Below are positions 1 through 64,000 of a DNA stretch of 64,000 nucleotides, piece after piece. How positions within the stretch are numbered: position 1 is the first letter of the stretch; the number at the start of each line of letters is the position of its first letter. Source of the stretch: Acidobacteriota bacterium (GTDB lineage: Bacteria > Acidobacteriota > Terriglobia > Terriglobales > Acidobacteriaceae); assembly GCA_016196065.1 (NCBI GenBank), contig JACPYL010000010.1, positions 620,001 through 684,000 of the forward strand, read 5' to 3'. Both the position numbers and the translations under genes were made by a program. Under the pieces are notes generated by a model, which searched no databases, was not told where the DNA came from, and was given only the letters and a program-made list of their open reading frames with translations.

Positions 1-80
1 GTAGAGAATCCTAGATTGTAAATGATGGCCGGGCAGGGCTCGCGCGCAGTGTGGACAAACTCACCTAGTGGCGAGGAATT

Positions 81-290
81 CTACGGCGCCAGCCGCTGCA
101 GGATTTGCTTCCCCAGTTTCTGAGCCTCACCGAAAAATTTCTGATACTCCACAAACAGCCGGTTCAGTTCAATGGACTGGTCAGGCGTGAGCTTGTTGCG
201 CAGCAACATGTCGCGGACGTGAACCGGGTTCGGCAACGTCGCCTCTTCGGTCAGTTCTTCCAGCGCGGTGGACGGATTGTAGTGGTACAT
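81..290 (-). CDS. Small hypothetical protein (69 aa)
   Basis: A short protein that I do not recognise. It is mostly charged and probably helical, with no signal peptide or membrane segment. The ATG at 290 is chosen over a TTG one codon earlier; a weak AGG-type ribosome site precedes it. It lies 21 bases downstream of the receiver-domain gene on the same strand, so it may be co-transcribed with it. The region with two Leu-Thr/Asn-Lys-Leu stretches looks like a small helical hairpin, but no function can be given. It could be a spurious frame; the sensible start and operon-like position favour a real gene. Confidence 0.5.
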   Translation of the reverse strand: MYHYNPSTALEELTEEATLPNPVHVRDMLLRNKLTPDQSIELNRLFVEYQKFFGEAQKLGKQILQRLAP

Positions 291-311
291 CAACCTATTC
301 TATCGTGACCA

Positions 312-737
312 TCACACCGCTGAGGCCGCGCTCCGTTTCGCTTCGTCGAGTTTGCGCAAAACGGATTCCACGGTTGTCACGAGCAGATCGGAACTCTTGT
401 CCAGTTCGAGCGCGGATTTCTCGAAATAGGCTGCCGCACCTTCCTGCAAAAACCGTTCTTCATTTTTCTGCGAGAGGCTGGTGAGGATCACAATTGGGAT
501 CGCTGCCGTGCGCGAATCTTCTTTGAGTTTGCGGAGCAGGTCCGGCCCGCTCAGTTTCGGCAACATCATGTCGAGCAGGATGATATCCGGCAAGATCTCG
601 AAGGCCACGCGGAGTCCTTCTTCGCCGTCGCCGGCCGTGCTGACGTCAAATCCCGCGCGGATCAGCACGCGCTCGTTGGCCAGGCGCAGGAACTTGCTGT
701 CTTCCACCAGCAGAACTTTCGGGTTGGGCGTGGGCAC
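312..737 (-). CDS. Single-domain response regulator (CheY-like receiver)
   Basis: A 141-residue stand-alone receiver domain that would take a phosphoryl group from a histidine kinase and signal through protein contacts, as no output domain is attached. Visible receiver marks are the early acidic residues in LLVEDS, the phospho-acceptor Asp in IILLDMMLP, the Thr/Ser switch in VILTSLS and the conserved Lys in YFEKS. It starts at a GTG with GAGGGAC just upstream. The C-terminal extension after the last helix is Lys/Ala rich. No kinase gene is adjacent, so its partner is unknown. Confidence 0.9.
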   Translation of the reverse strand: MPTPNPKVLLVEDSKFLRLANERVLIRAGFDVSTAGDGEEGLRVAFEILPDIILLDMMLPKLSGPDLLRKLKEDSRTAAIPIVILTSLSQKNEERFLQEGAAAYFEKSALELDKSSDLLVTTVESVLRKLDEAKRSAASAV

Positions 738-805
738 GAGGTCCCTCTAGTTGCCCTATCGGCAGACCAGCGGAGAGGTTTAGGATCTGCTCTGCATTCC
801 TCCGC

Positions 806-835
806 AAAAAAACGGGGCTGCCGAAGCAGCCCCGT
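806..835 (-). terminator. Rho-independent terminator after the Kelch-like gene
   Basis: A perfect 10-bp stem (812-821 with 826-835, loop CGAA) is followed on the minus strand by seven T residues (806-812). It lies 25 bases after the stop codon of the 860-2947 gene, which reads in this direction. Confidence 0.9.
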
Positions 836-859
836 ACGGTTAGATCGAACGTTACTCGA

Positions 860-2947
860 CTATTTCCCCGTGCCCGTGAGCGGCACTTGCTGTGGGCTAT
901 TGCCCGCGTTGTCTGTCAGGGTCACGGCACCCGTACGCACTCCGACTTGAGTTGGCGTAAAGGTCACCTTGATCTTGCAGAACTTGCCGGGAGCGACCGG
1001 AGTGCCGACTTTGCAGGACTTCGCAATGATCACGAAAGCAAAGTCTCCGCTGATCGAGACGCCGGTGAAGTTCAGGGGCGAGCCCCCCGTATTCGTAAGC
1101 GTAACTACCTTGGCGGGGCTCGTTATGCCCACAACCTTCTTGGCAAACGTCAGCGAGGGCGGAACCAGGCTCACGACCGGCCCAGTCGCAGTTACGGTGA
1201 GCGACACGGTCGTCGTGTGAGTCAAGTTGCCGGACACGCCGCTGATGGTCACCGTCGAGGTCCCGGGTGCAGCGCTTACGCCAACCGTCAGAGTCAACGT
1301 GCTGGTTGACGTGGTGGGGTTCGGATTGAATGCGGCGGTCACGCCGTTCGGCAGACCAGACGCGCTCAGATTGACGCTACCGTTGAAGCCATTCTGCGGT
1401 GCCACCGTGATCGTGCTCGTGCCGCTGGCGCCTTGCGCTACGGTCAGCGAGTTCGGGGTTGCCGACAGGCTGAAATCAGGCGCGGCCACAACGCTGACGA
1501 CCACTGCGTTCGACTCGATGCCGTTCGCGACGGCAGTCAAGTTATAGGTTCCGGAAGGAACTCCGGCTGGCACATCAAACTTCGTGGAGTTGGGCAACCC
1601 AGGCGCGATCGAGTGCGTGGCCTCACCGTGCGTAGTCGCGTAGAAAACATGGTTCGGTGCAACGGCCTGCACCAGGCGAACCAGCGGATAGTTCGTGACT
1701 CCCTGGTAATCGTCACCGTAGCCGCTGCCTTCGGACAGGCCATTCAGTTGGTTGCCAGAAAGCGCGTTGTTGGTCGAGGGGCTGTTGATCGTCCCGCTCA
1801 CAGGATTGATGGTCGGTGCCACGCCCGCAACCACACCCGCAGCCGGCGTATAAATTTCGACGCGGCCGCTGAAGTCGGTAAACATGATCTGTCCGGTGGG
1901 AAGAATCATGAGATGTCCCACGAACGACGAATCGGCGGGGCAGTTCTGCGGATTCGCGGTGTTCGCCAGGGTGTTGGCGACCGGATCGTACTCCACGAAC
2001 TGGCATCCCCCGAGGAACAGCCCAGGACTGAGCATGGCCAGCACTTTGCCGTTCGGCTCCAACGCCGCCGGACCATCGGTCTGGTCCAAATTGTTTGCCG
2101 GAGTTGGACCGGCCGTCCAGGCGTTGGTGGCAACGTCGTACAGCGCGGTCGCCGGTACCAGTCCGCCAAACTGGATTACTTTGTTGTTGTACATCATGAT
2201 CGCGGCGCCGAGTTCTTCGTCGTTCGCGTTATAGAGTTGGATCGGAGTCTGCGGCCCGCACGACCACAGGCCGGTCCCCTGGTCGTAGAGTTCTGTTCCC
2301 TTGGCCGTTCCGCAATTGGAATTGTTTTTTGCATCGACCGTCAGTACCTTGTCATTCGTCAACAACGTGAAGCCGGATTCATCATTATTCGGTTGCAGCA
2401 CGGATCCGGTCGCTATCCACGAATTTGGTCCGTTAAACAAAGCATTCTGCGCGGTACAGCAGTTCGCCTGCATGTACGTTCCGTTTGCCAGAACGACACT
2501 TTGCGCATCGCCCAGGTTGACCCAGCCCGTTGGCGGAGCATTCGAAGTCCATGTGATCGTGCTGCCGGAAACAGTTCCGATCGCACCGAGGGTGGTCCAC
2601 GCCGAGCGTCCCAGGTTGTACTCTCCGCCTTCCACGACAATCGTCTTGCCGTCCAGCAGCACTTGCGATCCGAAGAACCAGGGCGAATAGCCCGTGGGCA
2701 ATTGTCCGCCCGAACTCCATGTGCCATTCAGGTAACTGCCGGTGGCGTCAGGAGTGAGGAGGTACCAGTTGCGGGAGTTGCCACTTTGCTCTTCGTGCAC
2801 CAGAACTCTTCCGTCGCGGAGCAGTAGCATGGCGCCGACGTTCGCTCCGGGTTGGTTCTTCAGCGGCTTCCAGGTTTGGGAAACGGCAGCTCCCACCAGT
2901 GCCAACAGCACGGCGGACGTGACAGCAAGTTTTCGTAGCAGATTCAA
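860..2947 (-). CDS. Secreted Kelch-like beta-propeller protein with Ig-like C-terminal domains
   Basis: A 695-residue exported protein. Residues 1-23 form a signal peptide ending around AAVSQ. The next ~370 residues hold repeated Kelch/galactose-oxidase-like blades (motifs such as LLLRDGRVLV, DGKTIVVEGGEYN, PNGKVLAML). A galactose-oxidase C-terminal-like region (DUF1929 type) follows at ~375-485, then an Ig-like region rich in Ser/Thr (~490-595) and a choice-of-anchor-D/ASH-like domain (~596-695, with TLTNTGGSPLNF). I cannot see the copper-ligand set of true galactose oxidases, so catalysis should not be assumed; surface binding or adhesion is as likely. The TTG start at 2947 is supported by AAAAGGGGA just upstream. 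A terminator follows the gene. Confidence 0.85.
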   Translation of the reverse strand: MNLLRKLAVTSAVLLALVGAAVSQTWKPLKNQPGANVGAMLLLRDGRVLVHEEQSGNSRNWYLLTPDATGSYLNGTWSSGGQLPTGYSPWFFGSQVLLDGKTIVVEGGEYNLGRSAWTTLGAIGTVSGSTITWTSNAPPTGWVNLGDAQSVVLANGTYMQANCCTAQNALFNGPNSWIATGSVLQPNNDESGFTLLTNDKVLTVDAKNNSNCGTAKGTELYDQGTGLWSCGPQTPIQLYNANDEELGAAIMMYNNKVIQFGGLVPATALYDVATNAWTAGPTPANNLDQTDGPAALEPNGKVLAMLSPGLFLGGCQFVEYDPVANTLANTANPQNCPADSSFVGHLMILPTGQIMFTDFSGRVEIYTPAAGVVAGVAPTINPVSGTINSPSTNNALSGNQLNGLSEGSGYGDDYQGVTNYPLVRLVQAVAPNHVFYATTHGEATHSIAPGLPNSTKFDVPAGVPSGTYNLTAVANGIESNAVVVSVVAAPDFSLSATPNSLTVAQGASGTSTITVAPQNGFNGSVNLSASGLPNGVTAAFNPNPTTSTSTLTLTVGVSAAPGTSTVTISGVSGNLTHTTTVSLTVTATGPVVSLVPPSLTFAKKVVGITSPAKVVTLTNTGGSPLNFTGVSISGDFAFVIIAKSCKVGTPVAPGKFCKIKVTFTPTQVGVRTGAVTLTDNAGNSPQQVPLTGTGK

Positions 2948-3283
2948 GCGGATTCCCCTTTTCGGCAGGTAGGCAAAACGACCTATACTGTAACCGCATT
3001 TCCGCTCATTGGATAGAGTGAAAAGATTCGCACTTGGAGTGCACAGTGATGGCCTGCACTACTACCGACTATAGGAGTTGATCGCTTTCCATTTCGCGAG
3101 AAATGGCCGGAATTGAGGCAATGGAACTGCACGATTTCAGCCGTGCCGAAACCGGACTTGTATCGGGACACCCCTGTAGCATTCCCGCAAGTGGCCGCTC
3201 ATTAACGAAGCCCCGCCCAGGCAACACCTGAACGGGGCTCGGACAATAACTAGTTTGAGACGCAGTCGCCTGCGCCCCCCGTC
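2948..3283. other. 336-base intergenic stretch
   Basis: Lies between two minus-strand genes. It should carry the promoter and leader of the 860-2947 gene, but no strong -35/-10 pair stands out. The only clear structure is the hairpin at 3209-3239. A 62-codon minus-strand frame at 2983-3171 has no good ribosome site and was not accepted. Confidence 0.5.
3209..3239 (-). terminator. Possible terminator of the small secreted protein gene
   Basis: AGCCCCG at 3209-3215 pairs with CGGGGCT at 3233-3239. The hairpin lies 44 bases past the stop codon of the 3284-3625 gene. The T tract is poor (TTCGTTAAT on the minus strand), so termination is plausible but not certain. Confidence 0.45.
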
Positions 3284-3625
3284 CTATTTACATGAGTCGC
3301 TGACCATTTTGACCGCGGTCACGGTCAGATGGCCGTGCTCCGTACTATCTTTGTCGACAGTATTTTTGGCATCTTCCTTCATGTTGTGCATGGCCGCGTT
3401 GGCAACCACGCCGGTTGCGGTTACTGTGTGGCCAACGTGGTCAGCGAGAGCAACTTTGTCGCTCTGCACTTCCCATGAACTGCCGTCACTGCCTTTGATC
3501 ACGAACTCCTTCGCACTATCGCCTTGTGACAGACATCCGGTGACATCTCTCACGTCTTTCTTGGAGCCCGCCAGCGCCGAGAGACTGGCAGCCAGAATGA
3601 AGCACAACAGAATTGATTTACGCAT
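3284..3625 (-). CDS. Small secreted protein, possible DUF5818-like
   Basis: A 113-residue exported protein. Residues 1-19 are a typical signal peptide (basic MRK start, hydrophobic core, cleavage near ALAGS). The mature part starts with a TGCLSQGD segment and continues with GSDGSSWEVQSDKVALADHV and GHTVTATGVV, a pattern I associate with small OB-like secreted proteins common in Acidobacteria (perhaps DUF5818; memory-based and unchecked). The function is unknown. The ATG at 3625 has a strong AGGAGG site 5 bases upstream; a longer frame running back to 3991 lacks such support. Confidence 0.75.
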   Translation of the reverse strand: MRKSILLCFILAASLSALAGSKKDVRDVTGCLSQGDSAKEFVIKGSDGSSWEVQSDKVALADHVGHTVTATGVVANAAMHNMKEDAKNTVDKDSTEHGHLTVTAVKMVSDSCK

Positions 3626-3807
3626 TGGTTTCCTCCTATGTGTACATGGAACCGCAACTTCGATGCAGATTACCCGCTGCGGTTTGCCGGGCATGCGCAC
3701 GCGGTAGACAATTGTTGACCGCAGTCTTCTTCTGTATTCGATTTTTATGGGTGAGGTTCCCTCGTTTTCATGGACTCGCTGAAAACCGTTTGCTACGATC
3801 CAGGCCC

Positions 3808-4413
3808 ATGAGAATCCTTCGGTGGTTGCCGTTAGTTGTGGTTGCCCTGTGCCTCTCTGCCGTTGCCAAGACCGCTGGAATGACCGACGAAGACCGCGAG
3901 CACTTACTCGTTCACTTTCAAATGACCGGATCCATGTTGGCCGAGGAAGTGAGCGGCCTTTCCCCCGTCCAACTGGAGTACCGCGCGTCACCCGACCGGT
4001 GGACGATCCGCGAATGCGTTTCTCATTTGGCGGTTGCCGAGCCCGACTACTGGCGTGACCTGAAGGATGCCATCAAGGCTGCGCCGGATATGCAGAACAA
4101 GAAATCGTCAAATACCGACGCCGATATCATGTGGTATGGGATCGATCGCGTCGTGCATACGAAAACTGGTGGCGGGCACGAAAAGGTCGACACCTACAAA
4201 GACCTCGGAGAAGCGATGTCTAAGTTCCAGGCGCTGCGTGCGACCATGATCGACTACATCAAGACTACCAACGACGACTTACGAGCCCACAGCTTCGGGG
4301 GAAAAGACCCCATCGACAGTTGGCAATGGATGCTCGAAATCTCCACGCATTCCGAGCGTCATATTCAGCAGATTCGCGAGATCAAAGCCGACCCCAACTT
4401 TCCCAAAAAATAG
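3808..4413 (+). CDS. Exported DinB-family protein
   Basis: A 201-residue protein with an N-terminal signal-like segment (residues 1-22, cleavage near AVAK) and a four-helix DinB domain. Helix motifs include the RWTIRECVSHLAVAE region and the C-terminal THSERHIQQI. The three His residues there are placed like the metal ligands of DinB/YfiT proteins, which bind a divalent metal and often act as thiol-dependent transferases. The substrate is unknown. The ATG at 3808 is chosen because it begins the signal peptide; longer frames add a sequence unlike the family. It is divergent from the 3284-3625 gene, with a ~180-base shared upstream region. Confidence 0.85.
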   Translation: MRILRWLPLVVVALCLSAVAKTAGMTDEDREHLLVHFQMTGSMLAEEVSGLSPVQLEYRASPDRWTIRECVSHLAVAEPDYWRDLKDAIKAAPDMQNKKSSNTDADIMWYGIDRVVHTKTGGGHEKVDTYKDLGEAMSKFQALRATMIDYIKTTNDDLRAHSFGGKDPIDSWQWMLEISTHSERHIQQIREIKADPNFPKK

Positions 4414-4449
4414 ATCGGACCGGGCGCCTCTCTGTGCCCGGAGTATCCA

Positions 4450-5568
4450 CTACTTCTTTTCGGCAAGCGCCACATTAGACGCCGAGGAGAGCCGCGCAAT
4501 TTCATCGAGCTTTCTGCGGCCTTCCGCGACGTCAGAGGCCTGCGTCGCGTGATTCAGAAATGCCTGGATATGTTGCACTGCCTGCTCATAGTCGGGCTTT
4601 TCCAGCAGGATCACTCCCAGCAGGTACTCCAGTTTGGGCACGCGATGTTCGCGATCGATCTGCAATCCGCGGCGCGCGCTTTTTTCCGCGGCGACCAGAT
4701 TCCCCGCTCCGTAGTAACTGATTGCATTGGACAACCATGCCTCCGGAAAACTCACTGGATTCAGCGCGAGTAACTTCTCGCTGGCATCGCAAAGCTCCTG
4801 CCAATTTCGCTCGCGCTCGGCAAGCTGTATGAGGCCGCGATAGGGATTGATGTACTTCGGGTCGGCCGCCACCGACTGCTGGAATGCATGTCGCGCCGCA
4901 GTGGAATCTTTCTTTTCCAATTGCACTCGCCCCAGTTCATTCCAGGCCGCCGCAAACTTAGGATCGAGCGCGACCGCTTTCTCGAGTAACTTCTGGGCTT
5001 CGTCCCATTTGCCCTTCTTCAGTTGCTCCTGGCTCTTCTCGAACGCTTTCTTCGCGGCGGGCGGTGCCTGCGCAGTTGTCGCGCTGACGGTGAAACCTTC
5101 GACGTTCGCGAGGCGGTGCAGGACGATGTGTCCGATATCGGCGTTTTCGTCGCCGGAGATTCGTCCGCCGAGTTGCACGATATCGGACGTGAAACCCGGA
5201 AGTGCGGCTTGCAGTTCACAATCCTGCGGGATGCGATCGAAAACTCCTGAGCGGCGCTCAGGAGCAGGCGAGTCGGCGCCGAAGTTTACGTCGCTGCCTG
5301 TGTCCCTTTGCCCGCCGAACTGGAAGGTGAAGAACCCGTGGGAGTCGGTCCGCGTTTCCGTGTGCCGCTGTCCGCGACAGACGGTCTGGATCTCGACCGC
5401 GTCGGTGAGGAAGTCTCCGCCATCGATGACGATCGTCCCGCTCAGGAAGACTCCGCCGATCGCTGTCGAGTTAGAGGCAGAGCCGTTGCGGCCCAGGCGT
5501 CCGCTTTGCGCGAAAGCAGTGAGAAGAAAAACCAGAACCAGGCACACCGAAGCGAGAAAGCGTTGCAC
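4450..5568 (-). CDS. Secreted TPR-repeat protein
   Basis: A 372-residue exported protein. From the GTG at 5568 it begins with a compact signal peptide (MQRFLASVCLVLVFLLTAFAQ would end it) preceded by a GGGGG ribosome site; a TTG at 5625 would add 19 residues ahead of the signal and seems less likely. Residues ~30-160 resemble a carboxypeptidase-regulatory-like beta domain (exported VEIQTVCRGQ... and ELQAALPGF segments). From ~175 on there are five to six TPR units (KKAFEKSQEQLKKGKWDEA, AAWNELGRVQLEKKDSTAA and others). It is likely a periplasmic scaffold; partners are unknown. Confidence 0.85.
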   Translation of the reverse strand: MQRFLASVCLVLVFLLTAFAQSGRLGRNGSASNSTAIGGVFLSGTIVIDGGDFLTDAVEIQTVCRGQRHTETRTDSHGFFTFQFGGQRDTGSDVNFGADSPAPERRSGVFDRIPQDCELQAALPGFTSDIVQLGGRISGDENADIGHIVLHRLANVEGFTVSATTAQAPPAAKKAFEKSQEQLKKGKWDEAQKLLEKAVALDPKFAAAWNELGRVQLEKKDSTAARHAFQQSVAADPKYINPYRGLIQLAERERNWQELCDASEKLLALNPVSFPEAWLSNAISYYGAGNLVAAEKSARRGLQIDREHRVPKLEYLLGVILLEKPDYEQAVQHIQAFLNHATQASDVAEGRRKLDEIARLSSASNVALAEKK

Positions 5569-5667
5569 GGACGCCCCCACACAACAGGAATTGACAGAGT
5601 GTACTCCTGTTGAGTGTCGATGCAACCGGCAAAGTGATTGCCGGATGACCGTGTCCGCAGCGCCGTT

Positions 5668-5838
5668 CTATTTCAGTTTCACAAACAGCAGCACGAAGAT
5701 CGCCCACACGCCGACCGTCACCGGAAACTGCACCAGTTGTGCATCCCGCATCGCGCCGCCTCGCGGGACCAGATACGTAAGCGCCAACATCGCTAAAGCC
5801 GTGAGTACGCCGAGAGCAAATTTTGTTTTTGAATTCAT
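5668..5838 (-). CDS. Small two-helix membrane protein (56 aa)
   Basis: A very short protein with two hydrophobic segments (about residues 7-23 and 37-54) separated by a loop with PRGGAMRD, ending in a Lys at the C terminus. The ATG at 5838 has GAGGT upstream. A longer frame reaching 5877 adds only charged residues. I do not recognise a family. Membrane location is inferred from hydrophobicity alone. Confidence 0.6.
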   Translation of the reverse strand: MNSKTKFALGVLTALAMLALTYLVPRGGAMRDAQLVQFPVTVGVWAIFVLLFVKLK

Positions 5839-5998
5839 CTTGGCTCTACCTCGCTTAGAGTTGCGCCCATCTTGCACGCCGATTCGTCATCTTGCGACGA
5901 CACATCATCCTCGCAAAACCGCCAAAGCGCAACTCGGACGGGCATGGCGCGAGAATCTCGTCCATGCCAGCCGGCGTGGATCGATCACTACAATCTGT

Positions 5999-6224
5999 CA
6001 TCCTGAGCGTAGGATCTGCTTCGCGGATGCGAAGCAGATACGGAGTCGAAGGACCCCGGTACGGCTTGTGCTGATGGGAACGTGGCAGGGAATTCTCAAG
6101 ATGCCGAGCGCACGGGGAGAACTCCTTGCGGCAACCGGATCGACCGAGAGGGTATGGGGGTCCTTCGACTTCGTGGGACTTCACTTCGTGAAGTCCCACT
6201 TCGCTCAGGATGACAGTGGGTAGG
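5999..6224. repeat. Inverted pair of GGATGACA-type intergenic repeats
   Basis: The left copy (about 5999-6057) runs from TCATCCTGAGCG to GAAGGACCCC. The right copy (about 6159-6224) is in the opposite sense, from GGTCCTTCGACTTCG to CTCAGGATGACAGT. Each has its own internal hairpin (for example GGGACTTCACTTCGTGAAGTCCC). The same core returns at 20497-20527, 25732-25815 and 38574-38603. Confidence 0.8.
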
Positions 6225-6231
6225 AAATAGA

Positions 6232-6255
6232 AAGGGGCGGCTTGCGCCGCCCCTT
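6232..6255 (-). terminator. Terminator of ahcY
   Basis: A perfect 10-bp stem (6232-6241 with 6246-6255, loop TTGC), GC-rich, followed on the minus strand by TTTCTATTTCC. It lies just past the ahcY stop codon. Confidence 0.8.
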
Positions 6256-6268
6256 AAATTCAAAAGCC

Positions 6269-6296
6269 GCGGGCGAGGGCGCCCGCGCCACACAAT
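6269..6296. repeat. GCGGGCG palindromic repeat next to the ahcY stop codon
   Basis: GCGGGCG at 6269-6275 pairs with CGCCCGC at 6280-6286, followed by GCCACACAAT. The repeat ends directly at the ahcY stop codon. A near-identical copy is inside kdsD at 25064-25090. Confidence 0.75.
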
Positions 6297-7691
<1,395 letters not shown>

Positions 7692-8870
7692 TTATTTTCG
7701 TGCGCCCACGGGCTCGCGCTTCAGCCCGGCATCGGCTGCGAGTTTCGAGGCCTTGTCGGTCGCTTCCCACGTGAAGTCAGGATCGTTGCGTCCGAAGTGG
7801 CCGTACGCAGCGGTCTTGCGATAGATCGGGCGGCGCAGGTTGAGTGATTCCATAATGCCGCGCGGTGTCAGCTTGAAGTTCGCGCGAACCAAGTCTGGAA
7901 TCAGCTTGGCATCCACCTTCTCAGTTCCGAAAGTATCCACCAGGACGCTGACTGGTTCGGCAACACCGATCGCATACGCCAGTTGCACTTCGCAGCGATC
8001 CGCGAGTCCAGCCGCAACAATATTCTTCGCGATGTAGCGCGCCATGTAAGCCGCCGAACGATCGACCTTCGTCGGATCTTTACCCGAGAAAGCGCCGCCG
8101 CCGTGACGTCCCATGCCGCCGTAGGTGTCAACGATGATCTTGCGTCCGGTGAGCCCGCTGTCGCCCATCGGCCCGCCGATGACGAAACGTCCGGTCGGAT
8201 TGATGTGGTACTTCGTGTCTTCGTCGAGCAGGTTCGACGGTACCACCGCCTGAATCACATGCTTCATGATGTCAGCGCGCAAATCGTCGTTCCCGATCGA
8301 TTCCGAGTGCTGCGTCGAAACGACAACCGCGTCCACACGTTTCACTTTGCCGGACTCGGAGTATTCAACTGTAACTTGTGATTTTCCATCAGGACGAAGG
8401 TAAGGGCAGGTGCCGTTCTTGCGGACTTCCGAGAGTTTCTGGCAAAGCTTGTGTGCCAACGAAATGGGCAGCGGCATCAATTCCGGAGTTTCATTGCATG
8501 CGAACCCAAACATCATTCCCTGGTCGCCGGCGCCGCCGGTGTCTACGCCCATGGCAATGTCGCCGGATTGCTTGTTGATGCTGGAGATCACGGCGCAAGT
8601 GTTGGAGTCAAAGCCGTAGACGGCGTTGTCGTAGCCGATTGACTGCACGACTCCGCGAACGATGGTCTGGAAATCGACGTATGCTTTGGTGGTGATTTCA
8701 CCGGCGATGACGACCAGGCCGGTGCAGGTCAGGGTTTCGCAGGCGACGCGGCTGGCGGGGTCTTCACGCAGGCAGGCGTCGAGAATGGAGTCAGAAATCT
8801 GGTCGGCGATCTTGTCGGGATGGCCTTCGGTGACTGATTCCGAAGTAAAGAGAAAACGATTTGTTGGCAA
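7692..8870 (-). CDS. metK: S-adenosylmethionine synthetase
   Basis: A 392-residue enzyme making S-adenosylmethionine from ATP and methionine. The signature [19 protein letters not shown] opens the protein (His-Pro-Asp-Lys at 17-20), the GAGDQG nucleotide loop lies near residue 115, and [18 protein letters not shown] follows near 270. Length is typical. The start is a TTG at 8870 with GAGGAG nine bases upstream; no ATG in frame would keep the conserved N terminus. It is transcribed ahead of ahcY. A 226-base untranslated stretch separates it from the upstream RodZ-like gene. Confidence 0.97.
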
Positions 8871-9096
8871 GCTGATTATCTCCTCAAGGTGACTTCGAGC
8901 CTAGCGTTCAACGAGGCGGGGGGCACGACCTTCATGGCACGTCGCCGGGGTTCCTTAGTCTCCTAAAAACGGTACCAGAGATGGTCGCCGGGCGCAACGA
9001 ATTTGGCGTCTGGGGAGGGGTAACGCAGCGAGTGGTTACTGGGCGCATCGAATGGAATCGCAGACAGGGTAACTGGAAGAAACTAAAGCGCGAATC
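8871..9096 (-). promoter_or_regulatory. metK leader region, 226 bases, GC-rich pairing segments
   Basis: This is the only room for a metK promoter and leader. On the minus strand it contains GGCGACGTGCCATG and GGTCGTGCCCCCCGCC, which can pair in part (GGCG with CGCC, GGCAC-type segments). I compared it by eye with the SAM-I, SAM-II and SAH riboswitch patterns I remember and could not match any. It may be an unrecognised regulator or ordinary leader. Confidence 0.3.
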
Positions 9097-9987
9097 TTAC
9101 GGGTTCGAAGGCTTTGATGGAGCCTTGGGAAGCAGACCGCTGGGGTTGAAGCTGAGGGTTTTGACCTCTCCATAATCGCCCTGGGAAGGGAGCTTCTTGC
9201 CGTTGAAGACGAAGTCGAGGGCGCCGATGTTTCCGGCCTTGATGATGACTTCACTTCGGGCGTGGACGGCGCGCTGACTTTCGGCAATCAAAGTTTCTTC
9301 AAAGAGTGCCTTGCCGTCCGCGGAGGCGGAGATCCAGGAGTCTTCACGAGCCAGGATGACCAGGGTGAACTCGCCGGGCGAGGCTGCCGCGGAGGGTTGC
9401 ATTGGGGTCGGGACGGAGCTCTTTTCAACTACCGACTGGGTTGGAGGGCTGGCTACTTTCGCTTGAGACGCTGATGTCTGAGGCGCGGAACCGGAGACCG
9501 CGGCGGGGCTGGCGGGATGCGCCTCGGATCGTGTGGTGGAGTTGAGCGTTGTTGGATTGACCGATGTTTCCGCAGGTTGATGTTCTTCAGGCTTACGATG
9601 CGATCGGCTCCACAGGAAAAGCGCCAGCGCGATCACCAGCAGTCCCCCGGCGAGCCACTCCCACGGGATCTGGCGGTCGCTAGGCCTTGATTGGCTGGCC
9701 TTGGCGGCTGCAATTTCGGCGACGAGTTTCTCATCGGGAGGCAAAACTGGGCCTTCGCCGGAGGCTTCGAGGTAATCGGCGACCGCCTGGTCTTCGTCGA
9801 GTCCGACGAAGCGGGCGTAGGAGCGCACGAAACCTTTGTTGAAGATGCCGCCCGGCAGAACGTCGAAGTTTTCCTCTTCCAGTGCCTGGAGCATACGCGT
9901 CCCGATCTTGGTGGCACCGGAGATCTGGTCCAGCGTGATGGCACGCTTTTCGCGTTCGGTCTTCAGTTTTGCGCCAAAGGAAGGCAA
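9097..9987 (-). CDS. RodZ-like HTH membrane protein
   Basis: A 296-residue protein with an N-terminal Cro/Xre-type HTH (residues ~5-70: FGAKLKTEREKRAITLDQI, then KIGTRMLQALEEENFDVLP), a basic/Trp-flanked single membrane helix (~115-135, ending WSRSHRK), a Ser/Thr/Pro-rich linker and a C-terminal beta domain of the DUF4115 type (~205-280). This is the RodZ layout, whose cytoplasmic HTH links MreB to the membrane. I chose the TTG at 9987 because it gives the usual family N terminus and has GGGAG seven bases upstream; a GTG at 10026 lacks a ribosome site. mreBCD lies 27 kb away. Confidence 0.85.
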   Translation of the reverse strand: MPSFGAKLKTEREKRAITLDQISGATKIGTRMLQALEEENFDVLPGGIFNKGFVRSYARFVGLDEDQAVADYLEASGEGPVLPPDEKLVAEIAAAKASQSRPSDRQIPWEWLAGGLLVIALALFLWSRSHRKPEEHQPAETSVNPTTLNSTTRSEAHPASPAAVSGSAPQTSASQAKVASPPTQSVVEKSSVPTPMQPSAAASPGEFTLVILAREDSWISASADGKALFEETLIAESQRAVHARSEVIIKAGNIGALDFVFNGKKLPSQGDYGEVKTLSFNPSGLLPKAPSKPSNP

Positions 9988-10208
9988 GTGATTCTCCCGC
10001 TCGGAGGCGGCGACGGAATTGTACACTCTGTAGGCGGCAACACAGACAACAGCACTTCTATCCTAGGCCAGTTACCGCCGCAGAGGGGCGGTATTTCGAG
10101 GCTGCAGTCGACCAGTTGGTTTGCAGGTTCCCGTTACTAACGTGCATTGCCCAGCCAGTGCGGCCAAACTTATAATCCGATTACTTCCCAGACCAGGGCG
10201 AGGTATCG

Positions 10209-11267
10209 ATGTCAGCGGGCACGCCCCCAACTCGCTTTTCGCAAGAGCTCAACATCTTTCACGATGTGGCCAAGGCTCTGACCTCGTCGCTCGACCTCGA
10301 TTCCATCCTGCAGACGATCATGGAAAAGATGGCGGAATATTTCTGCCCGGAAACATGGTCTTTGCTGATGGTGGACGAGCAGAAGGATGAGTTGTACTTT
10401 GCGATCGCCGTGGGAGCTGCAGCGGAAGTTCTGGCGAATGAACGGGTGAAGATGGGCGAAGGCATCGCGGGCTGGGTAGCGAAAAATGGTCAGACCCTGA
10501 TTGTGCCCGACGTGGCAGCCGACTCTCGATTCTCACGCCGCCTTGATCAAATGACGCGCTGGCAAACACAGTCGATCATCTGCGTCCCGCTGCGTTCGCG
10601 ACACCGCGTGCTGGGCGTGATCCAACTCGTCAATGTGGATGTGAACAGCTTGAAGGAACAGGAAAAGTTCTTTCTTGAGGCATTGTGCGATTACGCCGCC
10701 ATCTCCATCGAGAATGCCAAGGCCGTCGAAAAAATTCAGGAACTCACCATCACCGACGACTGTACCGGCCTGTTCAACGCGCGTCACTTATATAAGACGC
10801 TCGAAACCGAGGTGTACCGCTCGGCCAGATTCGGGTACGAGTTCAGCGTGATCTTTATCGATCTCGACCATTTCAAGCAGGTCAACGACACCAAGGGCCA
10901 TCTGGTGGGAAGCCGTCTGCTCGCCGAAGTGGGTTATCTGATTAAGGCGCAGCTCCGCCTGATTGACTTTGCGTTTCGTTATGGGGGCGACGAATTTGTA
11001 GTTCTACTCCCGCAGACCGGGAAGGACGCCGCGGTGGTGGTTGCGAAGCGGTTGCTGGATTCGCTGCGCAATGGCAACTTCGCAACCGAGCAGGGAGAAA
11101 AAATTGACGTCCGGGCGAGCATGGGACTAGCTACGTTCCCGCATGACGCGCAAACTCCGCACGACATCATCCGCCAGGCGGATGAAATGATGTACGCCGT
11201 CAAGAACAGCACCCGCAACAATATTGGAGTGGCATCGCGCGGGCTGCTGGAGAATGGCGAACAGTAG
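10209..11267 (+). CDS. GAF-domain diguanylate cyclase
   Basis: A 352-residue soluble protein with an N-terminal GAF sensor (~15-175, with GIAGWVAKNGQ and VPDVAADSRFS) and a GGDEF domain (~185-340). The active-site loop RYGGDEF (residues ~257-263) is intact, so it should condense two GTP into c-di-GMP. RLID sits at the place of the inhibitory RxxD site, suggesting product feedback. The domain opens with DDCTGLFNARHL, as in active cyclases. The ATG at 10209 has GAGG six bases upstream. The signal bound by the GAF domain cannot be read from sequence. It stands alone, diverging from the RodZ-like gene. Confidence 0.93.
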   Translation: MSAGTPPTRFSQELNIFHDVAKALTSSLDLDSILQTIMEKMAEYFCPETWSLLMVDEQKDELYFAIAVGAAAEVLANERVKMGEGIAGWVAKNGQTLIVPDVAADSRFSRRLDQMTRWQTQSIICVPLRSRHRVLGVIQLVNVDVNSLKEQEKFFLEALCDYAAISIENAKAVEKIQELTITDDCTGLFNARHLYKTLETEVYRSARFGYEFSVIFIDLDHFKQVNDTKGHLVGSRLLAEVGYLIKAQLRLIDFAFRYGGDEFVVLLPQTGKDAAVVVAKRLLDSLRNGNFATEQGEKIDVRASMGLATFPHDAQTPHDIIRQADEMMYAVKNSTRNNIGVASRGLLENGEQ

Positions 11268-11482
11268 TTTTCCGCAAGTTCTGTAGACTCCTCCGACTCC
11301 CATAGAAGCCCAGCCCGTGGGCGGAAAGCGATTTCGCGAAATTCGCCTCATTGCAACGGTTGACATCTCCTATAACTTCCGCTGGCGACATTCAAGTCAG
11401 TTGACGTAATCTCGCGATACCACTCGTTGACCGGCACGTCGGCGCTGTCTTAGACTCCAACCACTTCCAACTGGGGGAAACC

Positions 11483-11983
11483 ATGACCATCGGAACATTC
11501 ACTCGCAGGAATTTTGCTGGGCGGCTGGCCGCAATTTTTTCCAGCCTCGGTCTTACTGGCCTGGCGCTAGCGGGAAGCGCTGAAGGGAAGACGGATGAGG
11601 GAATCCGCAAGCTCAACGACGACGGCAAAGCCGCCGACGGAAAACAGATGATCACGCCGATTGTGGTTCACAATGGGCTCATTTACGTGGCCGGGCAAGG
11701 GGCGCACGATTCCGGCCCCGCGGACCAATTCGAAATTGGACATCACACCACCATCGTGATGGACAATGTTAAGAAACTTGTCGAAGCCGGTGGCGGCACC
11801 GTGGACACGATTCTTCAGCTCACCGTGTTTCTTGCGGACATCAAGTATTACGACGGAATGAACAAAGTGTTTAAGACCTACTTCCCGAATGGCGGGCCGG
11901 CCCGCACCACGGTCGCCGTAGCCGCGCTCCCGGGCAATTCGCTGGTGGAAATCAACTGCATCGCGGTTGCGGTAAAGAAATAG
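11483..11983 (+). CDS. Tat-exported RidA-family protein
   Basis: A 166-residue protein with a twin-arginine leader (TRRNFAG at residues 7-13, hydrophobic stretch to ~30) and a RidA/YjgF domain (~55-165). Family marks include IYVAGQG, the TVDTILQLTVFLAD stretch and the PARTTVAVAALP segment holding the conserved Arg used by imine deaminases. Cytosolic RidA removes reactive enamine/imine intermediates; an exported member must act elsewhere, and its substrate is unknown. The ATG at 11483 has GGGGG AAA upstream. No neighbour suggests a pathway. Confidence 0.88.
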   Translation: MTIGTFTRRNFAGRLAAIFSSLGLTGLALAGSAEGKTDEGIRKLNDDGKAADGKQMITPIVVHNGLIYVAGQGAHDSGPADQFEIGHHTTIVMDNVKKLVEAGGGTVDTILQLTVFLADIKYYDGMNKVFKTYFPNGGPARTTVAVAALPGNSLVEINCIAVAVKK

Positions 11984-12087
11984 CCTGGCTTACGGTCGTG
12001 CTTTCTTCGACGCACTTCTCTTCAGCGCTGAAGCGCCGGGCTGATCTGCCCCTTCTGAATTCTCCGACACCCCGGGCTGGCGATGTC

Positions 12088-12133
12088 TGGGGCAATGGAT
12101 TGCCCCAATATTGGGGATGACGGCATTGTCATC
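12088..12133 (+). promoter_or_regulatory. Cluster of dyads ahead of the DUF4423-type regulator
   Basis: Three overlapping palindromes: TGGGGCAA/TTGCCCCA (12088-12107), the perfect 14-mer CCCCAATATTGGGG (12103-12116) and GATGAC/GTCATC (12116-12133). They end 30 bases before the regulator start codon, a typical place for an autoregulatory operator. The first two share bases and cannot both pair in RNA. Confidence 0.5.
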
Positions 12134-12163
12134 GCTGGGGCGTGTTAGTACGATTCATCAGCC

Positions 12164-12763
12164 ATGGCGAGTTCACAATTTCTCGGAAAGCTCAAACAGG
12201 AGTTTGAAGAGCGGCAGCGCAAGAACTCGCGCTATTCGTTGCGGGCATTCGCGGTATTTCTTGGAACCGATCATTCCACCCTTTCTCAAATTTTGCGCGA
12301 CAAGCGGCGCATCTCGGCCGTCCAACTGCGGCGGTGGGGCAAGAAGCTGGGGATGATCGAAGAAGAGGTCGCTGCCTACGTGGCGACCCAATATGTGCCG
12401 GAACTTTCCACCACGCGCCGGCAGGAACAACTGCGCCATTGGACTGCAGAAGCGATGGCGATTCTGGCTGATCGCAGTCATTGGCAGATCCTTCACCTGT
12501 TGCGCTCGCGTGAGTTCAAGCCTGATTGCCGATGGATCGCCGGGCGAATTGGGACGAGCGTGGATGAGGTGAACGTGGCATTGAGCCGCCTGCTTCGCTT
12601 GCAGATGCTCGAGATGGGACGAACGGGGAAAAGGAAAGACTTGACGGGTTGCGGACAGCGTACGGAAGCGGAATTTCAAAAGCAGGCGCTTATCAAGGTT
12701 CGTGAACTGGCGGCCAACGATGGCGTGGAGTTACGTCGAATCAAAAGCAAGTCCATGAAATGA
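12164..12763 (+). CDS. TIGR02147/DUF4423-like transcriptional regulator
   Basis: A 199-residue protein with an N-terminal HTH-like region (residues ~20-70: YSLRAFAVFLGTDHSTLSQI followed by a basic Arg-rich helix) and a second winged-helix-like region (~105-160, with DCRWIAGRIGTSVDEVNVAL). This two-part layout and the spacing recall TIGR02147 proteins with their DUF4423 domain, although members are usually longer (about 270 residues). It likely binds DNA; the signal is unknown. The ATG is at 12164. The VOC gene starts 16 bases after its stop, so the two form a probable operon. Confidence 0.65.
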   Translation: MASSQFLGKLKQEFEERQRKNSRYSLRAFAVFLGTDHSTLSQILRDKRRISAVQLRRWGKKLGMIEEEVAAYVATQYVPELSTTRRQEQLRHWTAEAMAILADRSHWQILHLLRSREFKPDCRWIAGRIGTSVDEVNVALSRLLRLQMLEMGRTGKRKDLTGCGQRTEAEFQKQALIKVRELAANDGVELRRIKSKSMK

Positions 12764-12779
12764 GGAGATCATCTTCGAT

Positions 12780-13133
12780 ATGAGTAATCCAGTAATGCAA
12801 TTCCAGATTATTTCCAAGACTCCGGATGAGACTGCCGAGTTCTACGCGACTTTGTTTGGATGGGCGGTGAACGATGACAATCCAATGGGGTACAGAGCGA
12901 TTTCCACCGGATCAGCGGAAGGGATCCAGGGCGGAATCTGGCCGGCGCCGCCACAGGCACCGACGTTCGCGCAGTTGTTCATTGCGGTCGACGATGTGAA
13001 GGCATGCGCGAAACAAGCGGAGGGACTGGGAGCGAAAGTGATTATCCCGCCAACTTCTTTGCCGGACGGCAGTGAAATGGCGGTGATCCACGATCCGCAG
13101 GGAATGTCGTTCGGAGTGATGAAGCGGGGCTAG
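12780..13133 (+). CDS. VOC-superfamily (glyoxalase-like) protein
   Basis: A 117-residue single VOC unit. The start QFQIISKTPDETAEFYATLFGW is the usual N-terminal beta-helix of the fold, and the end AVIHDPQGMSFGVM is the typical closing strand. VOC proteins bind a metal and act in glyoxal, dioxygenase or resistance chemistry. Here the usual His and Glu ligands are not clear, so the activity is open. GGAGATC lies a little far (about 12 bases) from the ATG at 12780. It is encoded with the upstream regulator. Confidence 0.85.
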   Translation: MSNPVMQFQIISKTPDETAEFYATLFGWAVNDDNPMGYRAISTGSAEGIQGGIWPAPPQAPTFAQLFIAVDDVKACAKQAEGLGAKVIIPPTSLPDGSEMAVIHDPQGMSFGVMKRG

Positions 13134-13322
13134 GATTCAGTGCTGCGTCCATCCTGGTGCCGAGTGACAGGCATGACGCAGGGGACCCCGTCAGCGTTTC
13201 TATTTCGGCAAGAAACTATTCGAGCAATAACCTCTGAGACGACTCAGCATTGTGGTTAGCATTACGCCACTATCTTCTTGCTTGCCTTTTTCGGAAACAC
13301 CAACGATAAATACAGGCGAGAT

Positions 13323-16300
13323 ATGTTCAGGTATTGGCGTGCCCTTACTCTCACTGTCGCGCTGGCGACATTGAATGCACAAACCTCGTCGCCCCCCGCG
13401 GCGCCGAAGAACGATTACTCCCAGGAAGCCGCCGTCATCGAAGAGATGACGACGCGGGCTGTTTTTGACAACAGCGGAAACTCGACTCGCGAGCAGATTA
13501 CCCGTGTGCGGGTGCAAACCGATTCCGGCGTAAAGCATTGGGGTCTGTTAACTTTCCCATTTTCATCGGCGACCGAGACCATTGAGATCGACTACGTTCG
13601 TGTCCGTAAGGTGGACGGCACCACTATCACGACGCCGCCCGATAACGTGCAAGATCTGGACGCTGAGATTACCCGGGCGGCTCCGTTCTACAGCGATCTG
13701 CGGGAAAGACATGTCGCGGTAAAGGGGCTGGCCACCGGAGACATCCTCGAATATCAGGCGCATTGGCACACCACAAAACCGCTGGCACCCGGTCAATTCT
13801 GGTTTCAGTACAACTTCCATCGGGAAGGCATTGTTCTCAATGAGCTTCTCGAAGTGAAGGTGCCTGCGGATCGGGCAGTGAAGGCGAAGGGTCCGATCTC
13901 CAAACAAAAAACCACGCAGGAAGGGAACTTGCGAGTCTACAGCTGGACCCATTCGCAGCTCTCCGAAGTACGCGATCCCCAGGCCGATGAAAAGAGACAG
14001 ATCGATACAGCGTTGGGGCGCAGGGAATCGCCCGATGTGCAAGTGAGCAGCTTTCAAAACTGGGAAGAAGTGGGACGCTGGTACTGGGATCTTCAAAAGG
14101 AACGGATTGAGCCTAGCCCGGCGATTCGCGCCAAAGCTGCTGAACTGACCAAGGGATTGACGGACGACGATTCCAAGCTGCGAACTCTCTATAAATTTGT
14201 GAGCACGCAGTATCGCTACATTGGAATCTCATTTGGAATCGGTCGTTATCAGCCTCACGCAGCAGACGATGTTCTGAGTAACAACTATGGCGACTGTAAG
14301 GATAAGCACACGCTCCTGGCGTCCTTATTGCAAGCGTCGGGTTTCACTTTGTATCCCGCATTGATCAGTTCCACGGCGAGAGTTGATGTCGATATTCCGT
14401 CGCCGGCCCAGTTCGATCATGTGATCGGATATCTGCCGCGTGGTCCGAAAGAAAAAGATGGGATTTGGCTCGACACAACTCCGGAAGTCGCGCCTTTCGG
14501 CTATCTCGTCAATCGGTTGCGGAACAAACAGGGGCTAGTCATGGCCAGCGAGAGATCGGCCCAGTTTCTTTCTACACCTCCCGACCCACCCATTCCGGCA
14601 ACGGAAGCGTTCAAGATCGAAGGAAGCCTCAATGACGAAGGCACCTTTGACGCAAAAGCGGAGGATACAAGCACTGGTGACTCGGAAGTGTTGGTGCGGG
14701 CCGCGTTCCGGCAGATTCCGCAGCCACAGTGGAAGGAGTTGGTGCAGCAGATTTCCTACGGCTTAGGTTTCGCGGGCACGGTCAGCGATGTGAGCGCGGG
14801 CAAGGTCGAAGAGATCGCGGAGCCATTCCATTTTTCCTATTCGTACAATCGCAAAGACTATCCCACGTGGAAGAGCGACAAACAATTTACGGTTCCCGGC
14901 CTGCCTTTGACCATGCCTGCGCTGAAGGACGATGCGCGAAATCCGGTCTGGCTGGGATCACCAACGCAGTTCGTGTCGGAAGCCAGGATCAAGACGCCGA
15001 ACGGCTACACGCCGCTGGTGCCGCCTAACCTCGATGTGAAGTACGATTTCGCGGAATATCACGCTACATACTCCGTGGAAAAAGGGGTGTTGATCTCTAA
15101 GCGCAGGCTGGTGACGATTTTGCCCGAAGTTCCAGTGGCAAAGTTCGAGGATTACCGGGCACTCGTAAAGAAAGTCCAGCAAGATGTCTGGCAGTATGTG
15201 CAGACGACGTCGGCCGACAGGGCAACTAGTTCCTCCGGGTTGGCGATGCCGGGGACGAGCGATCTCGGCCCATTCGCGTCGATTCTGAACGACATCCGAG
15301 GATTGCCGAATAGCGACTCTCCGGAGGCGACCCGGCTCGAAAACGAGGCTCGCGACCAAATGGCATCGCATAACGTGGAAGGGGGCATCTCCCTTATCCA
15401 AAAGGCCGTTGCGACTGATCCAAAGTTCACTCGGGCATGGGTGATGCTGGGAGTGTTTCTGTGTAGCAACAATCGAGTGGATGCAGGAATCGATGCGCTT
15501 CATACAGCAATGGCACTGGAACCGAACAAGGCCTCCATTCCCAAAGCGCTGGGCTATACGTTGATGTCGAAGCAGAAGTTCGCGGATGCGATTCCGGTCT
15601 GGCAAGACTTCATGAAGGCCTATCCCGAGGACGTGGACGGCCCGTCGAATCTTGCGAGTTGTCTGCGCAACTTACAGCGCTATTCGGAAGCGGCCGCTGC
15701 TCTCGAGGCGGCGGTAAAGATCAAGCCGGAACTACCTGTTTTGCGACTGCAACTTGCATCCGCCTATTTGCACGCGGGCGATCGAGGGAAAGCAGCGGAG
15801 TCCTATCGAAAGATTGGCGAGTTAGACAAGGACGGTAGTTACTTGAATGACGCGGCCTACCAGATGGCGAGTGCCGATCTCGAACTGCCGCTCGCCTTGG
15901 AGTATGCCAAAAAGGCGGTGCGCGCCGCCAACGCCGATTCAGAGAAGATCTCGCTGGAAGATTTGAAGGTGGAAGACCTGGGCAGAATTTTTCGATTGGC
16001 CGCCGAATGGGACACCCTCGGATGGGTGGAGGAGCGGATGTCGCAACTGGATGAGGCCGAGCACTATTTACTGGCGTCCTGGAAACTCACGCAGGACGGA
16101 GTCGTGGGCGGGCATCTGTGCCATCTCTACAGACGGATACACAAGAACAGCGCTGCTATTCAGATGTGCCGCGTGGCGGTGTACCGCATCCCACTGTCGA
16201 AGGGACTCGATTTGAGCGAGGCGATGGTGGAGATTGCGGCAGCGAAAGAAAATCTCAAGGCTCTAACCGGAGTCGCCGTCAAGGAGGAGACCCCGATCGA

Positions 16301-16613
16301 TGAGTCGAATTTTGTTATGCAGGAACGCAGGTTTAAGTTGTCACGTTTCATGGTTGGAACGGAAAGCGCGGAGTTCTTCGTGCTCCTGGCGTCGGACGGA
16401 AAGAGCCCGACATTTAAGGTGCAGGACACGAAGTTCATCAGCGGATCGCCCAAGATGAAGTTGGAAGGGAAGCAACTGCGGAGCCTCGATTTCGGTGTCC
16501 CGTCTCCAGGCGGTAGCGTCACACGATTTGTGAGGCGCGGAATTCTCGGGTGCTACCAATACAGCGGATGTTCGTTCGTGCTGCTGGAACCTTCGTCGCT
16601 GTCGTTGAACTAG
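13323..16613 (+). CDS. Large secreted DUF3857/transglutaminase-like/TPR protein
   Basis: A 1096-residue exported protein. Residues 1-20 are a signal peptide. Residues ~35-215 form a DUF3857 domain (VRKVDGTTITTPPDNVQDLD). A transglutaminase-like domain at ~250-400 shows the Cys in NNYGDCKDKHTLLASLL, a His in QFDHVIGYLP and the Asp in WLDTTPE, so a working Cys-His-Asp triad is possible. A beta domain follows (~430-620). TPR repeats occupy ~680-990, and a final ~90 residues are of unknown fold. Such proteins occur in Bacteroidetes and Acidobacteria; their substrate is not known. The ATG at 13323 opens the signal peptide and has a purine-rich site; a TTG at 13278 is upstream. Confidence 0.85.
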   Translation: MFRYWRALTLTVALATLNAQTSSPPAAPKNDYSQEAAVIEEMTTRAVFDNSGNSTREQITRVRVQTDSGVKHWGLLTFPFSSATETIEIDYVRVRKVDGTTITTPPDNVQDLDAEITRAAPFYSDLRERHVAVKGLATGDILEYQAHWHTTKPLAPGQFWFQYNFHREGIVLNELLEVKVPADRAVKAKGPISKQKTTQEGNLRVYSWTHSQLSEVRDPQADEKRQIDTALGRRESPDVQVSSFQNWEEVGRWYWDLQKERIEPSPAIRAKAAELTKGLTDDDSKLRTLYKFVSTQYRYIGISFGIGRYQPHAADDVLSNNYGDCKDKHTLLASLLQASGFTLYPALISSTARVDVDIPSPAQFDHVIGYLPRGPKEKDGIWLDTTPEVAPFGYLVNRLRNKQGLVMASERSAQFLSTPPDPPIPATEAFKIEGSLNDEGTFDAKAEDTSTGDSEVLVRAAFRQIPQPQWKELVQQISYGLGFAGTVSDVSAGKVEEIAEPFHFSYSYNRKDYPTWKSDKQFTVPGLPLTMPALKDDARNPVWLGSPTQFVSEARIKTPNGYTPLVPPNLDVKYDFAEYHATYSVEKGVLISKRRLVTILPEVPVAKFEDYRALVKKVQQDVWQYVQTTSADRATSSSGLAMPGTSDLGPFASILNDIRGLPNSDSPEATRLENEARDQMASHNVEGGISLIQKAVATDPKFTRAWVMLGVFLCSNNRVDAGIDALHTAMALEPNKASIPKALGYTLMSKQKFADAIPVWQDFMKAYPEDVDGPSNLASCLRNLQRYSEAAAALEAAVKIKPELPVLRLQLASAYLHAGDRGKAAESYRKIGELDKDGSYLNDAAYQMASADLELPLALEYAKKAVRAANADSEKISLEDLKVEDLGRIFRLAAEWDTLGWVEERMSQLDEAEHYLLASWKLTQDGVVGGHLCHLYRRIHKNSAAIQMCRVAVYRIPLSKGLDLSEAMVEIAAAKENLKALTGVAVKEETPIDESNFVMQERRFKLSRFMVGTESAEFFVLLASDGKSPTFKVQDTKFISGSPKMKLEGKQLRSLDFGVPSPGGSVTRFVRRGILGCYQYSGCSFVLLEPSSLSLN

Positions 16614-16637
16614 AGTAGTGATGTCCGGAGGGGCGAG

Positions 16638-17630
16638 CTATTGTGGCGGGCGCTTCTTAAGATCGTCCGGCACGTCGGCCTTTTTCTTTTCCTCGGGGAC
16701 GGACTTCCACGCCGAGACATTCGCTGGCGCTGAAGGATTGACGCCGAAATCCCACACGTAGAGATTCATTCCTTCTTTGCCGAGCATTTCGACGACGGCG
16801 TACTCTCCATTTGCGAGCGGTTGCTGCGGAGATAGCTTGACCCATCCGCCTGTAAGCTCCTGGACGGTGGACGGAATAAATTTCTCGTCCGCTTTTACTT
16901 TGCCGTAAGGTGCGATCTTGATACCTCCGGCGATGCGCTTCCCGTTCTTGATTTCGGCGCGAACGATTTTGAAGCGCTCCACTGCGGGAGGTGGCGGCTC
17001 TTCGCCGGGCGCGAGGACAGGTTTTCCGTTGGCGTCAATAGGATCGATGTTGACGTAGATGGCGGGCACGCCGGTGTGAGATTGAACCTTGGCGCGTACT
17101 CCGTCGAGTTCGATCGTCTGCTTGGCGCTGGCCAGCGGATTGATAGCGGCGCGCAGAATATTCGACTTCATGTTCTTGTTAAGATCGCCGCCGGACTGAT
17201 TGATTTCGTCCAGTTGCGGCTGATTCTGAAACGTGTCGAGCAAGAAGACGCCGCCGTCGTCGGGAAGACGGATTCCAGGGGCTACCTTCGGCGTGCGCGC
17301 TTCCTCCGCTTTTTGCTCTGCTTCCAATTCTTTATCGAGAGCGACGGCTTCGGGCGCGGGTTCACCCTGCAGGCGGCCTTTTTCGTATTTGTCGGTGGCG
17401 TCCCAGTCGATCAGGTTCTTGGGAATTTCTTCCCACTCGCCGCGCTCTGCGCTGAAGTAGCGGACACGCTCTCCTTTGATTTCGTATTTCGCCGCGAGTT
17501 GGTAACTGCCGTCTTTGAGGATCAGACGCTTGGCGAGGTTTTGGGCGCAGGATTGCCGACTGCCAAGACCGACGAGAGCGGTTACGAGGAGAACGGCGAT
17601 ACCAATTGAGCGTTTCATCCGACGCAACAT
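16638..17630 (-). CDS. Secreted protein of unknown function (330 aa)
   Basis: An exported protein with a signal peptide (basic MLRRMKRS start, hydrophobic core, cleavage near SCAQ). The mature part begins with a short SH3/DUF-like beta segment (LILKDGSYQLAAKYEIKG), passes through an acidic Lys/Glu-rich helix (~90-115), then holds a domain with GVPAIYVNIDPID and FKIVRAEIKNGKRI. The C terminus is Pro/Lys rich. I do not recognise the family. The ATG at 17630 has GGGGGAG five bases upstream. It is convergent with the preceding TPR gene (24 bases apart) and follows ppc in direction. Related genes in acidobacteria would show what is conserved. Confidence 0.7.
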   Translation of the reverse strand: MLRRMKRSIGIAVLLVTALVGLGSRQSCAQNLAKRLILKDGSYQLAAKYEIKGERVRYFSAERGEWEEIPKNLIDWDATDKYEKGRLQGEPAPEAVALDKELEAEQKAEEARTPKVAPGIRLPDDGGVFLLDTFQNQPQLDEINQSGGDLNKNMKSNILRAAINPLASAKQTIELDGVRAKVQSHTGVPAIYVNIDPIDANGKPVLAPGEEPPPPAVERFKIVRAEIKNGKRIAGGIKIAPYGKVKADEKFIPSTVQELTGGWVKLSPQQPLANGEYAVVEMLGKEGMNLYVWDFGVNPSAPANVSAWKSVPEEKKKADVPDDLKKRPPQ

Positions 17631-17692
17631 TATGCTCCCCCGGCTGAGACCTGAAAAGTTGGATGCAAAATCTACCTTCAGAGTCTGGACAC

Positions 17693-20434
17693 TCATCCCG
17701 TGTTGTGCAGGCCGGCGGCGATGCCGTTCATGGTCGCGCCGATGGCGTAGTCGAGAGAGGTGTCGGTGGCACCGGTTCGCTTGCGCCGCAGCAGATCAAC
17801 TTGAATCAGGCTGAGGGGATCGACGTACGGGTTGCGAAGCCGGACAGAACGCGAGAGGACGGGATTGTTTTCCAGTAGCTCCTGTTGTCGTTTCACGGAG
17901 AGAATCAGGCGGCGCGTGCGATCGAATTCCTGGCGGAACATTTCGAAGACGCGGTCGCGCAGGGCCGCATTGGGAACGAGATCGGCGTAGTGGCGGGCGA
18001 TTCCGAAGTCGGCCTTGGCCATGGCAAGTTCAACGCTGCGAATCAGAGTCACGAAGAGAGGGAAGCCGTGCATCATTTCGGCCAGCAGGGCCGCATTTTC
18101 CTTGCGTTTGCTGAAACGCTCGAGGGCGTGTCCGACACCGAACCAGGCGGGGACGGCGTGGCGGCTTTGCATCCAACCAAAGACCCAAGGGATGGCGCGT
18201 AGATCGTCGAGGCTGCGGCTCTTGCTGCGGCGTGCGGGGCGCGATCCGATGCGCGCATGTTCGAGTTCGTCGACGGGCGTGGCTTGTTCGAAATACTCCA
18301 GGACTTCGTTGTTTTCCGCGATGTGTTTCCGATAGAAGGCAAAGGCATCGGCGGACATGGTCTCCATCGCTTCGTCCCAACGCTGCTTGGCTTCGGGGGC
18401 GGGTTGCGCCGGCATGGTGACCGCTTCGAGGCAGGCCGCAATCATGATTTCGAGATTCCATTCGGCGAGCACCGGGTCGGCATATTTCCAGCTGAGGACT
18501 TCTCCTTGCTCGGTGATGCGGATCGCGCCGGAAAAATCACCGGCGGGTTGCGCGAGTATGGCGGCGTGGGTAGGTCCTCCGCCGCGGCCGACTGTGCCGC
18601 CGCGGCCGTGGAAGATGCGCAGTTGTACTCCACATTCGCGGGCAGCTTCATGAAGTTGATGCTGCGCTTTGTGTAGTTCCCACGTGCTGGTGAGCATGCC
18701 GCCATCTTTATTGGAGTCGGAGTAGCCGAGCATGACTTCGTGGGTGCGTCCCCAGGAATCGAGCAGGCGCTGGAATTCTGCGGCCTTCCATACACGGCGC
18801 ATGATCGCGGGCGAGGAGCGCAGCGCATCGATCGATTCGAAGAGCGGAACCGGCATCAGGCCCGGATCGCCCTTGTTGGCTGCGATGGACACGCCGCCCG
18901 ATGCGGCCAACTGAACGACGGCAAACATGTCGTGCTCAGACGTCGCGTTGCTGATGACGAAATTGCGAATCGCTTCGGCGGAGTGCGTCTTCTTCAACTC
19001 GGCAATCGCGCGAAAGGTTTCCATCAATTCCGTGGAAGGCGAGGAAAGATCGGCCGAGCGCATGGTGCCCGATCGTTTCGTCCCCGCAGACGCCAACTCC
19101 TTTAATGCCGTCGACAGCACGCGGGAATGCTGGCGGATATCGAGTGCGTGGAGATGGAACCCGAAAATTCGCACCTTGCGAAGGAGAGGCGCAACCAGAG
19201 CTGCGAGCCGGCGGCCGTGATTCGCACAGAGGCTGGCGCTGATCAGCGTCAGATCTTCTTCGAATTGTTGCGGCGATTTGTAGGCGTGTGGATGTTTTGA
19301 CGACTTGCGCGTAAATCGCAGACGGGCAATCAGGAACTCGAGAAAGTGACGATAGACTTCGGCAGCGGTGATCTGCTTCCAGCGGGAATATTTTTCGCCA
19401 AGCAGGTGGTCATACTTTCCAACGCGCTGCGCAAGCGGCTCCGAAACCCCGATGCGTCGCGTGGACATGCTCAGTTGCGTGATCAGGCGAGTGGTTTCGG
19501 CGATGTAGTGGTCAATCACGACGTGGCGCGCCTGGTCAACGGCATCGCGTGTCGACGCAGCGGTGACGAAGGGATTGCCGTCGCGGTCGCCACCGATCCA
19601 GGAGCCGAAGGAGAGAACTTCGGGAACCTGAGCGTCGGAACCGTAGACGTCCTGCAACGATTCCTGCAGTTCCGCGAACAGGCGGGGCATCGCGTCGAAC
19701 AGAGACATGGGGAAATAGTCGAGTCCCATGTGAATCTCATCGCGAACGGTGGGCTTGTTGAGGCGCACTTCGTCGGTCTGCCACAGGGCAGTAATCTCGG
19801 CGAGGATTTGCGATTCGTATTCGAGCGCTTCTGACTCGGAAAGGGGCAACTGGTCGAGCTTTTCGAGATACGCTGCGATACGGCGGCGCTTTAGCCGGAT
19901 CGTGTGACGCGTTATTTCCGTTGGGTGGGCGGTGAAGACGGGCGTCACTTTGACCTTGTAAAGCGATTCCAGCGAGTCATCGGCGTTGATACCCGCGTCG
20001 CGCAGACGAGCGAGAGTGCCACGAAATGATCCAGGCAGAGGGGTTTGTCCGCCGGCCAGCCGTGCGGCTCGACGGCGGCGCTGGCGGTGATTGGTCTCGG
20101 CAAGGTTCGTGAGTTCGAAATAGATTGCGAAGGCCTTGGTGACGCGGTAGGCGTCTTCTACAGGCAAGGCGCTGATAATTTCTCGGGCTTCGGTAATCAA
20201 TGAGGAATCAGTGTCGTGTTGTTCGCGGTGCTGGATGAGCAACCGGCGTAATTGCTCAACCACGTCGAAGAAATTTTCGCCTTCCTGCTCCACTAACACG
20301 CGGCCCAACAGAATACCCAGAGAGCGGACGTCGCGACGCAGAGGCAGTTCCTTTGCAGGATCGGACGTGTCGGCCGTCAGTTCGGCCAAGCGAGCGGCTT
20401 GAGGGCCGTCGCTCCAGAGAGGGTGGTCGGGCAT
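17693..20434 (-). CDS. ppc: Phosphoenolpyruvate carboxylase
   Basis: A 913-residue enzyme that carboxylates phosphoenolpyruvate to oxaloacetate, refilling the TCA cycle. Marks include the catalytic-His block VFTAHPTEITRHT, the SFGSWIGGDRDGNPFVT segment, GYSDSNKDGG, the mobile loop FHGRGGTVGRGGG, and the C-terminal end MNGIAAGLHNTG that closes the active/effector region. Length is normal for bacterial class I enzymes. The ATG at 20434 is taken; no strong ribosome site is seen, so a slightly different start is possible. It diverges from pyrG across a 291-base gap. Confidence 0.97.
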   Translation of the reverse strand: MPDHPLWSDGPQAARLAELTADTSDPAKELPLRRDVRSLGILLGRVLVEQEGENFFDVVEQLRRLLIQHREQHDTDSSLITEAREIISALPVEDAYRVTKAFAIYFELTNLAETNHRQRRRRAARLAGGQTPLPGSFRGTLARLRDAGINADDSLESLYKVKVTPVFTAHPTEITRHTIRLKRRRIAAYLEKLDQLPLSESEALEYESQILAEITALWQTDEVRLNKPTVRDEIHMGLDYFPMSLFDAMPRLFAELQESLQDVYGSDAQVPEVLSFGSWIGGDRDGNPFVTAASTRDAVDQARHVVIDHYIAETTRLITQLSMSTRRIGVSEPLAQRVGKYDHLLGEKYSRWKQITAAEVYRHFLEFLIARLRFTRKSSKHPHAYKSPQQFEEDLTLISASLCANHGRRLAALVAPLLRKVRIFGFHLHALDIRQHSRVLSTALKELASAGTKRSGTMRSADLSSPSTELMETFRAIAELKKTHSAEAIRNFVISNATSEHDMFAVVQLAASGGVSIAANKGDPGLMPVPLFESIDALRSSPAIMRRVWKAAEFQRLLDSWGRTHEVMLGYSDSNKDGGMLTSTWELHKAQHQLHEAARECGVQLRIFHGRGGTVGRGGGPTHAAILAQPAGDFSGAIRITEQGEVLSWKYADPVLAEWNLEIMIAACLEAVTMPAQPAPEAKQRWDEAMETMSADAFAFYRKHIAENNEVLEYFEQATPVDELEHARIGSRPARRSKSRSLDDLRAIPWVFGWMQSRHAVPAWFGVGHALERFSKRKENAALLAEMMHGFPLFVTLIRSVELAMAKADFGIARHYADLVPNAALRDRVFEMFRQEFDRTRRLILSVKRQQELLENNPVLSRSVRLRNPYVDPLSLIQVDLLRRKRTGATDTSLDYAIGATMNGIAAGLHNTG

Positions 20435-20496
20435 GGGTTATTCTAACGGAAGGGACGCCTGAAAGCGGCGAGGCACCTGCAGCTTGCCGCGAACAG

Positions 20497-20527
20497 CAGA
20501 TCCCTCGCTCCGCTCGGGATGACAGTT
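20497..20527. repeat. GGATGACA-type repeat in the ppc-pyrG gap
   Basis: A single copy of the CCCTCGCTCCGCTCGGGATGACA core, matching the right arm of the hairpin at 25783-25815. It lies in the divergent promoter region, about 65 bases upstream of ppc and about 200 bases upstream of pyrG. Confidence 0.7.
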
Positions 20528-20713
20528 CTGAAGCCTTGATTTGTGTTCTGAATACTTTTATGTGTTTCTATGGACTTCAGGCTCAAGTTAAGCGAAACAG
20601 CTCAGTGCCAAGTGCTAATTGCTCACGGCTGATTTTCCATATTCCCATCCAGAAAATTCTCTGGCATAATTGATCGTGCACCCCAGCCTGCACAATTTTC
20701 CAATCAAAATTAG

Positions 20714-22408
<1,695 letters not shown>

Positions 22409-22478
22409 CCGTTTCTAGTTTCCAGTTGCTCGTTTCCAGTCAGGAAGTTTTCGCAGGAAACTAGCAACCAGAAACCGC
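22409..22478. repeat. Hairpin-forming CTAGTTTCCAG-type repeat between pyrG and kdsA
   Basis: GTTTCTAGTTTCCAGTTGCT near 22412-22437 is an imperfect reverse complement of GGAAACTAGCAACCAGAAAC near 22456-22475. Similar elements with CTAGCCACTAG-like cores lie at 27601-27626, 38622-38660, 40357-40392 and 46487-46534. Confidence 0.6.
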
Positions 22479-22490
22479 GAAACTTAACTT

Positions 22491-23339
22491 GTGACTACTT
22501 CTTTCCAAATCGACAACGTCCGTATCGGGACCGGCGATCTTTTCCTGATTGCCGGGCCATGCGTCATCGAGAGCGAAAAGCATGCGCTGTTCATGGCGGA
22601 AGTCATCAAAGGCGTGGCGCGGTCGCTGAATGTCCCGTTCATTTTCAAGGCTTCCTATGACAAAGCCAACCGAACGTCGATTCGGAGTTTTCGCGGGCCA
22701 GGGTTAAAAGAAGGACTGCGGATTCTCAAAAAAGTGAAAGATGAGATCCATGTTCCGGTGCTGACCGACGTTCACCAGGTTGCCGACGTTAGTGCTGTGG
22801 CCGAAGTGGTTGACGTCCTGCAGATACCGGCATTTCTCTGTCGCCAGACTGACCTGGTTGTGGCGGCTGCGCTCAGCGGGCGTCCCGTGAATATCAAGAA
22901 GGGCCAGTTCGTCTCGCCGTGGGACATGAAGCATGCCGTCGACAAATGCCGCGATGCCGGCAACGGCCAAGTTTTCCTGACGGAGCGTGGATCGAGTTTC
23001 GGATACAACAATCTGGTCGTGGATATGCGAGCGTTGGCGATCATGCGCAAATTCGCGCCCGTCGTTTTCGACGCGACACACTCGGTACAGTTGCCGTCAT
23101 CCTCGCAAGGAGAAGGCGACCAGCCCGCCAGCAGCGGAGGCCAGCCGGAATTTATTCCGGTGTTGTCGAGGGCGGCAGTGGCAGCGGGAGTCGATGGAGT
23201 GTTCATGGAAGTCCATGACAATCCAAAAGAGGCCAAGAGCGATGGCGCCAACGCTCTCGACTCGCGTAACCTGCGCGGCCTGCTGAAAGAGTTGCTGGCG
23301 GTGCGACGAGCGCTGGATGCAGCGAAGGCAACGCCGTAG
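22491..23339 (+). CDS. kdsA: 3-deoxy-8-phosphooctulonate synthase (Kdo-8-P synthase)
   Basis: A 282-residue enzyme that joins phosphoenolpyruvate and arabinose 5-phosphate to Kdo 8-phosphate, the precursor of the inner LPS core. Motifs: [50 protein letters not shown] and FMEVHDNP. A loop near residue 205-220 is somewhat longer and rich in Ser/Gln/Gly. The start is a GTG at 22491 without a good ribosome site; as the conserved part begins at residue ~8, the true start must be close. pyrG lies upstream and the channel and kdsD genes downstream. Confidence 0.97.
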
Positions 23340-23392
23340 CATCGGTATTCGCTGAATCTGTTACCATTCCCGCCTCATCGAAATTCCAACCT

Positions 23393-24535
23393 ATGCATGT
23401 ATGGGCTGCGATTGTCGGCGCGGGCATCATCTTTGCGATCCTGCTGGATGCGTTTGAGACGATCGTGCTGCCGCGGCGCGTACAGCGCGGATTTCGGCTG
23501 ACAGCGTTTTTCTATCGCAACACGTGGAATCTGTGGACCCGGATTGCGATGCACATCAGGAAGCCGTCGCGGCGCGAAAATTTTCTCGGATACTTCGGGC
23601 CGTTGTCGCTGATCGTGCTGCTTGGGTTCTGGCTGGTCGGACTGATTGTCGGATTCGCATTTGTGCAACGCGGGTTGGGAGAACATCTGCAGGGAGCTGG
23701 GACTCATATCTCGTTTGGGACACTGCTCTATCACAGCGGCGAGACGTTCTTCACTCTGGGCTACGGCGACATCACTCCGAACAACACGCCAGCCCGAGTG
23801 CTGGCGGTGATGGAAGCAGGCATGGGTTTTGCATTCCTGGGCGTGGTGATCGGATATCTTCCCGTGGTGTATTCGGCATTCTCGACGCGGGAGATTGAAA
23901 TTTCACTACTGGACGCGCGCGCCGGATCGCCTCCCAGCGCGGCGGAATTCTTCGGGCGGTTGGGATGTTGTCCGGAACAGAGTGTGCTCGACGATATCTT
24001 TCGCGACTGGGAACGGTGGTGCGCAGATCTTCTGTCGACCCATATTTCGTATCCGGTGCTGCTGTTCTTCCGGTCACAGCACAGCAACCAGTCGTGGCTC
24101 GCTGCGTTGACTTCGATTTTGGATATCACTTCGATGGTCACGGCTGGCGTGAATGGAATTCATCCGGAGCAGGCGAAACTCACGTTCGCGATGGCGCGGC
24201 ACGCGATGGTGGACCTTTCTCAGGTGCTGGACGCGCGCTACGACGCCCATGATCCGGATCGACTGAATGGGGACGAAGTGAAGCGCTTGCACGATGCTCT
24301 CGGGCGCCGAGGGGTGACACTGTCCGATGGCGCTGAAGCGCCATTAAATCTGGCAGACTTGCGACTGCTCTACGAGCCCTACGCGCACGCCCTTGCGCGC
24401 CGCCTGTACATGACATTGCCGCCCTGGGTGCGCACCGAGTACAAGAAAGACAACTGGCAGGGCGGGCCGTGGGATCGCGCGATTCAGGCCCGAGCGCTGG
24501 AACGGCCGGGACACGTGGTGGATGATCATTTCTAG
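23393..24535 (+). CDS. Two-helix potassium-channel-like membrane protein
   Basis: A 380-residue protein with hydrophobic helices at ~2-20, ~65-90 and ~137-160, and a pore loop with the K+ selectivity motif TLGYGD (residues ~121-126). The remaining ~220 residues form a soluble, mostly helical domain that does not look like RCK or cyclic-nucleotide binding. By the filter it should pass K+, but gating is unknown. The ATG at 23393 follows kdsA by 53 bases and its stop lies 135 bases before kdsD, so it sits within the Kdo gene cluster. An ion channel is not a known part of Kdo synthesis. Confidence 0.8.
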   Translation: MHVWAAIVGAGIIFAILLDAFETIVLPRRVQRGFRLTAFFYRNTWNLWTRIAMHIRKPSRRENFLGYFGPLSLIVLLGFWLVGLIVGFAFVQRGLGEHLQGAGTHISFGTLLYHSGETFFTLGYGDITPNNTPARVLAVMEAGMGFAFLGVVIGYLPVVYSAFSTREIEISLLDARAGSPPSAAEFFGRLGCCPEQSVLDDIFRDWERWCADLLSTHISYPVLLFFRSQHSNQSWLAALTSILDITSMVTAGVNGIHPEQAKLTFAMARHAMVDLSQVLDARYDAHDPDRLNGDEVKRLHDALGRRGVTLSDGAEAPLNLADLRLLYEPYAHALARRLYMTLPPWVRTEYKKDNWQGGPWDRAIQARALERPGHVVDDHF

Positions 24536-24538
24536 ATT

Positions 24539-24636
24539 CAGGTGTCAGGTCTTAGGTGTCAGGTGTTAGGAAGACCCGAACTTGCGCCGCCATATTAGGG
24601 TCTTCCTAACACCTGACACCTAAGACCTGACACCTG
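24539..24636. repeat. Perfect 39-bp inverted repeat between the channel gene and kdsD
   Basis: The left arm 24539-24577 and right arm 24598-24636 are exact reverse complements, with a 20-base loop. Each arm is itself built from CAGGTGTCAGG-like repeats, so the unit looks internally repetitive. The hairpin begins 3 bases after the channel stop codon and ends 34 bases before kdsD. It has no T tract; it may stabilise or separate the transcripts. Confidence 0.9.
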
Positions 24637-24670
24637 ATTCACCTCAATAACTGCTAACATTCTTTCTTCC

Positions 24671-25684
24671 ATGAAACACGTTGGCGAAAATGTGGTGCGG
24701 ATTGAAGCGGATGCGCTGCGGGCGCTGGCGGACCGGCTTGCCGGCCCGATGGCGGCGGAGTTTCTGCGCGCGGTCGATCTGATGTTTCATTGCCAGGGAC
24801 GAGTCGTCGTAACCGGTATGGGGAAGAGCGGAATCATCGCGCGCAAGATTGCTGCAACGCTGAATTCGACAGGATCGCCCGCGATGTATCTGCATCCGGT
24901 CGAAGCACTGCACGGGGATCTGGGAATGGTGGTGCGCGGCGACGTCGTGCTGGCTTTGTCGGCAAGCGGCGAGACGGAAGAAATTCTTCGGCTGCTTGCG
25001 ACGATTAAACGGCTGCAGGTCCCGTTGATCAGCATGACTTGCGATGAGATTGTTGAGAAGGCAGCGGGCGGGGGCGCCCGCTCCACACAATCATCTGCAT
25101 CGACGCTGGCGGAGGCGGCGGAAGTTGCGCTGGATTGCTCGATCTCAAAAGAAGCCTGTTCGCTGGGGCTGGCGCCTACGGCTTCGACTACGACCATGTT
25201 GGCATTGGGGGATGCGCTGGCGGTTGCGCTTTCTGAAAAACGCGGCTTCAAGGAAGAAGATTTCGCCAACCTCCATCCGGGCGGGAAGTTGGGGAAACGG
25301 CTGGCGCGAGTGGAGTCGTTGATGCACTCGGGCGATGCTCTTCCTCGCGTTCTGGCGACAACCATGATGACCGATGTGATCTATGAAATGTCGCGCAAGA
25401 AACTCGGCGTCACTACGGTGATGGATGGTGACACGCTTCTGGGCTTGATCAGCGACGGTGATTTGCGGCGGTTGCTGGAGCGTCGCGGCAAAGATGCGCT
25501 CGACCTGGCTGCACAAGACTGTATGAACCGGAGTCCGAAGACGATTGATCCGCAGGAATTTGCGGCGACGGCCTTGGCGCGGATGGAGGAGATGAAGATC
25601 ACGTCGCTGGTGGTAGTGGACGTCGATCACCGCGTTCGCGGCATTGTGCATCTGCATGATTTGTGGGGAACGGAGATGGTGTAG
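24671..25684 (+). CDS. kdsD: Arabinose-5-phosphate isomerase
   Basis: A 337-residue enzyme making arabinose 5-phosphate from ribulose 5-phosphate for KdsA. The SIS domain (~30-170) contains VTGMGKSGIIARKIAATLNS, LSASGETEEI and the EACSLGLAPTASTTTMLALGDALA block; two CBS domains follow (~205-265 and ~275-335), ending with the usual HDLW. Compared with the enzyme as I know it, a loop after the SIS strand holds extra Gly/Ala/Ser-rich residues (AAGGGARSTQSSAS). That loop is encoded by a copy of an intergenic repeat. The ATG at 24671 starts the normal N terminus. Confidence 0.95.
   Translation: MKHVGENVVRIEADALRALADRLAGPMAAEFLRAVDLMFHCQGRVVVTGMGKSGIIARKIAATLNSTGSPAMYLHPVEALHGDLGMVVRGDVVLALSASGETEEILRLLATIKRLQVPLISMTCDEIVEKAAGGGARSTQSSASTLAEAAEVALDCSISKEACSLGLAPTASTTTMLALGDALAVALSEKRGFKEEDFANLHPGGKLGKRLARVESLMHSGDALPRVLATTMMTDVIYEMSRKKLGVTTVMDGDTLLGLISDGDLRRLLERRGKDALDLAAQDCMNRSPKTIDPQEFAATALARMEEMKITSLVVVDVDHRVRGIVHLHDLWGTEMV
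25064..25090 (+). repeat. Copy of the GCGGGCG palindromic repeat inside kdsD
   Basis: GCGGGCG (25064-25070) and CGCCCGC (25075-25081) with the tail TCCACACAATC match the repeat that follows ahcY at 6269-6296. It is in frame and encodes the surface-loop residues of KdsD near the SIS core. Confidence 0.7.
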
Positions 25685-25719
25685 AGCTACGAGCTACGAG
25701 CCTCGGACTGCGAGCTCCG
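25685..25719. repeat. Single GAGCTACGAGC repeat after kdsD
   Basis: Directly after the kdsD stop codon, GAGCTACGAGCTACGAGC and CGGACTGCGAGCTCC belong to the family seen at 7620-7690 and 38537-38566. Confidence 0.5.
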
Positions 25720-25731
25720 GCCCCCCAAGTA

Positions 25732-25815
25732 ACTGTCATCCCGAGCGAAGCGAGGGATCTGCAGTTTCTTCGGGCACCCAGACTGCGGATCCCTCGCTCC
25801 GCTCGGGATGACAGT
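25732..25815. repeat. Long GGATGACA-type hairpin with 33-base arms
   Basis: The left arm 25732-25764 and right arm 25783-25815 are nearly perfect reverse complements (one or two mismatches), with an 18-base loop. The cores are CCCGAGCGAAGCGAGGGAT and its complement. It lies between kdsD and the GNAT gene and ends 17 bases before the latter. Confidence 0.9.
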
Positions 25816-25832
25816 GGTTATTCTTTAAATCC

Positions 25833-26252
25833 ATGAACAACATTGCCTACCGATACGGAAATGATCTTGCGGTCGAGAGTGTGATCGAACTCTACAACGC
25901 TTCCGGCTTGGGGGAGCGGCGTCCGGTTGATGACCCAGCAATCTTTGCGGACATGCTGCGGCACGGGAATTTGACGGTCACTGCCTGGGACGGGGACTTG
26001 CTGGTCGGAATTTCGCGGACCTTGACGGACTTTGCTTATGTCGGATACCTCTCCGACCTGGCGGTTCGGAAGACTCATCAGAAGCTGGGCATCGGTGTGG
26101 AGTTGATCCAGAAGACTCGCGATAAGATGGGGCCGCGATCGATGCTGGTGCTGCTCTCGGCGCCGCAGGCAGTCGAATATTATCCACGCGTCGGATTTAC
26201 GCAGCATCCGAGTGCATGGGTATTGCGCGCGGGCGAACCATTTCCTCGGTAG
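25833..26252 (+). CDS. GNAT-family acetyltransferase
   Basis: A 139-residue protein with the GNAT core: a central strand TLTDFAYVGYLSDLAVRKTH and the acetyl-CoA motif HQKLGIGVELIQ (QxxGxG form), then the LVLLSAPQAVEYYPRVGF strand typical of the YhbS group. It transfers an acetyl group from acetyl-CoA to an unknown substrate. The ATG at 25833 is chosen; the close-by repeat hairpin leaves no room for a strong ribosome site. It is convergent with asnA. Confidence 0.9.
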   Translation: MNNIAYRYGNDLAVESVIELYNASGLGERRPVDDPAIFADMLRHGNLTVTAWDGDLLVGISRTLTDFAYVGYLSDLAVRKTHQKLGIGVELIQKTRDKMGPRSMLVLLSAPQAVEYYPRVGFTQHPSAWVLRAGEPFPR

Positions 26253-26260
26253 CACGATTC

Positions 26261-26340
26261 ACCACAGAGACACAGAGTCACAGAGAAAACCTAAAATCGG
26301 CTAAAACCAATGCCCAGTTTCTCTGTGCCTCCGTGATGAG
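26261..26340. repeat. Imperfect palindrome of CACAGAGACACAGAG type between GNAT and asnA
   Basis: ACCACAGAGACACAGAG at 26261-26277 (continuing with TCACAGAGAAAAC to 26290) pairs loosely with TTTCTCTGTGCCTCCGTGAT at about 26318-26337. It sits between convergent genes and may serve both as a transcript end. Related copies: 28361-28435 and 28965-29013. Confidence 0.65.
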
Positions 26341-26352
26341 CTTTCAATCTTC

Positions 26353-27495
26353 TTACTCCAGCACGAAAATATTCTTCTTGGCGCAGATCTCTTTCAGGAT
26401 CTTTGGCCACACGGTGACGCTGACTTCGCCGAGATGCGCCTTCCTTAGCAATAACATGAGGGTTCGCGATTGTCCGATGCCGCCGCCGATCGAAAGAGGC
26501 AGATGGTTGTTGATGATTCCCTGGTGATACGGAAATTTCAGGTTGTCCAGCAGGTTCGCTGCATCGAGCTGTTTGCGGAGACTCTCGGCGTTGACGCGGA
26601 TGCCCATCGAAGTCAGTTCGTGGCGGCGCTTGGTGACATGATTCCAGACCAGGATGTCACCATTCAGTCCGTGGGTATCCATGCCGGTTTCATCGTGAGT
26701 GTCGGTGATCCAGTCGTCGTAGTCGGCGGCGCGATTCTCGTGGGGATAGCCATCTTTCAGCGGCCAGCCGATCCCGACAATGAATACCGCGGGATACTTC
26801 TGCAGGATCTGCGTTTCACGCTGTTTGCGCGGCAAGTCCGGGAACATTTCGAGAATTTCTTCCGCGTGCAGGAAGGTGAGTTCCTCGGGCAGGTTGGGAT
26901 AGCGCGGGTCGTTCAATTGCGGAAACAACTCCTGGGCAAACTCTTCCGCGTCCACCAGGACCTTCCAGATCTTGCGTACGATTCCTTTCAGGAAGACGAG
27001 ATTCCGGTCGGTGGCGTGAATGCAGCGCTCCCAATCCCACTGATCGACATAGGCGGAGTGGTCGTGGTCGAGAAAATAGTCTTTGCGGACCGCGCGCATG
27101 TCGGTGCAGATGCCTTGCTCGGAATTGCAGCCGAACTGCTTCAGGGCGACTCGTTTCCACTTGGTAGCGGCTTGCACGACTTGGGCGTCCAACGGATTCT
27201 TGTCGCGATCGTTGGAGATGTGGAACTGCAGGGGCGTGCGCGATCCGTCACGATCGAGCATGTCGTTGACACCGCTGCCGGCGTCTACGATCAACGGCAC
27301 TTCCACCATCATCAGGTTCAGAGCTTTGCATAGATTGTCGGCGATGTAGCGTTTGACTAGCGAAATGGCCTGCTGCGTTTCGCGTGGACCGAGCAGGGAG
27401 TGATATCCGGCGGGTAGAGTCTTTTCCAGTTCCTTGTAGTCGCCGATGCCCGGTCCAGCAAGATCGGCGCGCTTGTCATAAGTCAGAGTGGCCAT
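26353..27495 (-). CDS. asnA: Aspartate-ammonia ligase (asparagine synthetase A)
   Basis: A 380-residue enzyme that makes asparagine from aspartate and ammonia with ATP, related to class II aminoacyl-tRNA synthetases. Recognisable blocks: LNLMMVEVPLIVDAGSGVND, HATDRNLVFLKGIVRKIW near the middle, FIVGIGWPLKDGYPHE, and the motif-3-like GGGIGQSRTLMLLLRK region at the end. It is longer than the E. coli form (~330), with about 50 more residues spread in loops. GGAGG stands seven bases before the ATG at 27495. Use of free ammonia rather than glutamine is the known family reaction. Confidence 0.93.
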   Translation of the reverse strand: MATLTYDKRADLAGPGIGDYKELEKTLPAGYHSLLGPRETQQAISLVKRYIADNLCKALNLMMVEVPLIVDAGSGVNDMLDRDGSRTPLQFHISNDRDKNPLDAQVVQAATKWKRVALKQFGCNSEQGICTDMRAVRKDYFLDHDHSAYVDQWDWERCIHATDRNLVFLKGIVRKIWKVLVDAEEFAQELFPQLNDPRYPNLPEELTFLHAEEILEMFPDLPRKQRETQILQKYPAVFIVGIGWPLKDGYPHENRAADYDDWITDTHDETGMDTHGLNGDILVWNHVTKRRHELTSMGIRVNAESLRKQLDAANLLDNLKFPYHQGIINNHLPLSIGGGIGQSRTLMLLLRKAHLGEVSVTVWPKILKEICAKKNIFVLE

Positions 27496-27600
27496 GAATT
27501 ACCTCCGCGGTGAATAGGAAGACGTATATAGATGGATTACAACCTGGGGAGGGGAAGCGCTGTGACGCGGAGCACATCGGGGTGTGCGGAGGGGCAGCTT

Positions 27601-27626
27601 CTGGCTACTAGCTTCTAGCCACTGGC
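27601..27626. repeat. Short CTGGCTACTAGC repeat
   Basis: TGGCTACTAGCTTCTAGCCA at 27602-27621 is a near-perfect palindrome with the same core as 22409-22478 and 40357-40392. It lies downstream of the RES toxin gene and could aid transcript ending. Confidence 0.6.
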
Positions 27627-27660
27627 TAAGGACGCCCGATCGCGGCCTCGACTACTCTCG

Positions 27661-28350
27661 TTAATCCTTACGGCTGACACGAACTTTCGGCGGATGAGTG
27701 GCGTCCGGAAATGTGAAGGTGACGAGCGCGCCGTCGCGAACATTGCTGACCAGAGCGGGGCGGAAGCATGCGATACAAGTCCCGCCCGCATGGCGGACGC
27801 TGGGATAGACCACGCCTGACGAACCGCGCTCCAGTAGCTGGCGGCCGAGGCGCTGGGACGCACGATAGTTGTTGGGTTGCAGGTACTTCTTGCTGGCCGG
27901 ATCATTGCGCAAATCGTGGAAGTCGCCGCGAAAGTCCGCGAGATATTCACGATAGGAAACCGCCTCTTCTTCCTGCCAGTTGATCTCGCGTAGTCCCGTG
28001 GCATAGTGAAACGCAACTTCGGTTTGCGCGGTCTTCAGCGAAAATCCGGCATACCAGACGCCGCGATCCGGGCCGCTGAACCGGCTGCCGTGGGGCTGCG
28101 CGTGCGTGAACGAAGCATTCACGATATGAAAGTGCGGCACGCCGAAAACGAGTTCATGGACGGAGATTCCAGGAAGACGACCCGCCTCGCCGGCGAGCCG
28201 GTCATTGGTGGCGTCATCGAGTTGATACAGATGGGACATCTGCGCGGGGGGAAGTCCCAGGCGCGACAACACGCTCTCGCCCTCGAAGAAGCGGTTTGGG
28301 ATCAGGCGGCGCGTGTCGCCTTGTTCGAGAAGGGTCTTCTTCGGGGGCAT
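27661..28350 (-). CDS. RES-domain toxin of a RES/Xre toxin-antitoxin pair
   Basis: A 229-residue RES-domain protein. Known members break down NAD+ and halt growth. The domain features are the conserved Arg in GSRFSGPDRGVWYAG, the Glu in TAQTEVAFH and the Ser in SSGVVYPSVRHAGG, so the catalytic set seems intact. The N-terminal ~85 residues precede the core and are longer than in short RES proteins. The ATG at 28350 has only a weak ribosome site, and a stem-loop of the CACAGAG-like repeat family lies just ahead. The Xre/MbcA-type gene is upstream with a 92-base gap. It fits the RES/Xre order with the antitoxin first. Confidence 0.9.
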   Translation of the reverse strand: MPPKKTLLEQGDTRRLIPNRFFEGESVLSRLGLPPAQMSHLYQLDDATNDRLAGEAGRLPGISVHELVFGVPHFHIVNASFTHAQPHGSRFSGPDRGVWYAGFSLKTAQTEVAFHYATGLREINWQEEEAVSYREYLADFRGDFHDLRNDPASKKYLQPNNYRASQRLGRQLLERGSSGVVYPSVRHAGGTCIACFRPALVSNVRDGALVTFTFPDATHPPKVRVSRKD

Positions 28351-28360
28351 GAAAGTCTTT

Positions 28361-28435
28361 TACCGCCGAGACGCTGAGTACGCCGAGAAATGCTTTTTTT
28401 TCTGTCTCCGCAGAGTCGGCTTCTCGGCGGTGAAA
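28361..28435 (-). repeat. Stem-loop repeat between antitoxin and toxin genes
   Basis: TACCGCCGAG near 28361-28370 and CTCGGCGGT near 28423-28432 are complementary; the interior holds more of the CGCCGAGAAA repeat and a run of eight T residues on the plus strand. It occupies almost the whole gap between the two genes and ends ten bases before the toxin ATG. Confidence 0.7.
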
Positions 28436-28442
28436 TGGTCGA

Positions 28443-28895
28443 TTACAGTCCGCCGCGGCGTGCGTCCAGAAGCTGGCGTACCCGAATCATGGAGGGCAGA
28501 CCGCCCTTGCGCATGTATGCCAGCGGAGATTCCCCGGCAAAAATCGGATTCGCATTTGGCAATTGCACCCAGGCGTCAGCGAGTTTTGGGCTATAGAGAA
28601 TGTTGAGTGCCTTGAATATTCCGATCAGCAGGGAAATGCGCGTTAGCTTGTCTTGATCGAGCGTCTTCGAAACACTGCGCTTGAGTTGATAGAAAGAGCC
28701 GTTGGAGATGCCCCCCAGTAGATTTCGCGCATCTTCGTCCCGTATTTTCCAGTGCTCGCTGAGGCTGAAGAAGGCGCGGTTGGCGGCCGGGCTCAGTTTT
28801 TCCTGCACCGCTTTGCTGGAAAGATCGAGCGGTCGGTCAATGGCCACGCCGGGAATGTGGACGCCCGCGGTGCCAAATGTTGACTCTCCAAACAT
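28443..28895 (-). CDS. Xre/MbcA/ParS-type antitoxin
   Basis: A 150-residue protein with an Xre-like middle segment (RAFFSLSEHWKIRDEDARNL, followed by GGISNGSFYQLKRS as the recognition helix) and a C-terminal DUF2384 toxin-binding region (LIGIFKALNIL, WVQLPNANPIFAGESPLAYM). It should bind and neutralise the RES toxin and repress its own promoter. The start is the ATG at 28895, six bases behind a clear -10 box; a frame extending to 28958 would run through the promoter. The leaderless arrangement is read from sequence only. Confidence 0.88.
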   Translation of the reverse strand: MFGESTFGTAGVHIPGVAIDRPLDLSSKAVQEKLSPAANRAFFSLSEHWKIRDEDARNLLGGISNGSFYQLKRSVSKTLDQDKLTRISLLIGIFKALNILYSPKLADAWVQLPNANPIFAGESPLAYMRKGGLPSMIRVRQLLDARRGGL

Positions 28896-28931
28896 GGACT
28901 TAATATAGTACAAAAATGGAGAGACGTCAAC
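28879..28931 (-). promoter_or_regulatory. RES/Xre promoter flanked by an inverted repeat
   Basis: On the minus strand TTGACG (28925-28930) and TATATT (28902-28907) are separated by exactly 17 bases, near-consensus for the housekeeping sigma factor. The -10 box is six bases before the antitoxin ATG. GTTGACGTCTCTCC (28918-28931) and GGAGAGTCAAC (28879-28889) are inverted copies with a 3-base insertion, centred on the -10 box. This is a good candidate for the antitoxin operator. Confidence 0.75.
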
Positions 28932-28964
28932 TGCGGCAGTGATTGGCACAATCTGCAAAAGGCT

Positions 28965-29013
28965 TTACCACGAAGGGCACTAAGGGATTCACGAAGGTTC
29001 ACCAAGGGAACCT
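28965..29013. repeat. CACGAAGGGCAC-type repeat arm
   Basis: TTACCACGAAGGGCACTAAG and the following ACGAAGGTTCACCAAGGGAA belong to the CACAGAG-like repeat family, here without a clear opposing arm. It lies between the RES/Xre module and the Sel1 gene. Confidence 0.55.
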
Positions 29014-29039
29014 TGCAAATAGTCAGCTTTTGGCACGTT

Positions 29040-29837
29040 TCAGTGGCAGAAGCGTTGCAACTTCACTGGGGGTGGGCTGGGCCACTCGTCGAGTTCGCCG
29101 TCCCAACCTGTGCAGCCATGGGCATTGGCGGTGCGGGTGACGGACTGTTCCAGTTCACGCGCTTTACTCTTGGCTTCCGCGATCTGAGACTGGCTGAGCG
29201 CTCCTCCGCTCTCCAGTTCATTGAGTTGGGAACGGGCTCCGCTGTATCCGGCATCCAGGGCAATCACGGACCAGACGTAGGCGTTAAATCGGTCGAGCGG
29301 AATTCCGCGACCTTCTTTCAAGGCTTTTGCATAGTGGTACTGCGCGGCGGGGATCCCCTGATCGGCGGCGATTTTGAAGAGTGCGGGCGCTTTGTTGTAG
29401 CTACTCTCGTCGAGGATGCGTGCCAGGTAGTAGGCTGCGAATGGATTTCCCTGATCGGCCGCGGGCTGGAGCCATTTTCGCGCGACGCTGAAATCCTGTG
29501 GTGTACCGCCGCCCAACGTATAGCGCCGTCCGATCATCCAGCTGGCGAGCATGTCACCTTGTTCGGCAGCTTTCTTATACCAATCGATCGCTTCGGTCTG
29601 GCTGCCGGTGACAGAGGTGCCGGTTTCGAGCAGGTATCCGAGCGCGACCTGCGACGGAGCGTAGCCCAGCTCGGCGGATCGGCGGAAGTTTTCGACGGCG
29701 TCGCGGTCGCTGCGGGATGGTCCGGCGCCAGAGAGGGCGTCCATGCCGCGCTCGTAAAGCGCCTCAGGAGACGGACTCTGTGCGAAACTGATGGCGGCGA
29801 GCAGGACAACGGCAACGGGCGAGATCGTTCGACGCAT
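29040..29837 (-). CDS. Secreted Sel1-repeat protein
   Basis: A 265-residue exported protein with a signal peptide (MRRTISPVAVVLLAAISFAQ region) and about five Sel1-like repeats, e.g. DAVENFRRSAELGYAPSQV, EAIDWYKKAAEQGDMLASWM, VARKWLQPAADQGNPFAAYY and APALFKIAADQGIPAAQYHY. Sel1 proteins are scaffold proteins for protein complexes. The C-terminal ~40 residues are Pro/Trp rich and unlike the repeats. The ATG at 29837 begins the signal peptide. No partner gene is evident. Confidence 0.9.
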   Translation of the reverse strand: MRRTISPVAVVLLAAISFAQSPSPEALYERGMDALSGAGPSRSDRDAVENFRRSAELGYAPSQVALGYLLETGTSVTGSQTEAIDWYKKAAEQGDMLASWMIGRRYTLGGGTPQDFSVARKWLQPAADQGNPFAAYYLARILDESSYNKAPALFKIAADQGIPAAQYHYAKALKEGRGIPLDRFNAYVWSVIALDAGYSGARSQLNELESGGALSQSQIAEAKSKARELEQSVTRTANAHGCTGWDGELDEWPSPPPVKLQRFCH

Positions 29838-30011
29838 GGCGGATACTCCACCGCAAGTATAGGAAAGTAAGAACGAGAAAGTCAGTTACGAAGGTGTTTA
29901 GGAGACCGGGCTACTAGTTACACGAGCGAGTAATGAGTTAGAACGCGATTGCGCCCGTCGGCCGGCATTCTGAGCTGGGTTCGATGGCGAATTCGGATCG
30001 GAGAGTCAATC

Positions 30012-30617
30012 ATGACGGAAGGCAGTGTGGACGCAATCGCGAAATTCGTATTCTACGGGGTGATGGTCTGCTGGTGCCTGTTTGCGGTGACGTTTGTTTT
30101 GCGGATACGACCTGGGAAGAGCCGGGAGACTCGTCGCGACTGGAATGCGATGGTGGGAATGTTGATCCAGGGAATCGGCTATGCGATTGTCTGGTTCTAT
30201 CCACTGCGGCGCATGCCGCTCGGGCCACTGGTGCCGATGCCGCGAGGGCTTGAAGTGGCGTTGGCTGCGCTGACTCTCGCGATTGCGGTGGCGTCCGTCT
30301 GGATGGTGAATGCCGCAGTGCGTGTGCTCGGAAAGCAGTGGGCTGTCGCTGCGCGTCTGGTAGAAGGGCACAAGTTGATCACCGAAGGACCTTATCGCCT
30401 GGTACGGAACCCGATCTATACGGGAATGTTTGGAATGATGGTCGCGACGGGACTCGCGGTTACGCAATGGTGGGCATTGTTAGTCGCCATTGTCGTGTTC
30501 CTGGCAGGGACATACATCCGGGTGCGGATCGAGGAGCGCTTGTTGCGCGGACAATTCGGGAGTGCGTTCGACGACTACACGAAGCAAGTGCCCGCGGTGA
30601 TCCCGGGAATCTGGTAG
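30012..30617 (+). CDS. Isoprenylcysteine-carboxyl-methyltransferase-like membrane protein
   Basis: A 201-residue integral membrane protein with about five hydrophobic segments. The C-terminal part has the family signature: LITEGPYRLVRNPIYTGMFG (about residues 120-140), then the acidic IRVRIEERLLRGQFGSAFDDY motif, which in ICMT and phospholipid N-methyltransferases binds SAM. The methyl acceptor in bacteria is usually unknown. The ATG at 30012 has GGAGAG six bases upstream; frames starting earlier are unsupported. It ends five bases from the convergent aminotransferase gene. Confidence 0.87.
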   Translation: MTEGSVDAIAKFVFYGVMVCWCLFAVTFVLRIRPGKSRETRRDWNAMVGMLIQGIGYAIVWFYPLRRMPLGPLVPMPRGLEVALAALTLAIAVASVWMVNAAVRVLGKQWAVAARLVEGHKLITEGPYRLVRNPIYTGMFGMMVATGLAVTQWWALLVAIVVFLAGTYIRVRIEERLLRGQFGSAFDDYTKQVPAVIPGIW

Positions 30618-30622
30618 ACAGG

Positions 30623-31831
30623 TTATGCGTAGCGTTCGCGCATGAAGTCAGCAATCGCTCCGTATGCCTTGGAGAGTATCTGCTCGTCTGGCAGGTACAC
30701 GATCCGGAAGTGTTGCGTTCCGGGACGCTGCCCGAAGCCTGATCCATGGACGACCATGACGTGTTTCTGGCGAATCAGTTCAGTGACGAAGATGTCATCG
30801 CCTTCCGGAATATCGATCGACGGGTAGGCATAGAACGCGCCGCGCGGAGAGACGCAACTGACGCGCGGAGTTTCGCTGCACCACTTCATCGTCAGATCGC
30901 GACGGGAACGAAGTTTGCGTTTCACTTCGGGCAGATGGTCCTGCGGGCCTTCGAGTGCAGGCTTGATCGCGTACTGTTCGGGATGATTCGCGCACAAACG
31001 CGAGCGCAGTAATTTGTTGACGCCTTCGAGATACGGGCCGATGGCCGCTGCATCCCCGCTGGCAATGCCCCATCCGATGCGCCATCCGGGGGCGAGATAG
31101 TTTTTCGATAGTCCACCAAAGGTGATGACCGGAACGTCGGGCGCAACTGCGGCCACGGCAACGTGAGGATCGTCGTCCATGATGAGCTTGTCGTAGATTT
31201 CGTCGGCGAAGATGATCAGGTTGTGCTGGCGCGCGAGTTCAGCTATCTGCTCAAGCATCTTTCTGGTGCAGACCGAGCCGGTGGGATTATTCGGATTGAT
31301 GAGAACGATCCCGCGCGTGCGGGGCGTGATCTTCTTCTTGATATCTTCGAGATCCGGTTGCCATCCATCGTCTTCGTTGAGGTAGTAGGCATTCAGTTCG
31401 ACACCGAGCTTGGCCAGAACCGCTGAGTAGAGCGGATAGTCGGGGCAGGGCGTCAGCAGGTTGTCGCCGGGATTGAGTAGCGCGGCCAGGCAGATGTCGA
31501 CGGTTTCGCTGACCCCGGAAGTCACGAAGATGTCTTGAATCGTAGTGATCCCCTTACGTGAGGCTTCACCGCGAATCGCGTCGGTCGCCTCCTTCACGCC
31601 CGACGAAGGAGCGTATCCGTTCTTACCGTCGCGCATCGCCTTGTAGACCGCCTCGATGAGATGAGTCGGTGTCTGGAAGTCGAACGTGATGGGGTCGCCG
31701 ATGTTGAGAGGAAGAATCTTGTGGCCCTGTTTGGCCACTTCGTCGGCGATGCAGGCGAGATCGCGGATCGCATAGCGGACATGCCGCAGGCGGTCGGCGG
31801 AACAGATTTCGTGGGTCTGAGTTACGGACAT
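30623..31831 (-). CDS. Class I/II pyridoxal-phosphate aminotransferase (AlaA-like)
   Basis: A 402-residue fold-type I aminotransferase. Visible are LNIGDPITFDF, SSGVKEATDAI, the PLP Asp/Tyr block (LINPNNPTGSVC, FADEIYDKL) and the Schiff-base Lys in GGLSKNYLAPGWRIGW. The C-terminal Arg for the substrate carboxylate is in HFRIVYLPDEQ. Similarity to alanine-forming AlaA/AlaC enzymes is an impression, so the substrate should be left open. The ATG at 31831 is chosen; an upstream frame adds 19 residues without support. It is monocistronic by context. Confidence 0.9.
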   Translation of the reverse strand: MSVTQTHEICSADRLRHVRYAIRDLACIADEVAKQGHKILPLNIGDPITFDFQTPTHLIEAVYKAMRDGKNGYAPSSGVKEATDAIRGEASRKGITTIQDIFVTSGVSETVDICLAALLNPGDNLLTPCPDYPLYSAVLAKLGVELNAYYLNEDDGWQPDLEDIKKKITPRTRGIVLINPNNPTGSVCTRKMLEQIAELARQHNLIIFADEIYDKLIMDDDPHVAVAAVAPDVPVITFGGLSKNYLAPGWRIGWGIASGDAAAIGPYLEGVNKLLRSRLCANHPEQYAIKPALEGPQDHLPEVKRKLRSRRDLTMKWCSETPRVSCVSPRGAFYAYPSIDIPEGDDIFVTELIRQKHVMVVHGSGFGQRPGTQHFRIVYLPDEQILSKAYGAIADFMRERYA

Positions 31832-31898
31832 GCGAGGCGCTCCGTTTCGCTCAAATTGTACAGGAGTTCGAGGGCCGAACGGCGCCATTCAGCGGCGG

Positions 31899-32267
31899 TT
31901 AGCGAGAGTTGGGAGAGTCGGGATTGAAGCGAAACTGCAGTTCGTCCGTGGTCTCAGTGGCGGCCGGAGCGTACTTCCATTTCATGACGGCCTTGACAGC
32001 GCTTTCGGAAAAAACAGCGTTACCGCCAATCAATTCTATCTTCGTTACATTTCCGGCCGGAGAAACGGTGACATTCATCCGCACCATCCCCCCGATATGA
32101 GCGTTCCGCATGGGGAGAGGGTAGTCAGGCTTGATGTTGACCAGAAGGCGGCGGGGAGTTTTCGGCGACTTCTGGTCGTTCTGAGCATGAGCGTTTGGAA
32201 TCAGAGAAAAGCTGAGCAGGGCAGCAAGAGCAAGCGAACGGAAAAGCCTGACGAATACTTGAGACAC
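31899..32267 (-). CDS. Stand-alone secreted TonB C-terminal-domain protein
   Basis: A 122-residue protein: a signal peptide of ~28 residues ending PNAHAQ, a short linker, then one TonB-C domain (DYPLPMRNAHIGGMVRMNVT, ... VFSESAVKAVMKWKYAPA). Canonical TonB has an uncleaved membrane anchor and a Pro-rich spacer; here the leader looks cleavable and the spacer is absent, so energy transduction is doubtful. No exbB or exbD is nearby. The start is a GTG at 32267 with GGAG six bases upstream. It lies 67 bases from the aminotransferase start, on the same strand and upstream of it. Confidence 0.85.
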   Translation of the reverse strand: MSQVFVRLFRSLALAALLSFSLIPNAHAQNDQKSPKTPRRLLVNIKPDYPLPMRNAHIGGMVRMNVTVSPAGNVTKIELIGGNAVFSESAVKAVMKWKYAPAATETTDELQFRFNPDSPNSR

Positions 32268-32372
32268 CGTATCTCCGCGATCACGTACTAAGGAATACGG
32301 TAGTTCTACCGGGAGAGGGTCAGCAAGATTACAGCTGTCATTAAATGTGGCTCATGTTGCTAAAGTTTTCTC

Positions 32373-32414
32373 AAAAAAGAAATCAGCCGCTGGAATCGAA
32401 GTCCGAGCGGCTGA
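32373..32414 (-). terminator. Terminator of the aldehyde dehydrogenase gene
   Basis: TCAGCCGCT (32383-32391) and AGCGGCTGA (32406-32414) form a 9-bp stem. On the minus strand it is followed by TTTCTTTTTTGA (to 32373). It lies 38 bases past the stop codon. Confidence 0.85.
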
Positions 32415-32451
32415 ATCATGGTGCTGAGTCGTGCTGAAGATCGATCGCGGA

Positions 32452-33990
32452 CTACTCCGGCCGATCAATCTGCGCCTTTTGCAAAGTGTCGGAGTAGTCG
32501 ACGTAGACGGCCTTCCACTCGGTGTAGAAGTCGATTGCGCCGATGCCGCCTTCGCGATGGCCGTTGCCAGTGGCTTTGACGCCGCCGAAGGGCAGATGAA
32601 CTTCAGCACCGATGGTAGGAGCGTTGATGTAAGTGATGCCCGCGTCCAGATCGCGAATCGCGCTGAATGCCTGGTTCACATTCTTCGTATAGAGGGCGGA
32701 CGAAAGTCCATATTCAATGTTGTTGGCGATTTCGATGGCGTCGGCGAGATCGTCGCAGGGAATGATCGCGACCACCGGACCAAAGACTTCCTCCTGCGCG
32801 ATGCGCATCTTGGGATCGACATCGATGAATACCGTGGGCTCGAGGAACCATCCGTACTGGTAGTCGCCTTTGTCGAGACGATTGCCGCCGCACATCAACT
32901 TCGCGCCTTCCGCCTTCGCGATCTCGATGTACTTCAGATCGGTCTTCATCTGATTCTCGTTGACGGCCGGACCCATCTCCACCGTTTCATCGAGACCGTT
33001 GCCGATCTTCAGTTTCTTGGCGCGGGCAACGAAGCGGTCGACGAATTCGCGATACACACCTTTCTGCACGATGATGCGACTGGTGGCGGTGCAGCGCTGT
33101 CCGGTGGTGCCGAACGCACCCCAGAGGCCGCCTTCAATGGCGAGGTCGAGGTTGGCGTCGTCGAGGACGATCATCGGATTCTTGCCGCCGAGTTCGAGCG
33201 AGCAGTGCTTGAAACTCTGCGCAGCGGTTGCTCCCACAATCTTGCCGACGGCCGAAGATCCGGTCAGCGAGATGGCACGAACTACGGGATGCTCGGTGAG
33301 GGGCGTGCCGACTTCATTGCCGTATCCGGAAACGATGTTGATAACGCCTTTCGGAACGCCCGCATCAGTCAGGGCCTGGACCAGGTTGAAAGTGGAGAGT
33401 GGAGTGTCCTGCGCAGGCTTGATCACGCAGGTGTTGCCGCAGACGATCGCAGGCAACAGCTTCCAGGACGGGATGGCCATTGGAAAATTCCACGGCGTGA
33501 TCATGCCGCAGACGCCGATCGGCTGCCGGACAGCCATGGCGAACTTGTTGGGCAACTCCGATGGCACGGTCGGACCGAACATGCGGCGGCCTTCGCCCGC
33601 GTTGTAATAGGCGGCGTCGATGGCTTCCTGCACGTCTCCGCGGGTCTCTTTGAGAACCTTGCCCATTTCGCGGGTCATTTCGCGGGAATAGTCTTCCTTA
33701 CGTTCGATGAGGATTTCAGCGGCGCGAAAGACCATTTCCGCGCGGCGCGGAGCAGGCACCAGACGCCATTTTGCGAACGCGCGCTTGGCCGCGTCCACGG
33801 CGGCATCGACATCGGCTTTATTCGAGCGCTGGAAGATGCCAACAACTTCGCGGTGGTCGGCGGGATTACGGTCTTCGAAAGTCTGGCCGCCCTGGGACTC
33901 AACCCATTCGCCGTCGATGTAGTTCTTGAAAACCCGCGTTTTGGTGGTGCTCCCTAAGATTGCCGGGCCGGTGATGGTATCGGTCGCCAT
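32452..33990 (-). CDS. NAD(P)-dependent aldehyde dehydrogenase
   Basis: A 512-residue enzyme of the ALDH superfamily that oxidises an aldehyde to an acid. The catalytic Cys is in [14 protein letters not shown] and the general-base Glu in LELGGKNPM. The Rossmann motif is [10 protein letters not shown], the Asn block is [11 protein letters not shown], and the C-terminal block [11 protein letters not shown] is typical. The end [16 protein letters not shown] resembles semialdehyde-type enzymes, but I cannot assign a substrate. AGGAGG is placed well before the ATG at 33990. A strong terminator follows. Confidence 0.93.
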
Positions 33991-34095
33991 AAAGCCTCCT
34001 CGAAAATTGCAGAATGTCTATGCTAACAACCGAGGCAAAGACGGGCAAGGGAGGGCGGCTTCCACGCTTCATGGCTCCGCCCGCAGAGCGCACTC

Positions 34096-34476
34096 TTACT
34101 CCGAGCGCGCGACGAAGATGGGGGCAAGGTGCTGCTTGTTCCGCAACGCCACAACGATCCACAGCACGATCACGAAGGACGCCAGCGGCAGGCCAGTTGG
34201 TGCCATGAAGATGTGGAAGAAGAGGATGTTGAAGATGATTCCCGCCAGAAACACGAGCGCAAGAGGTACGTAGCGGTTTATCAAAAGAAGTATCCCACCC
34301 AGCACTTGCAAGGCGAAGATCGTCATCCAGTACGGCGAGGAAAAGAGCGCGCCAAAGAACTGTGCGGCGGCGCCTGTCGGGGGCGGCAGAGGAATGAAGT
34401 GCAGGAAGCCGTTGAGGCCGAACGCCAGAAAGATCAGGCCCAGCAGCAGACGTGCGATCAGAGATGCTGTTTTCAT
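34096..34476 (-). CDS. DoxX-like membrane protein
   Basis: A 126-residue protein with four hydrophobic helices (about 5-25, 45-68, 73-92 and 98-115). The start TASLIARLLLGLIFLAFGLN and the following HFIPLPP segment are the usual DoxX/SURF4-type entry. Members are poorly understood; some are linked to thiol stress. AAGGAG lies 11 bases before the ATG at 34476, and azoR ends 39 bases upstream on the same strand, so co-transcription is likely. The redox role fits azoR but is inference. Confidence 0.88.
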   Translation of the reverse strand: MKTASLIARLLLGLIFLAFGLNGFLHFIPLPPPTGAAAQFFGALFSSPYWMTIFALQVLGGILLLINRYVPLALVFLAGIIFNILFFHIFMAPTGLPLASFVIVLWIVVALRNKQHLAPIFVARSE

Positions 34477-34515
34477 AATCGATATTTCTCCTTGTTGAAG
34501 TCGCAATCCGAACTC

Positions 34516-35142
34516 TTAACGACTGGCGTGCACGTGGACTTTTTCCAACGAAGGCGCCAGAAAGACTTTGGGGTCCACTTTGCCGGACATGAGCTGGGAC
34601 GTCCCCTCGGCGGAGATGGTGGTCACCTCCGTGATGCCCATGAAGCCGAGTACGGTTTCGAGATAGGGAGCGACAAAGTTGAACGAAGCCATCGCGCTGC
34701 CTTTTCCATACGCTCCCCCGCTGGCAATCAGGAGAGTTGCCTTCTTTCCGGCCAGTAAGCCGGTGGGCCCGTTCGCTGTGTAGGAAAATGTTTTGCCGGC
34801 GCGCATCACCTGGTCGATCCACAACTTGAGGTTTCCGGGCACGCTGAAGTTGTGCATGGGAACGCCGAAAACGTATTCATCGCCTTGTTGCAGATCCGCG
34901 ATCAGGGAATCGGAAAGGGCAAGCGCCTGCTTTTGATCGGCATTATGCGCATTTTCTGGCGTGTGCGCGGCGGAGACCCAAAGACTATCGACTACGGTCA
35001 GATTCAGTTGGCTCAGATCCCGCTCAATCACCTTGCTCCCGGGATGGGTTTCCAACCAGGTTTCCGCGAAACTCTCTGTTAGCTTTCGGGAGATGGAGCG
35101 GTCGCCCATTGGGCTGGAATCAAACTTGATTAACGTTGCCAT
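34516..35142 (-). CDS. azoR: FMN-dependent NADH-azoreductase
   Basis: A 208-residue flavodoxin-fold enzyme. Marks: FDSSPMGDRSISRKLTESF (phosphate loop of FMN), the FGVPMHNFSVPGNLKLWIDQ block that binds FMN, and the ASGGAYGKG segment. AzoR enzymes reduce quinones and azo dyes with NADH and belong to quinone-stress responses. The ATG at 35142 has GAGGCAGAAA just upstream. A TetR-type gene lies divergently 132 bases away, with a palindromic pair between them, so repression by that regulator is likely. Confidence 0.93.
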   Translation of the reverse strand: MATLIKFDSSPMGDRSISRKLTESFAETWLETHPGSKVIERDLSQLNLTVVDSLWVSAAHTPENAHNADQKQALALSDSLIADLQQGDEYVFGVPMHNFSVPGNLKLWIDQVMRAGKTFSYTANGPTGLLAGKKATLLIASGGAYGKGSAMASFNFVAPYLETVLGFMGITEVTTISAEGTSQLMSGKVDPKVFLAPSLEKVHVHASR

Positions 35143-35160
35143 TTTCTGCCTCTTTCTGCC

Positions 35161-35226
35161 TATAAAACATCAGATGACTAGTAAACGACAAACGTTGCAT
35201 AACTATCGTACAACAGATGTACTATA
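35161..35226. promoter_or_regulatory. Inverted repeat between azoR and tetR-type gene
   Basis: TATAAAACATCAGATG (35161-35176) and CAACAGATGTACTATA (35211-35226) are imperfect reverse complements (12 of 16). They lie 34 bases apart in the 132-base divergent region, one close to each start. This fits an operator pair for the TetR-type protein, but the bases bound are not proven. Confidence 0.45.
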
Positions 35227-35274
35227 GGCAACACATGAGGTTCTGATAAGCTTCTAAGTGGTTGAGGGATATAT

Positions 35275-35889
35275 ATGCTTCACAAGGATTGCGAACGCCT
35301 GGACCCAAGGATCCGCAGGACGCGAAACCTCCTGCAGGACGCTTTGCGACGCCTGCTGGAAGAGAAAGAGTTCGACAAGATCTCGGTCCAGGACATTACG
35401 GAGGCGGCAACTCTGAACCGGGCGACTTTTTACGCGCACTACTCCGACAAGTTCGCGCTTCTCGAGGAATTCATCCGGGTCAGCTTTTTGGACATCTTGG
35501 AAGAGAAAAATGTGCAGTTTGACGGCACGTGCCCCTCCGCGTTGCAGGTCATCATTCTGACGGTTTGCGAGTATCTGATTGAGGCGGAGAAGTCACTTTC
35601 GTCCAAACAACATCAATACGAACCGTTTCTTCAGTCGAAGGTCATCGATCAGATCCGCGAAGTTCTGCTGGACGGGTTCCGACAACACCCGATGGAACGC
35701 CGCGTGGCTCCAGAAACAATCGCAGCCACCGTGAGCTGGGCGATCTACGGAGCGGTGAAGCAATGGGTCGACAGCGCCGACCGGTTGCCGCAGGAGGAAT
35801 TTGTCCAACTGGCGGTCGATCTGATTCACCCGATCATGATGGCCGGGGTTGCGTCGGACGCCGAGATTGTTTCCGAGGGTCGCGTGTAG
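35275..35889 (+). CDS. TetR/AcrR-family regulator
   Basis: A 204-residue regulator. The N-terminal HTH (residues ~13-60) includes the FDKISVQDITEAATLNRATF stretch and the FYAHYSDKFALL motif typical of TetR. The C-terminal helical domain for ligand and dimer contacts has no family match I can name. It diverges from azoR and doxX and probably represses them; a quinone or aromatic ligand would fit. The ATG at 35275 has GAGGG six bases upstream. Autorepression is likely from the arrangement. Confidence 0.93.
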   Translation: MLHKDCERLDPRIRRTRNLLQDALRRLLEEKEFDKISVQDITEAATLNRATFYAHYSDKFALLEEFIRVSFLDILEEKNVQFDGTCPSALQVIILTVCEYLIEAEKSLSSKQHQYEPFLQSKVIDQIREVLLDGFRQHPMERRVAPETIAATVSWAIYGAVKQWVDSADRLPQEEFVQLAVDLIHPIMMAGVASDAEIVSEGRV

Positions 35890-36074
35890 AGGGACTCCCG
35901 CGTATGCCTGCCGTCTCCGCTTTTGTCCCCGCTCGCTGCCGGCTCATTTGAGGTCACTTTCGTAACCTCTAAACCCCCTGACCCCTATCTGTTACCAGCA
36001 CTCACGGGGATATGATTGTCATTAGTTGAAGATTAGCCACAATCTCAGAGATTTTACAGAGGTGGGCGAGGCTC

Positions 36075-37364
36075 GTGTCGAATAAAGCGAAGCCGGGAAT
36101 TTACGTTGCCTGGAAGACGGTAACGTACCGCAGCGTCTTTCTGATGCTGTTAGGCGGAGCCTTGATCCTTTTTGCGGCGATGCACTTCGCATTTCCGCAA
36201 TTCACCGATTCCGGAATGAAAGCGGTAGGGGGTTTTACGACCTCGCTGCTTGAAAAAGTTGCCGGGCTCGCGCCTCCAATCCAGAAAACCTCCGCAGCAG
36301 TTTCTCAGCAGGCGCATTTCACGGCTCTCGATGGAACCATCCGCGTCCGCAAAGCGAACGGCAACAGTTGGATCAAAGCGGATTACAACGTCCCACTCGA
36401 AAAGGGAGACGTTGTACAGACCGGCGCCGAGGGAATGGCGAAGGTTGTGTTCAACGACGGCACGAACTACACCGTGAAGCAGGATTCGCTGATCGTGATT
36501 GAAGAAAACTCCGCGAACGATCAGCAGCAGACCAACGTTTCGGTGGCGGTAACGACAGGCACCGTCGATCTGACGACCGCGACGTATGTGCAGGGATCGA
36601 AATCGCAGGTCATCGTTGCGGGAGCGAAGGCTTCACTGGCTCCGGATTCGTCGGCGATGGTGCGCAACGATCCGCGATCCGACCAGCACGAAATTCTGGT
36701 GAAGAAGGGCAGCGGCGACATCGAGCGCAATGGCGAGGTGGTCAAGCTGTCGAACTGGGAGAAGGTCAGTTTTCAAGTTGCGTCCAAGAGCATGGATAAA
36801 GGTAAGGAAGTCGGGCCACCGACTCCGATGGCGCCAGGAAACATGATGCCGATCTTTATCACCGAGGGCGAAAAGTCGAAAGATGTGGAGTTTAACTGGA
36901 CCGCGATGGCGGGCGCAGTGGGATACCGGCTGCGCATTTCGCACAATCCTTACTTCTCGTCGCTGCTGCTGGACCGAAAAGTAGAAAGTCCGAATGTGAT
37001 GGTGACGGGACTGGGGCAGGGCGCGTACTACTGGGATATCCAGTCCTATGACGCGGCGGGTAAAGAATCGGTGGAGAGCGAAAAGAACCGGTTCACGATT
37101 ATTCCGCGAGCAAAAGAAAAGGTAGAACTTTCGCTGGACCTCGATCCTTTCATCCAGCATGGGCACGTGATCGAGGTGCAAGGCAAGACCGAGGGTGGTG
37201 CGCGGGTGATGGTCAACGGCAGGGAAGTGCCGATTGTTGCCGATGATGGGTCATTCCACTATTTCACTCCACCGCTGCCGAACGGCGAGAATATGATTAC
37301 GGTGACGGCGCAAAATTCCAAGGGCGGTGTGAATACCCGTCAGGAAAAAATCGTCATCCAGTAG
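36075..37364 (+). CDS. Membrane-anchored FecR-domain protein with FN3/Ig-like modules
   Basis: A 429-residue protein with a short cytosolic N terminus, a membrane helix at ~19-40 and a large outer part. The FecR-type domain (~85-235) shows VPLEKGDVVQTGAEGMAKVV and FNDGTNYTVKQDS. A fibronectin-like domain (~275-345) and a final Ig-like domain (~350-429, GHVIEVQGKTEGGARVMVNG) follow. It is not the sigma-regulator type of FecR, as no sigma-factor gene is near. Its place 101 bases ahead of mreB suggests an envelope role. GTG start at 36075 with GGGCGAGG upstream. Confidence 0.85.
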   Translation: MSNKAKPGIYVAWKTVTYRSVFLMLLGGALILFAAMHFAFPQFTDSGMKAVGGFTTSLLEKVAGLAPPIQKTSAAVSQQAHFTALDGTIRVRKANGNSWIKADYNVPLEKGDVVQTGAEGMAKVVFNDGTNYTVKQDSLIVIEENSANDQQQTNVSVAVTTGTVDLTTATYVQGSKSQVIVAGAKASLAPDSSAMVRNDPRSDQHEILVKKGSGDIERNGEVVKLSNWEKVSFQVASKSMDKGKEVGPPTPMAPGNMMPIFITEGEKSKDVEFNWTAMAGAVGYRLRISHNPYFSSLLLDRKVESPNVMVTGLGQGAYYWDIQSYDAAGKESVESEKNRFTIIPRAKEKVELSLDLDPFIQHGHVIEVQGKTEGGARVMVNGREVPIVADDGSFHYFTPPLPNGENMITVTAQNSKGGVNTRQEKIVIQ

Positions 37365-37465
37365 CGATTTTGATGTTCAGCACAAGCGAGTGGCAGCCGG
37401 GGCGAGCGGTTTGTCTGAATATCCAATAAAATAGGGGAACAGCCCAAAAAGAGAGAAGTACTCCC

Positions 37466-38530
37466 ATGTCAAACAACGGGTTTCATAACGGAGCCTCGCG
37501 CTTTCATAATTTGCGTTCGCTGTTCAGTATGTTCTCCAGCGATCTGGCAATCGATCTCGGCACGGCCAACACACTGGTGTACGCGCGCGGCAAAGGGATC
37601 GTCGTCAACGAACCTTCCATTGTCGCGCTCAACAAGAACACCAATGAAGTGGAAGCCGTCGGCAAAGAAGCGAAAGAGATGCTCGGCCGCACGCCCGGCA
37701 ACATCGTCGCCATCAAGCCGATGAAAGATGGCGTCATCGCCGACTTCAAAGTCACCGAGAAGATGTTGAACTACTTTATTCAGAAAGCGCACAACCGCAA
37801 GATGCTGGTGCACCCGCGCATTGTGATCGGCGTGCCTTCGGAAATCACTCAGGTAGAAAAGCGCGCGGTCATGGATTCGGCGTATCGCGCGAAAGCCAGC
37901 GAAGTGTATCTCGTGGAACAGGCGATGGTGGCGGCGATCGGTGCGGGACTCCCTATCACCGAACCGAGCGGCAACATGGTTGTCGACATCGGCGGCGGTA
38001 CGACTGATATCGCGGTCATTTCCTTGAGCGGCATCGTGTATTCGCGGTCCGTGCGGATGGCGGGTAATCAGATGGATGAAGCCATCATGAATTACCTGAA
38101 GCGCAAATATAACCTGCTGGTCGGCGAACGTACCGCCGAACAGATCAAGATGGAAATTGGATCGGCGTATCCGCTCGACAAGCCGCTCACGATGGAAATC
38201 AAAGGGCGCAACCTGATTGAAGGCGTGCCCAAGACGATCACCGTGGATGACAGCGAAATTCGCGAAGCACTCAGCGAGTGCGTATCGACGATCATGAACG
38301 CTGTCCGCGTGGCGCTCGAACGTACGCCGCCGGAACTTTCGGCCGACATCAGCGATCGCGGCATCGTGCTCACAGGGGGCGGCGCGCTGATCAAGAATCT
38401 CGACAAGCGAATCCGCGAAGAAACCGGACTACCGGTTTCGATTGCGGACGATCCCTTGTGCAGCGTGGTGTTGGGGACCGGCAAGATGCTTTCGGATTTC
38501 AAGCTGCTGCGCAAGATTTCGATCGAATAA
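37466..38530 (+). CDS. mreB: Rod-shape determining protein MreB
   Basis: A 354-residue actin-like protein that forms short filaments under the membrane and directs side-wall synthesis. The nucleotide motifs are [12 protein letters not shown] (phosphate 1), [16 protein letters not shown] (phosphate 2) and [11 protein letters not shown] (adenosine). The N-terminal ~20 residues are longer than in E. coli and include [16 protein letters not shown], which may serve as the membrane-binding helix. The ATG at 37466 has AGAGAG upstream. mreC and mreD follow on the same strand; the 135-base gap to mreC contains repeats. Confidence 0.97.
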
Positions 38531-38536
38531 GGGCGC

Positions 38537-38660
38537 TGCGAGCTTCGGGCTCCGAGCTTCGAGCGAGCAACAGCAGGTCCTTCGCTTCGCTCAGGATGAC
38601 AATTCTTGAGGATGGCGGTTCGCAGAGAACTAACAACTAGCCACTGACCACTCTCCACTG
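38537..38660. repeat. Three repeat elements in the mreB-mreC gap
   Basis: In order: a GCGAGCTTCGGGCTCCGAGC element (38537-38566), a GGATGACA-type element (38574-38603: GGTCCTTCGCTTCGCTCAGG) and a CTAACAACTAGCCACTG element (38622-38660). Three families are thus placed side by side inside what should be one operon. Confidence 0.6.
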
Positions 38661-38665
38661 GTGTT

Positions 38666-39832
38666 ATGGAAACTGTCCTCGGCCGCTACCGGAATCTGAT
38701 TGTGCTGGTCGGAGTTTTATTCGTCCAGGTGCTGGGACTGGCCGTGCAGGTCAAGCGCACGACGGACACTGATTCCAGCCGTCTGATTCGCGTGTGGACG
38801 GTGGGAGCTATCACCCCACTGGAAAAGGCTCTGGTCTGGGTACAAAGTTCCACCGGCAATGTCTGGCATAACTATCTCTTTCTGCGTGGCGTGCGCGCGG
38901 AAAATCGAGATCTCAAACAGCAGATCGAGCAGATGCGCATCGACCAGGTCCGTCTGACTCAGGATGCGGACCAGGCGCGGCGTTTACAGGCGCTGCTCGC
39001 ATTCAAGGAACAATTCATTTCGCAAACCATGGCCGCCCAAGTCATTGGATCGACCGGCAGCGAGCAATCGCGCGCGATCTACATCGACAAGGGTGAACGG
39101 GACAACATCAAGAGCGACATGGCGGTGATCACTGCCGAGGGAGTCGTCGGGAAAGTGTTGCACGTCTACCGTTCAACATCGCTCGTGCTGCTGATCAGCG
39201 ATCAGACCAGCGGCGTCGGAGCGATCATGGAGAAGTCGCGTTTGCAGGGCATCCTGCGAGGGATGCCGTCCGGCGAAGTTGCTCTCGAACGAGTCATGAG
39301 CGATGAGCAGGTTCCGGCAGGAGAACTGGTGCTGACCAGCGGCGGAGACCGAATTTTTCCGAAAGGCCTGCCGATTGGACGCGTGGCGAGAGTGACTCCG
39401 GGGGGAGATCTCTTCCTCAATATCCAGGTAAGGCCGACGGCGGACTTGAGCAAACTCGAAGAAGTTCTGGTCGTCACCAAGATTGACGAGCGGCAGGCCG
39501 AGCCTGATCCCACCGGACCGTCGCGCGCCGCGGACATTTTGGCGGAGCGTCTGCCGACCGTGCCACCCAAGCCAGCGGATGCCGTCACGGGCGCGGCTCC
39601 CTCGCCAGGGGCAGCAGCGGGCAATACAGGACAGGCCAAACCGAAGACGGCGAATCCCGCCGGAGAAGGATCAGGGGCTGTGGTGACGCGGAAAGCAATT
39701 TCAACCGTACCGTCCGGTGGGACGAGTTCGCCTGCAGCATCAGGAACTGGCACTGAGAAAGCGCCGGCCAAAGCTGCCAAGCCCGCCACTGAACCGAAAC
39801 CGCAACCTCCAACTCAGGATAGTCCTCAATAA
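38666..39832 (+). CDS. mreC: Rod-shape determining protein MreC
   Basis: A 388-residue protein with a membrane helix near the N terminus (~10-28), a coiled-coil segment (~70-110, with ENRDLKQQIEQM) and a beta-rich periplasmic core (~115-275; QVIGSTGSEQSRAIYIDKGE, VGKVLHVYRSTSLVLLISD). MreC links MreB to the elongation machinery. From ~280 to the end lies an Ala/Pro/Lys-rich low-complexity tail of about 100 residues, longer than I would expect. The ATG at 38666 is used, with no strong ribosome site. Two bases or fewer separate its stop from mreD. Confidence 0.95.
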   Translation: METVLGRYRNLIVLVGVLFVQVLGLAVQVKRTTDTDSSRLIRVWTVGAITPLEKALVWVQSSTGNVWHNYLFLRGVRAENRDLKQQIEQMRIDQVRLTQDADQARRLQALLAFKEQFISQTMAAQVIGSTGSEQSRAIYIDKGERDNIKSDMAVITAEGVVGKVLHVYRSTSLVLLISDQTSGVGAIMEKSRLQGILRGMPSGEVALERVMSDEQVPAGELVLTSGGDRIFPKGLPIGRVARVTPGGDLFLNIQVRPTADLSKLEEVLVVTKIDERQAEPDPTGPSRAADILAERLPTVPPKPADAVTGAAPSPGAAAGNTGQAKPKTANPAGEGSGAVVTRKAISTVPSGGTSSPAASGTGTEKAPAKAAKPATEPKPQPPTQDSPQ

Positions 39833-39833
39833 C

Positions 39834-40355
39834 GTGGCCCTTACTTACACATCCGGCGAGCAGGTTGAGGTTTACCGTTTCGGTATTCCGGCGACCATCC
39901 TGATTCCGCTGACCGCAATTTTCTTGCAGGCATATTTGCCTCGCGGGCCGCTCCATTTTCTGACGATCTTCGATCTGCCACTCCTGGTGACGATCAGTTT
40001 CGCAATTGCCCGCCGTAGCCAGATGGCCGGAATTTTTACCGGTGCACTGATCGGAATTTTTCAAGACGCTCTCACCCATCAACCGATCGGACTCTACGGA
40101 ATCTCGAAGACCGTGATCGGATTCCTCGCGTCCTCGCTTGGCATCAAGCTGGATGTTGAAAACGCCGGGGCGCGCCTCCTGCTGACGCTAGTTTTTTACG
40201 TCGTCCACGAAGTGATCTACTTCACAATCGCTCGTGGACTCGTCACCCTCCACCTGGAATGGAGCTGGACTCACGAACTGGGATCGGCTGTCGCGAACGC
40301 GGTCCTCGGAGTCTTTCTGTACGCGCTGCTGGACCGATTGAAGCAGAGGACTTAG
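39834..40355 (+). CDS. mreD: Rod-shape determining protein MreD
   Basis: A 173-residue membrane protein with about five hydrophobic helices. The ILIPLTAIFLQAYLPR start and the GALIGIFQDALTHQPIGLYG region are family-typical. It partners MreC and the rod complex. The GTG at 39834 begins one base after the mreC stop, an arrangement that implies translational coupling; a longer frame starting inside mreC at 39717 adds a charged, unlikely leader. mrdA and rodA do not follow in this window. Confidence 0.93.
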   Translation: MALTYTSGEQVEVYRFGIPATILIPLTAIFLQAYLPRGPLHFLTIFDLPLLVTISFAIARRSQMAGIFTGALIGIFQDALTHQPIGLYGISKTVIGFLASSLGIKLDVENAGARLLLTLVFYVVHEVIYFTIARGLVTLHLEWSWTHELGSAVANAVLGVFLYALLDRLKQRT

Positions 40356-40356
40356 G

Positions 40357-40392
40357 AGCAGCTACTGGCTGCTGGCTACTAGCCACTAGCTG
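40357..40392. repeat. CTGGCTACTAGCCACTAGC repeat between mreD and the DUF92 gene
   Basis: GGCTGCTGGCTACTAGCCAC with the neighbouring CTAGC forms a short palindrome of the CTAGCCACTAG family. It lies between convergent genes and could end both transcripts, though no T tract is present. Confidence 0.5.
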
Positions 40393-40402
40393 ACCCTCCC
40401 GC

Positions 40403-41140
40403 CTACCTGCTGAGAACTAAACCTAAAACTGCTGCCGCGATCGTGCCGAAAAAATTTACTGCTTCGTTGCTCATCCATCCTTTACGTTGCAGCGTTGCTC
40501 CTAGCAGGCTGTCGAATAACATTCCCGCCAATCCTGCTGTGCATGGGATCCACAATTGCGATGTGGGGATCAGGCCGCCGAACGCGGCTACCGCGGTTAC
40601 TACGGCGCCGGCAATCATTCCCGCGAGGGTGCCGGAGATCGTGATGGCTCCGTCTGTGCCGGCGCGCACGCGCCGTCCGGTGGTGATCAAGAAAGCGGTG
40701 GGGCTGGAAGTCTGACCGATTTCGCTCGCAACTGTATCGGTGGCGGCTTCAGCGAGCGCGGCGATCACGGCGACAATCCATGCGCGAGTTCCGGTGACCG
40801 CGAAAGCGGCCGATGCCAGGGCCGGTATCGCAAGATTGGCGAGGACTTGACGCGCGTTGCGCCCATCGCCACGTTCGGCGACGCCGATGTCCTCCTTGCG
40901 GCGATATCCGAAGCGCGTGGAGACCCACGTCAATAGGAATAGTGCGGCCAGTGCCGCAAAGGCGACGGGTCCAACGCCGGCGAGGAGCAGGAGGCAGGTC
41001 GCTCCGCCGGCCAACATGCCGGAACGGGTGACTCCACGCAGAGCGCGGGCCAGTAGGGCGAAGCTGATCGTCACTGCCACCGCGATTGCGATGCGGCCAG
41101 GAGACGAAGTCCAGCTATACGCCAGATACAACTTCAGCAT
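40403..41140 (-). CDS. DUF92-family membrane protein
   Basis: A 245-residue protein with about seven hydrophobic helices, carrying the DUF92 signature (RSGMLAGGATCLLLLAG, then ALAEAATDTVASEIGQTSS and the VRAGTDGAITISGTLAG block). The plant relative VTE6 is a phytyl-phosphate kinase in tocopherol salvage; bacterial members are thought to be CTP-dependent polyprenyl-phosphate or similar kinases, so a lipid-phosphate role is possible. The ATG at 41140 has GAGG 7 bases upstream. No partner gene is adjacent. Confidence 0.85.
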   Translation of the reverse strand: MLKLYLAYSWTSSPGRIAIAVAVTISFALLARALRGVTRSGMLAGGATCLLLLAGVGPVAFAALAALFLLTWVSTRFGYRRKEDIGVAERGDGRNARQVLANLAIPALASAAFAVTGTRAWIVAVIAALAEAATDTVASEIGQTSSPTAFLITTGRRVRAGTDGAITISGTLAGMIAGAVVTAVAAFGGLIPTSQLWIPCTAGLAGMLFDSLLGATLQRKGWMSNEAVNFFGTIAAAVLGLVLSR

Positions 41141-41440
41141 CCAAAACCTCGATAGGAACGGTGCATTTGCAGTCTACAAGGCTCCGACCTACTATATTTC
41201 GGGCCGGCGTTGGGGCAACCGCTTCCTGTAGTGCTTGTCCTCTGGATTCGCCCCGTAATCTGGTGGTAGAGCCCCCAGGACAGTAGGCTACACTTCTGTA
41301 CGCTTGGCGGAGTTTTGTTTTTCTGCGATCGCGGGTTGCAACATCAAAATATTGCGTAGAGATGTGGCTCGCCGCGTCTCCTGTACGACCCGAGACGAGG
41401 CAAGCCTCGTCTCTACCTAAAAAGTCTTTGGGGTGACACG
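41141..41440. other. 300-base intergenic region with a perfect hairpin
   Basis: It divides the divergent DUF92 and Ku genes. The left part has no clear feature. At 41392-41413 GAGACGAGGC, loop AA, GCCTCGTCTC make a perfect 10-bp stem; a weaker copy (GAGATGTGGCTCGCCGCGTCTC) is at about 41359-41380. The hairpin lies 27 bases before the Ku start. Confidence 0.6.
41392..41413. repeat. Perfect GAGACGAGGC hairpin before Ku
   Basis: 10-bp stem with a 2-base AA core, i.e. a 22-base palindrome. It precedes the Ku start codon by 27 bases and is followed by TACCTAAAAAGT rather than a T tract, so it is not a usual terminator for either strand. Confidence 0.7.
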
Positions 41441-42262
41441 ATGGCAGCTTCGGTGTGGTCTGGATATCTGACGTTTGGACTTATCTCGATGCCCGTGCGT
41501 CTATTTTCCGGGGCGCGTAGTAATGGGATCTCGTTCAACATGCTGCATCGCACCGATCATCAGCGCGTGAAGCAGCAACTGTATTGTCCGGCGGACAACC
41601 AGGTGATCGAACGTTCGGATACGGTCAAGGGCTACGAGTATCGCAAGGACGAATACGTCATCATCGAACCGGAAGAGATCAAGAAGATCGAACCGAAGAC
41701 TGCCAAGACGATGGAAATCCTCGAATTCGTCAAGGCAAGCGACGTGGATCCTGTGTATTTCGAGTCGTCGTATTACATGACTCCGGAAGAGGCGGGACGG
41801 CGTCCGTACGCGCTGCTTACCAAGGCGCTTGAGGAAAGTGAATTCGTCGCCATCGCCAAGCTGACCATGCACAACCGCGAGTACACCGTGTTCCTGCGTC
41901 CGCACAAAGGCGGAATGATGCTGCACACGATGTACTACAAAGAGGAAGTGAAGGAAGTCGAATCGTTTGGCGCACCAGATGTAGAAATCAAAGACGCGGA
42001 ACTCAAAGTTGCGCACCAGTTGATCGAAGCGCTGGCGGGCGATTGGGATCCGGATAAATATCACGACTCCTTCCAGGAAAACCTGAAGAAGCTCATCGAA
42101 GCCAAGCTCGAGGGCGGAGAAGTGCAGGAAGTGGAGAAGCCGAAGAAGTTGGCGCCCGTGATCGACCTGATGGCGGCCCTGAAGGAAAGCCTGGCACAGA
42201 CGAAGAAGCCGGCGGCTTCGGAGAAGGAAGAGGTTCCGGCCAAGTCGCGGAAGAGCCGATAG
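41441..42262 (+). CDS. ku: Bacterial Ku, DNA end-binding protein
   Basis: A 273-residue homodimeric Ku that holds double-strand breaks for non-homologous end joining. The core is VWSGYLTFGLISMPVRLFSG at the start, LYCPADNQVIERSDTVKGYE, and the YYMTPEEAGRRPYALLTKAL and MLHTMYYKEEV regions. The C-terminal ~55 residues are Lys/Glu rich and variable, as in other Ku proteins, and recruit LigD. No ligD gene is in the window. The ATG at 41441 has GGGGTGA upstream. Confidence 0.96.
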   Translation: MAASVWSGYLTFGLISMPVRLFSGARSNGISFNMLHRTDHQRVKQQLYCPADNQVIERSDTVKGYEYRKDEYVIIEPEEIKKIEPKTAKTMEILEFVKASDVDPVYFESSYYMTPEEAGRRPYALLTKALEESEFVAIAKLTMHNREYTVFLRPHKGGMMLHTMYYKEEVKEVESFGAPDVEIKDAELKVAHQLIEALAGDWDPDKYHDSFQENLKKLIEAKLEGGEVQEVEKPKKLAPVIDLMAALKESLAQTKKPAASEKEEVPAKSRKSR

Positions 42263-42270
42263 CCGAAGAC

Positions 42271-42298
42271 GTCGTTCGCTTTTCGTCGTTCGCTTTTC
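42271..42298. repeat. 14-bp tandem repeat after Ku
   Basis: GTCGTTCGCTTTTC occurs twice in direct succession (42271-42284, 42285-42298). A degenerate opposite copy (GAAGGACGAACAGCAAAGGA) lies at about 42361-42380, giving a loose inverted arrangement with the first. Confidence 0.7.
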
Positions 42299-42480
42299 GC
42301 AATACCAGATGCTTTAGGAGCACCAACGCGCATCCAACATTCGGTGCGGGTGCTGAGGCGCGAAGGACGAACAGCAAAGGACGGGCGGCCAGCTCCGTTC
42401 GGCCCAATTTCCCCTTCTCCCGTCCTTCCCGCTACAATATCGGTTCCGTCTATCGGTGACCCTTTTTCAACGGAGTGCGA

Positions 42481-43884
42481 ATGAAGCGGTTTCTGTGGCT
42501 GTGCGTGATTGTGATTTTGTTCCTGATTTGTACGGGATGCGGCGACACTTTCCGTCCGGTGATTATTCCTAATCCGCCGAAATTTCCCGATCCCCGTGCC
42601 GCCCATTCGGTGGTGGCAATCAGCGACAACAATACCAACGGATCGCAGAGCGATCGCGGCAGCGTTACGGCGATCAACGTTTCCGGCGATACGGAGGTGG
42701 GAGTGGCCGATGTCGGCTTGGCTCCCGTCCACGCAGTGCAGCAGACCGCGAACCAGGTCCTGGTGGTCAATCATTCCGTGACCGGGGCAATCGGCGACTC
42801 ACTGACGAGAGTCACATTCTTCGGAACCCAGATTGCGAATACGAATACGATTGCCTTGCCGCCGGACTCCGCACCGAATTTCGTCGCGAGCACGGAGTCG
42901 GGTACGGCCTACGTTACGCTACCCAACTTTGTGCCCGACCCGATCAACAACCCAGGCGTCGTTGTACCCTCGTTGGCCGTGGTCAACACTGCGACCAGCA
43001 CAGTCGCGACGATTCCCGTGGGAGCCAGTCCGGTCGCAGTCGTTGAAACTCAAGATGCGAAGAAGATTTACGTGGCCAACAATGGCGATGGCACCATCAG
43101 CAACTTCAACACGATTGACCGGTCGCCCAGAAACCAAACTCCAATCGCGCTGAGTTCGGCGCCGCTTTGGATGGTCTCGCGTTCGGATAGCCAGCGCGTC
43201 TACGCATTGGAGGCGAACGGTTCCCTGGCGACATTAGACACGACAGCCACCGCCGGGCCTGACACTGTGACCGAATCGAGTGTTACGGCAGCCGGCGCGA
43301 AGTACATGGTGTACGACGGCCATTTGAACCGCTTGTACATACCTTCGGGCGCGGGGAATGTGCCTCAATTGGCGATCGTTGACGTGTCCTCGTCGCAACC
43401 ACCGGCTCCGCTAGTGGTTTCGATCCCAACCGTTCCACCTTCCGCGCGCGGCGCACAGGATCCGTGTGCAGCCACCGCCACAACTCCGCTGAATGTTGTG
43501 TCGGTGGCAGTTCTGCCCGATGGCAGCCGCATTTACGTCGGATCTTATTACGTCGATTCCGCGAGCAATATCTGTCCGCAAGTCACCGTGATCAATACTT
43601 CGAGCCACACCATCAAGACCGCGACGGCGGTCCCAGGATTCACGAGCTTGTTTCCTTCATCGCCCCCAATATGCGGGACGACAGCCTTCCGCTTCACGAT
43701 GGCCGCGGGCGGAGACAGTTCTCGCGTCTATCTCGCAAGCTGCGACGCGGGCAATGTCAATGTGGTGGATACCTCGACCGATACCTACTTGCTGAATCTG
43801 AAAGCTCCCGCAAGTTCGCGGCCGCCGAATAGTGACAACCAGCCGCCGCCTCAAAATCCGGTGTGGTTGATTGCGGGGCCGTAG
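42481..43884 (+). CDS. Lipoprotein with beta-propeller (YVTN-like) fold
   Basis: A 467-residue lipoprotein. The leader FLICTGC ends with the lipobox Cys at residue ~20, so it should be lipid-anchored. The mature part is built of repeats like DAKKIYVANNGDGTISNFNT, SDSQRVYALEANGSLATLDT, GSRIYVGSYYVDSAS and DSSRVYLASCDAGNVNVVDT, the pattern of YVTN/YncE propellers. Its ligand is unknown. The ATG at 42481 has GGAG six bases upstream; a GTG two codons earlier is less likely. It is followed by the exported 793-residue protein, 178 bases later. Confidence 0.85.
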   Translation: MKRFLWLCVIVILFLICTGCGDTFRPVIIPNPPKFPDPRAAHSVVAISDNNTNGSQSDRGSVTAINVSGDTEVGVADVGLAPVHAVQQTANQVLVVNHSVTGAIGDSLTRVTFFGTQIANTNTIALPPDSAPNFVASTESGTAYVTLPNFVPDPINNPGVVVPSLAVVNTATSTVATIPVGASPVAVVETQDAKKIYVANNGDGTISNFNTIDRSPRNQTPIALSSAPLWMVSRSDSQRVYALEANGSLATLDTTATAGPDTVTESSVTAAGAKYMVYDGHLNRLYIPSGAGNVPQLAIVDVSSSQPPAPLVVSIPTVPPSARGAQDPCAATATTPLNVVSVAVLPDGSRIYVGSYYVDSASNICPQVTVINTSSHTIKTATAVPGFTSLFPSSPPICGTTAFRFTMAAGGDSSRVYLASCDAGNVNVVDTSTDTYLLNLKAPASSRPPNSDNQPPPQNPVWLIAGP

Positions 43885-44061
43885 GGGACGAAGCTGGCCT
43901 GCACCCAGAAGAAGATCATTCCCGTCAATCATTGTGCTCTTTGCATTCACTTGCGCACGATTTCATGGTGCGCTCAAAACGAATCGTCAGACTTCGCTTG
44001 CGCTGAAGACCTCCGCCCCAGCGACGAAGTCACTGGTGCTGGATGTGTCCGGGGAGAAAAC

Positions 44062-46443
44062 GTGTCCAGAAAATCGATGGTGGTCTATCTATCCGCATTA
44101 GCTGTCGTGCTGTTTTCCGCGCTGGCGAACGCGCAGAGCGCCGGTGACGCGAAGATCAAAGTTCTCCGCTTTGCGGGTCCGTCCGCAGCGGGGATTCTTT
44201 TTCAAGGCCAGCCTTCGCTTGTCCACGTGGGAGAGCGACTCGGCGAATGGACGCTGATGGAGATTGCCAGCGACGCGAAGGGGGTGCCCGCTTCCGCCAT
44301 TCTGGAAGATTTCACGAGCCAGACGGGACATCTGCTGGTCGTCGATCTGCGGGGAGTACGGCTCGATTTGCCGAAATCTCTCGAGTCAACTTCGGAAGAT
44401 CCGGCCAAGCTCTACCTCGGGCACACACTTGCCGAGATTATGAATAGCGCTTCCGACCTGTTGGGCGATCAGATTTTGGCGAAGAGGGGCGATCCTGACT
44501 ACGAGGAGATCGCTGGAATTTTTGCTCCGATTCGCAAGATGCAGACATACAGTTTCGTGGGCACTCCTGAATCCATCGACAAGATCGGCTTCCAGTATGG
44601 TGGGCGCACACCTGAATTCGATCCCGCTCCGTACTACCCGCCGATCAACGAGATTCGCCGGCAGGGAAAAGTATGGGACGGCCTGGTGGGCGGTTACTTG
44701 CCGGTTGTGCGGTTCGTTTATCCGGAGTCTCCCGGCAATTGGACGGAGATGATTTCCTTCGCGCCGTTGCGAATTTCAAACGGCAACAACCGCATTCAAC
44801 CCGCCTGGTACCGGATCGTGCACGTCGAAGACGGCGCGATGAAATGGGTTCACTACATCGACTCGTACCATCCCTTCCCGCCACGAACGGAATACGATGC
44901 CAAGGTTTTCTACCGCGACCTAGTGGATCTGCACGACGGATGGCAGCGGATGCTGGCGCCGGGGATGAAGATTGATGTCCCCGATGAGCGCGTCGGCAAC
45001 ATGGCGCGGTTCGCCCTCGTGCGGGACATGATGACGCGAGTCGCCGACTTTCCGAAATATGGCGTGGTCGACAAGGACTATGCGGGCAGCGAGCACGACG
45101 GGTTCCCGGACACATTCAACGTCGACACGGCGGCCATGCTGGAATGGGGACTGATCGATCGAGCGGGGCGCTATATCGACAACTATTTCGGAGAGTTCGT
45201 CCGCGACGATGGGTCCATCCTCTACCGCGGCCCGGAAACAGGGCAGTACGGGCGGATGCTGACGGTGCTCGCGCAATTTGCGAACTATGGCGGCGACCCG
45301 GCTCTGCTCATCAAGCGCAGGAGCCGCATCGATGGCGTGACGAAACTTTTGCTTGGCCTGCGGGAGAAAGCGAAGCAGTTGCCGAAGAGCGATCCCGCCT
45401 ACGGAATGATCGCGGGATGGAGCGAGGCTGACGCATGCCTTGATGCCGATCCGCCGCGCTACATGCAACCCTATTTCTCGAACAGCACAGAAGCAGCGCG
45501 GGGATTCCGGGATCTTGGACAAGTGTGGGTCAAGATCGGACAGCAGACCAAGAACGAAGAGTTGAGCGCATGGGGCAAACGCCTGGTTGCGGAATCGAAG
45601 GAATTGCAGGCCGACATCCAGAATGCGATCACGAAGTCGTATCTGAAAGTGGATGGCGAGACCATTCTGCCCTCCATTGCGGGAGTGAAGGAACCGTTCC
45701 ACGTGGTCGTGCCGCGCGATAATTCAGACCCGCAGTTTCGTTCCTACCGAGCGTATATGGAGATGTTGCACTCCGGCATCCTGTCCAAAGATGAAGTGGC
45801 GTCGATTGTGCAGTACCGCTCGAAACATCACGACGTAATTCTGGGAGTGCCGACCGCATACGGTTACAAGACTGGCGCGATGGCCGGCTTCCTGTCCTAT
45901 GGCTATGCTTACGGGTTGATCCAGCACGACATGACTCGCGAAGCGTTGCTGTTGATGTATTCCGTGATGGCGCATCAGTTCACGCGCGGCACGTGGACCG
46001 CGCCCGAGACGCGTCCAGTCTTCGACGAGAGTCCGGCCGCTCCATATTGCACGCCCGCACAGTTAGCGGTCGCGATGATGACGCGATGGATCCTGGTCTT
46101 TGAAGATCCGATGGCAGAGACACTCTGGCTCGGGAAAGCGATCCCGAGGCAGTGGTTCGAAGACGGCAAGAAGATTTCTGTATCGGGAGCACCGACACGC
46201 TGGGGAAAAATCGGATTGTCGATGGAGTCGCATCTGAAGCAAGGCGAGATCGTGGCAACAATCGACCTGCCGAAAAATCAGTTTGGAGCGACGACGAAAT
46301 TGCGGCTGCGAACGCCAGGCCAACGACAGTTGAAGTCGGTAACTCTGAATGGCAAGACGTGGACTGAATTTGATCCAGCGCAGGAGAGCATTACGATTCC
46401 GGCGGGGAGTACGGGAGTGGTCAAGATCGTGGCAAGGTACTAG
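44062..46443 (+). CDS. Exported protein with (alpha/alpha)6 hairpin-glycosidase-like core
   Basis: A 793-residue exported protein with a leader of ~25 residues (MVVYLSALAVVLFSALANAQ). The N-terminal ~280 residues are beta-like. The middle and C-terminal part (about 300-690) is helical with Asp/Trp/Tyr-rich loops (DYAGSEHDGFPDTFNVDTA, SILYRGPETGQYGRMLT, GMIAGWSEADACLD) as in six-hairpin glycosidases, and a final beta domain closes it. I cannot identify the GH family or catalytic acids. The GTG at 44062 has GGGGAG five bases upstream; an ATG five codons later is an alternative. Confidence 0.7.
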   Translation: MSRKSMVVYLSALAVVLFSALANAQSAGDAKIKVLRFAGPSAAGILFQGQPSLVHVGERLGEWTLMEIASDAKGVPASAILEDFTSQTGHLLVVDLRGVRLDLPKSLESTSEDPAKLYLGHTLAEIMNSASDLLGDQILAKRGDPDYEEIAGIFAPIRKMQTYSFVGTPESIDKIGFQYGGRTPEFDPAPYYPPINEIRRQGKVWDGLVGGYLPVVRFVYPESPGNWTEMISFAPLRISNGNNRIQPAWYRIVHVEDGAMKWVHYIDSYHPFPPRTEYDAKVFYRDLVDLHDGWQRMLAPGMKIDVPDERVGNMARFALVRDMMTRVADFPKYGVVDKDYAGSEHDGFPDTFNVDTAAMLEWGLIDRAGRYIDNYFGEFVRDDGSILYRGPETGQYGRMLTVLAQFANYGGDPALLIKRRSRIDGVTKLLLGLREKAKQLPKSDPAYGMIAGWSEADACLDADPPRYMQPYFSNSTEAARGFRDLGQVWVKIGQQTKNEELSAWGKRLVAESKELQADIQNAITKSYLKVDGETILPSIAGVKEPFHVVVPRDNSDPQFRSYRAYMEMLHSGILSKDEVASIVQYRSKHHDVILGVPTAYGYKTGAMAGFLSYGYAYGLIQHDMTREALLLMYSVMAHQFTRGTWTAPETRPVFDESPAAPYCTPAQLAVAMMTRWILVFEDPMAETLWLGKAIPRQWFEDGKKISVSGAPTRWGKIGLSMESHLKQGEIVATIDLPKNQFGATTKLRLRTPGQRQLKSVTLNGKTWTEFDPAQESITIPAGSTGVVKIVARY

Positions 46444-46486
46444 CAAGCATCAACGGCGGACCACGGGTAAAGAAGAAATTGGCAGG

Positions 46487-46534
46487 CGAGAGCGAACCAC
46501 GAACCACTAGCCACTAATCACGAACCACTGATTT
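46487..46534. repeat. CGAACCACTAGCCACTAATC repeat after the chemotaxis operon
   Basis: CGAACCACGAACCACTAGCC and ACTAATCACGAACCACTGAT are two related copies in direct order, of the CTAGCCAC family. They lie between convergent genes (44062-46443 and cheX). Confidence 0.5.
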
Positions 46535-46535
46535 G

Positions 46536-47030
46536 TCACCCGGCGACGGCGTGTTCCGCGACTCCGCTGGGGTGATAGCGCAGGGCGACATTCATGAAGA
46601 CGGTCCCGCTGGTGGTATTGAAGCACATCACGAGGGCTTCTGTGTCTTCGCTGCTTTTGGTGCCGTGCTCGGTCGTGAGCATGTGCGGGGGATGAACGCG
46701 GAAGTGGAATCCCTGGTCGTTCAATGTGGTGACCGCGTTGCCGATAATCTGGTTGGCAAGTTCGCAGACGGTTTCGCGGACCAGGTCGTTGGTCTGGGGC
46801 AACTCCTCGCCGGCCATGCAACTGGCTACTTTCACGGCCACTTCGGGGGCCAGGTCAAAAATGATGCGGCCTTCGATGTCGCCGGTCAGGCAGATTTCGG
46901 CGGCCACGCCCCGGCGTCGATAAGCCTCTTCTTCCATACTGAGGTTTTCGACGGACGTAGGACCTTGCAGTCCCTGGGCGAGGACCGCATCCGCCGAGTT
47001 GATGAACGGCTGGATCAGCTCCATGCGCAT
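46536..47030 (-). CDS. cheX: CheX/CheC-type phosphatase
   Basis: A 164-residue protein. The conserved CheC/CheX/FliY-type block is visible at LVRETVCELANQIIGNAVTT, which carries the Glu and Asn used to strip the phosphoryl group from CheY-P. The IEGRIIFDLAPEVAVKVA strand also fits. Starts at ATG 47030 with AGGAG nine bases upstream, only four bases after the cheY-type stop, so the two are probably translationally linked. It is the last gene of the chemotaxis operon. CheX rather than CheC is preferred by length and single active-site motif. Confidence 0.88.
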   Translation of the reverse strand: MRMELIQPFINSADAVLAQGLQGPTSVENLSMEEEAYRRRGVAAEICLTGDIEGRIIFDLAPEVAVKVASCMAGEELPQTNDLVRETVCELANQIIGNAVTTLNDQGFHFRVHPPHMLTTEHGTKSSEDTEALVMCFNTTSGTVFMNVALRYHPSGVAEHAVAG

Positions 47031-47034
47031 CGGA

Positions 47035-47475
47035 CTAGGCTCCTGCTCCAGCGGTGCGGGCTGCAGCCCCATCATCCTTCATGACGTACTTGATCACTTC
47101 ATACAGGACTTCGGGCTTCACCGGCTTCTGCACGAAATGCCGTGCGCCGCGCTGCAATGCGGCGACGATATTTTCCTGGTAGCCGACGGAAGAGACCATC
47201 ACGATGCGCGCATCGGGATGCTCGCGGACGATTTTTTCCGCCGCCTCAATGCCTTCCATCTGCGGCATAGTGATATCCATGAGAACGATGTCGGGCGAGA
47301 CCCGATCGTATTCGCTGATGGCGGTTATTCCGTCTCCGGCCTCGCCTGCGATTTGTCCGCCAAATGACTCCACCATGCGGGCAAGATTCTTGCGGGCGAA
47401 AACAGAGTCGTCCACAATCAGGTAGCGAACGGGTTGTCCGTCTTCGCTCCGTTTTACGGGCGCAAACTGTTCCAT
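47035..47475 (-). CDS. cheY: CheY-type response regulator
   Basis: A 146-residue receiver-only protein. It has RYLIVDDSVFARKNL, the Asp in DIVLMDITMPQM, the Ser/Thr switch in IVMVSSVGY and the Lys in FVQKPVKPE. It should be phosphorylated by the adjacent CheA and reset by CheX. The ATG at 47475 has GGGGAG upstream. The N terminus has ~15 residues before the fold, and the C-terminal KDDGAAARTAGAGA tail is extra to the core. Confidence 0.93.
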   Translation of the reverse strand: MEQFAPVKRSEDGQPVRYLIVDDSVFARKNLARMVESFGGQIAGEAGDGITAISEYDRVSPDIVLMDITMPQMEGIEAAEKIVREHPDARIVMVSSVGYQENIVAALQRGARHFVQKPVKPEVLYEVIKYVMKDDGAAARTAGAGA

Positions 47476-47531
47476 GACACTTCTCCCCTCCTAAGCAATA
47501 TCACGGGATATCCACCTTTCGGTAGGTAACC

Positions 47532-48632
47532 CTAGTTACTTCCGGCACTAGTCGTCCGGCCATGACCCGAGTCTGCCTTGGTCCGTTCGGGCGCGCTTTG
47601 TGCTTGTAAGGTATTCGGTAAGTCTTCCAGGTGAACGACCCTGGTTACAAAACCCCTGTCAATGGCCGCTTTTGGCATGCCATAGACCACGCAGGACTCT
47701 TCGCTCTGCGCGATTGTGACCCCTCCGGCAGCCCGTACTGCGCCCAGACCGGATGCCCCATCGTCGCCCATTCCCGTCATGATTACAGCGACGCCTTGCG
47801 AGCCAAACTCTTCCGCCATGCTGCGAAACAACACGTCTACCGAAGGGCGATGCCCATTGACGGGCGCGTCTTCGGTCAAAATGACGACGTTTCCCAATGG
47901 CAGTTTCTTTACCTTGATATGCCGGTTGCCCGGGCAGATCAGGACGCGTCCCGCCAGCAGCAGGTCGCCGGATTGGGCTTCCTTGACGCGAATCGCACAG
48001 GTTTCATCGAGCCGCTTGGCAAACATCTCGGTAAAGCCGTCCGGCATGTGCTGGACGACCAGGATGCTGCCTGGAAATTCCGCCGGAAGTTGTGAGAAAA
48101 GAAATTGCAGTGCGTTCGGCCCGCCTGTGGAAACTCCGATCGCAATGACGCGCGAGGGTGCGCCGGTTCGAGCCGACCCTGCCTTCTGACCACGTTGTAA
48201 CCCCTCGGGCACCTGACGGGCGCGAAAGCTCTTGCTCTGGGCTGCAGCTTTGATCTTGCCGATCAGTTCGTTGGCGATCTCAGGCATGCGCGCCGATACG
48301 TCGGCGGGTTTGGCAACAAAGTCGAACGCGCCGAGCCCCAACGCTTTTAGGGTGATCGATGCACCTGCGGTGCTGTGCGAGCTGACCACAATTACGGGAA
48401 GCCGCCAGCGCCGCATGATTTCTTTCAGCGTGTCGATGCCATTCAGGCCCGGCATTTCCAGATCGAGCGTGATGACATGAGGCGACAACTCTTCAATTTT
48501 CTTCAGGCCAAAGTTTCCGTCCATGGCCGTGCCAACGACTTCGATGGAGTCGTCGCGTTCCAGGATCTTCGGAATCAGCTTGCGCATGAGTGCGGAGTCG
48601 TCCACTACCAGCACGCGTACGGGATTGCTCAT
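47532..48632 (-). CDS. cheB: Chemotaxis response regulator/methylesterase CheB
   Basis: A 366-residue protein with a receiver domain (residues 1-125; phospho-Asp in ITLDLEMPGLNG) and a C-terminal methylesterase domain (~165-355). The catalytic Ser is in AIGVSTGGPNAL, the His in VVQHMPDGFT and the Asp in MTGMGDDGASGLGA. It removes or deamidates glutamyl methyl esters on chemoreceptors. The ATG at 48632 overlaps the cheA stop by four bases (ATGA) and has GGGAGG upstream. It lies ahead of cheY and cheX. Confidence 0.97.
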   Translation of the reverse strand: MSNPVRVLVVDDSALMRKLIPKILERDDSIEVVGTAMDGNFGLKKIEELSPHVITLDLEMPGLNGIDTLKEIMRRWRLPVIVVSSHSTAGASITLKALGLGAFDFVAKPADVSARMPEIANELIGKIKAAAQSKSFRARQVPEGLQRGQKAGSARTGAPSRVIAIGVSTGGPNALQFLFSQLPAEFPGSILVVQHMPDGFTEMFAKRLDETCAIRVKEAQSGDLLLAGRVLICPGNRHIKVKKLPLGNVVILTEDAPVNGHRPSVDVLFRSMAEEFGSQGVAVIMTGMGDDGASGLGAVRAAGGVTIAQSEESCVVYGMPKAAIDRGFVTRVVHLEDLPNTLQAQSAPERTKADSGHGRTTSAGSN

Positions 48633-50770
48633 GCGTGCCCTCCCGCCGTGTGGTGCGCCTGCGGTGCAATTTTGGGCACGGTTCGCAGCAAACCTGCAAG
48701 CCGGCTGTCGGCTGCCCGGCCGCCCGCCTTGGTGAAGCGTTCCACCAGCGCGAGCAGGTTGAGGATCAGGACCACGCGGCCATCGCCGAGAATCGACGCG
48801 CCACTGATCAGGTCGGTTGCAATCGACTGGTCGTCGATCGCCTTGATGACGAGTTCTTCTTCGCCTACCAGGTCGTCGACGATCAAGCCAAACTTGCGGT
48901 CGCCGCTACTGGTGACGAGCACAAAGATCTTGTCTCTCGCGGAGGCAGTCCCCGGTTGCGGGGGTGCTCCCAGGCGCAAGAGCGGCAGCACCTGATTGCG
49001 CAGTTGCAGCACTTCGTAATTCTCGACTTGATGGACCTGGTCTTCCGTGGTGCGGGTAATCTCTACCACCGAGTTCAATGAAATCGCGTAGAGCCTCTGC
49101 TCCACTTTAAACAGCAGCGCTTTGATAATGGCCAGCGTGAGCGGCAGACGCAGCCGGAAGGTGGTGCCGCGGCCCGCTTCGGTTTCGATCTGTACCGTGC
49201 CCTTCAAGCGTTCCATCACGCTATGCACGACGTCCAGACCAACTCCGCGACCTGAAAGCTCCGTGATTTCGGCTGCCGTGCTGAAGCCGGGGCGAAGAAT
49301 GAGTTCGACCGTCTGCGCATCGCTGAGTATGGTTGCTTCTTCCGCAGTCAGCAGACCCTGCGAGAGCGCACGCTGGCGCACTTTGGTGATTTCAATGCCG
49401 TGTCCATCGTCAGAGACTTCGATCACGACCTGGTTGCCCTGGTGATACGCGTTCAGGCGCAGCGTTCCCTGCCCACGTTTCCCAGCGCGCACGCGCTCTT
49501 CGGAAGTTTCGATGCCGTGTCCGATGGCATTGCGCACTAAGTGAGTGAGCGGTTCGGCGAGTGCATCGAGAATGCGCTTGTCGAGATCGGTGTCGGCACC
49601 CTTCACAACGAGTTCAATATCTTTCCCGCACTGCCGGGCGACGTCGCGCACGACGCGTGGAAAGCGGCGGAAAAGTTGTTCGACCGGAACCATGCGGATT
49701 TTCATCACCGAGCGTTGCAGATCGTTCAGCGCGCGCGCCTGAAAGGCCATGACATCGGAAAACTTGCCGCGGAGATCGTCCTTCGGAAAGCGCTCTCCAA
49801 ATTCGTTCAAGGTCTGCTGCCACATCGATTTTGCGAGGATGAGTTCGCCGACCAGGTTGAGTACAGTATCGATCTTTTCGGCATCGACTCGCAGCGTGTT
49901 GTCGGTGGTCGGAGAGGCGACTGTCGCCGCCGATTCCTCGGACGGGACATGCGTCGCAACTTCCCGCGACGGTGCGGCCGCCGGGCCCTCGGTCTCCGGT
50001 TCCGGAGAAGCCACCGCGGGGGTGCCAGAGGAAACTTTTCCTTTCCAGAGCACGACCTTGGCACTTTGCGCGATGGTCGGAATCCGGCATTTAGCTCGAA
50101 TCACTTCGGCGGATTTTTCCGAAGCCAGTGCAATCTCCAACTGGCTGACGACCGCCTCTTTCTCGGGATAGATGGCCAGCACTTCTCCTAAAGAAGACAG
50201 TGCCACCTGGATGAGCTGGCGGGCAGCGATGGGCATGGCGCATTGCGCATCGAGCTGCACGCGAATGTGGTATACGCGCCGGCCTTCGCTGACTGCGCGA
50301 TCGATGGTGACTTGTTCGTATTCTGACCAGGGCGTGACCGTCACCACTCGCTTGCTGGGCTTCTTTTCAGCCGCCTTGGCTGCGCTGGGATGTGCCAATC
50401 GGGCAATCTCGGCGCGCAACGGTCCGATATCGGGAGTCTTCTTCTGATTTCGATAGGCTTCCAGCAACGCGACAAAAACGTCAGCCGCGCGCAGGGCGAC
50501 GTCGGGCACGAATGGATTGGCCTCAGGGTTTTCCAGGGTCAGGACATCTTCGAATTCGTGTGCCAGTTCGCTGAGTTCGTTGAACCCGCAGGCCGCCGCG
50601 TCTCCCTTGAGAGTGTGGACCGTCCGCCGGATGCCGCGCAGCGTTTCCGCGTCGCCTGGCGACTTCTCGAGCACCAGCGCCTGCTCGTTGAGAGCCTGGA
50701 CGAGTTCCCCGGCACTCTCAAAAAACAAGTCGTGCAGCTCGGACATCCGGTCATCGGGGGGAGACGTCAC
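48629..50770 (-). CDS. cheA: Chemotaxis histidine kinase CheA
   Basis: A 713-residue kinase. P1 holds the phospho-His in RRTVHTLKGDAAACGF (His52). A region ~150-280 has a P2-like/other fold of its own and is not the standard CheY-binding type. Dimerisation, ATPase (N box HLVRNAIGHGIE, G1 SDDGHGIEI, G2 GRGVGLDVV) and CheW-like C-terminal domains follow. A Pro/Glu/Ser-rich linker (~255-300) splits the P2-like part from the kinase core. The GTG start at 50770 overlaps the cheR stop by four bases (GTGA) and has GAGGTG upstream. Confidence 0.97.
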   Translation of the reverse strand: MTSPPDDRMSELHDLFFESAGELVQALNEQALVLEKSPGDAETLRGIRRTVHTLKGDAAACGFNELSELAHEFEDVLTLENPEANPFVPDVALRAADVFVALLEAYRNQKKTPDIGPLRAEIARLAHPSAAKAAEKKPSKRVVTVTPWSEYEQVTIDRAVSEGRRVYHIRVQLDAQCAMPIAARQLIQVALSSLGEVLAIYPEKEAVVSQLEIALASEKSAEVIRAKCRIPTIAQSAKVVLWKGKVSSGTPAVASPEPETEGPAAAPSREVATHVPSEESAATVASPTTDNTLRVDAEKIDTVLNLVGELILAKSMWQQTLNEFGERFPKDDLRGKFSDVMAFQARALNDLQRSVMKIRMVPVEQLFRRFPRVVRDVARQCGKDIELVVKGADTDLDKRILDALAEPLTHLVRNAIGHGIETSEERVRAGKRGQGTLRLNAYHQGNQVVIEVSDDGHGIEITKVRQRALSQGLLTAEEATILSDAQTVELILRPGFSTAAEITELSGRGVGLDVVHSVMERLKGTVQIETEAGRGTTFRLRLPLTLAIIKALLFKVEQRLYAISLNSVVEITRTTEDQVHQVENYEVLQLRNQVLPLLRLGAPPQPGTASARDKIFVLVTSSGDRKFGLIVDDLVGEEELVIKAIDDQSIATDLISGASILGDGRVVLILNLLALVERFTKAGGRAADSRLAGLLRTVPKIAPQAHHTAGGHA

Positions 50771-51669
50771 CCATTCACCTCAATGCGTTGGTAAGCGGTT
50801 CCCGCGTTGTGGTGCACCATCTGGAACTTTTCACTCAGTCCGCGCAGGGTCTCCGCGTGGCCGACAAAAAGGTATCCTTGCGGGTTCAGACAGCGATAGA
50901 ACTTTTCCACCAGCCGCTTCTGTTCCGCTTCGTCGAAGTACATCATTACGTTGCGGCAGAAAATCACATCGTTGCGCTGGGGCAGATATTCGGTCTTGAG
51001 ATTGTGAAAGTCGAAGTGGATTAGTTCTTTTAATCCCTTCTTGATTACGTAGCGGTCGCCTACTTTGTCGAAGTAGCGCAGCCGGGAACCATAGTCCACT
51101 GTCGACATCTGGTGTTCGTTGTAAAAGCCTTCCTGGGCGGCGCGCAGGACGGAATAGCTGATGTCGCTGGCGAGGATCTCCAGACGCCACGGCGCCGGAA
51201 TCAACGGCTTCGGGAAAGTGTTTTCGTGCGCGATGGGATTGCGCAGATGGTAATAAGCAAGCGCGTCCGCGATCATCATCGCCATCGTGTACGGCTCTTG
51301 TCCGGTGGAGCATCCCGCGCTCCAGAGGCGAAGGCTGTAGTCATGGCGTTCGTGCTTACGCCGCAGAATGTCTTCCAGAGCGTCCCGCTGGAACAGTTCA
51401 AGCTGGGCCTTGTTGCGGAAGAAGCTGGTTTCGTTGACGGTCAGGTTTTCCAGCAGAATGGCCAATTCCGCCTTGCCCTGTTGGCTGATCAATAACCGGT
51501 AGTAGCTGTAGAAAGAATCGAGCTGGCATTCTTTCAGGCGCCGTTGCAGGCGGTCCTCAAGAAAATGAGTGCGCCGCTCGTCGAAATGCATGCCACATTC
51601 CTGGTAGATCAGCGCCTGCAACAGCTTCAGTTCGGACTCCGTGAGCAAAGGCGCTTCGCTTGTATTCAT
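50767..51669 (-). CDS. cheR: Chemotaxis protein methyltransferase CheR
   Basis: A 300-residue SAM-dependent methyltransferase that methylates glutamates of chemoreceptors. The N-terminal helical domain is followed by the SAM-binding strand RLWSAGCSTGQEPYTMAMM, the EILASDISYSVLRAAQEGFY segment and FCRNVMMYFDEAEQ. No TPR extension is present. The ATG at 51669 is taken; ahead of it a frame reaches 51741 but overlaps cheW. Ribosome site weak, so coupling to cheW is likely. Confidence 0.95.
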   Translation of the reverse strand: MNTSEAPLLTESELKLLQALIYQECGMHFDERRTHFLEDRLQRRLKECQLDSFYSYYRLLISQQGKAELAILLENLTVNETSFFRNKAQLELFQRDALEDILRRKHERHDYSLRLWSAGCSTGQEPYTMAMMIADALAYYHLRNPIAHENTFPKPLIPAPWRLEILASDISYSVLRAAQEGFYNEHQMSTVDYGSRLRYFDKVGDRYVIKKGLKELIHFDFHNLKTEYLPQRNDVIFCRNVMMYFDEAEQKRLVEKFYRCLNPQGYLFVGHAETLRGLSEKFQMVHHNAGTAYQRIEVNG

Positions 51670-51688
51670 GATTGGTCGCGTGCCAGTG

Positions 51689-52204
51689 TTATTTTTTCCC
51701 GGCGACTGCGCTTTGCGCCGCCGCTTTGCCGGTAGTGCCAACTGCGGTGTCCGATGCCGATTCCGGAGTAGCGGTCTGCCGGAATTCCAATATCTTTCCT
51801 ACGTCGAGCAGGATGATGAGCCGTCCCAGGTATTTCCCCAGCCCGGTTACGCAGTCCAACCCGCCTTCCTGCATCATGCCAGGGGCAGGTTCGATTTCGG
51901 ATTCGGGAATCTTGATGACTTCGGAGGCCTCGTCCACGATCATTCCGGCCAGTCGCCCTTTGTGTTCGACCACCAGAATCCGGCTGCGACGGTGCAGAGG
52001 AGTCGCACTCTTACCGAAGCGTTTATGCAGGTCGAGTACGGAAACGATCTTGCCGCGCAGGTTGATGACTCCCTCCATGTAAGCGGGAGCATCCGGCACG
52101 GCCGTAATTTCTGGTACGCGCACGATTTCGTGCAGGGACGCGATGGGTATGCCGTAGGTTTCGCGTCCTACTCGGAAACCTACGACTTGGGTTTCCCGGC
52201 TCAT
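51689..52204 (-). CDS. cheW: Chemotaxis adaptor CheW
   Basis: A 171-residue adaptor joining receptor and CheA. It has the CheW fold: VVGFRVGRETYGIPIASLHE, RVPEITAVPDAPAYMEGVIN, LRGKIVSVLDL and RILVVEHKGRLAGMIVDEA. The C-terminal ~30 residues are Ala/Thr/Lys-rich and beyond the fold. The ATG at 52204 lies three bases after the MCP stop. It is the second chemotaxis gene of the operon. Confidence 0.95.
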   Translation of the reverse strand: MSRETQVVGFRVGRETYGIPIASLHEIVRVPEITAVPDAPAYMEGVINLRGKIVSVLDLHKRFGKSATPLHRRSRILVVEHKGRLAGMIVDEASEVIKIPESEIEPAPGMMQEGGLDCVTGLGKYLGRLIILLDVGKILEFRQTATPESASDTAVGTTGKAAAQSAVAGKK

Positions 52205-52207
52205 AGG

Positions 52208-54181
52208 CTACTGGCGCCCTCCAGCGGTGGCATGGCGGGCCGCGCCCCGGGACATGCTGGACGTGCCTTCACCCGGCCGTAATGAAAAAGTATCCATCGA
52301 GCCGAGCAGGTCGCGCGACATCTTTGACATCTGTTCCGCCGAAGCGGCCAGTTCTGTCGAACCCGAAGTCGAGTTCTGCACAAGTTCCCGCATGCGTTCC
52401 ATGGCTTTCACGACCGCTTGTGCTCCCGAAGCCTGTTCTTCGACCGCGGAATTGATTTCGTGCGTAATCTCGTTCAGGCGAGTGGTGGCACGGGCAATCT
52501 GCGACGAACCATGCGACTGTTCGTTGGTGGCGGCGCCGATTTCCTGCGCAAACTTGTAAACCTCGGTGACGACGTTCGAAATCTTGCGCAGTGCACCGTT
52601 GAGGTCTTGTCCCAGATTCAAGCCTTCGTTCACGATCGCGGTGCTCTTTTCCATGTTGTCGACCGCGCGTCGTGCTTCTTTCTGGATGCTCTGGATCAAT
52701 TCCGAAATTTCCTTCGTGGACTGAGCCGACTTCTCTGCCAGCTTGCGTACTTCATCGGCCACAACGGCAAATCCAAGCCCATGCTCACCGGCGCGAGCTG
52801 CTTCGATGGCGGCATTCAACGCCAGCAGGTTGGTTTGTTCGGCGAGATCGTCGATCACCTCGACAATCTTGCCGATGTTGTCGGCGCGCGAACCCAGTGC
52901 GTCGATGATTTCGCCCGAGGAACGAATCGTAGTGTTGATACGGTTCAAACCATCGGTGGCTTTTTCCATGGTCCCAATCCCGCTATGGACTTCTTCGCGA
53001 GAACGGTTGGAGATGTCGAGCAGCACTTTGGCTGTGTCCGCGACCCGTTGGATCGAGGTCACCATCTGATCGATGGACGCAGAAGTCTCGCTGACACTGG
53101 ACGCCTGCGTCTGCGTGCTCTTCACCATGTTCTGCACGTTAACGCTCATCTCGTGCATGGTGCTGGTGACTTCATCGATTGCGGAAGAAGTCTGCAGACT
53201 GTTCTTGGCCGATTCGTCGGACGCGCCGGCGACCTGCGTAGAGGCGCTGGCGACCTGGGAAGCGGCGTCGCGCACATTGCGCACCAGTCCCCGAAGGCCG
53301 TCCACCATCTTTGTAAAGGCATTGCCGAGCGTGTCATTGGCCGAACGAGGTTGGACGTCGACGGTGAGGTTTCCACCCGCGATGGCCTCGGATACGGCTG
53401 CCATTTCACGCAAGTACTTGACCATGGTGTCAAAGGTGCGAGCCAGTTGCCCGATTTCATCCTGTCCCTTGACGTCAATGTTATGTTCCAGATCGCCGGA
53501 ATCGCCGATCTGCTGGGCCACGTGGATGAGGCGATTGAGCGGATCCGTGATTCCTTTCGAAGTGCGGTAGGCAATCATCGTCCCGACGCCGAGAGCGACC
53601 AATGCGATGAGCAGAGTGATGGCGACCGTGAATGTGGCCTGCCATTCGTCCGAGCGGCGACGCTCTTCCAACAGCTTGAGGTTGAATTGATCAACCTGGT
53701 CGAGCACTTCGCTGGAGCGCGACACCCACGAGCCGGGATCCTTCTGCAAATAGAAGATCTGCAGTTCGGCGACGGTGGCATTGCCGCTGTCCACTTGACG
53801 GCGCTTTTCCACCAGTGGAGTCGCGAATTCATTGCCCCAACCCTGCTCGAACTGCTGTACCTTCTCGAGGCTCGAGCGTTGTTGGTCGTTGGTCGCGAGA
53901 CCCTGGGCACGACGCAGAGCGTCCGTCAGACGGCGGATGCCGTCATTCATCTTCTCCACGTCGCGCGTGTCACCGCTCAACAGGTAGTTCTGGAGATGGA
54001 GACGGTTCTGCATCATTTCGAAGCGGACCGTGGACGTGGCCTGCGTCATGTCCATGGAGTGTTGCGCGGCGGTCTTAGTTTCGTGCTCGCGCCACACGGC
54101 AAACAGAATTACCATCGCTAAAATCAGGACGGTCGCGAGAACGCCTCCGAAACTCAGGTAAAGCTTTTTTCCAATGTTCAT
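52208..54181 (-). CDS. Methyl-accepting chemotaxis protein
   Basis: A 657-residue chemoreceptor. Membrane helices are at ~9-28 and ~185-207, enclosing a ~155-residue periplasmic helical sensor (4HB/CHASE3-like). A HAMP domain follows (~208-262, with [20 protein letters not shown]), a second HAMP-like stretch (~265-315), then the long signalling domain whose tip holds [19 protein letters not shown] (near residue ~445). There is no C-terminal NWETF-type pentapeptide; the end is a Ser/Ala/Gly-rich tail. The ATG is at 54181. Ligand unknown. It is followed by cheW. Confidence 0.95.
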
Positions 54182-54231
54182 ACGCTTTTCATCCTCTGCC
54201 CGGGGGCAGCGAGCGGGAATCGATTTTTCAT

Positions 54232-54585
54232 CTACTGGGTTGGATCAAAGTGGAATTCCACAATTCCGGTGGTTTCTTCGGTAGCGCTTTCAAATCGCCA
54301 TTTGCGAACTGCATCGAGCGCGGAGTTGGCGAGAATGGGATGACCGCCGACCAGTTTGCTGTTCTTCACGGTACCGTTTTTATCGACCGTGACCTGGACC
54401 TTCACCACCCCGGTGATATTCATGCGTCGCGCCAGTTCGGGATAGAGTGGCGAAACCCTGCTCTTTACCTTGCGGGTGATTTCCTGCTGATCTTGCCCAA
54501 GGGCAAAAGACGAACCGACAGTACTTAGCGCCATGATCAGTGATAGGCCCATGACCAGGCGATGAACTCGGCTTCGTAAAAGCAC
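54232..54585 (-). CDS. Stand-alone TonB C-terminal-domain protein heading the chemotaxis operon
   Basis: A 117-residue protein with a leader of ~30 residues (basic, hydrophobic core, end near SSFALGQ) and one TonB-C domain ([20 protein letters not shown]..., [19 protein letters not shown]). As with the paralog at 31899-32267, it lacks a Pro-rich spacer and the leader looks cleavable, so it is not a standard TonB. The GTG at 54585 has AGGGAGG six bases upstream. It is co-directional with the MCP gene, with a 50-base gap and no terminator seen between, so it probably starts the operon. Confidence 0.85.
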
Positions 54586-54944
54586 GCATTCCTCCCTAAT
54601 TCTGATTCCACTACGAGCCTAAGTTTGTCATGGAGTATTCCAGTGGGAACCCAAAAGTTCTTCGGAATGATTACTTTAGTGATGGGCGTAAGTCGTTCAG
54701 TCGTGGATGCTTAGCACCGCGATGTCATTCCGCGTTCGACGGCGGCGCGCACGGAAGCGTCGGGCGTCGATGCCGCTTTTGGGAACTGGTCATTGTGAGA
54801 CGCGGCCGCGGCGCTTCATTTTCGAGGTTTCCCACTTTGACACCTTCACCGCTGTATTCGCTTGACTCAATTTGAGAATACAGCGTAGCTTTGATAAGTA
54901 ATTCAATTGTTTTCAATCGCTTAGATGACGGATGGTGCTAACCG
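54586..54944. other. 359-base divergent promoter region with a 9-bp hairpin
   Basis: It parts the chemotaxis operon (minus) from the kinase operon (plus). GCTGTATTC (54851-54859) and GAATACAGC (54876-54884) form a stem with a 16-base loop, 60 bases before the kinase start. A TTGACT sits at 54862 but no good -10 is 17 bases later. No gene is accepted here. Confidence 0.5.
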
Positions 54945-57900
54945 TTGAGTCAACCCGGTAATTCGACTCTGGCCTCCGGCCCGTCATCTCATTCTGATGA
55001 GACATTTCAGAAACTCTTGCTAGATCTGTCTCATGCTGCGTTTCAGGGAAGCGATGCCAGTCAAGTAATTCAGCTGTTTTGCCGATCGGCACGCGAGTTC
55101 TTTCGCGCGAGCGGAGTGTATTTTTGGCGCCGTTCTCCGGAAGGTGGACTGGTTGGAGCGGAAGCGGACGGGTACGGGGCAGAACGCTTTCGGAATATGC
55201 GTTTGCAGCCGGGGGATGCATCGATTGCCATGGAAGCGGTGCAGTATCGGCGGACCGTTTTCGTCAACGACATGGATATGGCGCGTTATCCAAGTCTCGC
55301 CGAATATCAGGCGCGAGCAGTGTTGGCTTCGCCGCTGCTGGTTTCGGGAGAGATCATTGGAGCGGTTGCGTTTCTCCATGACACGTCCGAGATCCGTTTC
55401 GATGACGACGCGGCCGCGAAGGCCACGATTCTGGCGGCTCAGTTGGGGACCGCCCTGGAAGCTCATCGCCTGAACCTGGTATCTCAGGAAGAACATCGCC
55501 GCACCATGATCCTGGCGGAACTCGCGACCTCCCTCCATGGGTTGCCGGACACATCCGCAGTACTGGAAGGTGTCGCCGACCGGTTGCGCGTCTTGCTGCA
55601 CTCTCCAGCGGTCCTCGTCTTCGTGCATCAGGAAGGATTGTTCCGGTTGCAGGCCGTCTCCGCCGAGATGGCGTCGTTGGCGCACGCGATTCGGGCTCGC
55701 GATCAGGAGAACAATTTGCAGTCGGCGATCGAAGTCGCGAACCGGGCTGCCACAGCCGGAGAGCGGATCACGATCAGTATCGATGGAGTGTCCCATCTGG
55801 GAGAGGGTGGAGCGTCGGGCGAGCTGATCGCTTCTCCGTTTCGGACTTCCCGCTCCCAGGGAGCGATTCTGGTATATCCGCGGACCGCCTCTCCTTTTAC
55901 CAACGAAGAGATGATGCTGGTGACTGCGCTGGCGGGATTTGGCGCGGTTGCAATTGCGAATGCCGAACTGTATGTCATGGCTCGCGCGCAGGCGCAGGAA
56001 CTGCATCAGATCCTGGAGATTTCAGTAGAACTCGGTGCCGCCGGCAAACTCGCCCAGTTCATGGAAACATTTGTCACCCGGGCGTCGAGCTTTCTCGGAT
56101 TCCGGCGTTGTTTCATCGGTGTGCTCGAAGGCGATAGCTTCCGCATTCGCTGGGGAGCCGAGGATGGGCGGACGCGCCCGGTGGAAATTGTGCTTCCGGA
56201 AGGTGTGGCCACGCGCACGCTTCGTAACAAGCAGGTGTTTCTCACGGAAGACGCATCGCTGGTTCCGGGCGCAAATTTCGAGTTTGTCAGTACTTTCAAA
56301 ATTCGCCAACTCCTGGCCGTGCCGCTGCTGGGGTCAACCGGCGAGGTGCTGGGAATGTTTGGCATGCTTGATCGCGTGCAGCGCGGGCATATCCCGGAAG
56401 AAGATGTACGCCGTGCGCAGGCACTGGCAGCCCAAGCCGCGATCGCATTTGAACTGACTGCGAATCTGCACCAGTCAGAGCAGCACCGCCGCCGCGCAGA
56501 ATCGCTGGTTGCGCTCGCGCTGGAACTGAATACCGTACTGCATTTGCCGGAGTTTCGGCGTAATTTCGCGCGTCGCGCGGTCGACCTTCTGGGCGGTCGC
56601 GCGGTCGCTCTCAGCCTGTTTCAAGGTGCAACGCAGGAGACCGTGCTGCTGCAAGGCGCCTCCGAGGTCGAGGATAAGTCTCTGTTGCGCCGCTTTAACC
56701 TGGCGATCGGCGGCGCGCTCTCCAGCAACGAAAGTGATGTCGTCTTCCGGTCGGCGGGCGATCTGCTCGGCGCCTCGCTCGCTTCCAGTCTGGGATGGGC
56801 CGATTGCACGCTGGTGCGTCTGGCAGGATCTTCCGGAGAACTGATCGGCGTCTTGTGTCTGGCGGACCGGGGCGTAACGCCGACGGCAGAAGATCAACAG
56901 TTGCTGCGCGCGGTTGCCAGCCATGCCAGCATCGCGCTGGAAAATGCCTGTCTGTTTACCCGCATGGAACAGGCCAACCGCCACTGGGTAGAAGTCTTCG
57001 ACGCGATCAGCGACTTTATCGTTGTGCACGACGAATCGCATGTCATCTTGCGAGTGAATCGATCGCTGGCGGACTTCGTCGGGATCGCGCCCGAACAACT
57101 CATCGGCGTCAGCATGAGCGCCCTCGAAGCGCTCCCCCTGAGCAGTTCCCGTGCGTGTCCGTTCTGCCGGACCGGCGACGGTATTGATGAGTACGTGCAC
57201 AATATTCAGGACCGCACGTATCTGATCGCGACCTCGCGCATTCATGCCGCCGCCAGTGCACAGATGCAGACCGTGCACGTATTGAAGGACATCACGGACC
57301 GGCGCGAGGCCGAGCAGCGCTATCGCGAACTGTTCGACAATATCCAGGAAGGGATTTACTTCTCCACTCCCGAGGGCCGCTTCGTGGAGGTGAACGACGC
57401 GATGGTCCGCATTCTCGGCTACAGCAGCCGGGAGGAGTTGCTGCAAGTCGACATTCCCAGCGCGATTTACTTCTATCCGGAGCGGCGTAAGGAAATATCC
57501 ACGACCCTGGTGGTTGACGGCAGGATGTACAACCACGAAGAAATCCTGCGCCGAAAAGATGGATCGCCGGTGCACGTCCTTATCAATTGCTTTTCGGTGC
57601 GGGATGAGCGCGGCATCATCCAACAATATCGAGGATTGCTGCTCGACGTCAGTGGCCTGCGCCATTCACAAACCGAATTGCAGCGCGAGCGCGATTTTTC
57701 CAGCAAGATCCTCAGCCACACCCAGAGCCTGATTCTCGTGACCGACACACTGGGGACGATCAGTTACGCCAATCGACGCTGGGGCGGACTCGGATTCGAG
57801 CAGGCCCAGCTTCTGGGGCATTCCTTCACCGAACTCACTGCGCCGGCGCGGCAATCCGCATTGTGTGAAGCGTTGGCCTCCGTGTCGCGGGGCCAGCAGG

Positions 57901-58778
57901 TGGACAACTTCGAAATGCAACTGCTCCGCGGGGATGGACAGCTCGGCCAATTTTCCGTGAATCTGAGTCCCATCAGTGGCGACGACGGCCGTGTCAGCAG
58001 CATTGTGGTCGTCATGACCGATGTGACCGATTCCGCCATGTTGCAATCGAAGCTGATCCACACCGAAAAAATGGCGGCGGTTGGGCAACTGGTATCCGGC
58101 GTCGCGCACGAAGTGAACAATCCCCTGACGGCGATCCTGGGTTTTGCCGATCTGCTGGTCGAACGTACCGACCTGCCGGACAGCGCACGCCGCGATCTGC
58201 GGGTGATTTTGCAGGAAGCGCAGCGCACCAAACAAATTGTCCAGAACCTGCTCAGCTTTGCCCGCCAGATGCCGGCGCAACGGCGGCATGTGCAGTTGAA
58301 TGCAATCCTGCGCCGCACACTCCAGTTACGGGCGTATGACTTCCTGTCGCATGGCGTTGAGATTCTCGAGCAACTCGACGAATCGTTGCCGGAAGTAGTT
58401 GGCGATGCGCAGCAGTTGCAGCAGGTATTCCTCAATATTATGAACAACGCGCACGATGCGGTCCGCGAAACCGGCCGTCCGCCGCGCATCGAGATCATGA
58501 GCACGCGGAATGGGCAGCAGGTGGAAGTATCGTTCCGGGATAACGGTCCCGGAATTGCCAATCCCGATCGAATCTTTGATCCGTTCTTTACGACGAAAGA
58601 AGTAGGGAAGGGAACGGGCCTCGGCCTGAGCATTTGTTACGGAATCGTCCGCGAACATGGCGGCGAAATCGTGTGTCACAACAATCCGGACTCTGACGGA
58701 GCGACCTTTGTGGTGCGCCTGTCGGCGGCGCCGGAAGCGGCTAGCTTTGGAGCTGTGGCTGGAGTTCAACCCAAATGA
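54945..58778 (+). CDS. Multi-sensor soluble histidine kinase (4 GAF, 3 PAS)
   Basis: A 1277-residue cytosolic kinase without membrane segments. Four GAF units come first (~22-172, 175-345, 350-515, 515-675), then three PAS units (~676-790, 790-910, 915-1030), a HisKA domain with the phospho-His in LVSGVAHEVNNPLTAIL (near 1053), and an HATPase (~1130-1262) with MNNAHDAVRET, DNGPGI and GKGTGLGLSI. The first PAS carries a CPFC motif (about 737-740). Start is the first possible codon, TTG at 54945, as a stop lies two codons upstream; the ribosome site is poor. It overlaps the receiver gene by four bases. Confidence 0.93.
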   Translation: MSQPGNSTLASGPSSHSDETFQKLLLDLSHAAFQGSDASQVIQLFCRSAREFFRASGVYFWRRSPEGGLVGAEADGYGAERFRNMRLQPGDASIAMEAVQYRRTVFVNDMDMARYPSLAEYQARAVLASPLLVSGEIIGAVAFLHDTSEIRFDDDAAAKATILAAQLGTALEAHRLNLVSQEEHRRTMILAELATSLHGLPDTSAVLEGVADRLRVLLHSPAVLVFVHQEGLFRLQAVSAEMASLAHAIRARDQENNLQSAIEVANRAATAGERITISIDGVSHLGEGGASGELIASPFRTSRSQGAILVYPRTASPFTNEEMMLVTALAGFGAVAIANAELYVMARAQAQELHQILEISVELGAAGKLAQFMETFVTRASSFLGFRRCFIGVLEGDSFRIRWGAEDGRTRPVEIVLPEGVATRTLRNKQVFLTEDASLVPGANFEFVSTFKIRQLLAVPLLGSTGEVLGMFGMLDRVQRGHIPEEDVRRAQALAAQAAIAFELTANLHQSEQHRRRAESLVALALELNTVLHLPEFRRNFARRAVDLLGGRAVALSLFQGATQETVLLQGASEVEDKSLLRRFNLAIGGALSSNESDVVFRSAGDLLGASLASSLGWADCTLVRLAGSSGELIGVLCLADRGVTPTAEDQQLLRAVASHASIALENACLFTRMEQANRHWVEVFDAISDFIVVHDESHVILRVNRSLADFVGIAPEQLIGVSMSALEALPLSSSRACPFCRTGDGIDEYVHNIQDRTYLIATSRIHAAASAQMQTVHVLKDITDRREAEQRYRELFDNIQEGIYFSTPEGRFVEVNDAMVRILGYSSREELLQVDIPSAIYFYPERRKEISTTLVVDGRMYNHEEILRRKDGSPVHVLINCFSVRDERGIIQQYRGLLLDVSGLRHSQTELQRERDFSSKILSHTQSLILVTDTLGTISYANRRWGGLGFEQAQLLGHSFTELTAPARQSALCEALASVSRGQQVDNFEMQLLRGDGQLGQFSVNLSPISGDDGRVSSIVVVMTDVTDSAMLQSKLIHTEKMAAVGQLVSGVAHEVNNPLTAILGFADLLVERTDLPDSARRDLRVILQEAQRTKQIVQNLLSFARQMPAQRRHVQLNAILRRTLQLRAYDFLSHGVEILEQLDESLPEVVGDAQQLQQVFLNIMNNAHDAVRETGRPPRIEIMSTRNGQQVEVSFRDNGPGIANPDRIFDPFFTTKEVGKGTGLGLSICYGIVREHGGEIVCHNNPDSDGATFVVRLSAAPEAASFGAVAGVQPK

Positions 58779-59176
58779 CCCATACAGGAACCAAACCCGC
58801 GTCCGCGCCGGTGCTTCTCATAGAAGACGAGCCGGCAGTCATGGCCTACGTCTGTGCCGCCCTCGAACGCAGCGGCTATCAGGTGGTCACGGCTGCTTCC
58901 GGCGCAGAGGCGCTGCGGATGCTGGCTCATGGCGATTTCCAGGGAATCGTGTCGGACATGCGGACACCGGGTGGCGTAGACGGCGCTCAGGTCCACGAGT
59001 GGCTCGCGGGCCACAGGCCGGAATTGGCCGGTAAAGTGGTGTTCATTACCGGTGACATTGCCAACGAAGAAACCGTCGCTGTTCTGCAAAAGACGGGCGC
59101 GCCGTGCGTGGAAAAACCGTTTCGAGTCCAGCAATTTATTTCCGTGGTCGAGAGGACGATGGGTCGCGCGTCATGA
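58775..59176 (+). CDS. Single-domain response regulator, partner of the multi-sensor kinase
   Basis: A 133-residue receiver. It has PVLLIEDEPAVMAYVC, the phospho-Asp in GIVSDMRTPGGVDG and the Lys in CVEKPF. It overlaps the kinase and the NtrC-type gene by ATGA at both ends, so all three must be translated together. As it has no output domain, it may pass or drain phosphoryl groups. The sequence after the Asp (RTPGGVDGAQVHEWL) is the usual form in kinase-linked receivers. Confidence 0.93.
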   Translation: MTHTGTKPASAPVLLIEDEPAVMAYVCAALERSGYQVVTAASGAEALRMLAHGDFQGIVSDMRTPGGVDGAQVHEWLAGHRPELAGKVVFITGDIANEETVAVLQKTGAPCVEKPFRVQQFISVVERTMGRAS

Positions 59177-60594
59177 GTGAGCAGTACCGAGTCCGATTGC
59201 TCGTGGTGGACGACGAGCAGAGCATCCGCAAACTCTGCATGACCGTCGGCGAGTCGCTGGGTTTTGTCTGCAGCGAAGCCGAGAGCGGAGAAGCCGCGCT
59301 CGCCCTGCTTGAAGAGCAGCCCGCCCACATGGTCCTCACCGACATGGTGATGCCGAGAATGTCGGGACTCGAATTTCTCGAACAAGTGAAGCGCATGCTG
59401 CCGCGCACCGAAGTGGCTTTGATGACCGGGCACGGATCGATTGAAACCGCCGTGCAGGCGATGAAACTGGGCGCCTACGATTACATCTCCAAGCCTTTTG
59501 CGCCGCTCGATGAACTACGTCTCTTCCTGCGCCGCATGGCCGACAAAGTAAGGCTGGAAGAAGAGAACCAGTATCTGCGCGATCGCTCGGAAACTGAAAC
59601 CGCCGTGCATGGCATTATTGGGAATTCCGTTGGCATCCAGCATGTGCTGCGACTGATCTCGCGACTCAAGGACACGCGCACGCCTGTTTTGATTTCCGGC
59701 GAGAGTGGAACAGGGAAAGAGCTGGTCGCGCGCGCGTTGCACTATCGTGGAAGCCTGGCGAGCCGTCCATTTGTTGCGGTCGATTGCGGATCGCTGGTCC
59801 CCACCTTGATCGAAAGCGAATTGTTCGGATACGAAAAAGGCGCGTTCACTGGCGCGTTGCGATCGAAGCAAGGGCTACTTCAGTCCGCCGACACCGGTAC
59901 CATCTTCCTCGATGAAATTGGAGAGCTTCCGCTGGAGATGCAGGCGAAGCTGTTGCGCTTCCTGCAAGAAAAGGAAGTGCGCCCAGTCGGCAGCAACGAG
60001 AAAGTCAAAGTGGACGTTCGCATCATGGCCGCCACCAATCGCGACCTGGAAGTGGAATACAAGAAGGGGACTTTCCGCAAAGATCTCTATTTCCGGTTGA
60101 ATGTCGTGACGATTCATCTGCCTCCGTTGCGCGAGCGCCGCTCCGACATTCCCATTCTCGCGAACTGGTTCCTGGAGCGCCTCGCGCCCGGACGCAATGC
60201 CTCTGTCAGCGGCGCCGCGATGAAAGCACTGCTTGCGTATGACTGGCCCGGCAATGTCCGCGAACTGGAGAATTGCCTGGAAAGAGCAGTCGCACTCGGA
60301 GACCAGCAGCGCATCGACCTCAACGACTTGCCGCCCACGATCGCCCACGCCGAAGAATTGGGGATCGCTCCCGAGAAGCCCGCACGCTTTGATATCTCTG
60401 CATCCGGAGATCCCACTACCGATCTCGAAGACATCGAGCGCGCGACCATCGAGCGCGTCTTCGTGCAAGTCAACGGCGACAAAGCCCTCGCCGGAAAAAT
60501 GCTCGGCATCAGCCGCGCTACGCTCTACCGCAAACTCAAGAGATATAACATCGGGTTGCGAGAAGAAGAAGCGGGGACGCAGACGCTGCAGTAA
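59173..60594 (+). CDS. NtrC-family sigma-54-dependent response regulator
   Basis: A 473-residue activator. The receiver (1-120) has the phospho-Asp in MVLTDMVMPRMSG. The AAA+ domain (~145-375) shows Walker A GESGTGKE, the sigma-54 loop ELFGYEKGAFTGA (intact GAFTGA), Walker B TIFLDEIGELP and the Arg finger region LRERRSDI. The Fis-type HTH is at the end (NGDKALAGKMLGISRATLYR). It should open sigma-54 promoters when phosphorylated. The ATG at 59173 overlaps the receiver stop; a longer frame to 59104 has no site. The target promoters are not seen here. Confidence 0.95.
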   Translation: MSEQYRVRLLVVDDEQSIRKLCMTVGESLGFVCSEAESGEAALALLEEQPAHMVLTDMVMPRMSGLEFLEQVKRMLPRTEVALMTGHGSIETAVQAMKLGAYDYISKPFAPLDELRLFLRRMADKVRLEEENQYLRDRSETETAVHGIIGNSVGIQHVLRLISRLKDTRTPVLISGESGTGKELVARALHYRGSLASRPFVAVDCGSLVPTLIESELFGYEKGAFTGALRSKQGLLQSADTGTIFLDEIGELPLEMQAKLLRFLQEKEVRPVGSNEKVKVDVRIMAATNRDLEVEYKKGTFRKDLYFRLNVVTIHLPPLRERRSDIPILANWFLERLAPGRNASVSGAAMKALLAYDWPGNVRELENCLERAVALGDQQRIDLNDLPPTIAHAEELGIAPEKPARFDISASGDPTTDLEDIERATIERVFVQVNGDKALAGKMLGISRATLYRKLKRYNIGLREEEAGTQTLQ

Positions 60595-60734
60595 GAATCC
60601 TCCTGGCGGAAATTCCATTCTTGCCTGAAACGATAGACCTGCCATTTTCACTAAACAGGTAGTGAAATCTGACGTCGTGCGGCCGGGACGCCTGTCCCGA
60701 GCTGCTTGCGGCGTCCAGCAGAGAGGTTCAATTC

Positions 60735-61688
60735 ATGATCACCAGTGTTTCCTGGCAGTACATTCTCCTGAACGGTGACACCAGCACAGGATATCGAGTG
60801 AAAAGGCGTACCGGTGGTCCGCCTCCGGTGGTTGGTTCCGGCACAGACATGCCCTCGTCCGATAACTGGGTGTCTGCCCCCGCTCCGCCACAGATTCACT
60901 ATGTTCCAGACGGCAAGGACTACATCTTCGCGTTCTGGTCCTTGAGCGCTCACGATACGCAGTCTTCACAAACCTCGGCGCAGATTCAGACGGGAACGAC
61001 TGCCAACGACTCCCACACCGGCGGGCAATGGGGGATTTCCGCAAAGGCTTACTACATTTGGAACTTCGCGGGCGGCGGAAATGGAAATGGTGGTGGACAC
61101 ACACCACTTCTGATCGACGCATTCGATATCCAGGCAGGAGACTTCATCGGCGACGACTTTGTCGATGCAACGCCGGACCCAGGTGGAACGCTGACTGGTG
61201 AAGCCAACAATGGCTTCATCGACACCACTGCGGACATCGCTGCTGGCTCGTCGTTGAAGGTGGTCGCCCGCGATGCGCTTCCGGCAAAGGCATTTGGATA
61301 CTGGTTTAACATTGGCCCATTACAGCTCAATGGCAACGCAGCCTCTCCCGCGACGGTAGGGGCGCCCGGTACCCATGACATCGTCGTGCATCACAACGAT
61401 CGCGTGGTAGCGTTCGCTTTCTACAACGAGGTCAAGCAGCAGCAGTTCGTGCCGCCTTACGAGGCTACTTATGATCCGTGGTGGTGGTACAAGACTCTCG
61501 GTGGTCTAGTGCCGCCACCGCCGCGAGATCCGTGGCTGCAAGAGTTCGTTGCGGCCATCACACTCGCGCAAGCCGCTGCACGAGTGTCGCCTCGCCTGCA
61601 GGCGAAAGTCCTGGAAGTCGCCTTGGAACAAATCTCGGTGACGGCTGCGACGATCAAGCAGGAGATCAAGTCCCTGGAAAAAAGATGA
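60735..61688 (+). CDS. Protein of unknown function (317 aa) behind the NtrC operon
   Basis: I do not recognise this protein. There is no signal peptide or membrane helix. The first ~250 residues look beta-rich, with Trp/Tyr and Gly/Asn loops (a Gly/Asn-rich stretch near 112-120), then a Trp-rich segment DPWWWYKTLGG and a Pro run. The last ~55 residues are a helix with Ala/Gln/Glu (QEFVAAITLAQAAARVSPRL and onward). The ATG at 60735 has GAGAGG seven bases upstream. It lies 140 bases after the NtrC-type gene, on the same strand and with its own terminator. I did not find a -24/-12 promoter ahead of it. Confidence 0.65.
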   Translation: MITSVSWQYILLNGDTSTGYRVKRRTGGPPPVVGSGTDMPSSDNWVSAPAPPQIHYVPDGKDYIFAFWSLSAHDTQSSQTSAQIQTGTTANDSHTGGQWGISAKAYYIWNFAGGGNGNGGGHTPLLIDAFDIQAGDFIGDDFVDATPDPGGTLTGEANNGFIDTTADIAAGSSLKVVARDALPAKAFGYWFNIGPLQLNGNAASPATVGAPGTHDIVVHHNDRVVAFAFYNEVKQQQFVPPYEATYDPWWWYKTLGGLVPPPPRDPWLQEFVAAITLAQAAARVSPRLQAKVLEVALEQISVTAATIKQEIKSLEKR

Positions 61689-61694
61689 GCAAGG

Positions 61695-61729
61695 TGGGCG
61701 CCGCCGCTTGGGGTGGCGCCCATTTCTTT
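61695..61729 (+). terminator. Terminator of the unknown 60735-61688 gene
   Basis: TGGGCGCC (61695-61702) and GGCGCCCA (61715-61722) form an 8-bp GC-rich stem with a 12-base loop, followed by TTTCTTT to 61729. It starts seven bases past the stop codon. Confidence 0.8.
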
Positions 61730-61801
61730 CTCGGCTCCGAACTGAAACACATTGTGTCCAACAAAGCGATCTCTTCCACTGCCTCGCATTTTGCCCGCGT
61801 C

Positions 61802-63016
61802 TCAGAACCCAGGCAGTGCTCCGAGTTGTGATGCTGGCGATTGATCCACTTCCAGCTTCGTGTGCTTCCTGGCATCCCGAATCTGCGGCAGCAGAATGTC
61901 GCGAACGTAGTGCCAGTACGGCACGATATCCAGAGCTTTGCGAGCGTATGACTCCGCGGCATCGATGTCCGGTGTAGTCCGGTGCAGATTGGACCACGCC
62001 AGGTTCATCAACAATTCCGGCTCGCCCCACGAAGGATTGAGCGGATCGGTTGTAGCAGTCGCCTTGAGTTTCTTGGCAGACTCCAGACCCTTCAGGTAAG
62101 TTTCCATCGCCTTCTCCTGGCTGCCGCCGTACTCCGGTGGTGCATACCAGAGGTTCGGACCAGTCACCCACGACAGTCGGGGATTCCCGGGATCTGCATT
62201 CCCCGCTTCCCTGAGAAGTGTCTTCACCTGCGCAAGCAATTCCTGCACCTTGGCTGGATCGCTGCGGTGGAGAAACATGAGATTGCTCAAACACGAAGCA
62301 GCCCCAATTTTTGCATCCGCAAAATTTGGATCTTTTTCGGCCGACTGCTGGAATTCTCGAACGGCCCGCTCCAGATCGTCTGCGAGATCTTTTGGATCCG
62401 CAGATTCGTTGAACCCGTTGAAAGCTCTACGCCAGAGCGCAAACCCGCGCCAGTAGCGGACTCGAGAGGCCAGTTCTTGGGTCTCAACGAAGGGATCGAG
62501 TTCGCTGTATAAACGGTGCAAGGCCGGGCGATCCCCTTCATAGTCGGCTCGTTGAATCGCGGTGACGAGTTTGACCACTTGCTCGCGCGGAGCGTCAGTC
62601 GCGGAGATCGTCTGCAGGTCGACTTTCAACCCTACAGCCGCGTACCACGGATAGAAATCCACCACGAGCCGCTCGGACGCGATCGCGGGATCGTCTTTCA
62701 CCAGCGCCTTGGCTTCCTCGACGGAACCGATGCCGAAAATAAAAATTCCCCGCAGGTTCGTGTCGTCGATCGGACCGGCTACGATCAGTTTTCCCATGCT
62801 GGCCATCTTGCGGATGTTGGCCATGTGGCCGTCCTGGACAAGTTTTCGCTCCTCGGCTGTGCCCTCTCCCCAGTGGGGCCCTTTGCGAATGATCCCGAGG
62901 ACGTAGGTCGTCATCTTGATTTGGGACTGGGGTGGCAGCGTGGTGGCGGGTTGTTGCGCGAATGCCATAACGCACGCCGCCATGAGCAGCATTGTTGTGA
63001 TGGTGAATCGTTTCAT
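61802..63016 (-). CDS. Exported YCII-domain/TPR fusion protein
   Basis: A 404-residue protein with a signal peptide (~1-21, end near AFAQ). Residues ~30-135 resemble a YCII/YciI domain (GPHWGEGTAEERKLVQDGHM, MGKLIVAGPIDDTNLRGIFI and SVEEAKALVKDDP). The rest is helical with TPR-like repeats (FQQSAEKDPNFADAKIGAAS, YGGSQEKAMETYLKGLESAK, ESYARKALDIVPYWHYVRD). YciI proteins are small and usually cytosolic; joining one to a TPR region with a leader is unusual. The ATG at 63016 has AAGGAG upstream; a longer frame to 63181 lacks it. Confidence 0.75.
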   Translation of the reverse strand: MKRFTITTMLLMAACVMAFAQQPATTLPPQSQIKMTTYVLGIIRKGPHWGEGTAEERKLVQDGHMANIRKMASMGKLIVAGPIDDTNLRGIFIFGIGSVEEAKALVKDDPAIASERLVVDFYPWYAAVGLKVDLQTISATDAPREQVVKLVTAIQRADYEGDRPALHRLYSELDPFVETQELASRVRYWRGFALWRRAFNGFNESADPKDLADDLERAVREFQQSAEKDPNFADAKIGAASCLSNLMFLHRSDPAKVQELLAQVKTLLREAGNADPGNPRLSWVTGPNLWYAPPEYGGSQEKAMETYLKGLESAKKLKATATTDPLNPSWGEPELLMNLAWSNLHRTTPDIDAAESYARKALDIVPYWHYVRDILLPQIRDARKHTKLEVDQSPASQLGALPGF

Positions 63017-63125
63017 TGAATCACTCCTTGATCTTTTGTGCCTGCATTGGTCGCAGACAGGTACGCGATCGTGCTGCCACGAGCAATACTTCCCGCGAAC
63101 TTTTGGATGAGTTGCTCGAGTGTGC

Positions 63126-63476
63126 TCAGGCCTCTTGCGGTTTGGCCAGGCTTCCATACTTCTGCGTTGCGTAGCCAACAATCAGGCCAACCATGCCGCC
63201 CGGCAGCATGATCTGGAAGTAGTAGCCATGTTGTAGCTGAGCAATAATGAAGGCCAGCACCAGGCCGACGGCAAGGCCGAAGACAATTCCCAGAGCCAGG
63301 GAATGAACTTTGCGGGCAAAAACTCCGATCAGGATACCGGCCACGATTCCTTTAAATGTCGAGCCCATGACGATTCCCGCCAATTGTGCGCGCACAGCGG
63401 GCGTGAACCACGCCGTCATTCCATCGATAGCGCCAAGGACTGCTCCCAGGACGATCCCTAGTAAAACCTTATTCAT
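63126..63476 (-). CDS. Small glycine-rich membrane protein (116 aa)
   Basis: A protein with four predicted hydrophobic helices (about 4-20, 33-50, 58-80 and 88-105), rich in Gly and Val/Ile, with a Gln/Lys-rich C terminus. It could be a small channel-like or structural membrane protein; I do not assign a family. The ATG at 63476 has GAGGTT seven bases upstream. It is 60 bases downstream of the kinase fragment and 109 bases from the YCII gene, in the same direction. Confidence 0.7.
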   Translation of the reverse strand: MNKVLLGIVLGAVLGAIDGMTAWFTPAVRAQLAGIVMGSTFKGIVAGILIGVFARKVHSLALGIVFGLAVGLVLAFIIAQLQHGYYFQIMLPGGMVGLIVGYATQKYGSLAKPQEA

Positions 63477-63536
63477 AACTTAACCTCGCGTTGAATTCAG
63501 CTTCTACTGTGGTATTACCCGTTTTTCGCGATTCCT

Positions 63537-64000
63537 TTAACGCCGCGCCAATAAAATAAAAAGAAGTCGCATCAGGAGGTAGACGGCAACCAGGATTACC
63601 GCCGTACTATGCCGCGCGTAGGTCCTGCCTGCGCGTTCGAGCAGGCTCTCTGGGTAGGCGCTGACGGGCTCACCGCCTAAATAGTGCAGGACGTCAGCGG
63701 TCATTTCGCGGGCGGACTGGTAGCGCGTATTTGGATCCGCCGCCATAGCTTTTTCGCAGATGGCCTGCAGCCTCCGAGGGACGCTGCTTTCTTCCGGTAG
63801 TGAATTTGGCGGGCCCGGCTTCCTGGCGAGGAATTGTAAGACCGCTCCCAGCGAAAAAATATCCGTCCGATAGTCGACGGTGAGTTCACCGCGCGACTGT
63901 TCCGGTGACATGTAGCCGGGAGTTCCAAGGACGCTGCCCTCTCCGGTAACGTGGGAAGAGGCGCTCGACGATTCTTGCGTCACAGCAATTTCATTTCGCT
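63537..64000 (-). CDS. Ser/Thr protein kinase, 3' part, cut by the window edge
   Basis: The open frame runs off the right edge, so only the C-terminal ~154 residues are seen. They contain the P+1 loop [14 protein letters not shown], the helix-F segment [16 protein letters not shown], the conserved Arg near [10 protein letters not shown] and a single membrane helix near the end (about 15 residues before the C terminus). The catalytic loop lies outside. The family is bacterial PknB/STPK-like; the usual outer sensor after the helix is missing, as only a short tail follows. A GTG at 63983 could be read as a start but is inside the kinase activation loop. Confidence 0.9.

What the first reader, a model, noticed from the sequence alone, without database searches (positions are those of the whole stretch)
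25060..25092. Intergenic repeat inside the kdsD coding sequence
The GCGGGCG...CGCCCGC...CCACACAATC element following ahcY occurs in frame in kdsD, encoding a Gly/Ala/Ser loop that I believe is absent in other KdsD proteins. This suggests that the element spreads and can enter genes when length and frame are harmless.
Basis: partly seen in the sequence, partly recalled or inferred. Interest (0 to 1): 0.6.

Follow-up and report, generated by a model that had tools for sequence, protein, structure and literature searches.

The report
Mobile palindromic repeat inside kdsD gene
A short self-complementary DNA repeat that is scattered around this soil bacterium's genome also sits, in frame, inside the gene for a sugar-phosphate isomerase and other everyday enzymes, and related species carry different versions of it at the same spot, so what looks like a mobile repeat has become part of working proteins.

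Summary
A 24-bp hairpin element (8-bp stem with the base before it, 4-nt loop, CCACA tail) lies at 25064-25087 in frame in kdsD and again 4 bp past ahcY (6269-6292). The genome (nearest named relatives: Terriglobia, Acidobacteriota) holds 41 copies and none of the reversed pattern. At least 12 of 41 lie inside genes named by family models (kdsD, valS twice, mnmE, trmFO, moeA, metH, rnr, anmK, a pcrA-like helicase and two others), in all three forward frames and on the opposite strand. The KdsD loop is a 16-residue insertion against solved homologues and is absent in 20 of 20 order- and class-level relatives. It is not unique to this genome: 17 of 21 same-genus genomes carry the element there, in several stem types that switch at least 8 times on a quick kdsD tree. 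Fuller forms are inverted hairpin pairs with CCACA tails outward, as in REP doublets (REPINs). No transposase could be tied to it. Best reading: a REP/REPIN-like non-autonomous element that entered kdsD in an ancestor and persists as a tolerated loop. In-gene REPs and Rickettsia palindromic elements are known, so this is a new variant of a known kind.

The parts
24671..25684 (+). kdsD, arabinose-5-phosphate isomerase (KpsF/GutQ family), 337 aa, host gene of the intragenic copy
25063..25087 (+). In-frame hairpin element (looks like the right half of a REP doublet): stem arms 25063-25070 and 25075-25082, loop 25071-25074, tail CCACA 25083-25087; core 25064-25087 encodes KdsD residues 132-139
   Evidence: outer base pair is Watson-Crick in 39 of 41 own copies
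6268..6292 (+). Second window copy, 4 bp beyond the ahcY stop codon: arms 6268-6275 and 6280-6287, loop 6276-6279, tail CCACA 6288-6292
6297..7571 (-). ahcY, adenosylhomocysteinase

Best explanation
The sequence in kdsD is one hairpin of a REP-doublet-like (REPIN-like) mobile element. Shown here: the element is a dispersed 24-bp hairpin with a CCACA (sometimes CTACA) tail; a fuller form exists as two such hairpins in inverted orientation, tails outward, around a short spacer; copies occur between genes and in frame inside conserved genes; and in kdsD it starts at the same base (nt 393 of the aligned gene) in 13 of the 14 orthologues that have a clean in-frame copy. Inferred: the kdsD site was occupied in an ancestor of most of the genus, and this genome keeps only the right hairpin of a former doublet. 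The insertion survives because it adds whole codons without a stop in a KdsD loop that tolerates length change. Also inferred: spread through a single-strand intermediate handled in trans by a Y1 (IS200-like) transposase, as proposed for REPINs; and change of stem type at a fixed coding site by a DNA-level process (re-insertion into a freed site, or conversion from another copy) and not by selection on the protein.
For: 41 dispersed copies, 0 in control. Outer stem pair is Watson-Crick in 39 of 41 own copies and 32 of 32 GGACA-type copies; shuffles reach at most 27 and 21. Inverted tail-out partner within 200 bp upstream in 10 of 41 and 6 of 32 copies (up to 4 mismatches), 0 downstream. Doublets in frame in kdsD (L291, L297, L306, L316, L340), mnmE of this genome and moeA (13 of 22 same-genus loci by eye, some decayed). 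Sites without it: kdsD loop of 5 residues in 20 of 20 more distant relatives; moeA of G005; valS second site in the other 25 of 26 loci (one has Ns there, four have other inserts); trmFO in L220, L221, L222, L224. Within kdsD pairs of one type, silent-site identity in the element is 0.93, above all 297 other 8-codon windows (max 0.85), while the seven residues just before it are 40% identical. Loop control: 0 of 110 reversed loops match.
Against: No transposase is linked to it: 0 of 6 Y1 (PF01797) genes of this genome and 2 of 34 Y1 loci examined (of 113 matches in the genus) have a copy within about 1.5 kb, none on both sides. 31 of 41 own copies lack a recognisable partner. In anmK and metH the element adds little or no length against the best solved homologue, so insertion as opposed to replacement is not shown there. 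Silent sites of the element are also similar between types (0.83; 2 of 297 windows as high), so part of the excess may reflect GC-rich codons. The kdsD tree is a quick tree with 37 of 84 inner branches drawn open (support under 80). The type in kdsD is not clearly predicted by the genome's commoner type (Mann-Whitney p = 0.16, 14 genomes). No gain or loss within a species was tested.
Confidence: 0.8

Rival explanations
1. The hairpin is kept inside genes because it works there as an RNA or DNA structure (for example a pause, cleavage or protein-binding site), and its stem drifts by compensatory changes in place through G-T (G-U) intermediates.
For: Stem pairing is kept while sequence changes: 25 of 28 typed kdsD copies have both variable stem pairs Watson-Crick and the other 3 (L275, L285, L289) have a G-T pair. 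Intermediate stems occur in trmFO. Silent sites are unusually conserved.
Against: Orthologues without it are found in the same genus (kdsD G019 and G022; trmFO L220, L221, L222, L224; valS second site in 25 of 26 loci). It lies in either orientation and several frames in unrelated genes. The stem types are also those of the dispersed copies.
Confidence: 0.12
2. The AGGGARST loop is a KdsD-specific functional loop selected at the protein level.
For: The loop insert is present in most of the genus (17 of 21).
Against: Residues differ between element types (AGGGARST against ADKSVRAT; amino-acid identity 0.46 between types against 0.89 for the gene). Loop length by alignment ranges from about 4 to 65 residues over 110 loci and is 5 in 20 of 20 more distant relatives. 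The same DNA encodes RAGAPAPH, GRGRPRH and CGAGAPAR in other genes.
Confidence: 0.04
3. Chance convergence of GC-rich coding DNA on a palindrome.
For: The element is GC-rich and stop-free in six frames, as 85% of 108 sampled GC-rich genomic 24-mers are.
Against: 0 in 100 shuffles of the window; 0 reversed-pattern matches against 41 places.
Confidence: 0.01

Closest known systems
REPINs / REP doublets (PMC3116915; passages read)
   Same: Short palindromes, inverted pairs with a spacer, dispersed copies, mostly outside genes; single copies read there as remnants of doublets.
   Different: No RAYT gene flanked by the element was found; singles outnumber pairs; a sizeable share lies in frame in conserved genes; the tag is TGTGG or TGTAG.
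Intragenic GTAG and CGTC REPs (PMC3733652; passages read)
   Same: REPs inside ORFs encoding extra amino acids, as singles or doublets; stem variants by complementary changes; tag-out doublets.
   Different: No family of this kind from Terriglobia appeared in the passages read (Koribacter is named there for transposases flanked by terminal inverted repeats). In the passages read, occupied genes are listed; here orthologous sites are compared across species and change type in place.
Rickettsia palindromic elements (known here through passages of review PMC10969869; the original papers were not read)
   Same: Palindromic repeats inserted in frame in unrelated protein genes.
   Different: RPEs are about 150 bp and from Rickettsia; this core is 24 bp (or a doublet), read in several frames, in bacteria whose named relatives are metagenome-assembled genomes, many from soil and peat.
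Class 3 TnpA-Y1-linked structures of Solibacter usitatus (PMC6006769; passages read)
   Same: High-copy DNA secondary structures in an acidobacterium, described as reminiscent of REP sequences.
   Different: They have a CnGA foot and flank class 3 Y1 genes; this element has a TGTRG tag and flanks no Y1 gene examined. Not compared by sequence.

Membership tests
REP/REPIN | Short (20-40 bp) palindrome in many copies | tested here: met
   24-25 bp hairpin, 41 copies in own genome; second type 3-134 copies in 22 of 23 other same-genus genomes
REP/REPIN | Inverted doublets with short spacer | tested here: met
   Tail-out partner in 10 of 41 and 6 of 32 copies, 0 in downstream control; the remaining copies are single
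REP/REPIN | GTAG tetranucleotide at one end | tested here: inconclusive
   The own-genome pattern demanded CCACA (TGTGG). A relaxed pattern in 0.8 Mb gave 12 TGTGG and 1 TGTAG. Relatives show both
REP/REPIN | Mainly extragenic | tested here: met
   12 of 41 (a minimum) in genes against about 86% ORF cover
REP/REPIN | Associated RAYT gene flanked by the repeat | tested here: not met
   0 of 6 own Y1 genes; 2 of 34 Y1 loci with one nearby copy, none flanked on both sides; 34 of 113 genus matches examined
REP/REPIN | Mobility observed | not testable with these tools
   No strain series or reads; only unoccupied orthologous sites
Rickettsia palindromic element | In-frame insertion in unrelated genes | tested here: met
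   12 places in 11 genes
Rickettsia palindromic element | About 150 bp unit encoding a conserved peptide | tested here: not met
   24 bp core; three forward frames and the reverse strand used

The most novel reading that the evidence does not exclude
Palindromic elements inside coding sequences of this class are kept uniform with the dispersed copies by an active DNA process (excision and re-insertion at the freed site, or single-strand conversion). The residues of a loop in a sugar-phosphate isomerase, and in MoeA and TrmFO, would then be rewritten in concert with a mobile DNA population and not by selection on the protein.
Probability: 0.25. Interest if true: 0.75.

Novelty: new variant of a known kind. 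Interest (0 to 1): 0.55.

Why it matters
It gives a clear case of palindromic repeats shaping working proteins outside Rickettsia, with many species holding the same coding site empty, half-occupied, fully occupied or occupied by another insert. That makes the open question of how REPs spread, and how their copies stay alike, testable by comparing orthologous coding sites, where insertion length and frame are constrained and the flanks can be aligned.

Tried and rejected
Chance and low complexity: rejected. RAYT linkage: looked for and not found. A separate GTAG-tagged REP family GTAGAGACG...: present in this genome (20 matches in 0.8 Mb) but found near only 1 of 34 Y1 loci. kdsD type against the genome's commoner type: direction as expected, not significant (14 genomes with a GGGCG or GGACA type, the others left out). 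Nested-loop composite as a fourth dispersed type: 9 exact copies in 5 of 24 genomes, left as a probable nested insertion. Structure of KdsD: model poor (mean pLDDT 65.5, pTM 0.44; residues 123-172 under 50), so it shows only that the element follows a predicted strand at 119-122. (CTACA form in own genome) used a pattern one base too long and says nothing.

Full report
What is there. The 24-bp core GCGGGCGnGGGCGCCCGCnCCACA occurs twice in the window, in kdsD (25064-25087) and just past the ahcY stop (6269-6292); 100 shuffles of the window never give it. In kdsD it is in frame and encodes residues 132-139. The protein belongs to the KpsF/GutQ sugar-phosphate isomerase family, and the region is a 16-residue insertion against the two best solved homologues, 5uqi and 2xhz. 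In 20 of 20 KdsD-like genes from the same order or class (other families) the loop is 5 residues, against 20 here, and no match to either half of the element lies in or near it (best 7 mismatches).

The element. The whole genome has 41 places with the pattern (42 rows, one place listed twice) and none for the reversed pattern. The base before the core pairs with core position 19 in 39 of 41 copies (C-G 23, G-C 9, A-T 7), and in 32 of 32 copies of a second type (GGACA stem) found in relatives; shuffling partners gives 17.6 and 10.8 on average. So the stem has 8 pairs and the outer pair varies with compensation. Beyond the stem and CCACA no position is strictly conserved. Ten of 41 own copies and 6 of 32 second-type copies have an inverted partner within 200 bp on the stem side, against 0 on the tail side, at up to 4 mismatches (at 5 mismatches the second type gives 8 against 2): a fuller form is a doublet with tails outward. 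Some flanks and spacers hold arrays of A- and C-rich hexamers; by a strict rule 2 of 41 and 6 of 32 copies.

Copies in genes. Of the 41 copies at least 12 are inside genes named by NCBIfam models: kdsD, anmK, metH, mnmE, valS (two), a caprolactamase/hydantoinase-like gene, an MBL-fold hydrolase, rnr, trmFO, moeA and a pcrA/uvrD-like helicase. The other 29 were judged only from the ORF list (output partly cut), so 12 is a minimum. Several best hits are below the model's curated cut-off (hydantoinase-like, MBL, metH, moeA and helicase among them; some loci are cut), so names are by best family. Phases of the first core base are 0 (kdsD, valS second), 1 (anmK, valS first, hydantoinase-like) and 2 (MBL, rnr, trmFO, moeA, helicase), and metH and mnmE hold it on the other strand. 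The core has no stop in any of six frames, as have 33% of genomic 24-mers and 85% of 108 GC-rich ones; the CTACA form has one stop frame. ORFs of 120 aa or more cover about 86% of a 0.8-Mb sample by a simple greedy rule, so genes are avoided overall (12 of 41).

Insertion shown by comparison. valS second site: the element is in this genome and in none of the 25 other loci aligned; one of these has Ns there and four (L149, L152, L156, L159) hold other inserts. moeA: 13 of 22 same-genus loci carry both halves in frame by eye, some decayed; G005 (L185) has TTCGGTTCGTGTGGCAAGAAATAC where others have the doublet after TGTGGC; this genome has only the right half. trmFO: 9 of 19 same-genus loci carry a clear or lightly decayed copy by eye; L220, L221, L222 and L224 have a short loop without it; the rest are decayed or hold other sequence. 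mnmE: of 30 loci 17 could be parsed; this genome and L345 have both halves, L358 and L361 the left half, and 13 no strict match, several of these with other inserts. rnr and the hydantoinase-like gene hold it in stretches missing from solved homologues; anmK and metH show little or no length gain and the MBL gene a few residues. The helicase was not checked this way.

kdsD across species. In 21 same-genus genomes with a readable loop, 16 have the hairpin (one decayed, 4 mismatches), one has it with another palindrome nested in its loop (G003), two have an unrelated insert (G014, G009) and two have none (G022, G019). In 13 of the 14 with a clean in-frame copy it begins at nt 393 of the aligned gene. 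Over 110 loci (87 unique) from two searches, 38 of 87 carry it in some form: 28 right half, 5 doublets, 3 left half, 2 nested; one further left-half call (L071, 4 mismatches) was not counted; 0 of 110 reversed loops match. Two of the translations (L337, L340) contain stops and two loops (L325, L342) are cut or very short. On a quick tree without the loop, presence needs at least 20 changes and type (GGGCG, GGACA, GGGCA) at least 8 among 28 typed rows; in doublets the first hairpin that matched was typed. This genome (GGGCG) groups with L264 (GGACA) and L269 (another insert), next to L276 (GGGCA) and L066 (GGACA). The tree is weakly resolved in places and the counts were not set against shuffled labels, so they are rough.

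DNA, not protein. Between 30 same-type pairs the silent (third) positions of the element are 0.93 identical, above all 297 other windows of the gene (max 0.85), while the seven residues before it are 40% identical. Between 48 pairs of different type the silent identity is 0.83 (2 of 297 windows as high) and the element's amino-acid identity 0.46 against 0.89 for the gene. Pairs are not independent, and GC-rich codons may add to the excess. The pattern suggests that the DNA word is the unit.

Distribution. The GGGCG type is in 36 of 61 genomes searched, 23 of 24 in the genus; two order-level relatives had one reversed-control match each. The GGACA type is in 27 of 61, all in the same family, with 0 in this genome and 3 to 134 copies in 22 of the 23 other same-genus genomes. 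The type in kdsD did not follow the genome's commoner type clearly (p = 0.16).

Mobilisation. Six Y1 transposase genes are in this genome and 113 matches in 24 genus genomes. Of 34 Y1 loci examined with up to about 1.5 kb of flank, two have one copy nearby and none is flanked on both sides. So membership in RAYT-linked REPs is not met, though the anatomy is REPIN-like. Passages of PMC3116915 describe singles as remnants of doublets, which would fit kdsD here.

Literature. Passages read: PMC3733652, PMC6006769, PMC3116915, PMC10969869, PMC3174227 (says that short repeats abound in Solibacter Ellin6076, its 'palindromic repeats' being CRISPRs). Searches for Acidobacteria, Koribacter, Solibacter or Sulfotelmatobacter with palindromic or REP terms and for intragenic REPs or Rickettsia elements showed no title or abstract start about this family, but several of these lists were capped at 10 to 15 rows, and supplementary files could not be read.

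Verdict. A confirmed case of a REP/REPIN-like element living in frame inside housekeeping genes, with change of type at one coding site. Kind known, variant new, enzyme unknown, movement not observed.

Noticed in passing
window 25737-25813: Just after the kdsD stop lies an inverted pair (CTGTCATCCCGAGCG... / ...CGCTCGGGATGACAG) of another repeat family; its 27-bp unit gave a top word count of 7 in a 0.8-Mb sample.
   Followed up: no
window 24538-24640: Between the preceding ORF and kdsD lies an inverted repeat built from CAGGTGTCAGGTCTTAGGTGTCAGGTGTTAGG-like units.
   Followed up: no
L053, L308, L191, L195: A second palindrome (CCTTCGACT..GCTCAGGGCAGG, inverted in L195) is nested in the loop of the hairpin in kdsD or moeA of different species, again in frame; 9 exact copies of the junction in 5 of 24 genus genomes.
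   Followed up: partly
L056, L063, L073, L074, L285, L311, L320, L327, L335, L339: The same KdsD loop holds inserts that look like other repeats in other species, so the loop may be a general landing place for small repeats (judged by eye).
   Followed up: partly
own genome, 0.8-Mb sample (L076-L115): A GTAG-tagged REP family (GTAGAGACGnGGC..GCCnCGTCTC) with 20 matches.
   Followed up: no
L012, L031, L037, L121, L142, L305: A- and C-rich hexamer arrays (AACNNC or AAARTC-like) run up to the stem in some copies, and in L305 are translated as SKSKSK inside KdsD.
   Followed up: no
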